In this document: piece by piece, positions 1 to 64,000 of the stretch
Layout of the letters: the number at the start of each line of letters is the position of its first letter
How positions within the stretch are numbered: position 1 is the stretch's first letter
From: Candidatus Gastranaerophilales bacterium
GTDB taxonomy: Bacteria; Cyanobacteriota; Vampirovibrionia; Gastranaerophilales; Gastranaerophilaceae
Assembly: GCA_944323115.1 (NCBI GenBank)
Contig: CALURG010000002.1
Span: forward strand, 62,001-126,000
DNA length: 64,000 nucleotides
Direction of reading: 5' to 3'
Position numbers and translations under genes: made by a program
Notes under the pieces: model-generated
What the model was told of the DNA's origin: nothing
The model's input: the letters and a program-made list of their open reading frames with translations, nothing else
Databases searched by the model: none

Positions 1-2
1 AT

Positions 3-698
3 AAATTTTTTGTAAAAGCAGATGCTCTTCGCTTGGCTAATCACTTTAGAGAATCTATAAAAAATTATTTAAAGTCTATATTTATTGACAGAAAAAATTA
101 TAAAGCATTCATGGGGCTTGGTATTTCTTACAAGGCTGAAGAAAATTACGATAAAGCAATAAAAGCTCTTGAATCTGCACGTAAATTGTCATATTTTACT
201 TCAGAAATACATTATGAATTAGGATTGTGTTATCTTCTAACCGGTAGATTTTGCGAGGCAATAAAATCTTTTCACAATACTATTTTGCTTGACAGAGATA
301 ATTTGAATGCCCAAATACAACTTGCAGTTGCACATGAGTTTATTGAAGAATATGACATGGCAATATTGATTTACCATACAATAATTGAGAACAATCCAAA
401 ATTCTTAACTGCCTACAACCACCTTTCGGCTCTATATATGAATTTAGGGGAGTTTAAGTCCGCAGGTTCTGTTTTTTCGCAAATTTTAAAAGTTAATCCT
501 GATTTTAATAAAGCGTATCTGGGGCTTGCTATATGTTATGATAAGATGTCCAATAAACAAAGGGCATTGCACTATTACAAGGCTTTCTTAGATAAAAAAC
601 CTCACTCTCATCACCGCATAAAAATCCAGAAAAGGATTGATAAGCTTAAAAATCAAACATCAGCAACTACAAATGAAATAGTGCTTTCTGTTGTATAA
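3..698 (+). CDS. TPR-repeat protein, 5' end outside window
   Basis: The reading frame is open to the left edge, so the true start lies outside the window; the TTG near base 33 is internal. The visible 231 residues are nearly all tetratricopeptide repeats of about 34 residues, with the usual pattern of a Gly-x-x-Tyr helix followed by an Ala-rich helix and Asn-Pro at turns (for example residues reading ENNPKFLTAY and KVNPDFNKAYLGLA). At least five repeats are visible, followed by a short basic tail. No signal peptide or membrane segment is seen in this part. TPR proteins act as protein-protein scaffolds, so no specific role can be given. It converges on the next gene with a gap of only five bases. 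It is one of three TPR genes in the window. Confidence 0.8.
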   Translation, partial: KFFVKADALRLANHFRESIKNYLKSIFIDRKNYKAFMGLGISYKAEENYDKAIKALESARKLSYFTSEIHYELGLCYLLTGRFCEAIKSFHNTILLDRDNLNAQIQLAVAHEFIEEYDMAILIYHTIIENNPKFLTAYNHLSALYMNLGEFKSAGSVFSQILKVNPDFNKAYLGLAICYDKMSNKQRALHYYKAFLDKKPHSHHRIKIQKRIDKLKNQTSATTNEIVLSVV

Positions 699-703
699 GA
701 AGT

Positions 704-1849
704 TTAAAATTTTTCGCTTTCAAATTCTCTTTTTCTGAAATTTTCGTTTTGTTGTGCGATATATTCCATTTTTATTCTGTTTATTATTTTGTCAAGCTGT
801 TGATTTGCGGTTCTTTGTTTTTTCAAAATTGAAACAACAGCTTCTCTGTCAAGATTTTCTAAGTCATTTCTGAAGGTTGTTTCATACACATTGTTAAATG
901 ATTCGTAACTTTCATCCGCAATTTTGTCAATTTTTTCATACAGACCTGAAAAAATATTATCAATAGTATTTTGAGATGGTATATTTTCTTTTATTGATTC
1001 ATTTTCTGAAATGAAATTTTTTATTTCATCTTTATTGTTATTAAAATTTTCTATTTCCTTTGTAATTTTATCTGCAATTTTGTTTAAATAATCAACTTTT
1101 TTCATTTTTTCAATATAATTTTGAGGTTCTGAAATTTTTTCTTCAAGTGAATTTATCTCTTTTTGAAGATTTTTGGATTCAGCGTATGGTGTGGTCATTG
1201 CATAAAATTTAGCAGCGGAGAGTTTATCGTATAAGATTTTTATATTTTCAGATAATTCTTTGTCGGTGTTTTCCAAAGTAGTTTCGTATAACTTTTGGTC
1301 AAGTTCATTGTATGCTTTTTCATATGCTTCATCGAAAGATTTTATAACATTCAAATCCTTTGTGGGGATGAATAATTCTTCTGATTCTGCAATTTTTTCT
1401 TTTATTTCCGGTTTATTATATAGTTCAAGATTAGACATTTGTTTTATTCTGTCAAAATTCTTTAAATTGTTTTTATATACATCGGCACCGGATAAATAAA
1501 TTCTGTAATTTTTAAAGTACGGATTGTTTATTTGAACAAGTTTTTTAAGTTTATAATTGTACAACTTTGTTTGATTTTTGTTTATATTTTCAGTTGCATC
1601 TTGAAGAAACAAGCCAATGCCGCAAGTTTTTATGTATAAATCTTTATTGTCCAGCATAAAAGGTTCAATATCCTCATTGAAGCTGTTTTTTAAATTTTCA
1701 AAATTTATACTCAAAACATCTTTTGTTTGACCAAAAGAAAATATATCTTTTTGTATATTATTACTAATATATGCTCTATTTTTTTGCTGGGGGATTTTAT
1801 TTTGATTTAAAATTCTCAAAGAAACAGGCAATATTCTCATTATAGCCAT
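704..1849 (-). CDS. Hypothetical coiled-coil-rich protein
   Basis: Encodes about 381 residues with no family I recognise. I place the start at the ATG at 1849, because AAGGAG lies eight bases upstream; a GTG three codons earlier overlaps that site. The first 50 residues are low in charge and Asn/Gln-rich, and the rest is Lys/Glu/Asn-rich and predicted helical, with heptad-like stretches around residues 170-260 and 320-380. There is no signal peptide or membrane segment. Such lineage-specific helical proteins with polar N-termini recur here (the genes at 9422, 13015, 23833 and 25813). It may be a cytoplasmic or secreted structural protein, but nothing in the sequence decides this. Confidence 0.6.
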   Translation of the reverse strand: MAIMRILPVSLRILNQNKIPQQKNRAYISNNIQKDIFSFGQTKDVLSINFENLKNSFNEDIEPFMLDNKDLYIKTCGIGLFLQDATENINKNQTKLYNYKLKKLVQINNPYFKNYRIYLSGADVYKNNLKNFDRIKQMSNLELYNKPEIKEKIAESEELFIPTKDLNVIKSFDEAYEKAYNELDQKLYETTLENTDKELSENIKILYDKLSAAKFYAMTTPYAESKNLQKEINSLEEKISEPQNYIEKMKKVDYLNKIADKITKEIENFNNNKDEIKNFISENESIKENIPSQNTIDNIFSGLYEKIDKIADESYESFNNVYETTFRNDLENLDREAVVSILKKQRTANQQLDKIINRIKMEYIAQQNENFRKREFESEKF

Positions 1850-2016
1850 TTTTACCACTCCTTAAATATTGTTTTATACAGTTAACTGATTTAACTATTT
1901 GTTTTTATTTTACTCTTTATTAATGTATGAAATGCAGTCAATGGGTACATAGTGTCATATTTGAAAAATGATTAGATACCGTTTGTCTTTAGCATCTTGC
2001 TCTTAAAAGACAGGTC

Positions 2017-3045
2017 TCATTTAGCGAATTTATTGCTCAACTGACCGCATGCAGCATCGATATCAGAACCACGTTCCAGTCTTATTGTAACCTTTTTCCC
2101 TGATTGTTCCAAGATGTATTTGAATTTTTGTATTGAATCTTTACTTGGCTTTTCAAAATTATCTTTATCGTTAGGGTTGTATATTATTAAATTAATATTT
2201 GCTTTGAGGCTTATTAGAAGTTTTGAAAGCTTTTTGGCACAGTCAACAGTATCATTAAACCCCTTTATTAATGTATATTCAATTGTAATTCTCCTGCCAG
2301 TATCAGATACATAGCTTTTTAGTGTTTGCATTAATTCGTCAAGCGGGTATTTATTTTCAATAGGCATTAGTTCTTTTCTCAATTCATGTTCAGGTGCGTG
2401 AAGAGATATTGCGAGTGTCGGCTGGAAATCAATTTCAGCAAGTTTATTTATTTGCGGAATAATTCCGCATGTAGAAACTGTTATACGTCTTATGCCTATT
2501 ACAAAATCTTTGTTAAAAATTTCTATAGCTTTCAAAACATTGTCAAGATTTAATAAAGGCTCGCCTTGTCCCATAAAAACTATATTGGTTACTTTTAATC
2601 CAGTATCTCTTTGAATAGTCAAAACTTGTTCAATAATTTCGTATGGTGTTAAGTTTCTTATGAATCCGAGTTTTGCTGTAGCACAAAATTTACAGTTGCA
2701 GGCACAGCCTACTTGGGAGCTTACACAAGCAGTAAGATTCGCTCTGTTGTCAAAACGCATCAAAACAGTTTCTGCACAATTTCCGTCCGTGTATTCAAGC
2801 AGGTATTTTATTGTTCCGTCAGAGCTTACTTGTTTGTTTTTGATTTTTACATTGCTAATTTGAGCAACTTCAGATATTTTTTCACGAGTAGCTTTGGATA
2901 TATCTGTCATCTGCTCTATACTTGAAACAGACTTTAAATAAATCCAATTGTGAATTTGTTTGGCTCTGTATTTTGATTCTTGTATTGAGTCTGTAAAATC
3001 TGTCAATTCGTCAAGACTCATTCCTGATAAAATTTTCTTTGGCAT
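2017..3045 (-). CDS. rlmN: Dual-specificity 23S rRNA/tRNA adenine C2 methyltransferase RlmN
   Basis: RlmN is a radical SAM enzyme that methylates C2 of A2503 in 23S rRNA and of A37 in some tRNAs. At 342 residues the length is normal. The CxxxCxxC cluster ligating the 4Fe-4S centre is present (CACNCKFC, about residues 113-120). Just before it is the Cys of NLTACVSSQ, and near the C-terminus is the Cys of DAACGQL, matching the two mechanistic cysteines of the family (one carries the methyl group). MGQGEPLLN, a conserved SAM-binding motif, is also present. The start has no clear Shine-Dalgarno (SD) site. It is a single gene divergent from the P-loop kinase. Cfr is the closest alternative, but neighbourhood and length favour housekeeping RlmN. 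Confidence 0.95.
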   Translation of the reverse strand: MPKKILSGMSLDELTDFTDSIQESKYRAKQIHNWIYLKSVSSIEQMTDISKATREKISEVAQISNVKIKNKQVSSDGTIKYLLEYTDGNCAETVLMRFDNRANLTACVSSQVGCACNCKFCATAKLGFIRNLTPYEIIEQVLTIQRDTGLKVTNIVFMGQGEPLLNLDNVLKAIEIFNKDFVIGIRRITVSTCGIIPQINKLAEIDFQPTLAISLHAPEHELRKELMPIENKYPLDELMQTLKSYVSDTGRRITIEYTLIKGFNDTVDCAKKLSKLLISLKANINLIIYNPNDKDNFEKPSKDSIQKFKYILEQSGKKVTIRLERGSDIDAACGQLSNKFAK

Positions 3046-3189
3046 AAATTTATTTTAACAAGAAAATATTTGTAAGTGTACGATTTATATGTTTTAGCTT
3101 TCAACATTAATTTTTTTTACATTTTGTTTTTGAAACAAGAAATTTTCATAATTTTATTCTAATATGGTTAATGTGAATGGAATTATGAT

Positions 3190-4041
3190 ATGCAATTAAA
3201 TACATCTCAATTAAACAATCTTGACCGAAACGATACAACTTCAAATTTTCCGATAGTTGTAAAAATTGTTGAAAGCATTAAAAAAATACTTGAAGAAGAT
3301 AAGAAACAAAAACACCCGTTGTTTCTTAATGTTAAAGACTCGGTGATTTTTAACATTGCAAGACGTGCGTTTACCGAGCCAAATTCCAGTTTTCTTATTG
3401 GTATTGCAGGTGAGTCAGCTTCCGGCAAAACTACATTTGTACAAAATGCTATTCGCTCTTGCATTGCGGAAGAAAGAACGGATTTGTACACAATAGTCTG
3501 CTGTGATGACTACTACTATGATTGGTCAAAAGAATTAAAAGAAGCAGGCAGTTATGAAGCATTCTTTGCAAAAGGATATAGTTTTGATACACCCAAAGCT
3601 ATTAATCTTCAATTGATGAAAGAACATTTAATTTCTTTAAAAAACGGTTCTGCTGTAAGAAGTCCGGATTATAACTTTACAACGTGTGAAAGTTTTGCAC
3701 ACGGTGTTTTAAAAAGACCTGCAAAAATCATTGTCAATGAAGGTTTGTATGTCTTAAATGAAGATATAAGAGACATTATGGATATAAAGGTTTATGTCTT
3801 TACTCCGTTTGAAATAATCAAAGACAGATGGTACAGGCGAGCAGAGTCCAGAGGAAAGACAGGTGTTGCTGCTGATATGCAATTTGAAAATGTAAACACT
3901 ACTGCACAAACTTACATAAGACCTGCTATGCAGTGTGCTGATATAGTTATGAATGGTGTTGTTTCAAGTGAATATATTCAGGAAATGACGGAAAAAATAT
4001 TCAGAACCATTGACAATATTGCTAAATCAAGATATCAATAA
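3190..4041 (+). CDS. Uridine kinase-like P-loop kinase
   Basis: The 283-residue protein has a Walker A motif GESASGKTT at about residues 76-84, in the arrangement of the phosphoribulokinase/uridine kinase family. It also has the downstream CCDDYYYDW (substrate-binding DDYY, as in uridine kinase) and the VNEGLYVL strand that corresponds to the kinase EG motif. Uridine kinase phosphorylates uridine and cytidine using ATP or GTP. The N-terminal 70 residues are an extra segment not found in the usual 210-residue Udk, so substrate preference is uncertain; a phosphoribulokinase-like or other nucleoside kinase is possible. It ends at a strong bidirectional terminator shared with rpsU. Confidence 0.75.
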   Translation: MQLNTSQLNNLDRNDTTSNFPIVVKIVESIKKILEEDKKQKHPLFLNVKDSVIFNIARRAFTEPNSSFLIGIAGESASGKTTFVQNAIRSCIAEERTDLYTIVCCDDYYYDWSKELKEAGSYEAFFAKGYSFDTPKAINLQLMKEHLISLKNGSAVRSPDYNFTTCESFAHGVLKRPAKIIVNEGLYVLNEDIRDIMDIKVYVFTPFEIIKDRWYRRAESRGKTGVAADMQFENVNTTAQTYIRPAMQCADIVMNGVVSSEYIQEMTEKIFRTIDNIAKSRYQ

Positions 4042-4060
4042 AAAACTTTTAGTGGATTAA

Positions 4061-4098
4061 AAAAACAAGCTCTTTAATAAAAAAGAGCTTGTTTTTTT
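4061..4098. terminator. Bidirectional rho-independent terminator
   Basis: A perfect inverted repeat, AAACAAGCTCTTT against AAAGAGCTTGTTT, is flanked by A-runs on the left and T-runs on the right. It can therefore stop the kinase transcript from the left and the rpsU transcript from the right. Confidence 0.9.
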
Positions 4099-4112
4099 GT
4101 TATATCTTTATC

Positions 4113-4286
4113 TTACACTCTGCGTTTGCGAGCAGCTTCAGATTTGCGTTTTCTTTTTATGCTTGGTTTTTCGTATGTTTCACGTCTTTTGATTTCAGAC
4201 AAAGTTCCTGCTTTTTGAACTTTTTTCTTAAATCTCTTCAAAGCACTTTCAATGCTTTCATTTTCACCTACTTTTACTTCTGGCAT
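4113..4286 (-). CDS. rpsU: Small ribosomal subunit protein bS21
   Basis: A 57-residue, strongly basic protein beginning [11 protein letters not shown], with the bS21 signature FKKKVQKAG...RRETYEKPS and a Lys/Arg-rich tail. bS21 sits near the platform of the 30S subunit and supports base pairing of mRNA with the anti-SD sequence. I place the start at the ATG at 4286 to match the family N-terminus, although two GTG codons are in frame just upstream; AAGGTGGTG lies about 11 bases before the ATG. It is monocistronic and ends at the bidirectional terminator. Confidence 0.95.
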
Positions 4287-4421
4287 TTGCGTTTTCACCA
4301 CCTTCGCATAAAATTATTGTATCTGTGTTGTAATATTAACACGGTAAAATTATGTTTTCAAGTGCGTTTATAGAAAAAATACATCCTGTATAAATTATTT
4401 TTATACTAAAATAGTATTGTT

Positions 4422-5675
4422 ATGAATAAAAAAGTTGAATTACTTCTGCCTGCCGGCAATATAGAAAAGCTTGATTATGCTATAAATTACGGTGCGGATG
4501 CCGTATATATGGGAATGGTTGATTTCAGCCTGCGTTCTATGAGAAAAGGCGAAATCATTACGGCTGAAAATCTCAAAAAAGCTATTGATTTGGCACATTC
4601 ATATAAAAAGAAAGTCTACATGACTTTAAACATTTATGCATATGATGATGATTTGAAAAATCTTCATGAAAATATAGATATTATAAAAGATGCAAATCCA
4701 GATGCATTAATTGTAAGTGATTTTGGAATATTGAATGTTTTAAAACAAAAACTACCGGATATAGATATTCATATCAGTACTCAAACAAATACTCTAAATT
4801 CTGAAGCTGTAAAGTTTTGGCGTGATTATGGTGCGACAAGAGTTATTTTGGCAAGAGAATTGTCAATAAAACAACTTTCACAAATCAAAAAAAATGTACC
4901 TGATATAGAGCTTGAAGTGTTTGTGCATGGTGCACAGTGTGTGTCATTGTCCGGCAGATGTCTGTTAAGCGATTATATGACACATGGGGAAAGAAAAGCC
5001 AATCATGGCGGTTGTTCTCAACCTTGCAGGTGGAAATATAAGCTTTTGGAAGAAACTAGACCCGGTGAATATTACGAAATAGAAGAAACTGCAAGAGGTA
5101 CACATATTTTAAGCACAAAAGATCTTGCTTTGATTAACTATATCCCGAAACTTATTGAAGCCGGTATGGATTCATTTAAAATTGAAGGCAGAACAAAAAG
5201 TCTTTATTACGTATCAGCTGTTGCAAAAGCTTACAGGAAGGCTATTGACGCTTATTATGCCGGTGAAAAGCTTGATGAAAATGAAATGTTTAATCAGCTT
5301 TTAAAAATCGGTAACAGAGGTTATACTACAGGGTTTTATCTGGATGAACAAGACCATCAAGGTTATAGCTATGATGTTTCCAAAGGTCTTGCAGGTTCTG
5401 ATTTCTTGTTTGAGTTTTGGGACATGTCTCAAAAAGACGGTAATAATTTGTACAAAGTCAAAATAAAAAATAAAATATTAAATAATGATACAGTAGAAAT
5501 TATTACTCCTGGTGAATGTTTTGAAACAAAAATTGAAAAAATATACAATGATACTCTTGATGAAGAGCAGGCGGTAGGAAATACTAATGACGAAATATGG
5601 GTTAAATTGAGTAAAGAACCGCAAGACTACAAATATGCACTTGCGAGGACAATTGGTATTAAGAATATGAGATGA
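4422..5675 (+). CDS. trhP: U32 family tRNA hydroxylation protein TrhP-like
   Basis: A peptidase-U32 family protein of 417 residues. It opens with VELLLPAGN and carries the family cysteine region (GAQCVSLSGRCLLSDYM, then HGGCSQPCRWKY) expected to bind an iron-sulfur cluster, and FKIEGRTKSLYY. This last block, with the preceding RPGEYYEIEE and STKDLALI, follows the pattern of E. coli YegQ/TrhP, which helps hydroxylate U34 of tRNAs to 5-hydroxyuridine using prephenate, rather than RlhA. No protease catalytic residues are evident, so the name peptidase is historical. yqeG follows eight bases after the stop, suggesting one operon. There is no clear SD site; a TATACT box lies 15 bases upstream of the ATG. 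Confidence 0.85.
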   Translation: MNKKVELLLPAGNIEKLDYAINYGADAVYMGMVDFSLRSMRKGEIITAENLKKAIDLAHSYKKKVYMTLNIYAYDDDLKNLHENIDIIKDANPDALIVSDFGILNVLKQKLPDIDIHISTQTNTLNSEAVKFWRDYGATRVILARELSIKQLSQIKKNVPDIELEVFVHGAQCVSLSGRCLLSDYMTHGERKANHGGCSQPCRWKYKLLEETRPGEYYEIEETARGTHILSTKDLALINYIPKLIEAGMDSFKIEGRTKSLYYVSAVAKAYRKAIDAYYAGEKLDENEMFNQLLKIGNRGYTTGFYLDEQDHQGYSYDVSKGLAGSDFLFEFWDMSQKDGNNLYKVKIKNKILNNDTVEIITPGECFETKIEKIYNDTLDEEQAVGNTNDEIWVKLSKEPQDYKYALARTIGIKNMR

Positions 5676-5682
5676 GGAAAAT

Positions 5683-6159
5683 ATGTTATTAAAAGCTGAT
5701 TATGAAGCTAAAACAGTTTTTGAAATAAACTACGATAAATTGAAAGAGGAAGGTATAAAAGTTATTGCTTTTGATTTGGACAGTACTGTGATGAAGTCAA
5801 AATCCGGAAAGTTTTCGCAGGAAGTTCTTGAGTTGTTTAAGAGATTGAAAGAAAGTTTTTTCATTTTAATAATTTCAAACAACAGTAATCCCGAGTACAT
5901 TGCAAAGGCTGTACACCAAGTTGATTTTCCTGTTATTGGTCATGCCAAGAAGCCATCTACAAAGGCTGCTAGAGAGTTTATAAATTTACACGGGCTAAAT
6001 ATAAATGAAATGGTTATGGTTGGTGACAGACCATTGACTGATATTCTTTTTGGAAAAATGCTGGGATGTAAAACAATACTTGTAGATTCTATCAGCTGGA
6101 GTGAAGAAAAACCGATTGTCAGATTTGCCAGAAAACTCGAAAGACTTGTTAATATATAG
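5683..6159 (+). CDS. yqeG: YqeG family HAD-IIIA phosphatase
   Basis: A 158-residue HAD-superfamily hydrolase of subfamily IIIA. Motif I is FDLDSTV (nucleophile Asp about residue 30), motif II is ISNNS, motif III is the Lys of AKKPSTKA, and motif IV is VGDRPLTD; all are intact. Gram-positive and cyanobacterial YqeG homologues share this size. Their substrate is not settled; phosphatidylglycerophosphate phosphatase activity is known for plant and yeast relatives (GEP4/PGPP1), so a role in phosphatidylglycerol synthesis is a fair inference. A GAGGAAA SD precedes the ATG. It is co-directional with trhP and ends at a terminator. Confidence 0.85.
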   Translation: MLLKADYEAKTVFEINYDKLKEEGIKVIAFDLDSTVMKSKSGKFSQEVLELFKRLKESFFILIISNNSNPEYIAKAVHQVDFPVIGHAKKPSTKAAREFINLHGLNINEMVMVGDRPLTDILFGKMLGCKTILVDSISWSEEKPIVRFARKLERLVNI

Positions 6160-6160
6160 T

Positions 6161-6193
6161 AAAAAGAACCCTTTAATTAAAGGGTTCTTTTTA
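6161..6193. terminator. Bidirectional rho-independent terminator
   Basis: AAAAAGAACCCTTT and AAAGGGTTCTTTTT form a perfect stem with a TAATTA loop between the convergent yqeG and secG genes; both strands carry T-tracts. Confidence 0.92.
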
Positions 6194-6207
6194 TCGCAAA
6201 TTTGTTA

Positions 6208-6435
6208 TTAACCAAAAATATTAAATCCGGCAATAAATGTTGATACGAAAAATATAATGGCTACATACATTGTGAGTTTATTTAAACCGGATTCCGCATT
6301 TTTTTGTGAAGCAAACACGTGAGATGCTCCGCCGATACCGGCAATACCATCACCCTTTGGAGAATGTATCATTACAAGCAAAATCAACAATAATGATGAT
6401 ATTATTTGAATTATCCAAGCAATTGTTGTTATCAT
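6208..6435 (-). CDS. secG: Protein translocase subunit SecG
   Basis: A 75-residue protein with two membrane segments (about residues 4-22 and 55-73) joined by a loop with the SecG signature SPKGDGIAGIGG, then a conserved polar stretch. SecG is the third subunit of the SecYEG channel and eases SecA-driven export across the inner membrane. AAGGAA lies nine bases upstream of the ATG. The DUF167 gene begins further upstream on the same strand (30-base gap), so the two may be cotranscribed. Confidence 0.93.
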   Translation of the reverse strand: MITTIAWIIQIISSLLLILLVMIHSPKGDGIAGIGGASHVFASQKNAESGLNKLTMYVAIIFFVSTFIAGFNIFG

Positions 6436-6465
6436 AGTTTAAATTCCTTTTATTCTTATTTTTAA

Positions 6466-6762
6466 TTAAATATTAGCACAAACATTTTTTATTTTATCAA
6501 TAGTACAATTGTTTATATAAATTGTTTTTAATTTTGATGTATCGCCTGATTTCAGAATAATGCTGTTTTTAGGCACTTTAAGCAATTTTGAAAAAAATTT
6601 AATCAGCTCTTCATTTGCCTTGTTTTCAACTGCCGGTGCTTTGATTTTGACTTTTAAAGCATTATCGTATAAACCGCAAATTTCATTTTTTGAAGAGTTT
6701 GGAACAGCTTTAATTTTAACTAATATTCCACTGTTTACTTCTTTAAAAAATTGTTCCGTCAT
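6466..6762 (-). CDS. DUF167 (YggU) family protein
   Basis: A 98-residue protein with the DUF167 pattern: VKIKAVPNSSKNEI near the N-terminus, then LKVKIKAPAVENKANEELIKF and SGDTSKLKTI. The family (E. coli YggU) is small, cytoplasmic and widespread but has no firm biochemical role. It sits upstream of secG on the same strand, and its start lies 56 bases from the oppositely oriented (p)ppGpp gene, so promoters face away from each other in that gap. Confidence 0.85.
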   Translation of the reverse strand: MTEQFFKEVNSGILVKIKAVPNSSKNEICGLYDNALKVKIKAPAVENKANEELIKFFSKLLKVPKNSIILKSGDTSKLKTIYINNCTIDKIKNVCANI

Positions 6763-6781
6763 ACAAATAGTCTATGACCCC

Positions 6782-6810
6782 TTGTTAAGTGTTACTTAAA
6801 AGTGTACAAT
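6782..6810 (+). promoter_or_regulatory. Predicted sigma-70 promoter of the (p)ppGpp gene
   Basis: TTGTTA, a 17-base spacer and TACAAT. The predicted transcript would start about two bases before the ATG at 6819, so the mRNA should be nearly leaderless, which fits the lack of a Shine-Dalgarno site. Confidence 0.5.
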
Positions 6811-6818
6811 ATTTAACT

Positions 6819-9119
6819 ATGGCAGACAATACACAGAGTGAAAATATTCAAAATACTTCAGAAGATAAGTCTACAGTTGTGCACTCAGATGCAGAAAATA
6901 TTGAGTTTAATGTTCAAGATGCGGATTCTGACGAATTACAGCCTGATTTTACAATATTTGAACCATTGAAGGAAATGTTAATTGCACAGCATCGTCCTGA
7001 AAATGACATTAAAGAAATAGAAGATGCATTTATTTTTGCTGCAAAACTGCATGCCGGACAGTACAGAATAAGCGAAGAACCTTACATTATTCATCCTGTC
7101 GAAGTTGCAAAGATTTTGACGGATCTTATGATGGATAAGCATACAATTATTGCTGCTCTTTTACACGATATTATTGAAGACACGGGTACGGCTCCTGAAA
7201 CTATAAAAGAAAAATTTGGTGATGATGTACTTAATTTGGTACAAGGTGTCACAAAACTAAGCAAATATCAGTTTAAGTCAAAGGAAGAAAGACAAGCCGA
7301 AAATTTTAGAAGGATGTTTATTGCTATGGCAAATGATGTCAGGGTTATCTTTCTAAAGTTAGCTGATCGTCTTCATAACATGCGGACTTTGAATTATATG
7401 GCAGCTGCAAAACAGCAAAAAATTGCACAGGAAACTCTTGATATTTTTGCACCGCTTGCAAATCGTTTAGGTATCGGTAAAATCAAGGCCGAACTTGAGG
7501 ATTTGTCTTTAAGATATTTGAATCCTGAAAAATATTTTGAAATTGCACAGCTAGTTGCCTTAAAAAAAGCCGAACGAGATGCTACAATTCAGGTTTTGAT
7601 AGAAAAAATCAGCCAGCTTTTGAAACAGCACAAAATCAAAGCAACTATATCAGGACGCTCTAAACACTATTATTCAATTTATTCAAAAATGAAAAGGCAA
7701 AATGTTGCTTTTCACGAATTGTATGATATTTCAGCAGTGAGAGTTATTGTTGATACCGTGAATGAATGTTATGAGGTACTTGGTATTATACACTCACAGT
7801 TTAAACCCATACCGGGCAGATTTAAAGATTACATTGCAATGCCTAAAAGTAATATGTATCGTTCATTGCACACATCCGTACTCGGTCCGAAGTCCAAACC
7901 TATTGAAGTTCAAATCAGAACGCATGAAATGCATCAGGTGGCCGAATATGGTGTTGCCGCTCACTGGAAATATAAAGAAAAGGGTTCTCAAAAGGCAAAT
8001 GCTGATACGGATATACAGTTCTCTTGGATGAGGAAGCTTGCCGAAATGGAAAAAGACGTATCATCAGCGAGTGAATATGTAGAAAGTGTAAAGTTAGACC
8101 TGTTTTCTGATCAAGTTTTTGCATTTACGCCTATGGGAGATGTAATTGATTTACCAAAAGATGCTACACCTGTTGACTTTGCTTTTAGAATTCATACGGA
8201 TGTCGGTTTTAGAATTACAGGTGCATTGATAAACGGCAGAATAAGTCCGCTTTCAACAAAGCTTCACAATGGTGATATTGTTGAAATTATGACATCAAAA
8301 ACACCTGCTCCCAGACTTGATTGGCTGAATTTTGTTGTGACCAAGCTTGCACAATCAAAAATAAAACAGTGGTATAAGAAAAATAAAAGAGAAGAACATA
8401 TTTCTATTGGTCGAAATATGCTTGAAGCCGAAATCGGCAAGTCAAAATTTGATGATTTACTTAAGACACAAGAGTTGAAGCAAATTGCTGAATCAATGAA
8501 TTATTCAAGTATTGATGATTTGCTTGCTGCTTTGGGATATGGCGAAACTACCGTCAATAAGATTACTAATCGAATTAAAAAGCCTGATGATGACGAACAA
8601 CCTATAATTACACATACTAAAACTAAAAAATCTAAAAATGACATTGTCGGTCTTGAGGGTATGTTGTATTATTTTGCAAAATGCTGTACACCTGTGCCCG
8701 GAGAACCTATTGTGGGTGTTGTTACTAGAAGTAAAGGAGTTTCAATTCACAGAGTTGATTGTCCGTCTTTGGATACTATTCCCGAAGAAAGACTCATTGA
8801 CATAAAATGGGCAGATAAAGGTCTGAGCAAAACATATGTTGCTTCGATTCGTATTGATGTACAGGACAAAATGGGTATTCTTAAAGATATAATGATTGAA
8901 CTTACCGACTGTAATACCAATATTGCTTATGCGAATATTAAGTCAAATGTGAAAAAGATTGGTATTATCGAAATGGGAATTGAGGTCGACAATATAAATC
9001 GTTTAAAAAGTGTTATAACAAAGCTGCAATCTATTCCGGAAGTTATTTCAGTAAAACGTATTCAAGGCAATTCAAATTCACGCAGTTATTCTCAAACCAT
9101 GCCTAAAAAGAAAAAATGA
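6819..9119 (+). CDS. Bifunctional (p)ppGpp synthetase/hydrolase (RSH)
   Basis: A full-length Rel/SpoT protein of 766 residues. The HD hydrolase domain is intact, with His of HAGQYR (about residue 78) and HD plus EDT in LLHDIIEDT (about 114-122). The synthetase domain (about 240-370) has GRSKHYYSIYSKM and YDISAVRVIV and ends in EYGVAAHWKYKE. A TGS domain begins near residue 432 (VFAFTPMGDVIDLP), a zinc-finger-like region holds CCTPVPGEP near 620, and an ACT domain ends the protein. Both active sites look functional, so it should make and degrade the alarmone. Upstream reading is open for ten codons, but the ATG gives the natural N-terminus. It is the only RSH seen here. Confidence 0.95.
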   Translation: MADNTQSENIQNTSEDKSTVVHSDAENIEFNVQDADSDELQPDFTIFEPLKEMLIAQHRPENDIKEIEDAFIFAAKLHAGQYRISEEPYIIHPVEVAKILTDLMMDKHTIIAALLHDIIEDTGTAPETIKEKFGDDVLNLVQGVTKLSKYQFKSKEERQAENFRRMFIAMANDVRVIFLKLADRLHNMRTLNYMAAAKQQKIAQETLDIFAPLANRLGIGKIKAELEDLSLRYLNPEKYFEIAQLVALKKAERDATIQVLIEKISQLLKQHKIKATISGRSKHYYSIYSKMKRQNVAFHELYDISAVRVIVDTVNECYEVLGIIHSQFKPIPGRFKDYIAMPKSNMYRSLHTSVLGPKSKPIEVQIRTHEMHQVAEYGVAAHWKYKEKGSQKANADTDIQFSWMRKLAEMEKDVSSASEYVESVKLDLFSDQVFAFTPMGDVIDLPKDATPVDFAFRIHTDVGFRITGALINGRISPLSTKLHNGDIVEIMTSKTPAPRLDWLNFVVTKLAQSKIKQWYKKNKREEHISIGRNMLEAEIGKSKFDDLLKTQELKQIAESMNYSSIDDLLAALGYGETTVNKITNRIKKPDDDEQPIITHTKTKKSKNDIVGLEGMLYYFAKCCTPVPGEPIVGVVTRSKGVSIHRVDCPSLDTIPEERLIDIKWADKGLSKTYVASIRIDVQDKMGILKDIMIELTDCNTNIAYANIKSNVKKIGIIEMGIEVDNINRLKSVITKLQSIPEVISVKRIQGNSNSRSYSQTMPKKKK

Positions 9120-9261
9120 TGTATTATCACAAAAAATACATGCTTTTAAATAGATTGTAAATTTTTATTAAAATTATTATTAAAAAGGTAAACATTTTTT
9201 TAATAATGAATTAAGATACATGTAACAAATCCCCAAATCTCCTCCCAAGATTATGAAGTAT

Positions 9262-9286
9262 AAGCTGCAGTGCAGCTTTTTTTTTG
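9262..9286 (+). terminator. Rho-independent terminator
   Basis: AGCTGC-AGT-GCAGCT stem followed by nine T residues, 143 bases after the (p)ppGpp gene stop. The rest of the roughly 300-base gap (9120-9421) holds AT-rich sequence and a promoter-like site near 9367; I see no further gene in it. Confidence 0.75.
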
Positions 9287-9366
9287 CCAAAAAATGTAGT
9301 ATAATTTACGAGAAGATTGTAATTATTGTTACAATTTGTTAATATAAGTATTCCTCTATAGCAATT

Positions 9367-9395
9367 TTGTACTTTTAGTATCATTATGCTATATG
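9367..9395 (+). promoter_or_regulatory. Possible promoter of the 231-residue orphan
   Basis: TTGTAC, a 17-base spacer and TATATG, giving a leader of about 20 bases that includes GGAG nine bases before the ATG at 9422. A second TATAAT at 9300-9305 lacks a convincing -35 box. Confidence 0.35.
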
Positions 9396-9421
9396 TGAAT
9401 TAAATTTCTTGGAGTAAAAAT

Positions 9422-10117
9422 ATGATTCAAGCCACATCGAATTGCTCACCAATTAAACCTTCTTTTAAATCCAGTAATACTGCTGAAATGCTTTCTGAAA
9501 CAAGTGAATTTATCAGAGATACAAACGGTTTTAGAAATCTGGATGAGGACAAGCTTGATAGGCTTAAAAATATTGTTGACGATGTTGATGTTTCTTCTGA
9601 CAGCAAAGTTAGGGGACCTTTAAAGACTTTTGCTCTTACTACTATTGCACTTGCAACAGGTACTATAGTTGCAAGAGGTACTGCAAACAAATTATTTTAC
9701 CTTGTTAAGGATAAAAACTTTGTAAAAAATATTTCTAACAATATAGGTAACAAATTGTTTGCTGTTTCTGATAAATTGTCACAAAAAGCTCAGTCAGTTG
9801 AATCTAAAACAAAAAAAGTTATTTTCAAGGGACTTAATTCAGCTTCTGATTATCTAAAAAGAATTTCAACAAAGGGTGTAAAATCCGAAGTTGGCTCTGT
9901 TGAATATAACACAGCTGCCGGTGAAAACCTCTTTAAAAAGACAGTGAACTCACTTGCAAGTGTATTCGGCTTTACTACTACAGCTTCCGGTCTTGCAGTA
10001 GACAAAAATAAAAACGGCCAATCCGATATGTTTGAGTTTAATGAAAAGCAGAAGGAAAAAAGAGCTAATCAAAAAGCTGTAACTGAACTTGCTGCAGCTG
10101 TCTTGGACGTTATATAA
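9422..10117 (+). CDS. Hypothetical protein, lineage-specific
   Basis: 231 residues without a recognised family. The N-terminus MIQATSNCSPIKPSFKSS is polar and resembles the short Ser/Pro/Asn-rich starts of other orphans here. Residues about 60-85 (KTFALTTIALATGTIVA) form a weakly hydrophobic segment that could be one membrane helix, followed by basic, helical, low-complexity sequence. The SD (TTGGAGTAAAAAT-ATG) is good and a strong terminator follows, so it looks like a real single-gene unit. It could be a membrane-anchored or surface-associated protein; no function can be given. Confidence 0.65.
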   Translation: MIQATSNCSPIKPSFKSSNTAEMLSETSEFIRDTNGFRNLDEDKLDRLKNIVDDVDVSSDSKVRGPLKTFALTTIALATGTIVARGTANKLFYLVKDKNFVKNISNNIGNKLFAVSDKLSQKAQSVESKTKKVIFKGLNSASDYLKRISTKGVKSEVGSVEYNTAAGENLFKKTVNSLASVFGFTTTASGLAVDKNKNGQSDMFEFNEKQKEKRANQKAVTELAAAVLDVI

Positions 10118-10135
10118 AATTTGTTATAAATAATA

Positions 10136-10168
10136 AAAAGACTCTTTTGTAGAAAAAGAGTCTTTTTT
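10136..10168 (+). terminator. Rho-independent terminator overlapping the folP promoter
   Basis: AAAAAGACTCTTT and AAAGAGTCTTTTTTT form the stem and T-tract. The next ATG (folP) is only about 19 bases past the hairpin, so the folP promoter must lie inside it. Confidence 0.88.
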
Positions 10169-10174
10169 TATGAT
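10147..10174 (+). promoter_or_regulatory. Predicted folP promoter inside the terminator
   Basis: TTGTAG in the hairpin loop, a 16-base spacer made of the right arm and T-tract, and TATGAT. Predicted transcription would begin about six bases before the folP ATG, where no Shine-Dalgarno site is present. Confidence 0.4.
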
Positions 10175-10186
10175 AACTTTAAAAAT

Positions 10187-11374
10187 ATGGATAACACTTT
10201 TAAATTAAAAATTATAGATAGCGATAATATTTCTTTGGACAAAATAGGTTTTGATAAAAGCTATGTTCATAGAGGTATTGAAAAACACAGCTTCTTAACT
10301 TTAAAAATTTCCAACCTTAATTGTGCACAAGCAAATATTCTAAAACAAACCGCACTTGCCTCCGGTACTGATTGTGCGGTGCACAGAGAAGTTATAACCG
10401 GCAAAATAGATTTGTCAGATTGTATTTTGAGCGGTTCAATTTCTGAGTTAAAGAAAATTTCTAAAAAATTACGTAATCAGCCTTTTAGACTTAAAGTTCT
10501 TGCTGATGAAATAGATAAGTTAATTGAATACAAAACTGTTGCACTAAAGATAAGAAACAAAACTTTTTTATGGGGAGATAACATTTATGTAATGGGAATA
10601 CTCAATGTTACTCCGGATTCATGTTCTGATGGAGGCAAATATTTTGATATTCAGAGAGCATATGAGCATTATCAATATTTGGTAAAAAATAATGCAGATA
10701 TTATTGATATTGGCGGTGAATCAACAAGACCTTTTGCACAAGAAGTTTCTTCTGATAAAGAACAAGAAAGAGTGCTGCCATTAATCAAAAAAATCAGAGA
10801 AAATGATTGCGATACAATTATTAGCGTAGATACAAGAAATTCTGATACAGCAAAGAAAGCCATTTTAGCCGGTGCTGATATTATTAATGATATTTCTTCA
10901 TTCGATTGGGATGACAAGATGTTTGATTTATTAATTGATACAAATGTACCGGTTATATTAAATCATAGCAAAGGCACTCCTGATATTATGCAGAATTCTC
11001 CAGAATATGTTTATGATGTTGTCGATGAAATTTTTGATTACTTTTTAAATAAAATAGAGCTTCTTACTTCTGCCGGTTTCCCAAAATCAAATATAATAAT
11101 TGATCCCGGATTGGGATTTGGGAAAACAACAGAACATAATTTGGCAATAATAAAACGATTAAAAGAATTTAAATCACTAGGATGTCCGATATTGGTAGGG
11201 CATTCCAGAAAAAGTTTTTTGCAGGAAACTATCGATTCTGAAGATAATCCAAAATTAGATATTGCTACTGTCATTCTTTCTCAAAAACTCTGTGAAAAAG
11301 GTGTTGATATTTTAAGAGTTCACAATGTTGAATATCACTATATTTTAAAAAATCTGTTTAAATCATTTATTTAA
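10187..11374 (+). CDS. folP: Dihydropteroate synthase with N-terminal extension
   Basis: Joins p-aminobenzoate to dihydropterin pyrophosphate in folate synthesis. The TIM-barrel motifs are all present: MGILNVTPDS (from residue 136), GGESTRP, SVDTRNS, INDIS, DPGLGFGK, GHSRKSF and LRVHNV. The protein is 395 residues, about 115 longer than E. coli FolP; the added N-terminal segment (1-130) is not a recognised folate enzyme. In loop 1 the family motif DSFSDGG reads DSCSDGG: the Phe equivalent to E. coli Phe28 is Cys146. Changes at that Phe are known to reduce sulfonamide binding in E. coli. It is a lone folate gene here. Its last 12 bases overlap the convergent YkgJ-type gene. Confidence 0.93.
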   Translation: MDNTFKLKIIDSDNISLDKIGFDKSYVHRGIEKHSFLTLKISNLNCAQANILKQTALASGTDCAVHREVITGKIDLSDCILSGSISELKKISKKLRNQPFRLKVLADEIDKLIEYKTVALKIRNKTFLWGDNIYVMGILNVTPDSCSDGGKYFDIQRAYEHYQYLVKNNADIIDIGGESTRPFAQEVSSDKEQERVLPLIKKIRENDCDTIISVDTRNSDTAKKAILAGADIINDISSFDWDDKMFDLLIDTNVPVILNHSKGTPDIMQNSPEYVYDVVDEIFDYFLNKIELLTSAGFPKSNIIIDPGLGFGKTTEHNLAIIKRLKEFKSLGCPILVGHSRKSFLQETIDSEDNPKLDIATVILSQKLCEKGVDILRVHNVEYHYILKNLFKSFI

Positions 11375-11767
11375 ATTTTTCATTACTTCGTCAAATGATT
11401 CGATGGGAATGAATTTATAACCGCAATTTTTACCTAACTCTCCCCCAATCATAAAAATTGCTTCAACGGGGTACCTTCTGCATATTCCGGGTCTTTTTTT
11501 GTGGATAGTACATTTGTTTGTTGTTTTATCAAGTTTTTGGCACTCAAAAATTAAGCCAATATCATCTTTTCCAATTACTTTTAGATATGTGTAAAATGGG
11601 TGTAAAAGCTGTAATTTTTTAAATTCTTCTTCAGTTTGTACTACATTTTTTATGTGTCTTACGTATATTTGTCTACAGCACTCACCGCATCCCAAGCATT
11701 TTCCCGTACGATAATATGTTCTTTTTAGTACATATTTATAATAAATTTTTTTTAATGTTTTAAACAC
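11363..11767 (-). CDS. YkgJ-type cysteine cluster (zinc/iron-chelating) protein
   Basis: A protein of about 134 residues with the cysteine pattern of the YkgJ/UPF0153 family: CLGCGECCRQIYVRH near the start, then CQKLDKTTNKCTIHKKRPGIC and a final Cys. These cysteines are thought to bind a metal, probably zinc or iron. The track-length reading begins at a TTG at 11785, but AAGGGA lies eight bases before the GTG at 11767, which I prefer. With that start it overlaps the upstream TPR gene by eight bases, suggesting translational coupling on the same mRNA. Its function is unknown in the family at large. Confidence 0.8.
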   Translation of the reverse strand: MFKTLKKIYYKYVLKRTYYRTGKCLGCGECCRQIYVRHIKNVVQTEEEFKKLQLLHPFYTYLKVIGKDDIGLIFECQKLDKTTNKCTIHKKRPGICRRYPVEAIFMIGGELGKNCGYKFIPIESFDEVMKNLNK

Positions 11768-13007
11768 CAAACTGTTCCCTTGCAATAATAATACGTTTGC
11801 ACTCAGCTTTGCATTTCATTGCGTAAACAACTTCTTTTGAGTGTTCGGAAGCAATCTTCATTATTCTATCACAAACGTCAACACAGGCACTGAGCTTTTT
11901 CTTGTTCATTAAATCCGGAATTTGGCTATATAAAACATTTACAACAAATGGTTCAGGATTTGCAAAAATTTTATACTTATCAATAAGCTGCTGTATATCC
12001 TGATTTTCTGATTCAGACAAAATCATATAGTTTTCATATTCATCTATAGCTATTTCATAATCATTGTTAGCTTCAGCTTCACGGGCTTTTTGTAAATGTG
12101 TTTCTATTAATTCCGGGTCGTTTAATACTGTAGAAAGAGCACTTAGCTGTTGTTTTACTTTCAAATTGTAAGATGTACCTTCCGGTAAAAATTGTAAAGC
12201 TCTTTTGTAATAAGCATACGAATATGACTTTTGTCCCAATAGATAAGCTAAATTAGCAAGTTCTAATAAAGTTTTTGTTGTACAAGGAAAATATAAGTAT
12301 ACTGTTTGATAAAATTCATATGCCTTTTCATAGTTTTTATCAAAGTAAAATATTTCAGCTATATTCGAATAAATCGACGGTAAATTTGCATAAGTTGATA
12401 TCATTTTCAAATATAATGCCGCGATAGTTTTTAAATCTTTTTTTAGCTTGAATTCTTCAACTTTTTTTGCATAAAAATCTACTTTAGCAGTGAGGTTTGC
12501 GATAGTATGTTTAACTGTGATATATTCTGTAGATGATGTTCGTGTCTGGTATTTTAAATATTTTTCAAAATATTTTGTTGCTTTAATTCGATTTCCTTTT
12601 TTGTCGTATGCATGTGCAAGGTTTATGTTTACTGTCGGATTTTCAGGCATAATGGTATTTGCAATATGCCAATTTAAAATGGCTTCACTAATATTGCCTG
12701 ATGCATAAAGATAATTTCCAATATTTATGTATGCTGCATATTCAAGAGGAGAAATTTCTATAGCTTTTTTCCAATGTTTGAGAGCTTCTTCTATATTGCC
12801 TTGCTGTTTTAAACAGTTGCCCAAAAGTAATTGAGCATTTGAGGTAGAAAGTACAAGACTGTCAGATTCTAATGACGACAAAACATCACTGTATCGACCT
12901 GACTCATACAATTCATAAAGACGAGATAGCTTCTCTGAAACACCGCCTTCATCATTAAATTTTACACCCGATAGCCCGGATACATTTTCCGTAGATGACA
13001 TATCCAT
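11760..13007 (-). CDS. TPR-repeat protein
   Basis: 415 residues, made of a short Ser/Gly-rich start and then at least eight tetratricopeptide repeats (for example SNAQLLLGNCLKQQGNIEEA and PLEYAAYINIGNYLYASGNI). There is no signal peptide or membrane segment, so it is probably cytoplasmic and acts as an adaptor. It forms a compact unit with the 112-residue orphan upstream (seven-base gap) and the YkgJ-type gene downstream (short overlap). The shared operon suggests these three work together, but the partner is not visible. Confidence 0.8.
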   Translation of the reverse strand: MDMSSTENVSGLSGVKFNDEGGVSEKLSRLYELYESGRYSDVLSSLESDSLVLSTSNAQLLLGNCLKQQGNIEEALKHWKKAIEISPLEYAAYINIGNYLYASGNISEAILNWHIANTIMPENPTVNINLAHAYDKKGNRIKATKYFEKYLKYQTRTSSTEYITVKHTIANLTAKVDFYAKKVEEFKLKKDLKTIAALYLKMISTYANLPSIYSNIAEIFYFDKNYEKAYEFYQTVYLYFPCTTKTLLELANLAYLLGQKSYSYAYYKRALQFLPEGTSYNLKVKQQLSALSTVLNDPELIETHLQKAREAEANNDYEIAIDEYENYMILSESENQDIQQLIDKYKIFANPEPFVVNVLYSQIPDLMNKKKLSACVDVCDRIMKIASEHSKEVVYAMKCKAECKRIIIAREQFGV

Positions 13008-13014
13008 AATTTAT

Positions 13015-13353
13015 TTAACCAAATAAATCTTTTAAGAACTCTTTGTTATTAAAAATTCCTTCAATGATTTTGTTTTCAAAGTTTGTGTCTTGTGAGCCAA
13101 AAACATTTTTAAATACTAATAGATTACAATCATTGTTGTCCGGATCAGACATTGCAAGGTTAGTAAACTTCTTTATATCCAAATCTTTTTGATAAAGGTT
13201 TACTGCTTCATTTGATATATCAGTTTCATCCACTAAAAGATTTTTATCAATATTTGAATATGGATTTTTTCTGTTTAGAGAAGTTCTCTCCAGTTCAGAG
13301 TTCTGAATTAAATTTTGATTAATTAAATCTTGTCCAGAAAGTCCTTTTAACAT
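13015..13353 (-). CDS. Hypothetical 112-residue protein
   Basis: A polar, Asn/Asp/Leu-rich protein with no family I recognise and no membrane segment. GAGGAG lies eight bases upstream of the ATG, which supports real translation. It is the first gene of the run leading to the TPR and YkgJ-type genes. The C-terminal 25 residues (IEGIFNNKEFLKDLFG and before) look helical. Function unknown. Confidence 0.6.
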   Translation of the reverse strand: MLKGLSGQDLINQNLIQNSELERTSLNRKNPYSNIDKNLLVDETDISNEAVNLYQKDLDIKKFTNLAMSDPDNNDCNLLVFKNVFGSQDTNFENKIIEGIFNNKEFLKDLFG

Positions 13354-13514
13354 ACACTACTCTCCTCATATTAATATTATGGTTATTTTGGTTTATATTT
13401 CCATAAATCAAAGGGTTAATTTTTTTATTACCCATATGGTTAATATACACGTATATGTAAATAAGAAATGTTTATTGCAGATGGTGTTGCTTCAAAATCA
13501 AATATATGCAGTAG

Positions 13515-13543
13515 TTGTATCCTGAGTAGATAAATATTATAAT
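13515..13543 (+). promoter_or_regulatory. Sigma-70-type promoter
   Basis: TTGTAT, a 17-base spacer and a consensus TATAAT, with a predicted start about 13 bases before the ATG at 13563 and AGGGAAA between them. It lies in the 209-base gap between divergent genes; the rest of that gap is AT-rich with no other clear element. Confidence 0.65.
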
Positions 13544-13562
13544 AGTTCACAAAGGGAAATTT

Positions 13563-14261
13563 ATGGCGTCAATAGTTGATTCTATTAGATCGGTATATAC
13601 GGACAATTACTCCTTAATCAGGTTAGGAGTGTTTAGTTATGCTATTTATATGATGTATACGATTATATTTCCCACAAGTGATTTTAATTTATTCAATATT
13701 TTGCTTTGGATGCTTATAATATATTTTTACTTGGGATTTTGTACAATTATAATAAGTAACAGAATAAATCAACGCATTGAAACGCTTCCCAAATTTAATC
13801 CTTCTTTGTTTTTAAAGGTTGCAACACAGTCTTCATTAATTGCTATTCCTTTTTCAATTATAGGTCTTTTTGTTGTGAGTTTTGTAGTCGGACTTTTTAA
13901 CTTTGAAGGTTTGCCGCAGCAAATTGCACTTTGGATGATTAGATTTTTTATATTTTGTATCTTAATTACCGCATTAATAAATTATGCAGAAAAATATTCT
14001 ATAAAAGAGGGTTTAAGTATTAGCAAGATAATGAACGGGCTTGCTGATGTGCTTGTCTACACTATAGTATGTTTACTGCTAATATGCTTATATTCTATAT
14101 TTGTAGCAGCACCTACATTGTATTTGATATATTCTTTCTTTGAATTTGGGGCTATATTTAAATATGTCTCTATATTTTTTATTACAATCAACCTAGCTGT
14201 TTTGGCAGATTATTGGGGACAGCTGCATTTTGATATTGAAAGCAAAAACAATTATTACTAA
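13563..14261 (+). CDS. Polytopic inner-membrane protein, unknown
   Basis: 232 residues with about five or six hydrophobic helices (near residues 20-38, 42-65, 92-112, 122-142, 160-185 and 195-220). This composition resembles DUF4013-type or other small integral membrane families, but I cannot assign one. It begins with a polar amphipathic stretch rather than a signal peptide. A consensus promoter and an AGGGAAA SD precede it. Its stop overlaps the end of the convergent uvrB by four bases. No transport or catalytic motif was seen. Confidence 0.7.
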
Positions 14262-16252
14262 TTTTTTTGTTTTGCCATTTCTCTCAGTTTTTTAAGCTGG
14301 TCACGTATTTCTGCTGCTCGTTCAAAATCCAGAACTTTTGCTGCACTGTGCATGTCTTTTTCCAGCTTTTGGATAAGTTTCGGTATATCGGAAACATTCA
14401 AATTCATTTCTACCATTTCTTCGGCAACAATATCTTCGAGATTTCTGTAGCTGGACACAAGTTGTAATAAATTGTTTTCAACCGGCTTTTTAATAGTTTT
14501 AGGTATTATGTTATGTTCTTTATTGTAAGCAATTTGTATGTTTCTTCTGCGTAAGGTCTCTGATATAGCACTATCCATACTGTCAGTTATTTTATCTGCA
14601 TACATAATTACTTTGCCGCATGAATTTCTTGCGGCACGTCCGATTGTTTGTATCAAACTGGTTTCTGAACGCAAAAAGCCTTCTTTGTCTGCGTCCATAA
14701 TAGCAACTAAAGAAACTTCAGGAATATCTAACCCTTCTCTTAAAAGGTTTACCCCAACCAATACATCAAAGGCACCAAGTCTCAAGTCTCTAAGTATTTC
14801 TACTCGTTCAAGAGATTGAATTTCACTGTGCAAATATCTTACCTTAATACCGAGCTGATTCATATATTCGGTAAGGTCTTCAGCCATTCTTTTAGTGAGC
14901 GTTGTAATTAGTACACGCTCGTTTTTGTCAGTGATTTTTTGTATCTCTTCAATCAAATCATCTACCTGATTTTCAGTAGGTTTGACAATTATTTCGGGAT
15001 CCACAAGACCTGTCGGTCTGATAATTTGTTCCACAACCTGGTCTGATATACTTCTTTCAAAAGCCGCAGGAGTAGCTGATATGAATATTTTTTGGTGTAC
15101 TCTGCTCCAAAATTCTTCATCTGTTAAAGGTCTGTTGTCTTTTGCACATGGGAGCCTAAATCCGTAATCTATCAAAACATCTTTTCTTGCCGCATCACCT
15201 CTGTACATACCTTTTAGCTGAGGTATTGTTACGTGAGATTCATCAATTACAAGCAAGAAATCACCTTTGAAATAATCTATCAATGTTTTTGGAGGTGAGC
15301 CGGGCGGCCTTCTTTCAATGATTCGGGAATAGTTTTCAATGCCGGAGCAGTATCCCATTTCTTTAATCATTTCGACATCGTATTTTACACGTTGTTCGAG
15401 TCTTTGTGCTTCAACAAGCTTGTTTTGGGCATACAATTCACCAAGCCTGATTTTTAATTCTTCATTTATAAGACGAATAGTTTCTTCTTTGTCGTCATCG
15501 TCTGACAGATAATGAACTGCCGGGAACAAAACTGTTGAATCCGGTGTTTCAAGAATTTCACCCGTAACATTATCAATTTTTGTAATTTTTTCAATTTCAT
15601 CTCCGAAAAAACTTACTCTTGTGATAATTTTTTCGTAAGAAGGCATAATTTCGACAAAATCACCTCTTGCCCTGAAAGTTGCTCTGTCTAGTTCAATGTC
15701 GTTTCTTGTGTATTGTGCTGCGACAAGATGCTGCAATAAATCATCTCTGTCCATTTGCTGACCGACTTTTAATGTAACAGAACCTTTGTAATAGCTTTCA
15801 GGTGAACCCAAACCGTAAATGCAGCTTACAGAAGCGACTACAATTACATCATTTCTGGTGTAAAGGCTTCTTGTAGTATTGTGCCTCAACCTGTCAATTT
15901 CATCGTTTATTGTTGCTGATTTTTCAATAAATGTGTCTGTTCTCGGTATGTATGCTTCCGGCTGATAATAGTCATAATAGCTTATAAAATACTCAACAGC
16001 ATTTTCCGGGAAAAGTTCTTTGAACTCATTGTAAAGCTGTGCAGCAAGTGTTTTGTTGTGAGCAATGACAAGTGTCGGCTTTTGAATCCGTTCAATGACA
16101 TTCGCAATTGTAAAAGTTTTTCCGGAACCTGTAATACCCAAAAGTGTCTGGGCATCACATCCGAGATTCAAACCTTCTGTGAGTGCGTCAATGGCTTTTG
16201 GCTGGTCACCTGCCGGTTTGTATTTTGATACAATTTTAAATTTCTTGTCCAT
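14258..16252 (-). CDS. uvrB: Excinuclease ABC subunit B (UvrB)
   Basis: UvrB is the helicase-like damage-verification subunit of nucleotide excision repair, loaded by UvrA and acting with UvrC. At 664 residues it is full length. Walker A is [10 protein letters not shown], Walker B is DESHVT, and the beta-hairpin that probes damaged DNA reads [13 protein letters not shown] then [13 protein letters not shown]. The helicase VI motif is QTIGRAARN, and the UVR domain ([15 protein letters not shown]) that binds UvrC ends the protein. No Shine-Dalgarno site is obvious; a TATATT box lies just before the start. uvrA and uvrC are not in the window. Confidence 0.97.
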
Positions 16253-16307
16253 ATCAATATACTAACACTAAACAATAAATATTGTCTTTATACTGATAGT
16301 ATATGTC

Positions 16308-19300
16308 TTAATCTTTTCCGACTTTCCATCTCAAACCGAATGAAAGTGACAGACCGTTTCTGCCGCCATTGTGTATCATAGCTTGACCGTAAGCCATTAC
16401 ATTGTCATCTTTAAATCTTTTTTGAACACCGACACCATATTGAACATAAGGTTTGATGCTCATTTCCGGAAGTCTTACATCATTTGCTCTGACATCAGAC
16501 TTGTCCATCAGATTCCAAACCATATTGACTCCAATATATGGCTGCCATCCGTTTTTTGTATTCATTATAAATTTAACGCCGGGTGCTACTTGTATCGCAT
16601 GAAGAGGGTCACTTTCTATTCTGAGTCCTGCTGCGTTTGTATAATCAAAAGTATTTACAAAAGTGTAACTTAAGAGCATTGCAGGTTGGATAATATATTT
16701 TCCTTCTTTAAATTCAAAGTTGTATCCAGTTTTGTTTCCGATACCGGCAAGAAGCATTGTGTAATTTTCATTACCGTACATGTTGGAAGAATCACCTACA
16801 CTGGCACCGACACTGACGGTTGTTGCGTTGAAGAAATTACCTTTGTATAAAGTTATCGTTGAACCGATTAAACCGCCGTTTTGGTACGTATCGACACCTT
16901 GATATCTTTGAGATGCACCGTTGTATCCTATATACCCGGTGAGAACTCTGTCCCAGCCGTGACCTATGTCTGTAAGTTTTGAATCATACCCAACCAATGT
17001 TCCGTAATTTATGTTAGAAACTTTCGGACCGTTTTTCAGAGGTATGCTTTCAAAAGATGCATATGGTTTGACCCAAAAACCTGCGTCTTCTTCTTTTATT
17101 AACAGTGGAGAGAATGTTCCGACATCTGTCGCATCAGCCGTTGGAGAAAGAGCATATTTGTTGCTGTTTTTAATTGAAATTCTTTCTAAATACGGAATAG
17201 CCATAAAGTTGTCAGAATGTTGGAATGCGTAATTGAATGTTTGAAGCTGGGTTGTATATGCACCGGCCTGAGTAACAACCGCAGGTGCGACAACTGATGG
17301 GTTGAATGCTTCATAGCTTCCTGATGGTGCACCTGCACCTTGTACAAAAGTAAACATGCCTGATTCCGGGTCATATGAAACACCGTACTTGTAAATAGGT
17401 GCAAAAAGCTGCGTTACTTGTGTATCTTTAGAAAGCTGTGACGCACCCGTGTATTGTACATATTCTTTGTATGAGTCGTGAGCAAATTGTATGTTTGTTG
17501 TTTCGGTTTTTGAGTCTGAAGTAAGGTTTATATTTGCAACATTGATTTTTCCGTCTTGTGAAACAATTGTGTTTTCAGGGAGTCTGTCCATAGATGCATT
17601 GGAAAGGTCTGCATCAAGGCTTAGATTTATATTGCCGTTTATATTAAATGATTTTGCATAGTGTTGTTCAATAGAATCGTTGACAAGACTAATACCTCCG
17701 GAGTTAATTGTGAAATCTGAGTTTTTAAATACTTCGTTGTTGCCAAGAGATATGGTGACATTTTCTGATGTTACAACTGCATTGTCTACATTGTTGTTGA
17801 ACGCAACTGTTGATTTTTCATCGTCGCCGGATATCGAAACTTTGTAGCCTGCCTGTCCGTATATTTTGTCATCAAATTGAATCAAACCTTTGTTTCTGGA
17901 GTCGAGATAAAGTGTTTTGTCTGCGTTGTCCAAATAAATCGCATTCGACTCACCGTTTGCAGTGTTTCCTTTAAATAATGATGTTCCGTTATCTGCTTTT
18001 ACTGTCAAGTCAGTGTTTGCATAAATTGCACCGCCTTTTGCTTCACCGGAGTCTGACTGAGCGGAGTTGTTGATAAATGATGTGTTTATGAATGTAATTT
18101 TTGGATCTTTTATATCACCGGTATACTCGTCGGATATAAATTCATCCATAGATTTTATAAATATGCCTTCTTTTACATATTCTTCGAGCATAGCAATGAC
18201 TTCTTCTTTTGTCATTCCGGATGGGTCGGCTGCTGCATCAATAGTCCCAAGATCTGTCGGTTTCAATATTGATGACAAATCCAGACCTTTGTTTTCTATA
18301 GCTATTGCACCTCCAAGTGCGTTGCTTGTCGTGCTGTGTACTTTGTTGTCTTTAAACACAGTATCTTTGATTGTGTATTCTATTGGATTTTCCGCTGTCT
18401 GTCCGTTTAGTGATACAATCCCGAACTCTACTTTAACATCTTGGCCTTGCCCGTAAAATGGGTTTACAATATATGTGCCGAGAACTTCTCCATCATATTC
18501 TATCGTTGCTTGCTGAAATTTGGATGACAGATCTTCAATCATTGATGCTATTTCTTCATCGACTTCCGGTCTGGATGGCATAACCGGCAGATCAGATACG
18601 GAACCGGCTATTGAACCATCGGCTATTCCTTGATTCAGCTGATTTTTATATTCTTCAAACATCACGTCTCCGTTTGGTATATCGTCGGAGAGTTCCATTT
18701 TTTGTATAACCACAATGTTGTAACCGTCTGAAACGGCATAAGAATTACCAGGATCAAATGCAGTAATACTTTCATCTTTGTAAGAGACTGACGAACCTGA
18801 AATCATACCGTTTATTTCAGTAATGTTTCCGGATGTTGGAATATAAATTGCTCCGCCGGCATTTGCTACAGTATTTCCGCTAAATGTGCTGTTTGAAATG
18901 TTAGTTGTTCCTGATGCTGTTATCGCACCACCCATGTTCTTTGCACTGTTGTTTGTGAATGTTGTGTTTGAAATGTTCAGTGTGCCTGATGACAAAATTG
19001 CCCCGCCGTTTTCTGATACAAATCCACTGATTTCTTTTACGTTGTCTATATAGAGCTCTTTTTGGGCTGTCAAAACAAGCCCTTCTGTCGAACTATCAGC
19101 AGATTTAATTGTATGTCCATTACCATTTAATGTAAAACTGTCAGAGCTTATTTCCGAATTTAATATCCAGTCGTTTATTACTTCATCTTCAGTCATGGAA
19201 TACACAATATTTCCGCTTTCCTTTATTGTATAAGGAAGTCCCAGATTTACACCTTCTTTTTTAAATAAGAGATATGCAACATTTGTATCACTTAGTCCGA

Positions 19301-21746
19301 TTATGTTATATTTGTAGTTGGTAGTCAGATATGCATCTACTGCGTCGGATATATTCAGTTCCACATTTGCGTTGATTATTTCTGAATATATATAGTCTTT
19401 GTCGTCTAGGTCTGAGGTAATATTTATATCTTCGATGTTTATTGAATTTCCATTGTTTACCAATGAATTTACATTTATGGAATCAGTATTTCCCGACGAC
19501 AAATCTGCATCAATCTTCAAGTTGAGATTGTTGTTCAGCGTCAAAGCTCCCAGTGAAATTTTTGACACAGTGTTATTCTTCAAGTCAAGGTTTACACTTC
19601 CGTTTGAACCAATATCGGTTTTTTGTGAAGTGAGTTGTCCGTTGAATTTTAAGTTGCCGCCTTCTATATTAAATTCGGTAAGATTTAAATTGTTATCATT
19701 GTTATTGAAATATATATTTGAGGATCCGTTTATTGAAATTGTACCGCTTTCAGCAGTAACAGTGTCATTGAGGATAATATCATTGTTTTTTGCATTGAGA
19801 TTTAGTGTACCATTTTTTATGTATATCCCGTCTGATTTTTTGTCATTGAATGTACCGTCAGGATTTTGAGAAGATGCGGAAAAATTTCCTTCAAAAATAA
19901 CATCTTTTTTGTCTGCGGTTATATTAACAGTACCACTATTCAAATATATAGCTCCGCCTTTTGCTTCATTTTTCCCTACCACATAGTTGTTTATAAATGA
20001 GCTGTCTGTAAGTGAAAGTCCTGAATAATAGTTACAAATAGCTCCACCTTGTGCACTATATTCAGTGGAAACAATATAATTGTTAATAAAATCACCTGTG
20101 ATGTTGCCTATATTGCTGCCATAACTATTATAAATTGCTCCACCGTTCCATCTGGAAGAGTAGTTCCCAATAAAATCACCTGTGATGTTGCCTATATTGC
20201 CGCCATCACTATTATTAATTGCTCCACCATAACTACCAGTATAGTTTCCAACAAAAACACCTGTGATGTTTTCTATGACTTCGCTATTATAAATTGCTCC
20301 GCCAAAACTACCAGTATAGTTTCCAACAAAAACACCTGTGATGCTGCCTATATCACCGTAATTATAAACTGCTCCGCCCATACTGATATCATAGTTCCCA
20401 ATAAAATTCCCTGTGATGTTGCTTATATCTCCTCTGTTAGTAATTGTGCTCGCAAAATTGGAATTAAAATTACCTGTGATGTAGTCTATTTTGCCTTTAT
20501 TATGAACTGACGAGGCAAAGCTACCATAGTTACCAATAAAATCACCTGTGATATTGCCTATGTTACCGCTATTATAAATTGCTCCGCCATCATCACCAGT
20601 ATAGTTCCCAATAAAATCCCCTGTGATGTTGCCTATATCTCTGAAATTATGAACTGCTCCGCCATCTGCACCAGCATGGTTCCCAATAAAATCGCCTGTG
20701 ATGTTGACTATATTACCATTACCGTTATTAGCAATTGCTCCGCCATCATCTGCATAGTTTCCAATAAAATCCCCTGTGATGTTGTCTATGCCAACTCTAT
20801 TATAAATTGCTCCGCCATAATCACGAGCATGGTTTCCAATAAAATCACCTGTGATATTGCCTATGTTACCGCTATTATCAATTGCTCCGCCGGATTCATC
20901 AGTATGTTTGTTAATAAAATCGTTGTTTATGTCTGCCCCCTTTAAGTCTTCTGTTATTCTCTCCGGTGCGAGTCTGGATGAGTCAACATGGTATGTTATG
21001 TCGTAGTCAAATGCCGGTGTACTTGAATCTTTCGGATTTTGGACAGTTATTTTAAACTGTTTTTGTTCATCCGACACACCTTGTGATCCGTAATAGTCAG
21101 TTTGTTTGAGTGACACTGTATAATACTTTTCAACAGCTTGTTTTACTGTTACTTCCCTGTATTGGACTCCTTCGATTCTCTCATCTTCTGCAACCTCAAG
21201 GCCTGTATTCGGGTCATAATATTTTGTCGTTTCGATTATTTCATACCTTTTTATTGTATTTGTTCCCTCTTTGTCTGTCGGTGTCAAAATATATGCGGAT
21301 TCAGGGTATATTTCACCTGTACCTTGAATCGGGTTTCCGTCCGGATCTTTGTCCATAGTACCCGGATTTATCACGTTATTTTGATGAAGTTTGTCGAGTG
21401 TAGGTACGGGTACTGTATCAGCTGACGAGGCAGCAGGAGTAAAAAACAGTGAAAAAACGAGTGCAGCTGCTATTGCAAGCTTTGACACTATTGATTTTTT
21501 CTCAGTAATTTTTTGACATGATTCAGATGACATTTTTTCAAAAGTATTCGGCATCTCAACAAACAAGCTGTTATTTTGTATAGACCTGCCCGTAATCAGT
21601 AGGTCAAGTGCTTTTATTGTGTCATTTGCTGATTTTGAATCAATATATAAGTCAAGATTTGTGATATTTAGCGGATTAGGTTTTGTGCATGAACAGAAGT
21701 ATTTTTCAGGCAAAAAACCAGTACAAATTTCTGTATTTGCTGCCAT
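16308..21746 (-). CDS. Giant Pmp-like autotransporter (type V secreted surface protein)
   Basis: 1,812 residues. The start at 21746 has GAGGT six bases upstream. An 84-residue polar leader precedes a hydrophobic segment (85-104, SIVSKLAIAAALVFSLFF) ending ASSA, so the signal peptide is N-terminally extended. A tandem array (about 270-566) follows, then more GGAI and FxxN motifs (SGNT, TNNS, FINNS), the pattern of chlamydial polymorphic membrane proteins, which fold as a beta-helix. Residues from about 1540 to the end have aromatic-alternating strands typical of an outer-membrane beta-barrel (for example MAYGQAMIHNGGRNGLSLSF), though the last residue is Asp rather than the usual Phe. The passenger is probably displayed on the outer membrane for adhesion. 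It is alone on its strand here. Confidence 0.85.
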   Translation of the reverse strand: MAANTEICTGFLPEKYFCSCTKPNPLNITNLDLYIDSKSANDTIKALDLLITGRSIQNNSLFVEMPNTFEKMSSESCQKITEKKSIVSKLAIAAALVFSLFFTPAASSADTVPVPTLDKLHQNNVINPGTMDKDPDGNPIQGTGEIYPESAYILTPTDKEGTNTIKRYEIIETTKYYDPNTGLEVAEDERIEGVQYREVTVKQAVEKYYTVSLKQTDYYGSQGVSDEQKQFKITVQNPKDSSTPAFDYDITYHVDSSRLAPERITEDLKGADINNDFINKHTDESGGAIDNSGNIGNITGDFIGNHARDYGGAIYNRVGIDNITGDFIGNYADDGGAIANNGNGNIVNITGDFIGNHAGADGGAVHNFRDIGNITGDFIGNYTGDDGGAIYNSGNIGNITGDFIGNYGSFASSVHNKGKIDYITGNFNSNFASTITNRGDISNITGNFIGNYDISMGGAVYNYGDIGSITGVFVGNYTGSFGGAIYNSEVIENITGVFVGNYTGSYGGAINNSDGGNIGNITGDFIGNYSSRWNGGAIYNSYGSNIGNITGDFINNYIVSTEYSAQGGAICNYYSGLSLTDSSFINNYVVGKNEAKGGAIYLNSGTVNITADKKDVIFEGNFSASSQNPDGTFNDKKSDGIYIKNGTLNLNAKNNDIILNDTVTAESGTISINGSSNIYFNNNDNNLNLTEFNIEGGNLKFNGQLTSQKTDIGSNGSVNLDLKNNTVSKISLGALTLNNNLNLKIDADLSSGNTDSINVNSLVNNGNSINIEDINITSDLDDKDYIYSEIINANVELNISDAVDAYLTTNYKYNIIGLSDTNVAYLLFKKEGVNLGLPYTIKESGNIVYSMTEDEVINDWILNSEISSDSFTLNGNGHTIKSADSSTEGLVLTAQKELYIDNVKEISGFVSENGGAILSSGTLNISNTTFTNNSAKNMGGAITASGTTNISNSTFSGNTVANAGGAIYIPTSGNITEINGMISGSSVSYKDESITAFDPGNSYAVSDGYNIVVIQKMELSDDIPNGDVMFEEYKNQLNQGIADGSIAGSVSDLPVMPSRPEVDEEIASMIEDLSSKFQQATIEYDGEVLGTYIVNPFYGQGQDVKVEFGIVSLNGQTAENPIEYTIKDTVFKDNKVHSTTSNALGGAIAIENKGLDLSSILKPTDLGTIDAAADPSGMTKEEVIAMLEEYVKEGIFIKSMDEFISDEYTGDIKDPKITFINTSFINNSAQSDSGEAKGGAIYANTDLTVKADNGTSLFKGNTANGESNAIYLDNADKTLYLDSRNKGLIQFDDKIYGQAGYKVSISGDDEKSTVAFNNNVDNAVVTSENVTISLGNNEVFKNSDFTINSGGISLVNDSIEQHYAKSFNINGNINLSLDADLSNASMDRLPENTIVSQDGKINVANINLTSDSKTETTNIQFAHDSYKEYVQYTGASQLSKDTQVTQLFAPIYKYGVSYDPESGMFTFVQGAGAPSGSYEAFNPSVVAPAVVTQAGAYTTQLQTFNYAFQHSDNFMAIPYLERISIKNSNKYALSPTADATDVGTFSPLLIKEEDAGFWVKPYASFESIPLKNGPKVSNINYGTLVGYDSKLTDIGHGWDRVLTGYIGYNGASQRYQGVDTYQNGGLIGSTITLYKGNFFNATTVSVGASVGDSSNMYGNENYTMLLAGIGNKTGYNFEFKEGKYIIQPAMLLSYTFVNTFDYTNAAGLRIESDPLHAIQVAPGVKFIMNTKNGWQPYIGVNMVWNLMDKSDVRANDVRLPEMSIKPYVQYGVGVQKRFKDDNVMAYGQAMIHNGGRNGLSLSFGLRWKVGKD
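20050..20935 (-). repeat. Tandem repeat array inside the autotransporter
   Basis: Eleven units of roughly 66-90 bases, each coding for a block around NITGDFIGN followed by a variable stretch and GGAIYN, plus a degenerate unit at the 5' end. Two central units lost GGAI (SSVHN, STITN). The units differ in length through short indels, a sign of slippage and point drift rather than recent exact copying. Such arrays can vary in copy number between strains. Confidence 0.88.
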
Positions 21747-21940
21747 TTACTACCTCGTTTCGACTCTTCGTGCTTTTAAGTAATCAATGTTTAAGTTCCA
21801 CAAATTTTGTTTTTTTAAACATAAGTAGTAGTAATTGTTAATGATTTGTTGCAATCGAACTTAATTTTCTGTGCTGTAGTTAGCGTTCTTTGTGTGTATA
21901 AATCAAAATAAATCTTTATTATCTATTACCCAATCTGTGC

Positions 21941-21969
21941 TTGTTTTGGTTTTTAGTCTTTTGTATAAT
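21941..21969 (+). promoter_or_regulatory. Sigma-70-type promoter
   Basis: TTGTTT, 17-base spacer and TATAAT, with the predicted start about 24 bases before the TPR gene ATG and a GAGG site in the leader. The rest of the 253-base gap to the divergent autotransporter gene is AT-rich with no other element I can support. Confidence 0.65.
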
Positions 21970-21999
21970 CGTTGTTATTAGAGTATCAGAGGTTATTTT

Positions 22000-23418
22000 A
22001 TGGCTAACAAAACTATTGCACAGGCATTGATAAAAGCACAGCAGTTTGAAGATGATGACAAATTTGAACAAGCATATGAATGTTACAAATATGCTCATGA
22101 AGCTGATAAAAACGATACGGATGTTTTGCAAAAGCTTGCAACTTGTGCACAAATGCTACAGTACAACCAAGATGCCATAAACTACTGGAATTTGTACATG
22201 CTTTTGAAGCCGGAAGATCCTATATCATATTCGCAGCTTTTGGATTTATATTTTCATGACAACAAGTATGAATATTACATGACAAGAGCCAAGCTAAAAA
22301 CCATTGAAGGAAGGCTTGCTCAAGCGGCTGATGACTACAAAAAAGCTATAAACAATACTTCTGACGAAAAAGAGTCCATAAATTCCAGGTATCTGCTTGC
22401 TCAGACTTACAAAATAATCGGTAAGAACAACCAAGCAATTGACGAATACTTAAAAATCCTTGATCATGACCACAATGAAGCGGTTTATCTCGATTTGGCC
22501 GGTCTTTATTACTCGGAAGACAAAGATGCTGCACTGCATGTTCTTTTGCAAGCTTATGAATTGTATCCGCAAAGCGAAGAAATAAAAGCTTTTTTGTGCA
22601 AAATATATCTGTCATCAGGTAATTACGAAAAGGCAGAAAGTTTTGCAACAAACGTTTTTGACAAAATAAAATCCATGCTTATGCAAGAAAAAAATGAAGA
22701 TGCGTTTGAATTGCTTAAAAATCTTTCTGACAAAGAAAAAGCTTTGCCTCAGTATTCAGCACTTATGGCTGAGTATTATTACAATAAGGGTGATTTGGAA
22801 AATACGCTAAAATACATTGATACATACGAAAAATTGGACTCTGACAGCCCTCTTGCCAGCCAAATGAGAGCACTTGTCTATGAACAAAAGAAAGATGATT
22901 TTAACTCATATTTCAACTGGGGAAAATATTACATCAAGAAAAAGAACTTAGAGCTTGCTCTCGATGAATTTTTGAATGCATACAACGAAAACACAAAGAA
23001 TGTTGATGTTATTAAAGAATTGATTAACTTATATTCCGCTTTGGATGACAAATTTGCTTGTGCAGAGTTTTGTGAAAAGCTTGTCGAAATTGAAAAAGAC
23101 GACACAGCTACTTTAAAGAGACTAATAAAATTCTATGAAGAGCAGGGTTATGAAGACAAAGTGATAGAGTATCTTACACATCTTGCGGAAAACAACACAA
23201 GAGATTATGAAACTCTATTTAAGCTTGCACAACATTCACAAAAAAACAGAAAAATCGGTGATGCTATTGATTATTACGAAAAGTACCTTAAAATTGCCCC
23301 GAATTCTGATGAGAAAGAAGAAGCAAAGCTGCAATTGTCTTTGTTGACTACAGGAGAAGGTCTTGAACAGGAAGAAGGATTTTTGGACAAGTTGATAGGT
23401 TTTTTCAGCAAAAAATAA
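22000..23418 (+). CDS. TPR-repeat protein
   Basis: 472 residues dominated by tetratricopeptide repeats from the start (ALIKAQQFEDDDKFEQAYECYKYA) to the end (KIGDAIDYYEKYLKIAPNS), about ten or more units in all, with acidic loops. The C-terminal 20 residues (GFLDKLIGFFSKK) form an amphipathic helix that might touch a membrane. There is no signal peptide, so it is likely cytoplasmic. It has its own promoter and lies between the autotransporter and tRNA-Val. Role unknown; TPR proteins in this lineage are numerous. Confidence 0.82.
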   Translation: MANKTIAQALIKAQQFEDDDKFEQAYECYKYAHEADKNDTDVLQKLATCAQMLQYNQDAINYWNLYMLLKPEDPISYSQLLDLYFHDNKYEYYMTRAKLKTIEGRLAQAADDYKKAINNTSDEKESINSRYLLAQTYKIIGKNNQAIDEYLKILDHDHNEAVYLDLAGLYYSEDKDAALHVLLQAYELYPQSEEIKAFLCKIYLSSGNYEKAESFATNVFDKIKSMLMQEKNEDAFELLKNLSDKEKALPQYSALMAEYYYNKGDLENTLKYIDTYEKLDSDSPLASQMRALVYEQKKDDFNSYFNWGKYYIKKKNLELALDEFLNAYNENTKNVDVIKELINLYSALDDKFACAEFCEKLVEIEKDDTATLKRLIKFYEEQGYEDKVIEYLTHLAENNTRDYETLFKLAQHSQKNRKIGDAIDYYEKYLKIAPNSDEKEEAKLQLSLLTTGEGLEQEEGFLDKLIGFFSKK

Positions 23419-23425
23419 AAAATTA

Positions 23426-23453
23426 TTGACACAAGATATTTATTTAGTAATAT
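23426..23453 (+). promoter_or_regulatory. tRNA-Val promoter
   Basis: A consensus TTGACA followed after 16 bases by TAATAT, about 37 bases before the tRNA 5' end. The -35 box is only eight bases past the TPR gene stop. Confidence 0.65.
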
Positions 23454-23490
23454 TGTTATACGGGTTTGACTCGTTTAATTACAAGTAAAC

Positions 23491-23566
23491 GGGCGTTTAG
23501 CTCAGTTGGTAGAGCGCTTCCCTTACAAGGAAGATGTCGGGAGTTCGAGCCTCTCAACGCCCACCA
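23491..23566 (+). tRNA. tRNA-Val, anticodon TAC
   Basis: Acceptor arms GGGCGTT and AACGCCC pair perfectly. The D arm holds AGCTCAGTTGGTAGAGC, the anticodon loop CTTACAA (anticodon TAC, reading GTA) closes CTTCC/GGAAG, and the T arm holds GGGAG-TTCGAGC-CTCTC. Discriminator A and the CCA end are encoded. It is the only tRNA in the window. Confidence 0.96.
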
Positions 23567-23610
23567 TTATAAAAAGACTACGAAAGGTAGTCTTTTTTTG
23601 TTGAGAGGCG
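23552..23610 (+). repeat. 59-bp direct repeat, copy 1 (tRNA 3' end plus terminator)
   Basis: Covers the last 15 bases of tRNA-Val, the following terminator and a tail GTTGAGAGGCG. An almost identical copy (one mismatch) lies at 23680-23738, 128 bases downstream. Confidence 0.93.
23570..23598 (+). terminator. tRNA-Val terminator
   Basis: AAAAAGACTAC-GAAAG-GTAGTCTTTTTTT, an 11-bp stem starting four bases after the CCA end. The duplicate at about 23698-23726 has a mismatch in the stem. Confidence 0.9.
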
Positions 23611-23638
23611 TCTCACTCCCGACGGAGTTCTCATCTCA

Positions 23639-23669
23639 TTTTTAAACTGACATTTAGTCAGTTTAAAAA
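23639..23669. repeat. 13-bp perfect inverted repeat between the tRNA-end copies
   Basis: TTTTTAAACTGAC, a five-base loop ATTTA, and its exact reverse complement. It could form a strong hairpin in DNA or RNA and may act as a further terminator of low GC content. It sits in the 69-base spacer of the tRNA-end duplication. Confidence 0.85.
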
Positions 23670-23679
23670 CAAGAGCTCT

Positions 23680-23738
23680 TCTCAACGCCCACCATTATAA
23701 AAAGACTACGAAAGGTTGTCTTTTTTTGTTGAGAGGCG
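23680..23738 (+). repeat. 59-bp direct repeat, copy 2
   Basis: Second copy of the tRNA-Val 3' end plus terminator, 58 of 59 bases identical to copy 1; the difference lies in the terminator stem. No complete tRNA precedes it. The remaining 94 bases to the next gene hold no further element I can name. Confidence 0.93.
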
Positions 23739-23832
23739 ACTATAATAAATGCGATAAGCATTAAAAATCATAAAAAACCTTTTTATATCTGTTACAGAAG
23801 CCAGAGTTTTTAAACTGTTTTGTCATACAAAA

Positions 23833-25653
23833 CTAATTAATCATTTTTTCTATATTTTCTTTTTTTGTGTAATTATCGTCACCTGTATTTTGATTGATAT
23901 ATGCACCGACTTCATCAAGTTTGTGTGTGTTTTTTGCAGCTGTAAACATTATTACTGCTTTTGAAACGCCGTATCTACCAATAAGATCAATCATAAGAGA
24001 TGTCTTTTCTGAATTTGTGCAAAGAGGTATTATTTGTGACATTTCGGACTTGCTCAATCCTGCAACTGAACATAATAGTTTGTTAACCAAATTAGGCTTT
24101 TCTGTAAAAGCTTCCAATATTACAGGAAAATCACTATACTGTTTTATTGTTTCTAAAAACTTAGGATCTGATTCAAGTTTATTAAGTATTTTGTCGCCAA
24201 TTTCTCCGTACTTTTTGTAGAATACTTGTGCTACAGCTTTTTTGTTATATTGTGTGCCGTTAATTTCTATTGTTGCACTATTTTCAATAGAATTATCAGC
24301 TTCGTTTTCAGCTATAGACACTGCTGTATAACTGTTTTGTTTTTCAATTGAATTTGTGATTAAAAAATTATTTTGAATTTGAGAAATGTTGCTTTCATTT
24401 TTTATATTAATTTCCGTATCTATATTGGTATTAATGTAGCTATTTAACTCTTCTTTTGAATATTTATTTGAATTTATTATTTCAAGAATTCTATCTTTGT
24501 TTGCTGGATTGTCTGTAATATTTTTTGCTATTTTTACAATACTGTTACCATCTAACTTTTGGTATTTTGAAATTGATAATGTGTCGTCTGTATATTTTTT
24601 CAGATTAATATCGTTTAGTGCTTTCATATAATCTGTTTGAGATAAAATATTTTCTGCACTAAATCTGTCTTTACCGTTTATATCTTTCAAGTCCAAAAAT
24701 TTGTCCAAAGATTCTTGCATTTCCGGGTTTACTAACAAATTATCACTGATTCCAACTAAGTAGCCGTCAGTCATATCTGTTTTTTGAGCAGTTTTAATTA
24801 TAGTCGGTTTGAGTTCTTCGTGTTCAAACATTTTTTGTCCAACATTGATGATTGTTGAACCTTCATATTTTATAAAATTGTTTTTATCTTTAATTGATTC
24901 AAGCTCTACTGCGTTATCAACAAATTTTTCAGCTTCTTTAGGATTTTCAAGCATAATGTCTACAGCATTTTTTACGTCAGATTCCGTATAAAGTTTAGAA
25001 CCTGTTGTTTTGTCTTTTTCAACAAAATGCATAGTGCTGTCTTTAATTTCCGGTTCGTCTGTGACAGCTTGACCTATATTTGCTACTGCTTCTGATGAAA
25101 AATCTTCTCTTTCTGCTCGGATTTCGTTCATGTTAGAACCTAATTTTCCGGAATAGTAGACCTGTTCGCTTTGTGCCAATTCAAATGCTTCTGTGATACC
25201 TTCTTTAAATAAAGTTTTGAAAACATTACCTACTTTTTTAAAGAATTTTGAGCCTTCTTTTTCAGCAACAACTTTAATACCTGCCAAGATATCGTCTGCT
25301 GACAGTTCGGATTGTGTAACTATTTTTAAAAACGATTTTAAAGATTTTTTATCCGTCAAAAAATTCTTTAAATATTCCTTTTGTTCACTGCTAAAACCAA
25401 AATCTATTTCATCCAGTATCGCAGCCGGATTCTTTTTGTACTTCTTAACAAGTTCGTCAGTATCATATTCGGGCTTTGCTGTTTCTGCTTTTTGCAGTGT
25501 ATCTGATGCCGAGTTTTCGCTCAATGCTTCCGGCACTTTAGATTCAAATATATTTCGGGTTGTAATTGCCAAAGTTGGTTCAGATGTCAATTGATTTGCT
25601 GACACTGAATATTTGTTAACTATTAAGCTGTCATTTGAAATGAAGCTTGTCAT
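23833..25653 (-). CDS. Hypothetical 606-residue protein
   Basis: A long, polar, mostly helical protein with no family I recognise. The first 60 residues are Ser/Thr/Asn-rich; the rest alternates acidic and Lys/Asn-rich helices, with blocks such as SEQKEYLKNFLTDKKSLKSF and YGVSKAVIMFTAAKNTHKL. Repeated short patterns (AVDIMLENPKEAEKFVDNAV, IVKIAKNITDNPANKDRIL) hint at degenerate internal repeats of about 35-40 residues. No signal peptide or membrane helix is evident. Start context has only a weak purine run (GAGAGAG). It follows the other large orphan (25813-27579) on the same strand after a 159-base gap. Confidence 0.6.
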   Translation of the reverse strand: MTSFISNDSLIVNKYSVSANQLTSEPTLAITTRNIFESKVPEALSENSASDTLQKAETAKPEYDTDELVKKYKKNPAAILDEIDFGFSSEQKEYLKNFLTDKKSLKSFLKIVTQSELSADDILAGIKVVAEKEGSKFFKKVGNVFKTLFKEGITEAFELAQSEQVYYSGKLGSNMNEIRAEREDFSSEAVANIGQAVTDEPEIKDSTMHFVEKDKTTGSKLYTESDVKNAVDIMLENPKEAEKFVDNAVELESIKDKNNFIKYEGSTIINVGQKMFEHEELKPTIIKTAQKTDMTDGYLVGISDNLLVNPEMQESLDKFLDLKDINGKDRFSAENILSQTDYMKALNDINLKKYTDDTLSISKYQKLDGNSIVKIAKNITDNPANKDRILEIINSNKYSKEELNSYINTNIDTEINIKNESNISQIQNNFLITNSIEKQNSYTAVSIAENEADNSIENSATIEINGTQYNKKAVAQVFYKKYGEIGDKILNKLESDPKFLETIKQYSDFPVILEAFTEKPNLVNKLLCSVAGLSKSEMSQIIPLCTNSEKTSLMIDLIGRYGVSKAVIMFTAAKNTHKLDEVGAYINQNTGDDNYTKKENIEKMIN

Positions 25654-25812
25654 CTTTAATTTTACTCTCTCTCGTTAATTAATAATGTCTAGTCTTATAT
25701 ATATAAAGTATATCTTTAGTTAATATTTGCTTTAATTTTTTAGATTGTAAAGAAATATTAACAATGAATACCTAAGTGACATAGAAGAGAGTATTTGTAA
25801 ATTTTTAAATCT

Positions 25813-27579
25813 TTATAAATAACGTTGTGCCATTGCTTCAGCATAATCGGCCTGTCTTAAAACCGCATCAATTCTAGCTGAACGTGTTGCTGCAACATTT
25901 TGTACATTTTCTGTACCTAAAATAGGATTTGGTATATAAGTTCTTACAATACCGGCGTCAGGTGATTGAATTGGAGATTGTTGCTGCACAACAGGAGTGA
26001 CTGTTTGTGAGCCGATAGCCGGATTATTGTGCATATTATTCATTGTTTCTAATAAGTTTCCCGGTTTTCCGGTAGAAACGGTTTGTGTCGTTTGAAGAGG
26101 CTGTTGCTGGAAAGTTTGGCTATTAGGATTTTGGGTTGTCTGTTGCTGTTGAGGTACGACTTGAGACGGTTGTTCTGAAGCACTTTCTTTTGCTTTCTCA
26201 CGCTCGAGAGTTTTTACCGGTTTGCCAAATATAGCATAAGATATTTTCTTTGCAGCACCCGAGAATATTGGTATTATTGCTGCCATGATTAAGCCGACCC
26301 TGCCGGCATATCCTAAGCCTACTTTCAAACCATATGGAATTTTGGCAAGAAGAGTAGAAGCTTTTGATGCTTTAAGTGGTTTAACGGTTTCTCTGATTCT
26401 GCCGTAGCCTACTACTTTACCAATCCACTTTATAGGTTTTTGATACCATTTAGTATTTGCTTTGCCTAAATCTTTTAATGCTTTTATTTGTGCAACAGTA
26501 TTTTTGTATTGTGCTAAATCTTTTGTCTTTGCAAAACCGTTAGCTTTTTCGACAAGTTCTAAGTATTTTTCATATTGCGGTTTTGTCATACCTATATACT
26601 TTAAGCCTGCCAGGCTGTTTGTTATTCTCATTTGAATGCCCATAGTGGCCATAAATGCCATCAATTCTGTAAGTGATGCCATAAATGTTGAAAATTTCTC
26701 GCCTTTCTCAGCTTTAGAAGCTTCGCTGTATGATTGTGCTATCATCAATGCCTGTAAAAGTACGGCACCTTTGCCGGAAAACATACCGTTTGTAAGGCAT
26801 TCCGTAGCTCTCATTAGGTATCCGGAAGCTTTTTGTCCAAGAGTTTTTCCGGAATTTTTATAGTTGTTTATTAATCTGTTTTTGTTCAAAATTTCTTGCA
26901 AAGAAGATTTGTTTTTAATTATGCCAAAACCCCATGCGGGTTTTTTTGTAATAATCTCTTTAAGATTTGCAGACGAATTGTTTATTGTTTGAATTATTTC
27001 ATCTAAATATTTGTAAGAATCTTTTTCTGCTTTTTTAATTATTGCATCAAATTCAGTAAAACCGGGATGTGCTTCTTTGTACTTTTTCATGATTTCAATT
27101 GCACGTGTAGCTATATGTCCTCTGGAACTTACTGCTTGAGATTGAGCCATTGGACCGCCGATACTGGGTTTTCTGAACATTGTTCTTAAAATTTCTGATT
27201 TATCAATTTGTCTTGATACAGAAACTTTTAAATTATGTAAATAATCGGTAAATTTTTTAACTTTTGGTTTAGAACTAATATTGTTATCAATATATTTTTC
27301 CACTTTGTTAAAAAATGTTTGGTCATATTTTTTTGATTGAAGCGGATTATTTATAAAATTATTAATACCAAAAAGTGCTGCTGTACTAATACCCATAGCA
27401 GCTAAGAATTTTGCGGGATTATCCGGTGTAGACGCTGCTGCGTTAATTAGGGGATTATTTTCAATCGCAGCACCAGTTGTTATAGGTGTACCAGAAGCAG
27501 TAAAATTTGGATTTTGCTGTGACTGCTGATAATATCCGGTATTTAAATTCTGTGGTATATTAGTGTAATTATATGACAT
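25813..27579 (-). CDS. Hypothetical protein with Q/P-rich C-terminal third
   Basis: 588 residues. The N-terminus is Asn/Gln/Tyr-rich. A middle region (about 60-430) has several hydrophobic stretches, including PAKFLAAMGISTAALFGI, LTELMAFMATMGIQM and VGLGYAGRVGLIMAAIIPIF, that could cross or dock on a membrane. After an Ala/Lys segment the C-terminal 130 residues are low-complexity Gln/Pro/Thr. GGAAA precedes the ATG. The last residues (ARIDAVLRQADYAEAMAQRYL) look like a helix and may be a conserved tail. I do not recognise the family. It might be a membrane-associated structural or secretion-related protein; this is a guess from composition. Confidence 0.55.
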   Translation of the reverse strand: MSYNYTNIPQNLNTGYYQQSQQNPNFTASGTPITTGAAIENNPLINAAASTPDNPAKFLAAMGISTAALFGINNFINNPLQSKKYDQTFFNKVEKYIDNNISSKPKVKKFTDYLHNLKVSVSRQIDKSEILRTMFRKPSIGGPMAQSQAVSSRGHIATRAIEIMKKYKEAHPGFTEFDAIIKKAEKDSYKYLDEIIQTINNSSANLKEIITKKPAWGFGIIKNKSSLQEILNKNRLINNYKNSGKTLGQKASGYLMRATECLTNGMFSGKGAVLLQALMIAQSYSEASKAEKGEKFSTFMASLTELMAFMATMGIQMRITNSLAGLKYIGMTKPQYEKYLELVEKANGFAKTKDLAQYKNTVAQIKALKDLGKANTKWYQKPIKWIGKVVGYGRIRETVKPLKASKASTLLAKIPYGLKVGLGYAGRVGLIMAAIIPIFSGAAKKISYAIFGKPVKTLEREKAKESASEQPSQVVPQQQQTTQNPNSQTFQQQPLQTTQTVSTGKPGNLLETMNNMHNNPAIGSQTVTPVVQQQSPIQSPDAGIVRTYIPNPILGTENVQNVAATRSARIDAVLRQADYAEAMAQRYL

Positions 27580-27672
27580 TTTCCTACCTGTTTTATACTT
27601 TCCACCTATTATAATAAAAACAACGTGTGTATGACTTTTGTTTAAAATAAAATTATTATTAATTTATTGTTA

Positions 27673-27709
27673 CAAAAAAAGATCTGACAAAAGCCAGACC
27701 TTTTTTGTA
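27673..27709 (-). terminator. Terminator of rplI
   Basis: Read on the minus strand, AAAAAGGTCTGG-CTTTTGT-CAGATCTTTTTTT forms a six to ten base-pair stem (one G-T pair) followed by a T-tract, about 20 bases past the rplI stop. Confidence 0.75.
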
Positions 27710-27728
27710 TAAATAACTGATAAACTTA

Positions 27729-28235
27729 TTATTCAGCAGCTGTTTCTTCAGCTTCGGGAGTTTCTTCAATTTCTGATTTAATAATTTCAGAAGCTGTAAC
27801 AATAACTGGGAGTTCAGTTTTAACTTTTGATGTTAATTTGATTAACATTCTGAATTCACCCACTTTGTTGATAGCAGCATCGAGAGAAATAATTTTTCTG
27901 TCAATTGAAGTACCGAGTTTTGCATTGAGTTCTTCAGCTAATTTTTTAGTTGTAATAGTACCAAAAAGCTTGCCTGTTTCGCCAGCTCTTGCAGACAATT
28001 CTAATTTTTCGAGAGCTTCAATTTTTTTGGCAAGTTCAAGAGCTTCTTGATGAAGTTTTTCTTGTTTTGCTTTGATTCTTGCCAAGTTTTGTTCTCTGTT
28101 TTTCAATGCTCCGTCAGTAGCGATTTCAGCAAAATTTTGCGGAATAAGAAAGTTTCTGGCATATCCGTCTTTAACTGTAACAACATCGCCTGCTTCGCCA
28201 ACATTTTGGACATCTTTTTTCAAAATAACTTGCAT
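27729..28235 (-). CDS. rplI: Large ribosomal subunit protein bL9
   Basis: bL9 binds 23S rRNA near the L1 stalk and bridges to neighbouring ribosomes. The N-terminal signature is intact: MQVILKKDVQNVGEAGDVVTVKDGYARNFLIP. It is followed by the long connecting helix and the C-terminal domain (GETGKLFGTITTKKLAEEL). At 168 residues it is about 20 longer than E. coli L9 because of an acidic Glu/Thr-rich tail. AAAGGAG lies nine bases before the ATG. It is alone, without the rpsF-rpsR neighbours that usually accompany it. Confidence 0.96.
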   Translation of the reverse strand: MQVILKKDVQNVGEAGDVVTVKDGYARNFLIPQNFAEIATDGALKNREQNLARIKAKQEKLHQEALELAKKIEALEKLELSARAGETGKLFGTITTKKLAEELNAKLGTSIDRKIISLDAAINKVGEFRMLIKLTSKVKTELPVIVTASEIIKSEIEETPEAEETAAE

Positions 28236-28356
28236 TTTTATTCTCCTTTAATATTATTTTTAGATTTAACTCATATAAATAAATTGTGTGACAACATTTA
28301 TCGTAATAAAAACATAATAAATTGTCATCTTTTCAGTGATTATTTTTTAATTATTG

Positions 28357-28362
28357 TATAAT
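28357..28362 (+). promoter_or_regulatory. -10 element of rlhA
   Basis: A consensus TATAAT ends only seven bases before the rlhA ATG, so transcription would start at or next to the start codon. No good -35 box or Shine-Dalgarno site was seen. Confidence 0.4.
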
Positions 28363-28369
28363 TTTTGTA

Positions 28370-30172
28370 ATGATTTACTTAAAACAAAAAGTTGAATTAC
28401 TTGCACCTGCAAAAAATAAAGAATGTGCATTTGCTGCTATAAATGCCGGTGCAGACGCTGTTTATATAGGTCCTGAGTCATTTGGTGCACGCAAAAAAGC
28501 TGGGAATTCAATTGATGATTTAAAAGAAATAGTCCAATATGCACACAAATTTTTGGTAAAAGTATACGCAACTGTCAATACCATAATTTATGATAATGAG
28601 CTTGCTGAAGTTGAAAAGCTAATATGGAAACTCTATGAAATCGGAATTGATGCGATAATTTTTCAAGATTTTTCAATTTTTGAAATGAATTTGCCTCCTA
28701 TAGCCTTGCATGCCAGCACACAATGTAACAATGATTCAATTGAAAAAATTAAATTTCTAAAAGAATTAAATGTTGAAAGAGTTGTTTTGCCGAGAGAGTT
28801 TTCGGTAGATGAAGTGCGTAATATTGTAAATTCGATAGAAATTGAAACAGAAGTTTTTATTCATGGTGCATTGTGTGTCTCATACAGCGGACAGTGCTAT
28901 CTAAGTAACTATATAGGAGGCCGCAGTGCAAACAGAGGTGAATGTGCCCAGCCTTGCAGAAAAAAATATACACTGATAGATGAAAACAACAAAATTGTTT
29001 TGAATAGTTCTTATCTGCTTTCAATGAAAGATAATAACTTATCAAAACATATCAAAGAACTCGTATCGGCAGGGGTTACATCTTTTAAAATAGAAGGCAG
29101 ACTCAAAGATGCTGATTATGTTGTTAACACTGTTTCCTTCTACAGAAAGCTAATAGACAGTATATCAAACGACTTGAGACCTTCTGTCGGCGTTTTGCAA
29201 TCAGATTTTGTGCCTGATATAAGCAAAACTTTTAACAGAGGTTATACAAACTTTTATTTTGACGGAAAAAGAAAGAAATTTATTAACTCTTTAACTCCAA
29301 AATTTATAGGCGAAAAAATTGGAACAGTCATTTCTGTTAGAGGTAAACAAATTGGCCTGAAAACATCAGTACCTCTTAATATTTCGGATAAAATTGTATA
29401 TTTCAATTCTGAAAATGAGTTGGAAGGTACTACTATCACACGTATTAACTGCAATAACGTTGAGTTGCTTAATATTGGTAGTATAAAGAAAGGTTCAATT
29501 ATTTACAGAAATTTTGATGCTGAATTTTATAAAAACCTTGAGATGTCAAAATTTCAAAGGAAAATACCTTTGTCGATAAGTGTTGACAATAAAGGTATTA
29601 TATTTAAATCTTTTGGCTGTAACAGTGTCTATTATAAATTTTGCGAAGAATTTGAAAAATCAAAAAACAATACAAAAGCTAAAGATAATATAAGAAAGCA
29701 GATTTCAAAACTCGGCTCTACTGAATTTGTTGCTGCAAAAGTTGATATTTCAGAAGATTTTGATTTATTTATACCCGTGTCAAAAATTAATGAGATAAGA
29801 AGGTTTTTGGTTAAATCTTTGCAACAGCTTTCTGAAAATAATTATAAACCCAACTTTAGAGATACCCAAGTAAAAAACATTGATTATCCTACGAAAATAC
29901 TGAATTATTCTTATAATATTTCAAATAAAAAATCAAAAGATTTTTATGAGAAGTGCGGTTGCTTAGTAAATGAAATGTCTCCTGAGATTGAAAAGCCGAA
30001 AAATAAAATTAACCTTATGAAGACAAAACATTGCTTAAGAGACTTTGCCGGTATTTGTTTGAAAAACTCAACGGACAAACGAAAATTGTTTCTTGCGGAT
30101 GAGTTTGGCAACAAATTTCCTCTTGAATTTGACTGTAAGAAGTGTATTATGCTAATAAAAGAACCCGGATAA
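28370..30172 (+). CDS. rlhA: U32 family 23S rRNA hydroxylation protein RlhA-like
   Basis: A 600-residue U32 protein with the two-part architecture of E. coli YdcP/RlhA, which is needed to hydroxylate C2501 of 23S rRNA. The N-terminal domain has VELLAPAKNKECA, GADAVYIGPESFGAR, IHGALCVSYSGQCYLSNY and RGECAQPCRKKY. A DUF3656-type C-terminal half ends in KTKHCLRDFAGIC...DCKKCIML, whose cysteines match those of RlhA. It differs from the shorter trhP-type paralogue at 4422. Its 3' end shares a terminator with the convergent nusA. The start at 28370 fits the family N-terminus but has no Shine-Dalgarno site. Confidence 0.88.
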   Translation: MIYLKQKVELLAPAKNKECAFAAINAGADAVYIGPESFGARKKAGNSIDDLKEIVQYAHKFLVKVYATVNTIIYDNELAEVEKLIWKLYEIGIDAIIFQDFSIFEMNLPPIALHASTQCNNDSIEKIKFLKELNVERVVLPREFSVDEVRNIVNSIEIETEVFIHGALCVSYSGQCYLSNYIGGRSANRGECAQPCRKKYTLIDENNKIVLNSSYLLSMKDNNLSKHIKELVSAGVTSFKIEGRLKDADYVVNTVSFYRKLIDSISNDLRPSVGVLQSDFVPDISKTFNRGYTNFYFDGKRKKFINSLTPKFIGEKIGTVISVRGKQIGLKTSVPLNISDKIVYFNSENELEGTTITRINCNNVELLNIGSIKKGSIIYRNFDAEFYKNLEMSKFQRKIPLSISVDNKGIIFKSFGCNSVYYKFCEEFEKSKNNTKAKDNIRKQISKLGSTEFVAAKVDISEDFDLFIPVSKINEIRRFLVKSLQQLSENNYKPNFRDTQVKNIDYPTKILNYSYNISNKKSKDFYEKCGCLVNEMSPEIEKPKNKINLMKTKHCLRDFAGICLKNSTDKRKLFLADEFGNKFPLEFDCKKCIMLIKEPG

Positions 30173-30186
30173 ACCGGGCTCTTTTA
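30157..30186. terminator. Bidirectional terminator between rlhA and nusA
   Basis: AAAAGAACCCGG-ATAAA-CCGGGCTCTTTT, a GC-rich stem with one internal mismatch and T-tracts on both strands. It begins inside the last codons of rlhA. Confidence 0.88.
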
Positions 30187-30209
30187 TAATTTGTTAATGA
30201 AATTTGTTA

Positions 30210-31457
30210 TTATTCATTTTCATCAGAAGATTCTGTTTCTTCTTCAGGAAGTTCTTCAACCATGTCTTCAGCATCTATACCGTATTCTTCTTCAACAATA
30301 GGCTCTTCATCGATGTCATCATTGACAGGAGGAATATCCGCATAATCATCTTCATTATGTTGTTCTTCTTCATACTGTGCTTGGTATGCAGCTTCTGCTT
30401 GAGCAGCTTGAGATTCATTTTTGATATCAATTTTCCAGCCTGTCAATTTGTGTGCGAGTCTGACATTTTGACCTTCTCTGCCAATTGCAAGACTAAGCTG
30501 GTCATCCGGTACGATTACTAGTGCTTCGTGTGCATTTTCATCGTCAGCAAGAATGTCAACGGAAATAATTCTTGCCGGAGAAAGAGCATTTACGATATAT
30601 TCTACTGGGTCTTCAGACCATCTTACAATATCAATCTTTTCATTCTTCAGCTCACCCACTATTGTCTGAATTCTTGAGCCTCTGGGACCTATGCAGGCAC
30701 CGACTGAATCAATCTCAGGGTCATTTGAGTGAACTGCCAATTTTGTTCTGTATCCTGCTTCTCTGGCAATTGATTTTATTTCAACGATACCGTCTTCAAT
30801 TTCAGGAACTTCCAGTTCAAACAACTCTCTAACTATTTCAGCGTGAGCGTGTGAGACAATTACTTGAGGGAGTCTGTTTGTTTCTTTAACGTTTAGAACA
30901 AATACTCTTATCCTGTTACCCGGTTTGTAGTATTCGCCAGGTATTTGTTCTCTGAACGGAAGTATAGCATCGGTTTTCCCGATATTAACAAAGACATTTC
31001 TGTTTTCGACACGTTGAATTATACCTGTTGTCAAAGTGCCTTTCTTTTCCATAAATTCGTCCAGAACCAGTTTTCTTTCAGCTTCTCTGATTCTTTGAGT
31101 AATAACTTGTTTTGCTGCTTGTGCAGCGATACGTCCAAAGTTTTCAGGAGTAACTTCAATTTTTACTTCATCTTCAAGCTCAACTTCATCATCAATCTCT
31201 TTTGCATCATCGAGCGAAATTTCAAGATTTTCATCTTCAACTTTATCTACTACAAGCTTGGTTCTAAAAACACCGATTTCGCCGGAAATTTCATCTAAAA
31301 TAGCTTCCACATTAGGTGCTTCTTTAACTTTTATATGTTTTTTATAAGCAGCTACAAGAGCATCTTTTAAAGAGTCAATAATGACCTCTTTTGATATGCC
31401 TTTTTCTCTTTCAAGTTCTTCCGTAGCCTCAAAAAGTGCTGTACCGATTTTAATCAT
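30210..31457 (-). CDS. nusA: Transcription elongation/termination factor NusA
   Basis: NusA binds RNA polymerase and nascent RNA and modulates pausing, termination and antitermination. The N-terminal domain (1-130) is followed by S1 (about 135-200, TTGIIQRVENRNVFVNIGKTDAILP split by motif) and two KH domains with GACIGPRGSRIQ and AIGREGQNVRLA. The C-terminal 60 residues form a very acidic tail (Asp/Glu-rich) in place of the helix-hairpin-helix repeats of E. coli. AGGAG precedes the ATG. rimP lies 20 bases upstream, but the usual ylxR and infB are absent downstream; the operon ends at the terminator shared with rlhA. Confidence 0.96.
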   Translation of the reverse strand: MIKIGTALFEATEELEREKGISKEVIIDSLKDALVAAYKKHIKVKEAPNVEAILDEISGEIGVFRTKLVVDKVEDENLEISLDDAKEIDDEVELEDEVKIEVTPENFGRIAAQAAKQVITQRIREAERKLVLDEFMEKKGTLTTGIIQRVENRNVFVNIGKTDAILPFREQIPGEYYKPGNRIRVFVLNVKETNRLPQVIVSHAHAEIVRELFELEVPEIEDGIVEIKSIAREAGYRTKLAVHSNDPEIDSVGACIGPRGSRIQTIVGELKNEKIDIVRWSEDPVEYIVNALSPARIISVDILADDENAHEALVIVPDDQLSLAIGREGQNVRLAHKLTGWKIDIKNESQAAQAEAAYQAQYEEEQHNEDDYADIPPVNDDIDEEPIVEEEYGIDAEDMVEELPEEETESSDENE

Positions 31458-31477
31458 GTTTTTCTCCTGTATTTAAT

Positions 31478-31966
31478 TTATATATCATCAATGTGTAATT
31501 GTACTCTGTGTATTTTGTCTTTTGGTATTAAGTATTCTTTTTTGTCATCCAGCTTTTCAACCGTCAATCCTTGCTCCGGGTCAAAATCTATAATTTTAGC
31601 TAAAAATTGTTTTTCATCTATACCTTCAATTTGGCTTTTTAATTTGATATTAATACTTTTGCCTTTGAAAATAAGATATTCTTTATCTGATTTAATTTTT
31701 CTATCAAGACCCGGTGAACTTACTTCAAGGTAAAATTTCACAGGGACAATGTCGTCCAAAAAAGGATTCAAGCTTCTTGAAACATTTTCACAGTCATCAA
31801 GTGTCACACCGCTTTCTTTATACAAAAATATTCTTAAAAACCATTTCCCTGATTCTTTTGTAAAATCAATTTCAATAGGAATTGCTCCATACCTCATGGC
31901 TGTATTTTCTACAAGAGGTATAAGTTTTTGTAATATTTCATTTTTATTAAAATGTTTTTGTTCCAT
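31478..31966 (-). CDS. rimP: Ribosome maturation factor RimP
   Basis: 162 residues with the RimP pattern: an N-terminal alpha/beta domain (IPLVENTAMRYGAIPIEIDF, RIFLYKESGVTLDDCENVSR, YLEVSSPGLDRKI) and a C-terminal Sm-like barrel (GKSINIKLK, IIDFDPEQGLTVEKL). RimP assists late 30S assembly, acting with uS12. CAGGAG lies seven bases before the ATG. It heads the rimP-nusA unit and its leader contains a promoter followed directly by a terminator-like hairpin. Confidence 0.94.
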   Translation of the reverse strand: MEQKHFNKNEILQKLIPLVENTAMRYGAIPIEIDFTKESGKWFLRIFLYKESGVTLDDCENVSRSLNPFLDDIVPVKFYLEVSSPGLDRKIKSDKEYLIFKGKSINIKLKSQIEGIDEKQFLAKIIDFDPEQGLTVEKLDDKKEYLIPKDKIHRVQLHIDDI

Positions 31967-32013
31967 AATAACTCCTGCAATGAAATATAACCTTTATTTG
32001 GTATTTTAAGAAA

Positions 32014-32040
32014 AAAAGAAACGGTTTGGCCGTTTCTTTT
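32014..32040 (-). terminator. Candidate attenuator hairpin in the rimP-nusA leader
   Basis: On the minus strand AAAAGAAACGG-CCAAA-CCGTTTCTTTT forms an 11-bp stem followed by a T-rich tract. It lies 47 bases upstream of rimP and right after the predicted promoter. No minus-strand gene ends nearby, so it cannot serve an upstream gene. Confidence 0.75.
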
Positions 32041-32048
32041 ATGTATTT

Positions 32049-32076
32049 ATAATATCATTAAATAAAAAATTTTCAA
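32049..32076 (-). promoter_or_regulatory. Predicted promoter of rimP-nusA
   Basis: Read on the minus strand: TTGAAA, a 16-base spacer and TATTAT. The predicted transcript begins about 32042, only a few bases before the hairpin. Confidence 0.6.
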
Positions 32077-32191
32077 TATAAATATTAATTTCTTTAATGT
32101 TTACACTATTTATAAATAAGTAGACTAACAAATTTGATGAGTTATAATTTATGTAGTAAAAATAGATTTTTGGGAGTTGTAATACATTTAG

Positions 32192-32965
32192 ATGGAAGAT
32201 ATTAAAAAGAAAAATATTGATTTTAATCTGGATATAGCACAAACTCAGACTTTAGAGTCAATGGATAAAATATTTGAACTTGTTGATCTTGTAAGTTCAG
32301 TAAATATATCATGCGGATTTCATGCCGGATGTCCGTTGAGTATGAAAAAAGCTATTGAATATTGCAAGTTTAAAAATAAGGTCATTGGTGCACATATTGG
32401 ATTTCCTGCAAATTTTGATATGTCACATGCAGAATCAAAAGAGATGATCGAATCATTGGTTTTGTACCAGCTGGGTGCAATTTCTGCTTTTGCAAAAGCC
32501 AATAGTTTAAATATTGAACACGTAAGACCGCATGGCGATATGTACAGACTTGCAGCACAGAATCTTGAATTTTCTGAGAATATAGCATCTTCAATAAAAA
32601 AATTCAGCAAATGGTTAATTTATTTTGGTGCTGCCGGAGAAATTCTTGAAGAAGCCGGGAAGAATGCCGGTATAAATGTTGCACATGAGGTCCATTTAAA
32701 TAAAGTGTATAAAAGTTCTTCTTCAATAGATTTTGACCAAAAGAATATTGAAGATACCGGTTTAGAGCTTATGAGACTGAGACGGTTGCTAAATCTTTCA
32801 GAAATTGATATTTTTGACGGTACGTATTCAAAAATTAATTATGATACCGTACATTTTAGCTGTGAAGCTAAAAATATTTCTGAACTGCTTAATGAAGCTG
32901 GAAAATTGATTACACCTAAGCCTGTTAGCTACAATAAGGCTGCTCTTTCAGGCTGGGTTGAATAA
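32192..32965 (+). CDS. LamB/YcsF family protein (5-oxoprolinase subunit A-like)
   Basis: 257 residues of the LamB/YcsF family. Family members include PxpA, which with PxpB and PxpC converts 5-oxoproline to glutamate using ATP. The motifs match: DFNLDIAQ (family DLNADLGE), SVNISCGFHAGCP, GAHIGFPANF and EHVRPHGDMY. The DxNxD part is kept but the following LGE is IAQ, and the rest is divergent. No pxpB or pxpC lies in the window, so the true reaction is uncertain. The start has no well-placed SD site; GGGAG lies about 17 bases upstream. Its neighbours downstream are yvcK and the pan genes. Confidence 0.8.
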   Translation: MEDIKKKNIDFNLDIAQTQTLESMDKIFELVDLVSSVNISCGFHAGCPLSMKKAIEYCKFKNKVIGAHIGFPANFDMSHAESKEMIESLVLYQLGAISAFAKANSLNIEHVRPHGDMYRLAAQNLEFSENIASSIKKFSKWLIYFGAAGEILEEAGKNAGINVAHEVHLNKVYKSSSSIDFDQKNIEDTGLELMRLRRLLNLSEIDIFDGTYSKINYDTVHFSCEAKNISELLNEAGKLITPKPVSYNKAALSGWVE

Positions 32966-33001
32966 AACAATTATATTAAAATAAAAAAATAGGAGATTAT
33001 T

Positions 33002-34324
33002 TTGAAAAATTTTTCATACAAAATAAGAATACCAAAAGATGCTGGATGGCTGCTTCCGGGTTTACAAGTTAAACGCTGGTTTGGCTTAATCATTGTAGGT
33101 ACAATTATCGGCCTTTTAGGGTTGTGTGTTATTTTTAATATGAAACCCGTGTATTTTGCAGTAGGTATATTAAAATATATTGCTGTCACAGTTAACCAAG
33201 ATTTGCTTGGTGTCATTCTTGTCCTTTTGGGTACTTATATTTTTCTGTTAGGTTGGAAAAATACCAACTACTCTATCCTTGATTTAAATCAAGACAGAGA
33301 CAGACATGCATTGTTGGAATCTTTGTATAAAAGAAGAAAATTAAATTATGGCCCCAAAATAGTCGCAGTTGGCGGCGGTACCGGTCTTTCAACTATGCTT
33401 AAAGGGATAAAAAAGATTACAAATAATATCACTGCTGTTGTCACTGTCGGTGATGACGGCGGCAGCTCCGGAAGATTGAGACATGAAATGGGAATTCTTC
33501 CTCCCGGTGATATAAGAAACTGTATTGCAGCTTTAGCCGATGATGAGGATTTGGTTACAAAGTTGTTTCAATACAGGTTCAAAATCGGTGAAGGCCTTGA
33601 AGGTCACAGCTTTGGCAACTTGTTTTTAACTGCTTTGTGTTCAATTACAGGTAATATGGTGCGTGCAGTACAAGAATCTTCAAAGGTTCTTAATATTCGC
33701 GGAAGAGTTCTGCCCTCTACTTTAGATGACATGAAACTGGCTGCGGAAATGGATGACGGCTCAATAATCGAAGGTGAATCTAATATACCGGAATCAGGCA
33801 AAAAAATTAAAAGACTCTTTACGCAGCCTGCAAATTGTAAGGCTTTGCCTGAAGTAATCAAAGCAATAAAAGAAGCGGATCTTATTATTTTAGGGCCGGG
33901 CAGTCTTTATACAAGTGTCATTCCCAACCTTTTAATTAAAGATATAGCTTCTGCTATTTCAAAATCAAAGGCAAAAAAAATCTATGTATGTAATATTATG
34001 ACTCAGCCCGGAGAAACAACGGGATATACAGCTTCGCAGCATATTCAAGCAATCTTGGATCATTCAGGATACCCTAATATGATGGATGCTGTTCTTGTAA
34101 ACAATTCGTTACCCGAGGATTTGTCTCCAGACTATGAAAAATCAAATTCATACCCCGTCGTTGTTGATATTTCAGAAATTAAAGCAAAAAATATTAATGT
34201 TGTCAGCACAAGGTTGTATGAAGAAAATGAACAAAAATTTGTACGCCACAGTCCGTCCAGATTAGCAAGAGCAATAGGATACTGGTACAAAAAACAAATA
34301 AAAAACAAGGACAAAAAGAAATAA
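33002..34324 (+). CDS. yvcK: YvcK/CofD-family protein with N-terminal membrane segments
   Basis: YvcK proteins bind UDP-sugars or NADP-type ligands and are needed for normal cell shape and growth on gluconeogenic carbon. The catalytic-fold motifs are AVGGGTGLSTMLKGIK, VTVGDDGGSSGRLR and PPGDIRNCIAAL, followed by LGPGSLYTSVIPNLL. In contrast to the shorter Bacillus protein, the first 95 residues hold two membrane helices (about 27-50 and 56-85), an architecture I associate with cyanobacterial homologues. The start is a TTG with AGGAG six bases upstream. It is followed by panB after a 21-base gap. The rapZ/whiA neighbours common in Firmicutes are not here. Confidence 0.9.
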   Translation: MKNFSYKIRIPKDAGWLLPGLQVKRWFGLIIVGTIIGLLGLCVIFNMKPVYFAVGILKYIAVTVNQDLLGVILVLLGTYIFLLGWKNTNYSILDLNQDRDRHALLESLYKRRKLNYGPKIVAVGGGTGLSTMLKGIKKITNNITAVVTVGDDGGSSGRLRHEMGILPPGDIRNCIAALADDEDLVTKLFQYRFKIGEGLEGHSFGNLFLTALCSITGNMVRAVQESSKVLNIRGRVLPSTLDDMKLAAEMDDGSIIEGESNIPESGKKIKRLFTQPANCKALPEVIKAIKEADLIILGPGSLYTSVIPNLLIKDIASAISKSKAKKIYVCNIMTQPGETTGYTASQHIQAILDHSGYPNMMDAVLVNNSLPEDLSPDYEKSNSYPVVVDISEIKAKNINVVSTRLYEENEQKFVRHSPSRLARAIGYWYKKQIKNKDKKK

Positions 34325-34345
34325 AGTTTAAATAAGGATATAGCT

Positions 34346-35203
34346 ATGTCTGTAGAAGTTAAATTTAGACCTATTACGGTTGATACATTTGCAAAAAAGA
34401 AACAAAATAACGAAAAAATTACAATGCTTACGGCGTATGACTGTTCTACCGCAAAATACTTTGATGAGGCAGGTATAGACAGTATATTGGTCGGCGATTC
34501 GGTCGGGATGGTTGTTCTTGGGTATGAGTCTACAACTTTGGTAAACATGAATGATATGAAAGTCTTTACTGCGGCTGTTTCAAGAGGAGCAAAAAGATGT
34601 TTGGTCGTTGCTGACATGCCTTTTATGAGTTATCACACAACTGTTGCTGAGGCTGTTAAAAATGCAGGTGAGTTAATAAAAGAAGGCGCATCTGCTGTTA
34701 AATTAGAAGGTGCAAATGATTATATCATAGATGTCGTCAAACGTTGTGTAGAAAGCGGAATACCCGTTGTAGGTCATCTTGGATTTACTCCTCAGTATTT
34801 AAATGTTCTCGGTGGTTACAAAGTACAAGGTAAAACTGCCGATAAAACGCTTTTTATTCTCAATCAAGCAAAAAAACTTGAAGAGGCAGGTGCATTTGCA
34901 GTTGTACTGGAAATGGTTCCCGAAGAATCGGCAAAATATATTACTGAAAATTTGAATATACCGACAATCGGCATTGGTGCTGGAAGGTATACAAACGGAC
35001 AGGTACTTGTTGCTGATGATATACTTGGTAAATTTTCTGATTTCAAACCAAAATTTGCCAGACGCTATGCTGATTTAAAATCAGTAATAAAAAATGCTTG
35101 TGAATCATACATAAATGATGTTAAATCAGGAAAATTTCCTGATGAATCTGAAATTTTTCACTTAGATGAACAAGCCAGTGCAGAATTAAAGGAGCAAAAA
35201 TAA
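34346..35203 (+). CDS. panB: 3-methyl-2-oxobutanoate hydroxymethyltransferase PanB
   Basis: Adds a hydroxymethyl group from methylene-tetrahydrofolate to ketoisovalerate, giving ketopantoate for pantothenate. The 285 residues contain MLTAYDCSTAKYFDEAG, VGDSVGMVVLGYEST, DMPFMSYH (family DMPF), VKLEG, GHLGFTPQ and the closing IGAGRYTNGQVLV. The catalytic Glu region VVLEMVPE is present. AAGGAT lies eight bases before the ATG. It is followed by panC with only one base between them. Ketopantoate reductase and panD are not in the window. Confidence 0.96.
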   Translation: MSVEVKFRPITVDTFAKKKQNNEKITMLTAYDCSTAKYFDEAGIDSILVGDSVGMVVLGYESTTLVNMNDMKVFTAAVSRGAKRCLVVADMPFMSYHTTVAEAVKNAGELIKEGASAVKLEGANDYIIDVVKRCVESGIPVVGHLGFTPQYLNVLGGYKVQGKTADKTLFILNQAKKLEEAGAFAVVLEMVPEESAKYITENLNIPTIGIGAGRYTNGQVLVADDILGKFSDFKPKFARRYADLKSVIKNACESYINDVKSGKFPDESEIFHLDEQASAELKEQK

Positions 35204-35204
35204 A

Positions 35205-36065
35205 TTGAGTATTCTTGTTGTAAACAAAATTGATGAAATTCGTAATGTTATAAAAAATTATAGAAATCAAGGCAAATCAGTTTCTCTTGTGCCGACAATG
35301 GGATGTTTACACGAAGGGCATAAGTCGCTTATTAAAAAGGCACATGAATTGGCTGATATCACTGTTGTGTCGGTTTTTGTAAACCCTATACAATTTTGTC
35401 CCGGTGAAGATTACGACAAATATCCAAGAACACTCGATGCTGACAAGATTGCAGCCGAATCTGCGGGTGCGGATATTATTTTTGCACCATCTGTTAATGA
35501 AATGTATCCAAATATGCAGAAATTTTCCGATTTGACAATAGTTACACCGCCTTTTGAATTAACTGATATAATGTGCGGTAAATCAAGAGTAGGGCATTTT
35601 GACGGTGTAGAAACTGTCGTTACAAAATTGTTCAATATTGTGCAGCCTGATTATGCTTGTTTTGGAAAAAAAGATATCCAGCAGTTATTCTTAATAAAAA
35701 AAATGGTGGCAGATTTGAATATACCGGTTCAAATTGTTGACTGCCCTCTTGTCAGAGAAGACAGCGGACTTGCATTAAGTTCAAGGAATAAATATCTTTC
35801 AGAGGCTGACCGTATTGCTGCTGTTTCAATAAGCAAATCATTGAGTGCAATAAAATCTGCTTGTGAGTCAGGTATAAAAGATATTAAAAAATTATTGGAT
35901 TTATGTATTGCAAATCTGGACAAAAAAATTGATTTGGAATATTTAGAATTTGTTGACAAAAATACTTTTAAAAAAATTGATGTGCTAAATGGTCCGATTA
36001 TATGTGCAATTGCTGCAAGAATCGGAGCAGTCAGATTAATAGATAATATCGAACTTGAGGTGTAG
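35205..36065 (+). CDS. panC: Pantothenate synthetase PanC
   Basis: Condenses pantoate and beta-alanine with ATP. 286 residues. The nucleotidyltransferase motif PTMGCLHEGHKSL has the HxGH signature, and SVFVNPIQF, YPRTLDAD, FGKKDIQQL (usual FGEKDYQQ), VREDSGLALSSRN follow. The start is TTG with AAGGAG ten bases upstream, since no ATG fits the N-terminus. It overlaps nothing but the next gene begins immediately after its stop. Together with coaX (48.9 kb) it covers much of the route to CoA. Confidence 0.95.
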   Translation: MSILVVNKIDEIRNVIKNYRNQGKSVSLVPTMGCLHEGHKSLIKKAHELADITVVSVFVNPIQFCPGEDYDKYPRTLDADKIAAESAGADIIFAPSVNEMYPNMQKFSDLTIVTPPFELTDIMCGKSRVGHFDGVETVVTKLFNIVQPDYACFGKKDIQQLFLIKKMVADLNIPVQIVDCPLVREDSGLALSSRNKYLSEADRIAAVSISKSLSAIKSACESGIKDIKKLLDLCIANLDKKIDLEYLEFVDKNTFKKIDVLNGPIICAIAARIGAVRLIDNIELEV

Positions 36066-36992
36066 ATGGCTTTTAAATCATTAGATAAGATTTTTAGTGA
36101 ATTAAAAAAAATATTATCTGTAATAGCATTGAGCTTTATTGCTATGTCTTTGTTTATGTTTATCTATTGGCTTTTGTACAGTGCCAAAATGGATCTTCCG
36201 GACTGGCTTAACTCATTTGCCTGGACAGTAATTGACTTTTTTGCAAAAGGATTAAAAACAACTAAGTCTTATTCAGAAATCGTTGATATTTTACCTGTCT
36301 TATGTTCTGTGATTTTTGGTGTTCTTACATATATTGTAAATTGTCTTAATTTATTTACAGAAAATATGCATGAAAAATATAAAAAGTCTGTTATTGATTA
36401 CAGAACAAAACTTGAAAATAAAATTAACTCAGACCTGCATAAAGACTTTTTAAAAGACTTAAAAAAATCATCTTTTATGCTGATTAAACTAAAAATCGAA
36501 GTTATTAAGAAAGAATCATATCTAAGCGAGTATTCTGAAGAGAAAATCGATGCTAACCAAATCAGAAATGAAATTGAAAAAAATATACTGATGTCTGTGC
36601 CGTCTGAATCAATACAAAACAAAGGCAGATCTGACGAAGGTGTTTATTTCTTGTTATCAGATTTTTCTGAGTCAAAAGCTTTCTTTGCTTCTTTAGTAAA
36701 GATTTCATCAAAACTTATAAAAGAAAAAATTGAATCCAGATTAAATATAAATTTTTATTGTGGTGTCGAATTGTTTGAAAATATTTCACAATTTGAAGAA
36801 AAATCAAAATATCTTGATAAGGTTTTAGAACTTAGAATACCAAACAAAATTATAATTACTCCAAAGTATAAACTTTATTTTGACAATTTATACTCCTCTT
36901 ATTTTAATTTTAATGTTCAAGGCGAATATAGTCTAAGTGAAAATCAAGATAGCGGAAAAAATATTATGCTTTACTCTATGCAAAGCAAATGA
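36066..36992 (+). CDS. Two-helix membrane protein with degenerate cyclase-like domain
   Basis: 308 residues. Helices at about 16-40 and 72-95 are followed by a cytoplasmic domain of about 200 residues. The domain has an acidic YFLLSDFSES stretch where class III nucleotide cyclases carry their catalytic Asp, a middle NFYCGVELFE and a C-terminal IIITPKYKLYF...FNVQGEYSL that resembles the end of a cyclase domain (ISEATYE...GEYRL). I see no complete catalytic set, so this would be an inactive relative; the match is weak and inferred by eye. It starts at the base after the panC stop with GAGGTG before it, suggesting coupling to panC. Confidence 0.5.
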   Translation: MAFKSLDKIFSELKKILSVIALSFIAMSLFMFIYWLLYSAKMDLPDWLNSFAWTVIDFFAKGLKTTKSYSEIVDILPVLCSVIFGVLTYIVNCLNLFTENMHEKYKKSVIDYRTKLENKINSDLHKDFLKDLKKSSFMLIKLKIEVIKKESYLSEYSEEKIDANQIRNEIEKNILMSVPSESIQNKGRSDEGVYFLLSDFSESKAFFASLVKISSKLIKEKIESRLNINFYCGVELFENISQFEEKSKYLDKVLELRIPNKIIITPKYKLYFDNLYSSYFNFNVQGEYSLSENQDSGKNIMLYSMQSK

Positions 36993-36995
36993 TAT

Positions 36996-38369
36996 TTATT
37001 CTGGAATGATTTTAAAAGAATTATGATTCAACGTATTTGACGAATATTCAACAATATCTTTTGTCAAAACTTCGCCCGGTAAAACAATTGGAATACCCGG
37101 AGGGTAAGCACTAATTACTTCTGCTGATATTTGACTTACAGCAGAATCAGATTTTTCCGATTCTATTTCTGATGAATTTTTAAAATAAGCTTCTCTGGGT
37201 GTGTACATTTGTTTCGGCAATTTATACTTAAAATCGTTAATCTTAATTTTAATGTTATTTGTTTTGAAAGAATTTAATGCATTTTTTAAAGTATCAAGCT
37301 TTGAATTTTCTGTTCCGATACCTGTTAAAAAAAGCATAGCTGAACTGTTTGAAAACTCTTCCTCAATTAAATATTTATTATTAAGTATTTCACATGCTTC
37401 AATACCCGAATATCCTTTTATTTTTATCAGCAATTTAGTTGGGTCATTGTACCCTGTGTAGACGGAAATATTCGGATTTAAAGTTTCTTTAAATCTTTTT
37501 ACAGCCTCAAGCAGCTCTTGAACTTTCTTTGCACCGGCCGAAGAAGCTAAAAATTTAACAGTAGCTTCTACTGCAAGCATCAAAGGATATGAAGGTGATG
37601 TAGTTGATATAATATTCAAAGATTCTTGGACTTTAGAAATATCAATTTTTGTATCTTTTGCTATATGCAGTAATGCACATGGATTCGGTGCACCGGCTGT
37701 TTTGTGCAGTGACTGAACAGAAGCATCAGCACCGGAAAGTACAGCCGGTTTAGTCTGAAATCCACCAAAATTTAAAAGAGCACCATGTGCTTCATCTACT
37801 ATGAGGACAATATTGTGCTTTTGACATATGTCAGATATTGCTTTTATATCGCTGAATACACCCTCATATGTAGGGGAAGTCATTATCAATGCTTTAATGC
37901 TTCTTTCTGATTTAATGATTTCTTCAACATTTTTTGGATTTATACTTGAAAATATTGACCATTTTTTGTCATATTCCGGCATAAACCAAATAGGGACTGC
38001 TCCCGAGAGTACAAGCCCGTTATAAACGCTAACATGTGAATTTCTGGCAATAAGAACTTTATCACCGGGACGTAATACAGAAAGCATTAGTGCAACAATA
38101 CCCGAACTGGAACCGTTCGTTAAAATAAAAGATTGTTTGGTTTTATAAATATTTGAAATATTATTTTGAAGCTCTTTTAATATTCCGGTTGGAGCTCTAA
38201 GATTGTCAAAGCCTTCAATTTCTGAAAAATCGCATTTAAAATATTTTTCACCAAGCATTTCCTTGAGTTGCGGAATTAAAAATTCTCCAAGTGAATGGGA
38301 GGGGGTAGTAAAAAGAATTTTGTCTTTATGATTTATATGATAATCTTTAATTTTGTTTATAATACTCAT
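36996..38369 (-). CDS. Orn/Lys/Arg decarboxylase family PLP protein
   Basis: A fold-type I PLP enzyme of 457 residues, without the large N-terminal wing of E. coli inducible decarboxylases, as in short cyanobacterial and Gram-positive forms. Visible motifs are NGSSSGIVALMLS (phosphate binding), ALIMTSPTYEGVFSDI, IVDEAHGALL and SLHKTAGAPN, where Lys forms the Schiff base. It probably decarboxylates arginine, lysine or ornithine to a polyamine; substrate cannot be read. I place the start at the ATG at 38369 (MSIINKIKDYH), since the longer frame adds an unrelated hydrophobic segment and would overlap the ligA start. There is no Shine-Dalgarno site. It is convergent with the membrane gene at 36066. 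Confidence 0.85.
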   Translation of the reverse strand: MSIINKIKDYHINHKDKILFTTPSHSLGEFLIPQLKEMLGEKYFKCDFSEIEGFDNLRAPTGILKELQNNISNIYKTKQSFILTNGSSSGIVALMLSVLRPGDKVLIARNSHVSVYNGLVLSGAVPIWFMPEYDKKWSIFSSINPKNVEEIIKSERSIKALIMTSPTYEGVFSDIKAISDICQKHNIVLIVDEAHGALLNFGGFQTKPAVLSGADASVQSLHKTAGAPNPCALLHIAKDTKIDISKVQESLNIISTTSPSYPLMLAVEATVKFLASSAGAKKVQELLEAVKRFKETLNPNISVYTGYNDPTKLLIKIKGYSGIEACEILNNKYLIEEEFSNSSAMLFLTGIGTENSKLDTLKNALNSFKTNNIKIKINDFKYKLPKQMYTPREAYFKNSSEIESEKSDSAVSQISAEVISAYPPGIPIVLPGEVLTKDIVEYSSNTLNHNSFKIIPE

Positions 38370-38391
38370 GTTTGACGTAATTTTGTTGTAA

Positions 38392-40440
<2,049 letters not shown>

Positions 40441-40470
40441 AGCCTATTTAAGAAGGTAATTTAGAAACAT

Positions 40471-40881
40471 ATGAATAATAAATTTAACATAATAAAAATA
40501 TCCGGATTTAAAGGTTTAATTGTTGCGGCATTTGTCGTTTGCTGTTTGTTTGCAGGATTTTTAATGTTTCCCGGATGGGTATGTATGCACCTGTGGAATT
40601 TTACGGCAGGATTTTTTGAACAAATGCCTTCAATGACAATGGTTCATGGTATTTTACTTTGGTGTATCATTGCTCTATCTCTATATGCACTCAATAAAGG
40701 TAACTTTTCAATATCAATTGGACATTCGGTTCCTTTGCCAAGAAATGACGAAAGAATCAAAGAAATAATACGACAAATTAATGAGAGAAATGCAAAAATC
40801 CTTTCTTCAGAAAATATTTTTGAAGACAAAGGTGAAAATTCTGATAAAAATAACGAAAATAATGATAAAATTGTAAAATAA
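40471..40881 (+). CDS. Two-helix membrane protein, unknown
   Basis: 136 residues with two strong hydrophobic helices (about 14-36 and 54-72) and a polar, charged C-terminal tail of about 55 residues ending in Asn/Asp/Lys low-complexity sequence. A conserved-looking PGWVCMHLWNF motif lies between the helices. I do not recognise the family. It sits between ligA and the SIMPL gene on the same strand with short gaps, so it probably belongs to that transcript. GAAGG is 15 bases upstream, which is a poor fit. Confidence 0.6.
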   Translation: MNNKFNIIKISGFKGLIVAAFVVCCLFAGFLMFPGWVCMHLWNFTAGFFEQMPSMTMVHGILLWCIIALSLYALNKGNFSISIGHSVPLPRNDERIKEIIRQINERNAKILSSENIFEDKGENSDKNNENNDKIVK

Positions 40882-40905
40882 TTTTAAATAATATAAGGAG
40901 TTATT

Positions 40906-41631
40906 ATGAAAAAATTCTTAATCGGTCTAATGATTGCATTTGTATGTAATATCCCAATGTCTGCAAAGGCACTTACCATAGTAAATAAAGATATGGGTTT
41001 CATTTCAGTAAATGCTTCTTCCTCAAAGGAGGTTGTCCCAGATACTGCTTCGATATCATTTGCGGTTGAAACTTTTGCACCAGATTCTAAAACAGCAGTA
41101 GCAAAAAATAAAGAAATTACATCCAAACTTATACTTGCTCTAAAACCAATCCTTGCTGTTGAAAGCTCTGATTCGATTCAAACAAAGAACTTTATTTTGA
41201 AACCAAACTATATTACAGAAAAAAACGGTAAAAAAACATTTAAAAATTATTCTGCAACAAACATAGTATTTGTAAAAACAAAAAAACTTGAAAATGTTTC
41301 AAAATTGATTGATACTGCCGCAGAAAATAATGTAACAAACATCAGCGAATTGAATTTTTATATAGAAAATGAAAAACAGTATACTTCTGAACTTGCAAGA
41401 GAAGCAATAAATAAAGCCAAAATTATAGCTAACCTTACAGCTTCTGAATTAAATCAAAAAGTAAAAGGTATAAAATCAATAAGAGTTAATATTTATCCGC
41501 AAAATCGTTATATGAGCACATATGCTGCTTCTTCTAACGCAATCGGTGCGGGAGCAAAGAGCGGAACACCTATTGAGTTTGGAAAAACTAAAATACAAGC
41601 AAATGTTGATGCTGAGTTTTACGTAAAATAA
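40906..41631 (+). CDS. SIMPL-domain periplasmic protein
   Basis: 241 residues. The first 24 form a signal peptide (MKKFLIGLMIAFVCNIPMSAKA with Ala-x-Ala cleavage). The mature part is a SIMPL/DUF541 domain: ISVNASSSKEVVPDTASISFAVE, a long helix pair and IRVNIYPQNRYM. Known homologues are BP26 of Brucella and E. coli YggE; they form oligomeric channels or stress-related shells in the periplasm, but roles are loose. AAGGAG lies six bases before the ATG. The stop is directly followed by the ATG of the next gene. Confidence 0.88.
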   Translation: MKKFLIGLMIAFVCNIPMSAKALTIVNKDMGFISVNASSSKEVVPDTASISFAVETFAPDSKTAVAKNKEITSKLILALKPILAVESSDSIQTKNFILKPNYITEKNGKKTFKNYSATNIVFVKTKKLENVSKLIDTAAENNVTNISELNFYIENEKQYTSELAREAINKAKIIANLTASELNQKVKGIKSIRVNIYPQNRYMSTYAASSNAIGAGAKSGTPIEFGKTKIQANVDAEFYVK

Positions 41632-43350
41632 ATGCTTACACCAAAAGAAAATATAATTAATTTAGAACCATATAGTATTGCTTCATACCCTACAAATTGG
41701 GATATGAAGCTTGATGCTAATGAAAATTATATTGGCCCGTCTACACAAGTTTTAAAAGCATTAAAGTCAATTTCTGTGCAAGATATATCACAATATCCGT
41801 ATTATGGCGAATTATATAGTATTTTGGCAGATATTTTAGATGTCTGTTCAAATGAAATTGTACTTACTAATGGTGCAGATGAAGCAATATATGCAGTTTT
41901 GAATACTTATATTTCCAAAAATGATAAAGTAGTGACAGTTACACCTTCATTTGTCATGCCCAAAATTTATTCAAATTTATTAGAAGCAAATTATATAGAG
42001 ATACCTTATAAAAACAAATGGGAATATCCGCTCGATGACATTAAAAATTGTCTGTCACAAGGTGCAAAAGCGTTGATTATTACATCACCTAATAACCCTA
42101 CAGGAGACATTGTCTCTAAAGCAATGATTGAAGATATTTTAATATCATTTCCGGAAACCCTTGTTATTTTAGATGAGACATATGCAAATTATTCCGGCAA
42201 TTCGAATGTAAAATTAGCACAGGTATATCAAAATTTGGCAGTTATTAGATCAATGTCAAAAGATTATGCACTGGCTGGATTAAGACTGGGCTATGTTGTT
42301 TCGGATTCTGAAAATATATTAAACATCAGAAAGGTATTAAGCCCGTACAATGTCAATAATGCAGCAGTAATTGCTGCAAAAGCTGCTCTTGCCGATAAAA
42401 ATTACTTGTCTTATGTAGTAAATGAGATTTCAGAATCAAGAGAATTTTTATCATCTGAACTGCAAAAAATGGGTGTGATTGTTTATAAATCGCATGCTAA
42501 CTTTATACTCGCTGATATGGGCAAAAAAGCCGAACTTTTCTATAACATATTAAAAGCTAATAAAGTTATAGTAAAAAGATACAGAGATGAGCAATATCTT
42601 GAAAACTGCCTTAGAATCACTGTACCTACATTAAGTGCATCAAAAAGGATACTTGAGTTTTTAAAAACAAAAATTACTCTGGTTTTTGATATGGATGGTG
42701 TACTTGTTGATGTAAGCAAATCATATTACGAGGCAATAAAATATACTTACAACTATTTTACTGGTAAAACAATTACCGATGAACAAATTTGTGATGCGAA
42801 GAAAAAGGGCGGTCTTAATAATGATTGGGACTTAACTTCATATTTAATAAAACAATCCGGATTTGATTTTTCTTATGAAAAAATTGTAGATGTTTTTCAA
42901 AGCAATTACTGGAAAGATGGCAGTGGCAGCATTAATAATGAAACATTATTGATTGATAAATCATTGCTAAATAAATTGGCAGAAAAATACAATTTAGCAA
43001 TTTTTACAGGACGTCCCGGACAAGAGGCATTATTTACACTCAGCAAATTTGAAATTAAAGATTATTTCGGAAAAATTGTAACTATGGATGATTTGCCCAA
43101 AGATAGGCAAAAACCTGATACAATGGGGCTTTCAATAATCAAGGATTCTTTTTTTACAGACTATTTAGTATATTTCGGTGACAGCATTGACGACATGAAA
43201 TGTGCAAAAAACTTTGTTTCGACTTTTGCTGTCGGTGTTTTACCTCCTCAGAACAAAACTGATGATTTGAAGCATACACTACAGCATTCAGGTGCAGATA
43301 AAGTAATAAATTGCATCAACGATTTACAAAAAATACTGGAGAATAACTAA
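41632..43350 (+). CDS. hisC: Histidinol-phosphate aminotransferase fused to HAD phosphatase
   Basis: 572 residues, a fusion. Residues 1-340 are a HisC-type PLP aminotransferase: LDANENYIGPS, TNGADEAIYAV, TSPNNPTGDI, VILDETYANY, and SMSKDYALAGLRLGY with the Schiff-base Lys210. Residues 345-572 are a HAD subfamily I phosphatase: FDMDGVLVDV (nucleophile Asp353), a cap region, FTGRPGQE, Lys in DRQKPD, and YFGDSIDDMKC. HisC makes histidinol phosphate and a HAD phosphatase would then give histidinol, so the two domains may do consecutive steps. hisB, the previous step, starts one base after its stop. The fusion is in frame with no gap. HAD substrate is inferred. Confidence 0.88.
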   Translation: MLTPKENIINLEPYSIASYPTNWDMKLDANENYIGPSTQVLKALKSISVQDISQYPYYGELYSILADILDVCSNEIVLTNGADEAIYAVLNTYISKNDKVVTVTPSFVMPKIYSNLLEANYIEIPYKNKWEYPLDDIKNCLSQGAKALIITSPNNPTGDIVSKAMIEDILISFPETLVILDETYANYSGNSNVKLAQVYQNLAVIRSMSKDYALAGLRLGYVVSDSENILNIRKVLSPYNVNNAAVIAAKAALADKNYLSYVVNEISESREFLSSELQKMGVIVYKSHANFILADMGKKAELFYNILKANKVIVKRYRDEQYLENCLRITVPTLSASKRILEFLKTKITLVFDMDGVLVDVSKSYYEAIKYTYNYFTGKTITDEQICDAKKKGGLNNDWDLTSYLIKQSGFDFSYEKIVDVFQSNYWKDGSGSINNETLLIDKSLLNKLAEKYNLAIFTGRPGQEALFTLSKFEIKDYFGKIVTMDDLPKDRQKPDTMGLSIIKDSFFTDYLVYFGDSIDDMKCAKNFVSTFAVGVLPPQNKTDDLKHTLQHSGADKVINCINDLQKILENN

Positions 43351-43351
43351 T

Positions 43352-43930
43352 ATGAGAACAGCAAATATAGTACGCAAAACTTCAGAAACAGACGTAACCG
43401 TTGAATTAAATTTAGACGGCATTGGCGATTACAATATAGAAACGGATTTTTTGTTTTTTAAGCATATGTTAGAACAGTTGGCATGCCATTCCGGATTTGA
43501 CTTAAAAGTATCTGCAAAATCGTTGGACGGAGATGAGCATCATCTTGTTGAAGATGTTGCAATTACGCTGGGAAAAGCGATTTCTGGCGCATTGAGTAAC
43601 AAAACAGGAATAAAAAGGTACGGACAACAACTTTTGCCTATGGATGAAGCTTTAATATTGTGTGCAGTTGACGTTTCAGGCAGAGCATATTCTAATGTTG
43701 ATGTAAATATAACTGAGGAAAAAATATCAGATTTTTCCGCAATAATGCTGCCTCATTTTTTTAACAGTTTTGTACAAAATTCCGGAATAACCATACACAT
43801 AAAACAACTTTATGGTAAAGATTCTCATCATATTGCCGAAGCTGTCTTTAAATCATTTGCAAGAGCTCTTTCAGAAGCAGTAATGCAAAACTCCTGCACT
43901 AAAATACCATCAACAAAAGGTGTTTTGTAG
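43352..43930 (+). CDS. hisB: Imidazoleglycerol-phosphate dehydratase HisB
   Basis: 192 residues, the dehydratase alone (not the bifunctional enterobacterial form). Manganese-binding histidine motifs are present: EHHLVEDVAITLGKA and SHHIAEAVFKSFARALSEA, plus the early FFKHMLEQLACHSG (family FLDHML). It converts imidazoleglycerol phosphate to imidazoleacetol phosphate, the substrate of the neighbouring HisC. GGAG lies ten bases before the ATG, within the end of hisC-HAD. A terminator follows. Other histidine genes are not in the window. Confidence 0.95.
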   Translation: MRTANIVRKTSETDVTVELNLDGIGDYNIETDFLFFKHMLEQLACHSGFDLKVSAKSLDGDEHHLVEDVAITLGKAISGALSNKTGIKRYGQQLLPMDEALILCAVDVSGRAYSNVDVNITEEKISDFSAIMLPHFFNSFVQNSGITIHIKQLYGKDSHHIAEAVFKSFARALSEAVMQNSCTKIPSTKGVL

Positions 43931-43958
43931 TCAGGAACAAACAATCAATTTATACGTC

Positions 43959-44009
43959 ATAAAAGATGTCCAATCTTCACATTACAAAGTGAGAGAGGAC
44001 ATCTTTTAT
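43959..44009. terminator. Bidirectional hairpin after hisB
   Basis: TAAAAGATGTCC and GGACATCTTTTA form a 12-bp stem around a 25-base loop that holds a smaller TCAC/GTGA stem. T-rich ends lie on both strands, so it can serve hisB and the small gene at 44032-44127. Confidence 0.8.
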
Positions 44010-44031
44010 CAGTTAACCTGGTATCGGTGTA

Positions 44032-44127
44032 TTAGTGTTGTGCTGCACGTTTTTCTACAAGTTCAGGAATTGTGATGAAGCACAAATACATTAAACCGCC
44101 GAAAGCTACGAAACTTAAAATTTCCAT
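44032..44127 (-). CDS. Small single-helix membrane protein (31 residues)
   Basis: Starts MEILSFVAFGGLMYLCF and ends VEKRAAQH. Residues about 3-21 form a hydrophobic helix, followed by a charged tail with Glu-Leu-Val-Glu-Lys-Arg. AGGTGG lies four to five bases before the ATG, a proper stop is present, and a terminator follows directly. The remainder of the 351-base gap from hisB to the next gene holds only that terminator and the short upstream region to 44281. Size and layout resemble small subunits of membrane complexes, but the partner is unknown. Confidence 0.6.
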   Translation of the reverse strand: MEILSFVAFGGLMYLCFITIPELVEKRAAQH

Positions 44128-44281
44128 GATGCCACCTACTTTATCTATTAAACTACAACTATTATCTATTACATGATTATAATGCCCAATTTTTAAAATT
44201 CTAAACATCTGTTTGGGGTATAAATTAAAAATTATTAATAAATTATAAAATATAGACTATTTATAGTATTATGAGGATTGT

Positions 44282-44623
44282 ATGAATAAGAAAATTATTG
44301 AAATGCTATTTTCTGATATGTGTTGTTCGGAATGCAAAGCAGACTTTAGTGAGGACTCTGTCTTTATACTTAGACAAGAGAAAAATCTTAATGTTATGCA
44401 AATTGTTTGTCAAAATTGCGGCAAATCGTTTGGTGTTGCACTTTTAGGAAACTGTGATGAAAAGGGTACAAAAGAATTTACAAAAGATGAACTGGCACTG
44501 CAAATTCAGGAAGGACCTGATGCAATTTGCTATGATGATGTCATAGATGCACATAACTTCTTTAAAAACCTTGAAGATGACTGGCAGAAATATATACCGG
44601 AAAATCTCAAGAAAAATCTATAA
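44282..44623 (+). CDS. Small zinc-ribbon-like protein
   Basis: 113 residues. Two Cys-x-x-Cys knuckles, CSECKADF and CQNCGKSF, about 35 apart, suggest a zinc ribbon; the C-terminal half is acidic and helical (AICYDDVIDAHNFFKNLEDDW). I do not recognise the family; it could bind nucleic acid or protein. GAGG lies five bases upstream. It overlaps the convergent engB by six bases. Confidence 0.6.
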   Translation: MNKKIIEMLFSDMCCSECKADFSEDSVFILRQEKNLNVMQIVCQNCGKSFGVALLGNCDEKGTKEFTKDELALQIQEGPDAICYDDVIDAHNFFKNLEDDWQKYIPENLKKNL

Positions 44624-45193
44624 TATAGCCTTTTCAATATAAGATATTATTTGCTCATTGTATCTTTTATCTATTGCAGAAAAAGGCAAAACATCGCAAC
44701 CTGTTTCATTTTGCAGTTCTTTTATTTTAGAAAGGATTTTGGATTTTGGTGATAGATCAATCTTTGTAGCAATTACAAGAGTTCGAAGATTGTGAAACTT
44801 CAACCACTCCTGCATTAGCAAATCATTTTTCTGTATACTGTGCCTTGAATCAATGAATTGAACATATAGCTTGATTGCTGTTCTTTTTAAAAGATATTCT
44901 TCAAGATTTTTCTGCCATTCATTTTGCATAGTTTTTGAAACATTTGCATAACCGTAACCCGGCAGATCTGCTACAATGTATTTTTCATCAAATTCAAACA
45001 AATTTATTAATCTGGTCTTGCCCGGCTTGTTGCTGGTTTTTGCAAGTTTGGTATTATTTGTCAAACCATTAATAAAAGATGATTTACCGACATTTGATCT
45101 GCCCAGCAATGCAATTTCAGGTTTATTGAAATCAGGACAGGCTGAAATATTGGGTGCACTAGTTATAAATCTTGCTTTTTTGACTAATATCAT
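44618..45193 (-). CDS. engB: Ribosome biogenesis GTPase EngB (YsxC/YihA)
   Basis: 191 residues. G1 is GRSNVGKSS (about 32-40), the switch region G2 GKTRLINLF, G3 DLPGYGYA, G4 ATKID and G5 SAID. EngB/YsxC is an essential GTPase for 50S assembly. The N-terminus MILVKKARFITSAP fits the family. Its start overlaps the end of the upstream small gene by about 35 bases. Confidence 0.95.
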   Translation of the reverse strand: MILVKKARFITSAPNISACPDFNKPEIALLGRSNVGKSSFINGLTNNTKLAKTSNKPGKTRLINLFEFDEKYIVADLPGYGYANVSKTMQNEWQKNLEEYLLKRTAIKLYVQFIDSRHSIQKNDLLMQEWLKFHNLRTLVIATKIDLSPKSKILSKIKELQNETGCDVLPFSAIDKRYNEQIISYIEKAIL

Positions 45194-45425
45194 TTTCTTT
45201 ACTTAGCATTTTTCTTTTATACAACACAGAAGTCAAAAGATTGTAGACATTCGGACTGTTATAAACATTTATCTGTGCTGATTCGTTTGATAAATTAAAC
45301 TGCACTTTGTTATTTACTTCAATTCCGCTTGCTTCAACATGACAAATTTGTATTATTCTATCTCGAATAATACTTAACGGCTGTGACATAAATAATTCAA
45401 ATGATTTAAAAATATTCATTCTCAT
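45159..45425 (-). CDS. Hypothetical small protein overlapping engB
   Basis: About 88 residues from the ATG at 45425 (a second ATG two codons later is equally possible; the longer frame to 45461 has no SD site). The sequence has an amphipathic first half (MRMNIFKSFELF) and a Ser/Asn-rich middle; a Lys-rich C-terminus overlaps engB by 35 bases. I recognise no family. The overlap would fit translational coupling, but the coding potential is moderate and a spurious frame cannot be excluded. Confidence 0.35.
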   Translation of the reverse strand: MRMNIFKSFELFMSQPLSIIRDRIIQICHVEASGIEVNNKVQFNLSNESAQINVYNSPNVYNLLTSVLYKRKMLSKENDISQKSKIYN

Positions 45426-45514
45426 TGAGCTTATCTTAACAAATAAGACAGGCAAATTCAATTTTAACCGGTATAATTGTTACGGAAATAAAATATTGAT
45501 GGTATTTAGCGAGA

Positions 45515-45546
45515 CCGCCATTCTTGAATGGCACATCCCGGGATGA
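45515..45546. repeat. Adjacent palindromes after an orphan gene
   Basis: GCCATTC-TT-GAATGGC followed two bases later by CATCCCGGGATG. They lie directly after the stop of the 45548-45853 gene and carry no T-tract. The two stems are more GC-rich than the surroundings. Confidence 0.7.
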
Positions 45547-45547
45547 A

Positions 45548-45853
45548 TTATGCATTCAAGTTCAAAGTAAAGTCTTTTTTAACGTTTGTATCAAGTAATT
45601 TTTGATAACTTTCAAGCTGTGAAGTTACGGCTTTTTGTTGTGTTTCAAAATTCTTTTGCTGAAGCTCAAGATATGAATCCATTGCCTGTAATCTTTTAAC
45701 TCTCGGATCATTTTCCCAATCGCAATCTGAAAGCTGCATTGTTTGATTTGCGATTTGTTGTCTTTTGTTGCTTATGTTCATGATAGTGTACTCTAAATTG
45801 CTTTTGTACAATGTACATGAAATAATGTTAGCTTGAACTGCTGCTATTGTCAT
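45548..45853 (-). CDS. Hypothetical helical 101-residue protein
   Basis: A polar, Gln/Asn-rich protein predicted to be almost all helix, with heptads around residues 55-90 (SYLELQQKNFETQQKAVTSQ). The first 30 residues (MTIAAVQANIISCTLYKSNL) are less charged. GGAG lies nine bases before the ATG (AAGGAGAGAAAAAATG) and a TACAAT-like box is about 40 bases upstream. Function unknown; the shape would suit a small secreted or structural coiled coil. Confidence 0.6.
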   Translation of the reverse strand: MTIAAVQANIISCTLYKSNLEYTIMNISNKRQQIANQTMQLSDCDWENDPRVKRLQAMDSYLELQQKNFETQQKAVTSQLESYQKLLDTNVKKDFTLNLNA

Positions 45854-45980
45854 TTTTTCTCTCCTTAAAACTTAGTCTAGTGGTACGGGTAATTGTAAAT
45901 GGTATTTGGTATTTTTTCTCTGTTTTTGTTTTTTTCTCTCTTGTATATATATAAAAAAAAATTGTTATAGAAAATTGCTA

Positions 45981-46024
45981 TATTTGTTATATATCGTGTT
46001 ACAATTCTTAACATATAACAAATA
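45981..46024. repeat. 12-bp inverted repeat in a 249-base gap
   Basis: TATTTGTTATAT and its exact complement ATATAACAAATA surround a 20-base loop. It lies between the co-directional genes at 45853 and 46103. A further TGCCTT/AAGGCA hairpin is at 46038-46053. Neither has a T-tract. Confidence 0.65.
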
Positions 46025-46102
46025 CAGTCCTAAGTGCCTTATTGCAAGGCATTATGACATTAATGCAATTGTTTTACGGAAAACAAAGTATATACTTTTT
46101 AT

Positions 46103-46465
46103 TTACTCTTTATTTAATGCTTTATTCAAAGCTGCTTCCAAAGTTTCTATTTTAGCTTGTAATGATGCTATTTTTGCTGAATTTTCATCGTTTTCAATAG
46201 ATATATTCTCATGTCTTTTTTGGTATGCATTACAAAGTTGATTTGTTTTTGAGTTTAAAACCTTACAAAGCATAAAACCTGAGAGATAAGCAGCAACAAA
46301 TATCATAGATGACAATATATATAATTTTGTCGTATATTCTTTTTGCAAAATAAAACAGTAATAATTGGTCATTTTGTCGAAATTAAAATATACAAACAAG
46401 ATAAAACCGGCTATGACAAAGAAATTTAAAAATATATATACTAAATTAGTTATATTTTTCTTCAT
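46103..46465 (-). CDS. LapA-like membrane protein with coiled coil
   Basis: 120 residues with two membrane helices (about 8-28 and 47-70) and a coiled-coil tail (about 80-118, ENSAKIASLQAKIETLEAAL). This topology resembles LapA/DUF1049 proteins that help lipopolysaccharide assembly, but the match is by topology only. Its ATG overlaps the rluD stop in ATGA, indicating coupling, and it is the last gene of the secreted protein-lspA-rluD run. Confidence 0.55.
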   Translation of the reverse strand: MKKNITNLVYIFLNFFVIAGFILFVYFNFDKMTNYYCFILQKEYTTKLYILSSMIFVAAYLSGFMLCKVLNSKTNQLCNAYQKRHENISIENDENSAKIASLQAKIETLEAALNKALNKE

Positions 46466-47388
46466 TTTTTACTCCTCAAATAATTTAATGTTCTTATTAT
46501 ATCATTGTCAAATTCCATATCCACAATATGTTCACAATTATCACTCGGGGAAACAAATTTAAGATAATGGGCCTGTAATACTTGTTCTTGCGTTTTGACA
46601 GGAAAACTCGGTGCACCGTACAGTGTATCATTTACTATAGGATGTTTTATATAGGACATGTGAACTCTTATTTGATGGGTTCTTCCTGTTTCTATCGTTA
46701 TCTCCAAAAGAGTGTGCTTATCAAATCTTTCAAGCACGCTGTAATGTGTTATTGCTTCCTTTCCTTCTTCAGTTACCGCCATTTTTTCAGGTTTTTTAGG
46801 ATTACGGCCTATATTAGTTATTATTGTTCCATCATCGTTGTCAAAAACACCGTTTACCACTGCGAAATACTTCTTAACGATTGAGTGTTCCTGCATTTGT
46901 CTTTTTAAAAAATCATAAGTGTCATTGTTCTTAGCAATCATAAGAAGCCCTGAAGTATTTCTGTCCAATCTGTGTACAATACCCGGCCTTAAATGTCCGT
47001 TGCTGGTAGAAAGATTCTCAGCATAGTTGAACAAAAGTGCATTCACTAAAGTGTCGCTGTATTCTGAAACAGTAGGATGAGTAAGCATTCCGGCAGGTTT
47101 GTTTACAACAAGCATACAATTGTCTTCGTACTTTATGTCAAGAGGTAAATCCTGCGGTTGAGGTATACAATTTTCAGCGGTTTTAAAATTAATGTATACT
47201 ACATCACCGGCTTTTACTATATAAGAAGGTTTCGTTTCTGCATTGTTAACCAGCACATTATTATTTTTAATCTGCTTTTGGATATAAGAACGAGACAAAT
47301 ACGGACAAACATCCGCAAGATAGCTGTCCAATCTTTGATTTTCATCATCATTATATATAGTATATTGTTCAATGTTGCCCTGATTCAT
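46462..47388 (-). CDS. rluD: Pseudouridine synthase RluD-family
   Basis: RluA-family pseudouridine synthase; RluD modifies 23S rRNA positions 1911, 1915 and 1917. The N-terminal S4 domain (RLDSYLADVCPYLSRSYIQ) is followed by the catalytic motif GIVHRLDRNTSGLLMIAK with the nucleophile Asp, then GRTHQIRVHM. I place the start at the ATG at 47388, giving 308 residues; the longer frame to 47427 would overlap lspA further. It overlaps lspA by 20 bases. Which uridine it modifies cannot be read. Confidence 0.9.
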   Translation of the reverse strand: MNQGNIEQYTIYNDDENQRLDSYLADVCPYLSRSYIQKQIKNNNVLVNNAETKPSYIVKAGDVVYINFKTAENCIPQPQDLPLDIKYEDNCMLVVNKPAGMLTHPTVSEYSDTLVNALLFNYAENLSTSNGHLRPGIVHRLDRNTSGLLMIAKNNDTYDFLKRQMQEHSIVKKYFAVVNGVFDNDDGTIITNIGRNPKKPEKMAVTEEGKEAITHYSVLERFDKHTLLEITIETGRTHQIRVHMSYIKHPIVNDTLYGAPSFPVKTQEQVLQAHYLKFVSPSDNCEHIVDMEFDNDIIRTLNYLRSKK

Positions 47389-47836
47389 TACTAAAAAGTA
47401 TATTACAAATAAGAACAAATGCACCAATACATATAAATATATCGGAAACGTTGAATATCGGGAAAATTACAAAATTCAGCCGTATATAGTCAGTAACAAA
47501 ACCATCAGACAGCCTTTCAACCAGGTTACATATAATTCCCGATGTTAATATTGAAGCAAATAAAAAATCGGATTTTGAAAATTTATCAAGATTTGAAAAA
47601 ATATAAAAAAGAACAACAAACAGTATAACAATGGAAATTGTAATCAAAAAAGATGTATGAGTGTGCAATAAACTAAAAGCAGCACCGTAGTTTTTTATGT
47701 ATTCAATTTGAAAAACCTTGAAATTGCAGTTGTTACAATGCAAAATTAAAAAGTTCCTAAGACTAAAAGACACAAAGCATAAAAATAATGTAATTATAAA
47801 AAATAATGCTGTCTTTTTAAGAAATTTTGTATCCAT
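47369..47836 (-). CDS. lspA: Lipoprotein signal peptidase LspA
   Basis: Cleaves the signal peptide of lipid-modified prolipoproteins in the inner membrane. 155 residues with four membrane helices. The two catalytic Asp residues occur in VTDYIRL and FNVSDIFI. In the conserved NxxDR before them the usual Asp is Glu (NLVERL), an unusual change whose effect is unclear. NYGAAFSLL (family NxGAAFG) is present. Start and upstream stop overlap as TAATG, pointing to translational coupling with the upstream secreted-protein gene. Confidence 0.93.
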   Translation of the reverse strand: MDTKFLKKTALFFIITLFLCFVSFSLRNFLILHCNNCNFKVFQIEYIKNYGAAFSLLHTHTSFLITISIVILFVVLFYIFSNLDKFSKSDFLFASILTSGIICNLVERLSDGFVTDYIRLNFVIFPIFNVSDIFICIGAFVLICNILFSNESGQH

Positions 47837-48780
47837 TATTTATTCGGTCTCTCGGAGTTATATTTATCGGACTGATTAGTATCATTTTTAGGAACCTGTG
47901 CAACGTTATCAATTTTATGCTTAACAACATTTACTCTGCTTGAAAGAAAAGCAATACCGACAAGATTTACATTTATAGTGTCTTCTTTTATATCAGGTTT
48001 TGCAATTCCAATAGAGGCAATGGCGTTTTCATTCTTTGAACCGTCATTGCTTATCAGTATTCGTTCCCTTATACCGTCTGATTTTATACTCCTAAACACC
48101 TCTGTACTTTTTTCGAGAGGATATGTAATAGGTTCGTTGTTAATCGATACAAGTGCAACATACTTTCTAGGAACATCCATTTTTAAAATAGCAGTATATT
48201 CTTCCTCCGGAGAAACAAGTGCAGGTGCGTCCAAACGCATAGGAATAAATCTGGCTATTCCGTATCTCATTGATGTTTTTTCGTTTATGACGAAGTCAGA
48301 AACTATTCTCCATTCATTTGAGAATCTTTTTAAATAATATACGGCTGTTGAATCAGAATCTATATATCCGTTGCCTTTTATATATTCTACCGAAGAATTT
48401 GTCACACCGGACAATCTCTCATTTGTTATAACAGTTGCATTGTCCAAATCAACATTTACAGAAATTACTTTTATACCGTACTTTACTTTAGGAAACTCTT
48501 TCCATGACTCAACAACCAGCTCTTTAAGTCTCGATTTACCGTAGCCATCAGAGCTTTTGTATGAATCGTCATGCAAATTTAAGAATTCATCAAGCTTTTG
48601 TTCATTTGTGTATTTTTGGTAATCTTCAAAAATCTTTCTGATTTGGATTTCCGCAGGAATATCTGATCTTTTGTGGAATCCGATTGAGGACAGATTAACA
48701 GCAAGTTTTGTATCGTCAGCAAGAACTAAATTACCGGCTAAATATATAAAAATAAATAATAGAATTTTAAAATTTTTCAT
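47836..48780 (-). CDS. Secreted protein with NTF2/SnoaL-like region
   Basis: 314 residues. A signal peptide covers 1-21 (ILLFIFIYLAGNLVLA). Residues about 45-165 (IFEDYQKYTNEQKLDEFLNLHDDSY through YLKRFSNEWRIVSDFV) have the pattern of an NTF2-like fold, a cone-shaped domain that binds small ligands or proteins. The C-terminal half is beta-rich with no assigned family. The TAATG junction ties it to lspA. Likely periplasmic, function unknown. Confidence 0.65.
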   Translation of the reverse strand: MKNFKILLFIFIYLAGNLVLADDTKLAVNLSSIGFHKRSDIPAEIQIRKIFEDYQKYTNEQKLDEFLNLHDDSYKSSDGYGKSRLKELVVESWKEFPKVKYGIKVISVNVDLDNATVITNERLSGVTNSSVEYIKGNGYIDSDSTAVYYLKRFSNEWRIVSDFVINEKTSMRYGIARFIPMRLDAPALVSPEEEYTAILKMDVPRKYVALVSINNEPITYPLEKSTEVFRSIKSDGIRERILISNDGSKNENAIASIGIAKPDIKEDTINVNLVGIAFLSSRVNVVKHKIDNVAQVPKNDTNQSDKYNSERPNK

Positions 48781-48835
48781 TACTACAATATCTCCATCGC
48801 TAAATATTATACCAAAAACTTAATTTATCCAGAAA

Positions 48836-48864
48836 TTACTTAATATAATTTTTTCTAGTATAAT
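48836..48864 (+). promoter_or_regulatory. Predicted coaX promoter
   Basis: TTACTT, 17-base spacer and a consensus TATAAT. Predicted transcription starts about base 48871, which is the first base of the GAGG Shine-Dalgarno, giving a leader of only nine or so bases before the ATG. Confidence 0.55.
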
Positions 48865-48879
48865 TAACTTGAGGTAAAT

Positions 48880-49650
48880 ATGCTTTTAACTTTAGATATC
48901 GGAAACACAAGTACAACAATTGGTCTGTTCGACAAGGACAATCTGCTTGATACCTGGTCAATCAGCTCGGATATACACCGTTCTGAAGATGAAATCGGAC
49001 TGACATTATTAAATTTATTAAATTTTCACAAATATTCACATGTCGTGGATAAAGCTTGTATGAGCAGTGTTGTTGAGTGCTTAACACAACGATACAAGAC
49101 AGCAATAGAAAAATACCTAAATATTACACCTTTTGTAGTGACTAATAAAACAACTAATTTACTTAAATACGGTCTTGATTATCCGGAAGAAGCCGGTGCT
49201 GACAGGATTGTAAATGCTTTCGCAGCCTATAATATGTTTAAAAAAACTTGTATAGTGGTAGATTTGGGAACAGCTACTTCATTCGATATAGTTACTTCTA
49301 AAGGCGAATTTATAGGCGGTGTAATATGTGCAGGTATGAAAATTCAGGCTGAAAGCCTTAAAAAATATACTTCAAAATTACCAATGATAAGAATTGAGTC
49401 TGTTAAAAACACTATAGGAAGAAATACCATAGATGCCATGCTGTCAGGGATTGTCAGAGGTCATGCCTGTATGATAGAAGGTTTAATTGCACAATGCGAA
49501 AAAGAGCTCAATGAAAAAGCCATAGTAATTGCTACAGGCGGATATTCAGAAATAGTTGCTTCATATATGACAAGAAAATTTGATTATATTAACCCATATA
49601 TTACTCTTCAAGGCTTAAAAATGATTTATGAATCTCATGTCAAGAATTAG
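48880..49650 (+). CDS. coaX: Type III pantothenate kinase CoaX
   Basis: Phosphorylates pantothenate, the first step from pantothenate to CoA. 256 residues. The actin-like-fold motifs are LTLDIGNTSTTIGLFD at the start, YPEEAGADRIVNA (family GxDR), VVDLGTATSFDIV and GGVICAGMKIQ, then TGGYSEIV. Type III kinases are not inhibited by CoA and need a monovalent cation. GAGG lies five bases before the ATG. It is divergent from the secreted-protein gene. panB and panC are 13 kb away. Confidence 0.95.
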   Translation: MLLTLDIGNTSTTIGLFDKDNLLDTWSISSDIHRSEDEIGLTLLNLLNFHKYSHVVDKACMSSVVECLTQRYKTAIEKYLNITPFVVTNKTTNLLKYGLDYPEEAGADRIVNAFAAYNMFKKTCIVVDLGTATSFDIVTSKGEFIGGVICAGMKIQAESLKKYTSKLPMIRIESVKNTIGRNTIDAMLSGIVRGHACMIEGLIAQCEKELNEKAIVIATGGYSEIVASYMTRKFDYINPYITLQGLKMIYESHVKN

Positions 49651-49732
49651 TAAATCTCATACATTAAACCGAGTTGCTATACACAAACGAGAGCTATAAT
49701 ATTTGTAGGGATATTAACAGCTTGGGGTAAAT

Positions 49733-50029
49733 ATGCTTAATAATTCAGCTAAAGATTATGCTTTGAATAATCAGCTTAAACTTGTGCATAGTGTCAAACA
49801 CACATCTTCTATTAATGATTTATATGTGCCTCAAACTAACGGTGAAATATCACCGTCTATTATGCAAAACTGGACATTGCAGGCGATTGAGTGTTTTGAG
49901 ATAAACTCAGACTGCACAAAATGCTCCTTAAGAAACGGAAATTACTCTTTTATATGTCAAATGCCAAAGATTGTTAACGCACTTATAAAGACTTACGGCC
50001 CGCCTCAAAAAGAATCCGTTGAAGAATAA
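49733..50029 (+). CDS. Hypothetical 98-residue cysteine-containing protein
   Basis: The C-terminal half has CTKCSLRNGNYSFICQM, a short Cys cluster that might bind metal or a cofactor. The rest is polar with no family I can name. GGGG lies five to six bases upstream, and the stretch around the start (TTGGGGTAAATATGCTTAA) is very like that of coaX (TTGAGGTAAATATGCTTTTA), suggesting a shared leader origin. It is convergent with the next gene. Confidence 0.55.
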   Translation: MLNNSAKDYALNNQLKLVHSVKHTSSINDLYVPQTNGEISPSIMQNWTLQAIECFEINSDCTKCSLRNGNYSFICQMPKIVNALIKTYGPPQKESVEE

Positions 50030-50036
50030 TTTTTGT

Positions 50037-50378
50037 TTAAAATTTTTCAATTACAAATTTTATTGAATCTTCAACAGTTTCAGGCGTAGTTAAGTTCTTT
50101 TCCAAGCTTACAGAGTTTCCGCCTGTGACTGACGAGCTTTTAAGCTTTTTGTACAATAAAAGAATAAGGAATAAAAAGATACATGATGCACCAACAAGCA
50201 TCATCGACTTAAAAAATTTGCCCAAAACTTTTTTGGATTCAGATACTTTTTGAATTTCTGTTTTTGGCTTGATTACAACAGCATTTGCACAATACGAATG
50301 CTTCATGTCAGGTAAAAATATACCCGACAGAAGTATTAAAGAAAATATAAAAATTAACAGTCTGTTGATTTTCTTCAT
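50037..50378 (-). CDS. Small membrane protein, unknown
   Basis: 113 residues. A hydrophobic start (LLIFIFSLILLSGIFL) could be a signal peptide ending near CANA, and a second helix lies at about 57-77. The tail is Ser/Thr-rich. It follows RNase E/G after 15 bases on the same strand and is probably cotranscribed. No family recognised. Confidence 0.6.
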   Translation of the reverse strand: MKKINRLLIFIFSLILLSGIFLPDMKHSYCANAVVIKPKTEIQKVSESKKVLGKFFKSMMLVGASCIFLFLILLLYKKLKSSSVTGGNSVSLEKNLTTPETVEDSIKFVIEKF

Positions 50379-50393
50379 ATGTTTGTCCTAATG

Positions 50394-52247
50394 CTACTCT
50401 GATGTCTTATCAGCAGCCTTTTTTCTGGTTCTGGAAGCTTTTCTTGTTTTTGTAGGCTTTTTGGGTTTAGTCTCTTCTGTATTAGCAGGCTGTTCGATTG
50501 GTTCTGATATACTTTCAACCGTTTCAGCATTATTAGCTACTTCAGATACCTGTATTTCTGCATTTTTTGATCTTCTTCTGCCAGTCTTACGTGTTGTTTT
50601 GGATTTTTTGCTATTAGCTTGAGATTCATCAGGAATTTCTGTTTGAATATCAACAACATTTTCAGAAATTTGAATATTCTCATCCGTAACTATTTGAGAT
50701 TCCCGCTCAATAATATTTTCATTTTGTGCAATTATATCAACAACTTCTTGCTGAACTTCTTGTTTGTTCAACTTCTTATTGTTTCTTCTATTCTTATTAT
50801 ACTTTTTATTTTTATTGTCTTTTATAGACTGCTGTTCTGTATCTGCAACCGTTTCAGCTGAAATATTATCAGATTTGTTCAACAATCTTCTGTCATATTC
50901 ATTTTTTTCGGCTTTAGTGTTTTGATTAAATTGATGATTGAACACCTTGTTATTTTTGTCATTATGTTTATTTTTATTATTCATTGGTAATTTTAATTTA
51001 GCAGATTTTGAACGTTGTTCGCCTTCCGCAAGAGATGAAGAGAAACAGAAATCTTCCAATATATGCCCTGTACCTCCGCAGTGAGGACATTTTTTTGTAA
51101 ATATTTCAGCGAGACTTTGTCCCTGTCTGTGACGGGTCATTTCAACCAAGCCTAAATCAGAAAGCTGTCCGACTTGTGGTTTTGCTTTATCATCTTCAAC
51201 TGCAAGTTCAAGTTCTTCCATGATAGCAATCTTGTCGGCACGGCTTAGCATATCAATAAAGTCAATTATTATCATTCCGCCAATATTTCTTAATTTAAGC
51301 TGTCTTGCGATTTCTGTAACCGCTTCTTTATTTGTTTTTAGTATTGTTTCGTCTTGTGTGGCTGAACTGATAAATTTCCCACTGTTAACGTCTATAACAG
51401 TCAGTGCTTCAGTTGTTTGGATAAACAAATATCCTCCTGAAGGCAAATTGACTTTGACTTGCAAAGCCTGTTCTATTTCTTTTTTAACGCCGGAAGCAAC
51501 AAGCAGCGGTTCACTGCCTTTGTAGACAGAAATATCAATATTCTTATTCAAATTCCAGTTTTGAATAAGCTGCTGCACTCTGTGCATTGCGTAAGGAGTG
51601 TCAACTACAATTTCTTTTACGTCTTCGGTGCATGCTTCTCTAATTACTCTGTACAATAAATCCTGATCTCTGTAAAGAAGATTTGGTGCATTCACAAGCT
51701 CTGCCTGAGAAACAATAGTATTCCATTTTTCAAGCAAGATTTCTAAATCTTCTTGTATTTCGGCTTCTGTTTGACCTTCTGCTTCAGTCCTTATGATTAC
51801 ACCCAGTCCTACAGGTTTAAGAAGGCTGACAATAGATTTTAGTCTGGCTCTTTCTTTTGATGACATAATCTTTTTGCTGACACTTATTCCGGTTTCTTGT
51901 GGCATTAAAACACAAAATCTTCCCGGAAGACTGATTGAAGTAGTAACTCTTGGGCCTTTATGACCTGTCGGTTCTTTTACAACCTGTACTACCAAATTTT
52001 GCTTTGGAGACAGCTTGTCTTGTAAACCTCCTTTACCGATTACATCAGCAGCATGCAAAAAGCCCATTTTATCAGAACCTACATCTACAAATGCAGCCTC
52101 TATACTCGGAAGTATATTCTCAACTTTACTTAAATAAACATCACCCAGCAGTATCTCGCCTTTGTGTATAAAAAATTCAGTAATTTTATTATTTTCAAAT
52201 ACCGCTGCTATATTGTCACGTTCTGCAATTACAATTGATTTTGACAT
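50394..52247 (-). CDS. Ribonuclease E/G
   Basis: Endoribonuclease of mRNA decay and RNA processing. I place the start at the ATG at 52247 (MSKSIVIAE), with GAAGGA seven bases before it, giving 617 residues. The S1 domain (GDVYLSKVENILPSIEAAFVD), catalytic core (VIDVNSGKF, IIDFIDM) and zinc-link CPHCGGTGHI are complete by about residue 410. A 200-residue disordered tail follows, rich in Asn/Lys, then Glu, and ending in a basic Thr/Lys/Arg cluster. This matches the layout of cyanobacterial RNase E, whose basic tail binds partners. It is next to the radical SAM/DUF2344 gene, a neighbourhood I know from Firmicutes and cyanobacteria. Confidence 0.92.
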   Translation of the reverse strand: MSKSIVIAERDNIAAVFENNKITEFFIHKGEILLGDVYLSKVENILPSIEAAFVDVGSDKMGFLHAADVIGKGGLQDKLSPKQNLVVQVVKEPTGHKGPRVTTSISLPGRFCVLMPQETGISVSKKIMSSKERARLKSIVSLLKPVGLGVIIRTEAEGQTEAEIQEDLEILLEKWNTIVSQAELVNAPNLLYRDQDLLYRVIREACTEDVKEIVVDTPYAMHRVQQLIQNWNLNKNIDISVYKGSEPLLVASGVKKEIEQALQVKVNLPSGGYLFIQTTEALTVIDVNSGKFISSATQDETILKTNKEAVTEIARQLKLRNIGGMIIIDFIDMLSRADKIAIMEELELAVEDDKAKPQVGQLSDLGLVEMTRHRQGQSLAEIFTKKCPHCGGTGHILEDFCFSSSLAEGEQRSKSAKLKLPMNNKNKHNDKNNKVFNHQFNQNTKAEKNEYDRRLLNKSDNISAETVADTEQQSIKDNKNKKYNKNRRNNKKLNKQEVQQEVVDIIAQNENIIERESQIVTDENIQISENVVDIQTEIPDESQANSKKSKTTRKTGRRRSKNAEIQVSEVANNAETVESISEPIEQPANTEETKPKKPTKTRKASRTRKKAADKTSE

Positions 52248-52284
52248 AGTACATTCCTTCAAACTCTATAAACATTTGATTAAT

Positions 52285-54822
52285 TTACATTACATTAAAA
52301 TGTTCATCAAACATTTCCAGTCTTGTAATAATAAATTTTGTTTCGGGATAGAAAATTTTCATTAAATCGTCAGCACGCACAGACGGAATATCAGAATTCT
52401 GGCCTGTTTTTAGTGTAACAAAAAGTTTTTTGTCTTTAATTTCAACATCTTTTACTGATTGTTTAATGTTTACTAATTTGTCTATACCTTTTTTTGTCTT
52501 CTTCTTTAAGAATAAATCATCTTGTGAAGTAAGCTTATCTTTAATATACATTAAATTATCAAAATTTGAAATATCTTTGTTTAGAAAATCTATCTCATAT
52601 CTTGCCCATTGTATTGTGGTATCAAGAGATTTAGTGTTTTTGTCAATTTCACAAATATTAATAATTCTAGCCATTGGGTCAAATGAATTATTGAGTACTG
52701 TCATAATTGCCTCAGGTTGTTTGTCTTCAGAAACACTAAAAATCTCTAAGCTATTATCAATATATAATTCAAAATCTATAAATTCCGTTTCACTCTCAAC
52801 AAATATAGGCAAAGCGGGCCCAAGTGAAATTTTGGGTATAGGGTTAAACCCTTCTGTAAACACTACAGACAATTGTGAACGGAATAAGCCCTTTACAAGA
52901 GTATTTTGCCAATCTAAATGAGAAAGATATCTCAGATAACCCCTTTTTGTAACTTTGGCCCTGTATTTCTTTCTGTTTAATTCAGAATAGTCTTTTCTTT
53001 CAGAAAAAATTGGTGTATAAGAATTGTCTGTAACCTTTGATACATTGTAATTACTGCAAACACCGCAATTTGAACATTTTGTTTCGCATGGTACACTTGA
53101 TTTGCTATCCAATGCCTTATTGTATTCATTTACAAACCAGTCTTTATTTATGCCTATATCAATAAAATCCCAAGCAAGTTTGTCATCTGTATCGTATTTT
53201 TTCTGTGCAAGCTCAGACAAAGATATACCACAGTCCTCGGCAATTTTAAACCATTTATCCTTGTCAAAGTTTTCGTCCCAAGCATCCAAATAACAATCGT
53301 TTTTGTATAATTCTTCAATATAATTGCATAATGAGGAATCGCCACGTGTCAAAACAGCTTCAATAACAGATATAAATTTTTCATGAATTTTTATACGCAC
53401 ACCCTTGAGAGAACGCGATTTTTCTCGTATATATTCAATTTTTTCTGATAACAAATCAAGTGAATTTTGTCCGCACCATTGAAAAGGGGTAAACGGTTTT
53501 GGAACAAAAATCGACAATGTACAATTTAATTTTAAATCTTGTTTAAAACCAAATTCGCTTTTGATTTGTTTGGCTTTTGATTTAATATTAGATAACAATG
53601 CTATCATTTCATCAATGTCACCATATGTTTCTGTCGGCAATCCTAAAATAAAATAAAATTTTATACTATCGTACCCGTTTTTGTAGCAATCAAGAGTAGT
53701 ATTGATTATTTGTTCTTCGGATATATTTTTATTGATGACATCTCTCAATCTCTGTGAACCCGCCTCCGGAGCAAGGGTTATTGTAGTTTTTCGTACATCC
53801 TTTACCAAATTTGAGAGCCTGATATTGAATCTGTCTATTCTTTGACTGGGCAATGATGCAGAAACTTTTTTATCACTAAAATAGCAGGTAAGTTCTTCCA
53901 AAACCGGCTCAATGTTTGTATAGTCATTAGAGGAAAGTGACAACATTGAAAACTCGTCATAACCTGTATTTCTAACAAGCTCTTTTGTTTTACTTATTAT
54001 TTCAGTGGCTTTCCTCTCTCTTATAGGAAGGTTTACATGTCCTGGCTGGCAGAAACGACACATTCTTCCGCAGCCCCTTCTTATTTCAACAACAGCTCTG
54101 TCATGAACTGATGTAGAAAAAGGTACTGGTGATTTTGTCGGGATTGTATCAGTACTGAAATTATATATACGTTTCTTTATGGTTTTACCATCATGAAAAG
54201 CCGGTACGTATAGTCCCTCAATGTCAGCAAGCTTTTTCAATGTATCAATTCTGGAAGAGTTTTTACACTTAGCCTCTTTATAAACCTCAACAATTTCTTT
54301 GAGAATGTCTTCACCGTCACCAACCAAAAAACCGTCGATAAAATTCTTTATTGGCTCCGGATTGTATGTACACGGGCCTCCTGCGAGCACTATAGGATGT
54401 ACATTCTTTCTGTCAGATGAATGAACAGGAATACCTGACAAATCGAGCATAGCAAGCATAGTAGGGTATGCAAGCTCATATTGTAAAGAAAATCCAAGCA
54501 AATCAAACTCAGACAAAGAAACCTTCGATTCAACTCCATAAAGATTTATAGCGTGCTTTGTCATAAATGATTTGCAATCTGTATCTGGTGCATAAGCCCT
54601 GTCACACATGCAGCCGTCAATTGAATTCAAAATTTCATAAATTATTCTGTGTCCGAGATTGCTTGCCCCAATTTCGTATTTGTCAGGAAAAGCAATTGCA
54701 AAACGGACATCAGACTTTTCAAAGTCTTTATTATAAGAATACAACTCATTTCCTGCATATTGATATGGTTTATTCACGCTAAAAAGAAGATTTTTAAGAG
54801 ATTCTTCATCAATTTTTTTCAT
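52285..54822 (-). CDS. Radical SAM protein (TIGR03960) fused to DUF2344
   Basis: 845 residues in two parts. The radical SAM domain has RRGCGRMCRFCQPGHVNLP (CxxxCxxC) at about residues 250-270, then FYFILGLPTETYGD. A second cysteine-rich stretch CETKCSNCGVCSNY near residue 590 may bind another cluster. The C-terminal 230 residues match DUF2344 (YRAKVTKRGYLRYLSHLDWQNT, FTEGFNPIPKISLGPALPI). In many Firmicutes these are separate genes next to rng; here, as in cyanobacteria, they are one. Substrate is unknown, though the genomic tie to RNase E/G suggests an RNA or ribosome target. It ends 38 bases before rng. Confidence 0.9.
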   Translation of the reverse strand: MKKIDEESLKNLLFSVNKPYQYAGNELYSYNKDFEKSDVRFAIAFPDKYEIGASNLGHRIIYEILNSIDGCMCDRAYAPDTDCKSFMTKHAINLYGVESKVSLSEFDLLGFSLQYELAYPTMLAMLDLSGIPVHSSDRKNVHPIVLAGGPCTYNPEPIKNFIDGFLVGDGEDILKEIVEVYKEAKCKNSSRIDTLKKLADIEGLYVPAFHDGKTIKKRIYNFSTDTIPTKSPVPFSTSVHDRAVVEIRRGCGRMCRFCQPGHVNLPIRERKATEIISKTKELVRNTGYDEFSMLSLSSNDYTNIEPVLEELTCYFSDKKVSASLPSQRIDRFNIRLSNLVKDVRKTTITLAPEAGSQRLRDVINKNISEEQIINTTLDCYKNGYDSIKFYFILGLPTETYGDIDEMIALLSNIKSKAKQIKSEFGFKQDLKLNCTLSIFVPKPFTPFQWCGQNSLDLLSEKIEYIREKSRSLKGVRIKIHEKFISVIEAVLTRGDSSLCNYIEELYKNDCYLDAWDENFDKDKWFKIAEDCGISLSELAQKKYDTDDKLAWDFIDIGINKDWFVNEYNKALDSKSSVPCETKCSNCGVCSNYNVSKVTDNSYTPIFSERKDYSELNRKKYRAKVTKRGYLRYLSHLDWQNTLVKGLFRSQLSVVFTEGFNPIPKISLGPALPIFVESETEFIDFELYIDNSLEIFSVSEDKQPEAIMTVLNNSFDPMARIINICEIDKNTKSLDTTIQWARYEIDFLNKDISNFDNLMYIKDKLTSQDDLFLKKKTKKGIDKLVNIKQSVKDVEIKDKKLFVTLKTGQNSDIPSVRADDLMKIFYPETKFIITRLEMFDEHFNVM

Positions 54823-54836
54823 ACTTAAAACTTTAT

Positions 54837-55181
54837 TCAGATAATACTTTTCGGCAAAAATTTGTCAATTTCAATAATTGTTCCGTCTAACTCATTATTT
54901 CTAAACATCAAAAGAAAATCAAGAAGCTTTTCATTTGGCACGTTATAACTATATAAAGATGGTGAACCGTTTTTGTAACGCATGACCTTTACGATATAAT
55001 GACAGTCTTTAGCATAATTCAATAGGTTTTCTTCTTTAAAAGGATAGCCGTTAACGTCTTTGTCCATTCTGACATAACTATAACCGGCAAATGAGCGTAC
55101 TTTTTCATTTGTACCCGTCGGCTTGTTTTTTATGTGCCTGCTGAATATATTTATAACTTTTTTACTAATCTCCTCTGACAT
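54837..55181 (-). CDS. Hypothetical 114-residue protein
   Basis: No family recognised. Predicted alpha/beta with KVRSFAGYSYVRM and YIVKVMRYKNGSPSLYSYNV; no signal peptide or membrane segment. It lies 14 bases upstream of the radical SAM/DUF2344 gene and would be cotranscribed. There is no SD site; a TTTAAT-like box lies close upstream of the ATG. The terminator at 55239-55272 belongs to the gene further right. Confidence 0.55.
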   Translation of the reverse strand: MSEEISKKVINIFSRHIKNKPTGTNEKVRSFAGYSYVRMDKDVNGYPFKEENLLNYAKDCHYIVKVMRYKNGSPSLYSYNVPNEKLLDFLLMFRNNELDGTIIEIDKFLPKSII

Positions 55182-55238
55182 ATTTTTATTAAAATTGATT
55201 TTTTATTTAAAGTCTAGTACATTACAAATTCTTAATTA

Positions 55239-55272
55239 AAAAAGCAGACACTTAATAATGTCTGCTTTTTTA
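55239..55272 (-). terminator. Terminator of the Q/P-rich HEAT-like gene
   Basis: AAAAAGCAGACA-CTTAATAA-TGTCTGCTTTTTT forms a perfect 12-bp stem. Its minus-strand T-tract stops the transcript of the 55290-56330 gene; reading the other way it also has a T-tract. Confidence 0.9.
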
Positions 55273-55289
55273 TAATATCTAACTGTTAT

Positions 55290-56330
55290 TTATGCGTTAG
55301 GAATATTTTCCAACTTTGCAAGTCCTTCTGCTGCAACTTTTTGAACGTTTTCATCAGCATCTTGTTTTGAAAGTTCAAAGATTTCTTTCATTACAGGTTT
55401 GTATTCAGGTCTTGCATTGTATGCAAGTGCAGCTAAACCGCTTGCTCTCAACATCGGATTCGGGTTGTCTTTGATAGTTGTAACAATTTGTTCCATACCC
55501 GGAAGGTCCTTAATGTCTGGAGTTATATTGTTTGTCTTTTTGAACTCATCTATCAATTGGTTTTGAAGAATAGCTGTTGTGAACAATGCATATTGTTTAT
55601 TTCTTTCAGCCATTTCAAGAGGAGAAATTTTATTTGCTTCAGCCATATCTGCTTCGGAAAGCTGTTTGCCTTCCAAAACTTGTTGTCTCAAGTCTTTTTG
55701 TCTGTCAGTCGGAGCTTCGAGTGTGCTGCTGTCTTTACCGATTACACCAAGCAAAGCTTCCATTAAATCAGTATCCAACAATTCCGGAGCAGGTCTGGTT
55801 TGAGCGATATCAGCAACTTCTTCTATAGCTTTGCCAACATCTTCTAAGTTATCGGATTTAATACGCTGTGTGAAAGCAGGTACGTTCAATGCCGGTGTTT
55901 GTTCTTGTACAGGTACCTGTGAAGGTGCTTCTACAGGAGCAGGCTGTTCCAAAACGGAGGGAGGAGCTTGGTTTACAGTCTGTTGATTAACAACCTGAGG
56001 TGCAGGAACATTTACCTGTGCAGGTTGAGGTTGCTGCATTACAACTTGACCTTGCTGTTGAACAACTGGAGCTTGCTGAACAGGTACTGTATAAGCCGGT
56101 ACTTGTGTTTGAACCGGCGGATAATAAGCCTGAGTTTGAGCAACCGGGTAATTATAAATCGGTGCTTGTTGATAAGCATATGCAGATGGCTGCTGAGCAC
56201 CCGGTGCGTTTACTTTAGGATCAAGAATATTTATTTTAATAGCATTAAATTCAGCAGGAGTTTGTTGAGGATATTGCAGTACTGCCGGCTGAGTGTATCC
56301 GTAATTTGATGGTAAAGGTGCTTGAATCAT
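55290..56330 (-). CDS. Q/P-rich protein with C-terminal HEAT-like repeats
   Basis: 346 residues. The first 155 are Pro/Gln/Val/Ala low-complexity sequence, starting MIQAPLPS and containing PAEFNAIKINILDPKVNAP near residue 30. The second half is helical: two or three HEAT/Armadillo-like repeats (NPNPMLRASGLAALAYNARP, DADENVQKVAAEGLAKL). The SD is AAGGGG. The N-terminal PAEFNAIKINI block recurs in the small gene directly upstream (56459-56638), so the two are paralogous. The low-complexity arm may tether the repeat domain to a surface or membrane; this is inference. Confidence 0.65.
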   Translation of the reverse strand: MIQAPLPSNYGYTQPAVLQYPQQTPAEFNAIKINILDPKVNAPGAQQPSAYAYQQAPIYNYPVAQTQAYYPPVQTQVPAYTVPVQQAPVVQQQGQVVMQQPQPAQVNVPAPQVVNQQTVNQAPPSVLEQPAPVEAPSQVPVQEQTPALNVPAFTQRIKSDNLEDVGKAIEEVADIAQTRPAPELLDTDLMEALLGVIGKDSSTLEAPTDRQKDLRQQVLEGKQLSEADMAEANKISPLEMAERNKQYALFTTAILQNQLIDEFKKTNNITPDIKDLPGMEQIVTTIKDNPNPMLRASGLAALAYNARPEYKPVMKEIFELSKQDADENVQKVAAEGLAKLENIPNA

Positions 56331-56458
56331 GTTTTTCCCCTTATAAATGTTTCTGTTGATACTTATTAAATAAATCTCAATGTTTAAAATTGCTAATATA
56401 AAAGATTAATTTAATAAATCTTAACAATATATTTCGACTAGTAATATAAATATATCAA

Positions 56459-56638
56459 TTATGCATTAATGTTTAAATTTTGGCCTGCATTTTCAGGAGA
56501 CGGAGCCTGTGTAACCGGAGGAACCGGAGGTTGTGGGCCTTGTTGAGGTGCATCAACTTTTGCACCTGAGATATTAATTTTAATTGCATTAAATTCCGCA
56601 GGTGGTGCCGGAACATATGCTGTTGGTTGTTGAATCAT
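56459..56638 (-). CDS. Small Q/P-rich protein (59 residues), paralogue of neighbour
   Basis: Starts MIQQPTAYVPAPPAEFNAIK, continues with INISGAKVDAP, then a Pro/Gln/Val tail ending LNINA. The block PAEFNAIKINI..KV.AP is nearly the same as in the N-terminus of the larger gene downstream. GGAGGAAAA precedes the ATG and a TAA ends it. It was found by eye in the 530-base gap between 56331 and 56860; the rest of that gap is AT-rich with no clear element. It is either a small secreted or assembly peptide of the same family or the truncated relic of a full copy. Confidence 0.7.
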   Translation of the reverse strand: MIQQPTAYVPAPPAEFNAIKINISGAKVDAPQQGPQPPVPPVTQAPSPENAGQNLNINA

Positions 56639-56878
56639 TTTTCCTCCATGCTAAAAATGTATTGCTGTTACTGGATAAATAACCGAATATATTTTTTTTT
56701 GTTAGTTCAAAATTTAATATTAACAAAAGTTAACAAAATTAAATTTGAATTTAAATAAGATATGTATTTACTACTAAAGTAACGTAAAAATAGACAATTG
56801 CAAATTATTTATGCTATTACCTGACTGTACTGTAGCAAAAATTATTTATTTGTATTAAAATTGATTAAAGAGGTATAT

Positions 56879-58522
56879 ATGCCGATGAAACATTCAACAT
56901 ATTCAGTGATAATTGTTGGCAGTGGTATTGCCGGACTTTACGCAGCAATTAAACTCTCAGAAACCGTAAAACTTCCTGATGGTATTTTGCTGCTGACAAA
57001 ATCTCAACTGTCAGAATCAAACTCCAGATATGCACAAGGCGGAATTGTTGGTGTTTTACCTGAAAATAAGATTGATTCCATAAGTCTTCATGTCTCTGAC
57101 ACAATAAAAGCCGGCTGCGGATTATGTGATTTTAATGTTGTGAAGTTTGTATCTGAAAACAGCAATCATGCAATAAAAGATTTAATGAAATATGGGGTCA
57201 AATTTGACAGAAATGACAAAAACGAAATCAACTTTACACTTGAAGGTGCTCACAGTGTAAGAAGAATTTTACATGTAGGCGGAGATGCTACAGGATACGG
57301 CATAGAAAAAGAACTGGTAAATAAAGTAAAGAATGAGCCATCTATTGCATCAAATATAACTATCTATGAAGAAACACTGGCAACAGACTTGCTAGTTGAT
57401 TCAAAAAATAATTGCAGAGGTATAATTTCTTATAATTCAGCAACACAAGAATACGAAGCCTTGTATGCACCTGTAACTATTTTGGCTACAGGCGGTACCG
57501 GACAAATATACAAATATACAACGAATCCTTCTGTCACAACAGGTGATGGAATTGCACTTGCATTGCGAGCAGGTGCAAAGACAAAAGATATGGAATTTAT
57601 TCAATTCCATCCTACAGCTCTTTCTATGGAAGATAGTGACTCAAGATTTCTGATTTCAGAATCCGTTCGAGGGGAAGGTGCAAAACTCGTAAATCAAAAC
57701 GGTGAATATTTTATGTCAGAGCATCCGCAAAAAGATTTGGCACCGAGAGATGTGGTGGCTAGGGCAATTTTTGGACAATTATCAAAAGGAAACAAAGTCT
57801 TTTTAGACGCAACATTAATAGATGTGGATAAAATCAAAAAACGTTTTCCCAATATCTATAAAACTTGTTTAGACAACGGCATAGACGTAACAAAGGACTA
57901 CATACCCGTTTCGCCAGCTGCACATTACTGCATGGGCGGTATAAAAACTGAAATTAACGGCAAAACATCTATCGACAACCTGTATGCAATTGGAGAAACA
58001 GCTTGTACTTCACTGCATGGTGCAAACAGATTGGCAAGTAATTCGCTGCTGGAATGTGTAGTTTCGGCATATGAACTTGTTAATACCCTTTCTAAAAAGA
58101 ATTTTACGCCTTCTCAAGTAATTGATGAAAAAATAATGACTACAATTAAAAAATATGCTGCATATGATGAAAATGACTATGATTATGCATCAGATACAGA
58201 CTTACTTATACAAAGATTAAAAAACACAATGTGGAATAATGTCGGTATAATAAGAACAGAAGACTCACTAATTGAAGCATTGTCAGATATAAACGAAATA
58301 AAAAGTAAATTAAAATGCAACAAAGAAATATTCAGGTGCAACTCTGTTGAGGAATACGAACTCAGAAATATGCTATGTGTAGCTGAATGTATAACATCAG
58401 CAGCCTTAGAACGAAAAGATTCAATAGGAGCACACTACAGAGCAGATGCAACAAACAATTGTTTGTCTGAAAATGAAACAGGACTCGAGGATATACCTAA
58501 TGACACAAAAGTTGTTATATGA
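56879..58522 (+). CDS. nadB: L-aspartate oxidase NadB
   Basis: First enzyme of de novo NAD synthesis: oxidises aspartate to iminoaspartate with FAD. From the ATG at 56879 (AGAGG five bases upstream; the longer frame begins at a TTG) it has 547 residues. FAD motifs are VIIVGSGIAGLYAA and SNSRYAQGGIVG, the substrate region is FHPTALSM with RGEGAKLV, and the closing FAD motif is SLHGANRLASNSLLE. It overlaps nadC by 23 bases. NadA, quinolinate synthase, is not in the window. Confidence 0.95.
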   Translation: MPMKHSTYSVIIVGSGIAGLYAAIKLSETVKLPDGILLLTKSQLSESNSRYAQGGIVGVLPENKIDSISLHVSDTIKAGCGLCDFNVVKFVSENSNHAIKDLMKYGVKFDRNDKNEINFTLEGAHSVRRILHVGGDATGYGIEKELVNKVKNEPSIASNITIYEETLATDLLVDSKNNCRGIISYNSATQEYEALYAPVTILATGGTGQIYKYTTNPSVTTGDGIALALRAGAKTKDMEFIQFHPTALSMEDSDSRFLISESVRGEGAKLVNQNGEYFMSEHPQKDLAPRDVVARAIFGQLSKGNKVFLDATLIDVDKIKKRFPNIYKTCLDNGIDVTKDYIPVSPAAHYCMGGIKTEINGKTSIDNLYAIGETACTSLHGANRLASNSLLECVVSAYELVNTLSKKNFTPSQVIDEKIMTTIKKYAAYDENDYDYASDTDLLIQRLKNTMWNNVGIIRTEDSLIEALSDINEIKSKLKCNKEIFRCNSVEEYELRNMLCVAECITSAALERKDSIGAHYRADATNNCLSENETGLEDIPNDTKVVI

Positions 58523-59345
58523 TTTTTGGGTAGAAGAACATATAAAAAATGCCTTAAAAGAAGATATAGCTTCAGGAGACATAACGACTGACTTTTTATA
58601 TGAAAATGACAGCACACTAAAAGCAAGTCTGAATACGAGAGAAGATTGTGTTGTCTGTGGTATCAATGTTTTTAAAAATGTTTTTAAAATACTTTCTGAT
58701 GAAGTGACAGTGGATTTTAAAGTCACGGACGGTGATTTTGTACAAGCAGGTACAACTTTAGCAACTGTTGAAGGTCCGGCACAAGCTATATTAACAGGAG
58801 AAAGAACAGCATTAAACTATATGCAAAGGATGTGCGGTATTGCAACAGAAACTAAAAAATACCAAGACGCAATAAAACCTTACAATGCTTACGTTACTGA
58901 CACAAGAAAGAACACACCGTGTTTTAGAATGTTTGAAAAATATGCCGTTATGGTTGGCGGTGCAAAACTACACAGATTCAACCTCTCTGACTGCGTAATG
59001 ATAAAAGACAATCACATAAAACATGCCGGTTCAATAACAAAAGCTGTTGAATTAATAAGAAAAAATATCTCACACACTCACAAAATAGAAGTTGAGTGCG
59101 ATACTTATGAACAAGTGCAAGAAGCTTTAAACACCGGCTGTGACATTATTATGCTTGACAATATGCCGACTGATTTAATGGCAGAGTGTGTAAAATTAAT
59201 AAATAACAGGGCTATTGTTGAAGCGAGCGGTAATGTTAAAATAAATACAATTAATAAAATTGCATCTACAGGTGTTGATGTGATTTCAACAAGTGCTATT
59301 GTTGCAAAAGCACAGGTCATTGATTTAGGATTGGACATATTTTAG
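58500..59345 (+). CDS. nadC: Quinolinate phosphoribosyltransferase NadC
   Basis: Converts quinolinate and PRPP to nicotinate mononucleotide. 281 residues from the ATG at 58500, which gives the family N-terminus and AGGA about nine bases upstream; an ATG-less longer frame to 58446 is in shadow. Motifs: EDIASGDITTDFL, NYMQRMCGIAT, DTRKNTPCFR, EKYAVMVGGAKLHR, and IKDNHI. Two Asp/Glu blocks (VEVECDTYEQ region, MLDNM) that bind PRPP are intact. It overlaps nadB and abuts etfB, whose ATG follows its stop directly. Confidence 0.95.
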   Translation: MTQKLLYDFWVEEHIKNALKEDIASGDITTDFLYENDSTLKASLNTREDCVVCGINVFKNVFKILSDEVTVDFKVTDGDFVQAGTTLATVEGPAQAILTGERTALNYMQRMCGIATETKKYQDAIKPYNAYVTDTRKNTPCFRMFEKYAVMVGGAKLHRFNLSDCVMIKDNHIKHAGSITKAVELIRKNISHTHKIEVECDTYEQVQEALNTGCDIIMLDNMPTDLMAECVKLINNRAIVEASGNVKINTINKIASTGVDVISTSAIVAKAQVIDLGLDIF

Positions 59346-60158
59346 ATGAAGTTTAATATTATAGTCTGCATAAAACAAGTACCTGATACTTCAGATATTA
59401 AATGGACTAAAAATAATACCATACAAAGAGACGGACTGGATTCTATATTAAACCCATATGATGTAGGTGCTATACAACTTGCAAAAAATGTTAAATATAT
59501 ACTGAAAAATAGAAATATTGATGTCGAAATTACTGCTGTTACTATGGGCCCGCCTCAAGCAGAAAATGTTTTAAAAACAGCAATTGCAATGGGTTGCGAC
59601 AAAGGTGCACTTCTTACTGATAAAAAATTCTCCGGAGCAGATACACTTGCAACAGCATATACCCTTTCTCAGTTTATAAAAGAAGTAATTCCTGATTTTA
59701 AGATGATTATTTGCGGACAGCAAGCCATAGATGGAGATACAGCACAAACTCCGTCATCTATGGCAGAGAAACTTAATATAAATCAGATTACAAGTGTTGT
59801 TGCATTGAAAGAAATAAATGAGGCTTATTCACTGTGGATAAAAGATACTAAAACCGCTACAGAAGAAATAAAATCCGGCTTCCCGCTGTTAATAGCAACA
59901 ACTCTGTCAAATACAGAAATTATACCGAATATAAACGGATATATTAAAGCACAAAAAGCTGTGATTGATGCATATGACGCAAATAAAATAAAAGCTGATA
60001 ATTCTAAAATCGGTCTGTCAGGTTCTCCGACACAAGTCAAAAAAGCTTTCAAATACGAAATCTCAAGAGATACTATGATTTTAGAAGATAATAATATAGA
60101 TAACTGTGCTGAATTTATAATAAATGAAATAAATAAATGTAGGGAAAACAATGTGTAG
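59346..60158 (+). CDS. etfB: Electron transfer flavoprotein beta subunit
   Basis: 270 residues with the EtfB start KFNIIVCIKQVPDT, the NPYDVGAIQLA helix, VTMGPPQAENVLKTAIAMGCDKG and the CGQQAIDGDTAQTPSSMA signature. With EtfA it carries electrons from FAD dehydrogenases. Its N-terminal ATG is at the base after the nadC stop and it overlaps etfA by eight bases. The placement in the nad operon hints that NadB, which normally uses fumarate or oxygen, might pass electrons on, but that is an inference. Confidence 0.93.
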   Translation: MKFNIIVCIKQVPDTSDIKWTKNNTIQRDGLDSILNPYDVGAIQLAKNVKYILKNRNIDVEITAVTMGPPQAENVLKTAIAMGCDKGALLTDKKFSGADTLATAYTLSQFIKEVIPDFKMIICGQQAIDGDTAQTPSSMAEKLNINQITSVVALKEINEAYSLWIKDTKTATEEIKSGFPLLIATTLSNTEIIPNINGYIKAQKAVIDAYDANKIKADNSKIGLSGSPTQVKKAFKYEISRDTMILEDNNIDNCAEFIINEINKCRENNV

Positions 60159-61119
60159 CACTGTATTAGTTTATATAGAAATTAATAACAAGAAAATTGA
60201 AAAAGTTACTGAAGAAATTATTTCTAAAATAAAATCAGTCAATGAGAATGCAGAAATAAACGGTGTTTTGCTTTGCGACGAAAAAACAAAATCCGAATTA
60301 AGCGATGACTTATCTTTATTACCTTTAAACAAAATATACGTGCTTACTGACAGTGTATTTGATACATTCCAAACCTGTGTATATGCAAAATCACTTGCAG
60401 AATTTGTAAGAAATAATTGCCCGGATATACTTTTGATGGGTGCAACAGAAAATGGAAGGGATTTGGCTCCCAGAACAGCTTCCATGCTTGATATAGGACT
60501 TACAGCCGATTGTACGGACATAGAAATTGATGAACAAAATAACTTGCTCGCAACAAGACCGACATATGGCGGGAAAATGATGGCAACAATTGTATCAAAG
60601 ACCAGACCAAATTTTGCAACAATACGTCCCGGTGCATTCAAAACACAAAAATCTGATATTTCTACAAATGAAGTTGTAACAATACACCCTGAAAATCCGG
60701 GAATAGAATATTTGTATGAGGTAATTAACTGCACGCCTAAACCACAAATAGAAGACTGGACTTGTTCTGAGATAATTGTATCAGGCGGACTCGGTTTAAA
60801 AAGCAAAGACAATTTCGAGCTTATCTACAAACTGTGTGATATTATTCACGCAAAACCCGCTGCGACAAGAGCCGCAATTGAATTAGGCTGGGCCGAACCA
60901 TCTATACAAGTTGGACAAACCGGAAATTCTATATCACCAAAATTGTATATAGCATTCGGCATATCAGGTGCAATGCAGCATATGGTCGGAATTACAAACT
61001 CAGACAAGATTATTGCGATAAACACTGATAAAAATGCCCCTATTATGAAAGCAGCGGATATAGCTATTGTTGCTGACGCAGAATTAGTACTAAAATCATT
61101 AATCAAACATTGCAGCTAA
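60151..61119 (+). CDS. etfA: Electron transfer flavoprotein alpha subunit
   Basis: 322 residues. The N-terminal domain is VLVYIEINNKKIEK..., and the C-terminal FAD-binding region is complete: VSGGLGLKSKDNF, AATRAAIELGWAE, GQTGNSISPKLYIAFGISGAMQH, INTDKNAPIMKAADIAIVAD. No extra ferredoxin domain is fused. It overlaps etfB at the start and the convergent regulator at the end by four bases. No acyl-CoA dehydrogenase or ETF oxidoreductase gene is in the window, so its donor and acceptor are unknown. Confidence 0.94.
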   Translation: MCSTVLVYIEINNKKIEKVTEEIISKIKSVNENAEINGVLLCDEKTKSELSDDLSLLPLNKIYVLTDSVFDTFQTCVYAKSLAEFVRNNCPDILLMGATENGRDLAPRTASMLDIGLTADCTDIEIDEQNNLLATRPTYGGKMMATIVSKTRPNFATIRPGAFKTQKSDISTNEVVTIHPENPGIEYLYEVINCTPKPQIEDWTCSEIIVSGGLGLKSKDNFELIYKLCDIIHAKPAATRAAIELGWAEPSIQVGQTGNSISPKLYIAFGISGAMQHMVGITNSDKIIAINTDKNAPIMKAADIAIVADAELVLKSLIKHCS

Positions 61120-61778
61120 ACAAGCCCTTCTTTTATTGCTTTAACAGCGGCTTGCGTTCTATCATCCACAACCAGTTTTTGTATTATGTTGCAGACATGT
61201 GCCTTAGCTGTATGTTCACTAATTGTGAGAGTATTGGCTATTTCGGAATTTGATTGGCCATCTACTACCAATTTTAATACTTCATATTCTCTTTCTGTTA
61301 AATTTGCATGTTGTGCCCTGAAAGCCGCTCTGGAATTTTGTTTTTGAGGAATAAAACAGGAAGATTTGTCTCTAATCAACGGAACAATTTGCGGATCTAG
61401 CCATATAGCCCCATTATACACAGATTTTATAATCATAGAAAGCATTTCAGTATTTACATCTTTTAAAACATAGGCGTAAGCCCCTGCACTGAGGGAATCC
61501 ATAACTTCTTTTTCGTTTATGTGTGAAGTCAACATCAATACTTTTTGGTCAACATTATTATTGAGAATGCGTTTTGTAGCCTCAATGCCTGATATATCAG
61601 GCAATCCAATATCCATTAAAATTATGTCGGGCTTCATTATATCAGCCTTATCAACAGCATCTTTTCCTGTTTCAGCCTCAGCAATAACTTTTAAATCGGG
61701 TGTTTCATCAAAAAGTGACCTAAGCCCAACTCTTAAAAGCTTATGGTCTTCCACCATAAGTATCGATATTGATTTCAT
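61116..61778 (-). CDS. NarL/FixJ-family response regulator, orphan
   Basis: 220 residues from the ATG at 61778 (GGGAG nine bases before it; a longer frame to 61850 has no SD). The receiver domain has VEDH, the phosphorylatable Asp in PDIILMDIGLPD, Thr in MLTSH and Lys in YVLKDV. A LuxR-type helix-turn-helix ends it (LTEREYEVLKLVVDGQSNSE...EHTAKAHVCNIIQKL). No histidine kinase is adjacent, so it is orphan. Convergent with etfA. Confidence 0.92.
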   Translation of the reverse strand: MKSISILMVEDHKLLRVGLRSLFDETPDLKVIAEAETGKDAVDKADIMKPDIILMDIGLPDISGIEATKRILNNNVDQKVLMLTSHINEKEVMDSLSAGAYAYVLKDVNTEMLSMIIKSVYNGAIWLDPQIVPLIRDKSSCFIPQKQNSRAAFRAQHANLTEREYEVLKLVVDGQSNSEIANTLTISEHTAKAHVCNIIQKLVVDDRTQAAVKAIKEGLV

Positions 61779-61904
61779 AATATCTCTCCCACTCAAAATA
61801 AATTTTCTACATAAAATATAATTTAAAAATTTTTCAACAACATCGCTCAAAAAATTTTTTCAGAATGATAATTTTATGTATTAAAAATTTAAGAACAAAT
61901 TATT

Positions 61905-61982
61905 ACGATACGATATATAACGATAATATTTAGCAAGTATTAGAATTAGCCTCAAAAATATTATCATTATGTATCGTATCGT
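61905..61982. repeat. 27-bp imperfect inverted repeat upstream of the methyltransferase
   Basis: Arms 61905-61931 (ACGATACGATATATAACGAT...) and 61956-61982 are complementary with two mismatches and a 24-base spacer. A second pairing, ATATATAACGAT with ATCGTTATATAT just beyond, is interleaved. It lies in the 279-base gap between the divergent regulator and methyltransferase genes. No T-tract follows, so it is more likely an operator or mobile-element end than a terminator. Confidence 0.8.
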
Positions 61983-62057
61983 TATATATTGATAAAATAT
62001 GTATTAAGATAATAAAATAATTTCACACAAGCGAGTACAAATTTTATAATTAATATC

Positions 62058-63155
62058 ATGAAAATAGACTCATCGATTTTTAATGACACAATAAACTTTA
62101 TATTTACAAAAGATAATTCAGTCGGTTTATTCAATACTGTTGTTAATGATGTGTATCATTCAATTTATGGTGCAAAAGAAGAAGCAGAACAAAAATTTGT
62201 CAAACCTTTGAATTTCAAAAAAAATTATCTACAAAACAAAGAATTAAAAATTCTCGATATTTGTTTTGGAATCGGATACAATACAAAAGCTCTGATAAAA
62301 ACAATTATTCAAACAAAATACAAAGGCAAAGTTAGCATAGACATACTTGAAAATAACAAAAATTTGGTACTCATATCCCCGTTCATAAAAGACGGTTATT
62401 TTAAGCAGTATTCTGAAATTTCATTTATACTGTTTGACAGATTATTTAAAGACTTATATTCGAAAGATACATCCTCCAATAAATTATACAGTATGCTCAA
62501 AAGCAAAAAACATATTGAGCCCTTTTATAGACCTTTAATCAAAATAAATGAATCAACAGGTAGTGTTTATATCCCACAACAGGCAAACAAGGCCTTCTTA
62601 CATAATATATATTATCACTGTATATCGCAACGCAATAAAAGAGTACCAAAGCCCTTAAATTACAGCAAATTTATTTTTAATACATATTTTGACGATGCAC
62701 GTAACACAATTAAAATGTTGTCAGGCACCTATGACATTATATTTTTAGATGCCTTTACCCCAACAAAACAACCTTTATTATGGACAGTTGAGTTTTTTAA
62801 AGAACTCTATCGTCTTGCGGATGCAAATTGTCAGCTTGTGACATATTCTAATTCAGCTGCCGTAAGGCACGCTATGTTGGAGTCAGGATTTTATGTAGGC
62901 AAATTTTTTGACAACAAGAACAGACAGTGTGGCACAATTGCATCAAAAAATAATAATTTGATATTGAACAAATTAAATGATTATGATTTAGGTCTAATAT
63001 TTGACACTAATGCCGGAATCTACTATTCAGATAAAAATTTATCATCAAGTTGTGAAGACATCATTGAAGACCACAACAAGAGAAAACTGGAATTAAACCT
63101 ATTATCATCAAGCAGTTACATCAAAGCTAAAAAATGGAGCAAAATAAATGAATAA
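62058..63155 (+). CDS. MnmC-like (MnmD/DUF752) tRNA methyltransferase
   Basis: 365 residues. The SAM-binding motif is LDICFGIGYNTKAL, and the DUF752 signature DIIFLDAFTPTKQPLLWT (family LDGFAPxKNPxMW) and LVTYSNSAAVRHAMLESGF follow. In E. coli the homologous domain of MnmC methylates nm5(s2)U34 of tRNA to mnm5(s2)U; stand-alone forms are called MnmD. A central insertion and a C-terminal extension add about 100 residues. It has no SD site. The downstream FAD oxidoreductase start overlaps its stop by eight bases. Confidence 0.82.
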   Translation: MKIDSSIFNDTINFIFTKDNSVGLFNTVVNDVYHSIYGAKEEAEQKFVKPLNFKKNYLQNKELKILDICFGIGYNTKALIKTIIQTKYKGKVSIDILENNKNLVLISPFIKDGYFKQYSEISFILFDRLFKDLYSKDTSSNKLYSMLKSKKHIEPFYRPLIKINESTGSVYIPQQANKAFLHNIYYHCISQRNKRVPKPLNYSKFIFNTYFDDARNTIKMLSGTYDIIFLDAFTPTKQPLLWTVEFFKELYRLADANCQLVTYSNSAAVRHAMLESGFYVGKFFDNKNRQCGTIASKNNNLILNKLNDYDLGLIFDTNAGIYYSDKNLSSSCEDIIEDHNKRKLELNLLSSSSYIKAKKWSKINE

Positions 63156-64000
63156 ATATGACTTACTAATTTGCGGCGGAGGCACAGCAGGCGTTGCAGC
63201 CGGATATATTTCAGCAAAACTTGGGCTCAAAACAATAATTATAGAAAAAAATATTCATCTCGGAGGAACAATCACTTCAGCATTGGTAATGCCTGCAATG
63301 AAATCAAATACTTTAGGAATAAATTGTGAATTTTTAACTGATTTTGCTTCAAAACTGAAAGAATATGGTGGACAAGCTACGTACTGTGACGGGAATATTG
63401 GCTGGTTTAATCCTGAACTTGCCAAAATAGCACTAGACGACATGTTGGAAAGCGTTGGATGCAATGTACTGTATAATTCAGAAGTTGTAAATGCAATTAC
63501 AGATAATAAACATATAAAAACTGCATGTATCACCTCAAAAATGTTATCATTATATATCGACTCGAGCTATTTTTTAGACACAACAGGCGATGGAAATTTT
63601 TCAGCAATTTTAAAAAATAAAATTTTGGAAAATAATTCTCTTAGACAACCTCTGACATTACGTTTTCATATTTCCGGAATTGATTTAAAAAAATTCTCTG
63701 ATTGGATAATCAATTTTGATAAAGATAGAAATGTTACAACATCGTGTATTATTGACGGAAATATACACCTTTCAACAGCATGTACATGGGATGAAGACAA
63801 GAATTGGGCATTGTGGCCCGTGTTTAAAAAGGGCATAGAAAATGGCGAAATCACAGAAGAAGATGCTTCTTATTTTCAGTTGTTTACCATACCCGGCATG
63901 CAAGGTACCGTGTCTTTAAATTGTCCAAGAGTCTTGCTGGACAACGATATTGACCCACTTAATCCAACAGCAGTATCCAAAGCTTTAATAAAAGCCAGAA
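63148..64000 (+). CDS. FAD-dependent oxidoreductase, 3' end outside window
   Basis: The frame runs from the ATG at 63148 to the right edge (284 residues visible). It starts with a Rossmann FAD motif, LLICGGGTAGVAAGYISAKL then GLKTIIIEKNIHLGGT, matching the FAD_oxidored group (PF12831) rather than the DAO-type domain of MnmC. FLDTTGDGNFSAI is the second FAD contact of this group. GGAG lies seven bases upstream. The start overlaps the methyltransferase stop, so they are translationally coupled. Substrate unknown; the reading is not in conflict with anything else. Confidence 0.82.
   Translation, partial: MNKYDLLICGGGTAGVAAGYISAKLGLKTIIIEKNIHLGGTITSALVMPAMKSNTLGINCEFLTDFASKLKEYGGQATYCDGNIGWFNPELAKIALDDMLESVGCNVLYNSEVVNAITDNKHIKTACITSKMLSLYIDSSYFLDTTGDGNFSAILKNKILENNSLRQPLTLRFHISGIDLKKFSDWIINFDKDRNVTTSCIIDGNIHLSTACTWDEDKNWALWPVFKKGIENGEITEEDASYFQLFTIPGMQGTVSLNCPRVLLDNDIDPLNPTAVSKALIKAR

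Follow-up and report, generated by a model that had tools for sequence, protein, structure and literature searches.

A duplicated tRNA-Val 3' end in a Gastranaerophilales genome belongs to a dispersed, tRNA-linked family of hairpin units

What kind of event leaves a second copy of a tRNA 3' end and its terminator a short distance downstream of an intact tRNA gene? tRNA genes are classic docking sites of mobile DNA, and insertion at them is normally credited to integrases. The 64,000-nucleotide stretch of a Candidatus Gastranaerophilales bacterium genome analyzed here (the window, to which coordinates refer unless a contig is named) contained one tRNA gene, an intact tRNA-Val(TAC) with an encoded CCA at positions 23491 to 23566 of the forward strand (ARAGORN and Rfam). 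A repeat search of the window placed a direct repeat at 23552 to 23613 and 23680 to 23741, 62 nt long and 97% identical, with two mismatches. The duplication 128 bp downstream reported in a preliminary description of this DNA was thus confirmed; the unit given there (59 bp, one mismatch, copies 69 bp apart) is this repeat with its last three bases left off. The copies lie 128 bp from start to start, with 69 bp between them for that shorter unit.

The repeated sequence consists of the last 15 nt of tRNA-Val, the trailer, and the terminator. In the first copy, the native trailer and intrinsic terminator occupy 23567 to 23599 of the forward strand (hairpin and T run at 23571 to 23599), as recognized from sequence, repeat, and fold. 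In the second, the final 15 nt of the tRNA gene recur in direct orientation (TCTCAACGCCCACCA; 23680 to 23694, forward strand, from the repeat), followed by a trailer and terminator (23695 to 23727, forward strand) with one stem mismatch; the change from GTAGTC to GTTGTC weakens the stem, in agreement with the damaged terminator described previously. The same description had regarded the intervening 69 bp as nearly free of cargo, which did not hold: they contain the T-arm of the tRNA in inverted form (GTTGAGAGGCGTCTCACTCCCGAC; 23600 to 23623, reverse strand), the reverse complement of 23536 to 23558, and a hairpin with a 13-bp stem. The inverted arm (match score, 30) corresponds to tRNA nucleotides 8 to 31 counted from the 3' end, with the stems retained and the T-loop diverged. 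The element body that follows (23624 to 23679, forward strand) runs from the second strand of a small hairpin (ACTCC CGAC GGAGT) through a head hairpin to the right border, GAGCTCTT. The head hairpin (23639 to 23669, forward strand) is perfectly paired over 13 bp, TTTTTAAACTGAC-ATTTA-GTCAGTTTAAAAA, and includes the core (loop) motif GACATTTAGTC at 23649 to 23659 of the forward strand. Downstream of the second terminator, GTTGAGAGGCG (23728 to 23738, reverse strand) matches another inverted T-arm over its first 11 nt and gives way to native flank; it is probably the stump of a longer array. Folding of 23567 to 23760 as RNA gave a z score of -6.5 against shuffled sequences, and folding of 23600 to 23694 as single-stranded DNA gave a z score of -5.7.

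The gene upstream of tRNA-Val, which encodes a TPR-repeat protein (22000 to 23418, forward strand), adjoins tRNA-Val in 18 sister loci, and this conservation shows that the tRNA-Val locus is orthologous. Upstream of the TPR gene, the window also encodes a 1812-aa autotransporter-like protein with many GAIYN/ITGDFIGNY repeats (16308 to 21746, reverse strand). Comparison of sister genomes at this tRNA, which the preliminary description had proposed, revealed zero, one, two, or three extra tRNA-Val 3' ends and two unrelated bodies, and this variation excludes an identical 128-bp spacing in all relatives, the outcome named there as speaking against an integrative element. Units of the type found in the window (type A) were present in G010, G001, and G019 (A followed by B) besides the source genome, and units with the other body (type B) were present in G022, G015, G013, and G005, the last with three tandem copies. 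Several relatives (G004, G021, G008, G020, and G017) carried tRNA-Val without a unit, and stumps like that at 23728 to 23738 were all that was found at tRNA-Val in G016 and G007. In one further sister species (G011), a serine recombinase gene and prophage-like genes lie directly at the tRNA-Val end. The recombinase (500 aa; locus L385 on G011:C13, 12033 to 13535) ends in codons (MGVERLELPTSSL) that are the antisense of the tRNA 3' end. The preliminary description had advised looking for an integrase in strains with larger cargo, and one does occupy tRNA-Val in G011, but this insertion is separate from the hairpin units and belongs to a quite different-looking element.

The layout seen at tRNA-Val recurs at other tRNA genes. 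In the source genome (G000), where 25 tRNA genes were found in the assembly, an extra copy of the terminal 12 nt was detected within 500 nt of 15/50 tRNA ends, representing 13 of the 25 genes, and 11 of these 15 ends also had an inverted adjacent arm between the copies. In a control genome of the same order that lacks the hairpin pattern, extra direct copies were found at 3/63 tRNA ends, and in a control genome of another order at 0/60, with no inverted arm in either (the best-scoring 30 tRNA loci were read in each control). The tRNA scan of these three genomes was independent of the motif. Inverted arms scoring at least 24 were found at 32 of 158 loci and at none of the 158 when a different tRNA was substituted. 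The recurring order is a tRNA end, 25 to 35 nt of flank, an inverted D- or T-arm, a hairpin body, a direct copy of the last 12 to 19 nt of the tRNA, and a copy of the flank, or P Q B rc(QP) body (P) Q B, where P is the arm, Q the tRNA end, and B the flank. This order is found at both the 5' and the 3' ends of tRNA genes, the intact gene is retained, and units can stand in tandem arrays. Examples include a unit at the 5' end of tRNA-Asp (GTAGCTCAGTTTGGTT, body, GAGCTACGATCCC) and repeated units at the 5' end of tRNA-Arg(CCG); some A-family copies at 5' ends have the direct tRNA piece only, and an inverted arm is not clear in them.

The bodies of these units differ, comprising the GACATTTAGTC/CCTCTC family, the type B family, and others. 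Many further tRNA genes, in the source genome and in related genomes, have the GACATTTAGTC loop motif beside them. The TGACATTTAGTCA core occurred in all 23 genomes of the genus at 8 to 41 copies per genome (10 in the source genome), compared with 0 to 1 for the reversed control. Aligned copies yielded the consensus CCTCTC-nnn-AAAAC-n-TGAC-ATTTA-GTCA-n-CTTTT-nnn-TCGGCAGAGT with a fixed C.C mismatch, and the Val unit of the window is a more divergent member ending in GAGCTCTT. A broader superfamily pattern, CCTCTC-hairpin-CGGCAGAGT, which takes in most related copies and not the divergent Val unit of the window, was found in 165 of the 170 genomes sampled from one family (f1, count from the table), most likely Gastranaerophilaceae. 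CCTCTC-N-CGGCAGAGT was found in few genomes of neighboring families and was almost absent elsewhere; the 12 matches outside the order all lacked an internal hairpin. The head sequence varies freely while pairing is kept: one pair position was paired in 58 of 59 distinct copies, using all four pair types (19.5 expected by shuffling). The stems of 99 distinct heads contained 988 Watson-Crick pairs and 4 G.U pairs, and this scarcity of G.U suggests that the constraint on head pairing probably acts at the level of DNA. A second dispersed hairpin family (type B), GTACGGCTC...TCGCCTAC, is likewise followed by tRNA ends, and a genome of the genus can have as many as 16 exact-pattern copies (examples at L038 in G005:C18, L036 in G037:C24, and G000:C40:20242).

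In loci fetched by motif alone, 56 of 90 internal cores lay within 300 bp of a tRNA gene, compared with 6.8 when positions were drawn at random from these loci. In G045, for which all exact-pattern sites were fetched, about half adjoin a tRNA and are followed by the end of that tRNA. Where a tRNA was near, it stood on the left of the core, as read in the core orientation, in 127 of 138 cases, and these 127 same-facing A-core units were divided between 5' ends (82) and 3' ends (45). The sequence after the core matched the end of its own tRNA in 81 of 116 cases and that of a different tRNA in 2 of 116, the match mostly beginning 11 to 15 nt from the tRNA end. These A-family loci were selected by motif. 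The related genomes are nearly all drafts, one per species, and many copies fall at contig ends (65 of 155 within 300 nt of a locus end), so that copy counts are probably too low. The existence of a dispersed, tRNA-linked hairpin family, and membership in it, are well supported.

Copies outside tRNA genes gave a less uniform picture. In one case, a core occupies the loop of a palindrome (GGATTGCTTC-TTC-[45-nt core]-GCTCGCAATGAC, L128), and another genome has the core-free form GGATTGCTTCGCATTCGCTCGCAATGAC (L179 and L390); this clean loop insertion has no obvious target duplication. As a class, the non-tRNA copies had an arm complementarity of 6.5, not clearly higher than the 6.0 of mismatched arms, and targeting of hairpin loops outside tRNA genes may be inferred from single examples. 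Simple hairpins such as GAAAATCAAAGATTTTC were also observed in the loops of other palindromes (L137, L142, and L172), as if small hairpins were generally inserted there. Some dispersed copies lie inside larger repeats of about 120 to 260 bp; one such repeat, with the CCTCTC hairpin nested inside, has many copies in G018 and other genomes (G000:C26:28394, L247). No orthologous empty site was obtained for the one non-tRNA copy for which it was sought, whose site is inside a larger repeat.

The layout at tRNA genes, as written out above, fits a template switch during replication whose return point lies upstream. Template-switch mutations arising in replication produce an inverted copy of a nearby segment, together with a direct duplication if the return point is upstream; the units described here differ in being recurrent, in occurring at the tRNA genes of one lineage, and in having recurring hairpin bodies at the switch. 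Judged from sequence comparisons, the units are probably the product of a lineage-specific, nonautonomous hairpin element whose insertion at tRNA genes would be coupled with template switching. The body would insert into DNA hairpin loops (tRNA D- and T-loops, terminators, and other palindromes), and at tRNA genes its insertion would be accompanied by replication template switching or fold-back copying. The switch would write the tRNA arm once in inverted form and the tRNA end once in direct form, so that a functional tRNA survives, and arrays could then lengthen or shorten via slippage or recombination between direct repeats. Both the mobility of the element and template switching as the copying mechanism are what we infer from these patterns. 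A further proposal, offered tentatively, is that a lineage-specific process writes small cassettes at either tRNA end, each combining an inverted arm of the tRNA with a mobile DNA hairpin and a newly made tRNA end, which may make tRNA genes growing platforms that need no integrase.

Dispersed small extragenic hairpins with a fixed C.C mismatch, constant foot sequences, and almost no G.U pairs would suit IS200/IS605- or RAYT-type (REP/BIME-like) hairpins mobilized by a Y1 transposase in trans. We know of no Y1 transposase that duplicates tRNA ends or makes locus-matched inverted arms, and Y1_Tnp was not found in the source genome or in most of the copy-rich genomes of the genus, which are drafts. 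A Y1 transposase was rejected as the mover on this distribution, and the reading as a whole is unlikely. More generally, nothing resembling a parental transposase recurred near the cores. Carriage by phage was likewise rejected: ACNTGACATTTAGTCANC had no matches in IMG/VR, and among 80 superfamily-pattern matches read there, five had an inner stem of 5 to 6 bp. One of these five, on a viral contig (L292, 3447, forward strand; CCTCTCAAAAAACGTGCCATTCAAGGCACCTTTTTCTCGGCAGAGT), is a possible family member.

The units might instead be regulatory structures kept by selection, in which pairing of the inverted arm with the tRNA sequence, at the level of either DNA or transcript, would tune tRNA expression or maturation. 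Inverted arms of up to 25 nt beside tRNA genes would compete with tRNA folding, and the Val unit has kept its stems while its T-loop has diverged. Against this, sister species differ at one locus in the presence, number, and body type of their units, the inverted arm of the Val unit is located past the terminator, and the heads, nearly devoid of G.U pairs, are unlike conserved RNA. Only tRNAs reached the Rfam cutoffs, and weak matches were unconvincing. There is little probability in a selected regulatory role.

The interpretation advanced in the preliminary description, an att scar or minimal integrative element (here taken to be one of a tyrosine or serine integrase that has lost its cargo, with the two tRNA-end copies as attL and attR), was right in assigning the duplication to an inserted element, and the footprint usual for att sites is a directly repeated tRNA 3' end; the recombinase-bearing prophage at tRNA-Val in G011 also favors it. 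The units nevertheless do not resemble an integrase att scar. The same layout stands at tRNA 5' ends in 82 of the 127 A-core units, identity spans the whole trailer and so extends beyond an att core, and an inverted arm of 16 to 25 nt matched to each tRNA is foreign to att sites. One genome would need a separate element for each of at least 13 tRNA genes, no recombinase recurred beside the cores (their neighbors are mixed chromosomal genes), and no integrase was recognized by eye among the window ORFs next to tRNA-Val. An integrase scar was rejected on the grounds of the 5'-end units, the inverted arms, and the absence of a linked integrase, and it is an improbable origin.

RNA-mediated (SINE- or retron-like) insertion primed by tRNA would accommodate the association with tRNA ends and the structured bodies, but both 5' and 3' ends are used, the scarcity of G.U points to DNA, and RVT_1 was found neither in the source genome nor in 20 of the 23 genomes of the genus; a reverse transcriptase was rejected as the mover on that distribution, and this route is very improbable. 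Simple tandem duplication, the alternative raised earlier, arising here by slippage at the terminator and involving no element, would explain tandem direct repeats and near-identical units in arrays, but it accounts for neither the inverted arm nor the recurrence of hairpin bodies at many different tRNAs, extra tRNA ends are rare in control genomes, and as the whole story it has almost no chance of being correct.

The hairpin units share features with several known systems. REP sequences have a fixed stem mismatch, as do the hairpins here. REP/BIME elements and RAYT (PMC2817692) offer a further likeness in short, dispersed, extragenic hairpins that are nonautonomous and present in many copies. 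They differ from the units described here, which have locus-matched inverted and direct copies of tRNA ends, strongly prefer tRNA genes, and mostly occur in genomes without Y1_Tnp. Prokaryotic MITEs (PMC10969869) are likewise small, nonautonomous, inverted-repeat elements of one lineage. In the present units, by contrast, no shared terminal inverted repeats or short target duplication was found, nor a parental transposase recurring near the cores, and the arms are copies of the target tRNA that differ by locus. Rickettsia palindromic elements insert inside genes and leave them working, whereas here the gene is intact beside a duplicated end. Palindromic insertion within one lineage is the point of similarity to those elements (named in PMC2694212). 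Islands and prophages integrated at tRNA genes also duplicate the tRNA 3' end and keep the whole tRNA, and the present units differ from them in having no integrase or cargo, in using both tRNA ends, and in having an inverted arm. Integron cassettes, with their attC sites, are short units in arrays with folded-hairpin sites, a likeness of layout judged by eye; here there is no cassette gene, and the repeat is a tRNA end. A description of such a tRNA-end-copying pattern was not found in the open-access literature on this lineage, palindromic elements, MITEs, or tRNA duplications, which is weak evidence of novelty.

In a whole bacterial family, tRNA ends are duplicated on both sides of tRNA genes with no visible integrase, and the inverted-copy signature points to template switching. 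Annotators could take these repeats for att sites. They stand at contig ends in many drafts, and in this lineage they probably cause assemblies to break and tRNA genes to be missed. They also provide a natural, countable system for studying how small hairpins become dispersed and why essential genes withstand it. If tRNA genes do serve as platforms for cassettes of this kind, the units would represent a new class of hairpin-loop-targeted, template-switching mobile element.
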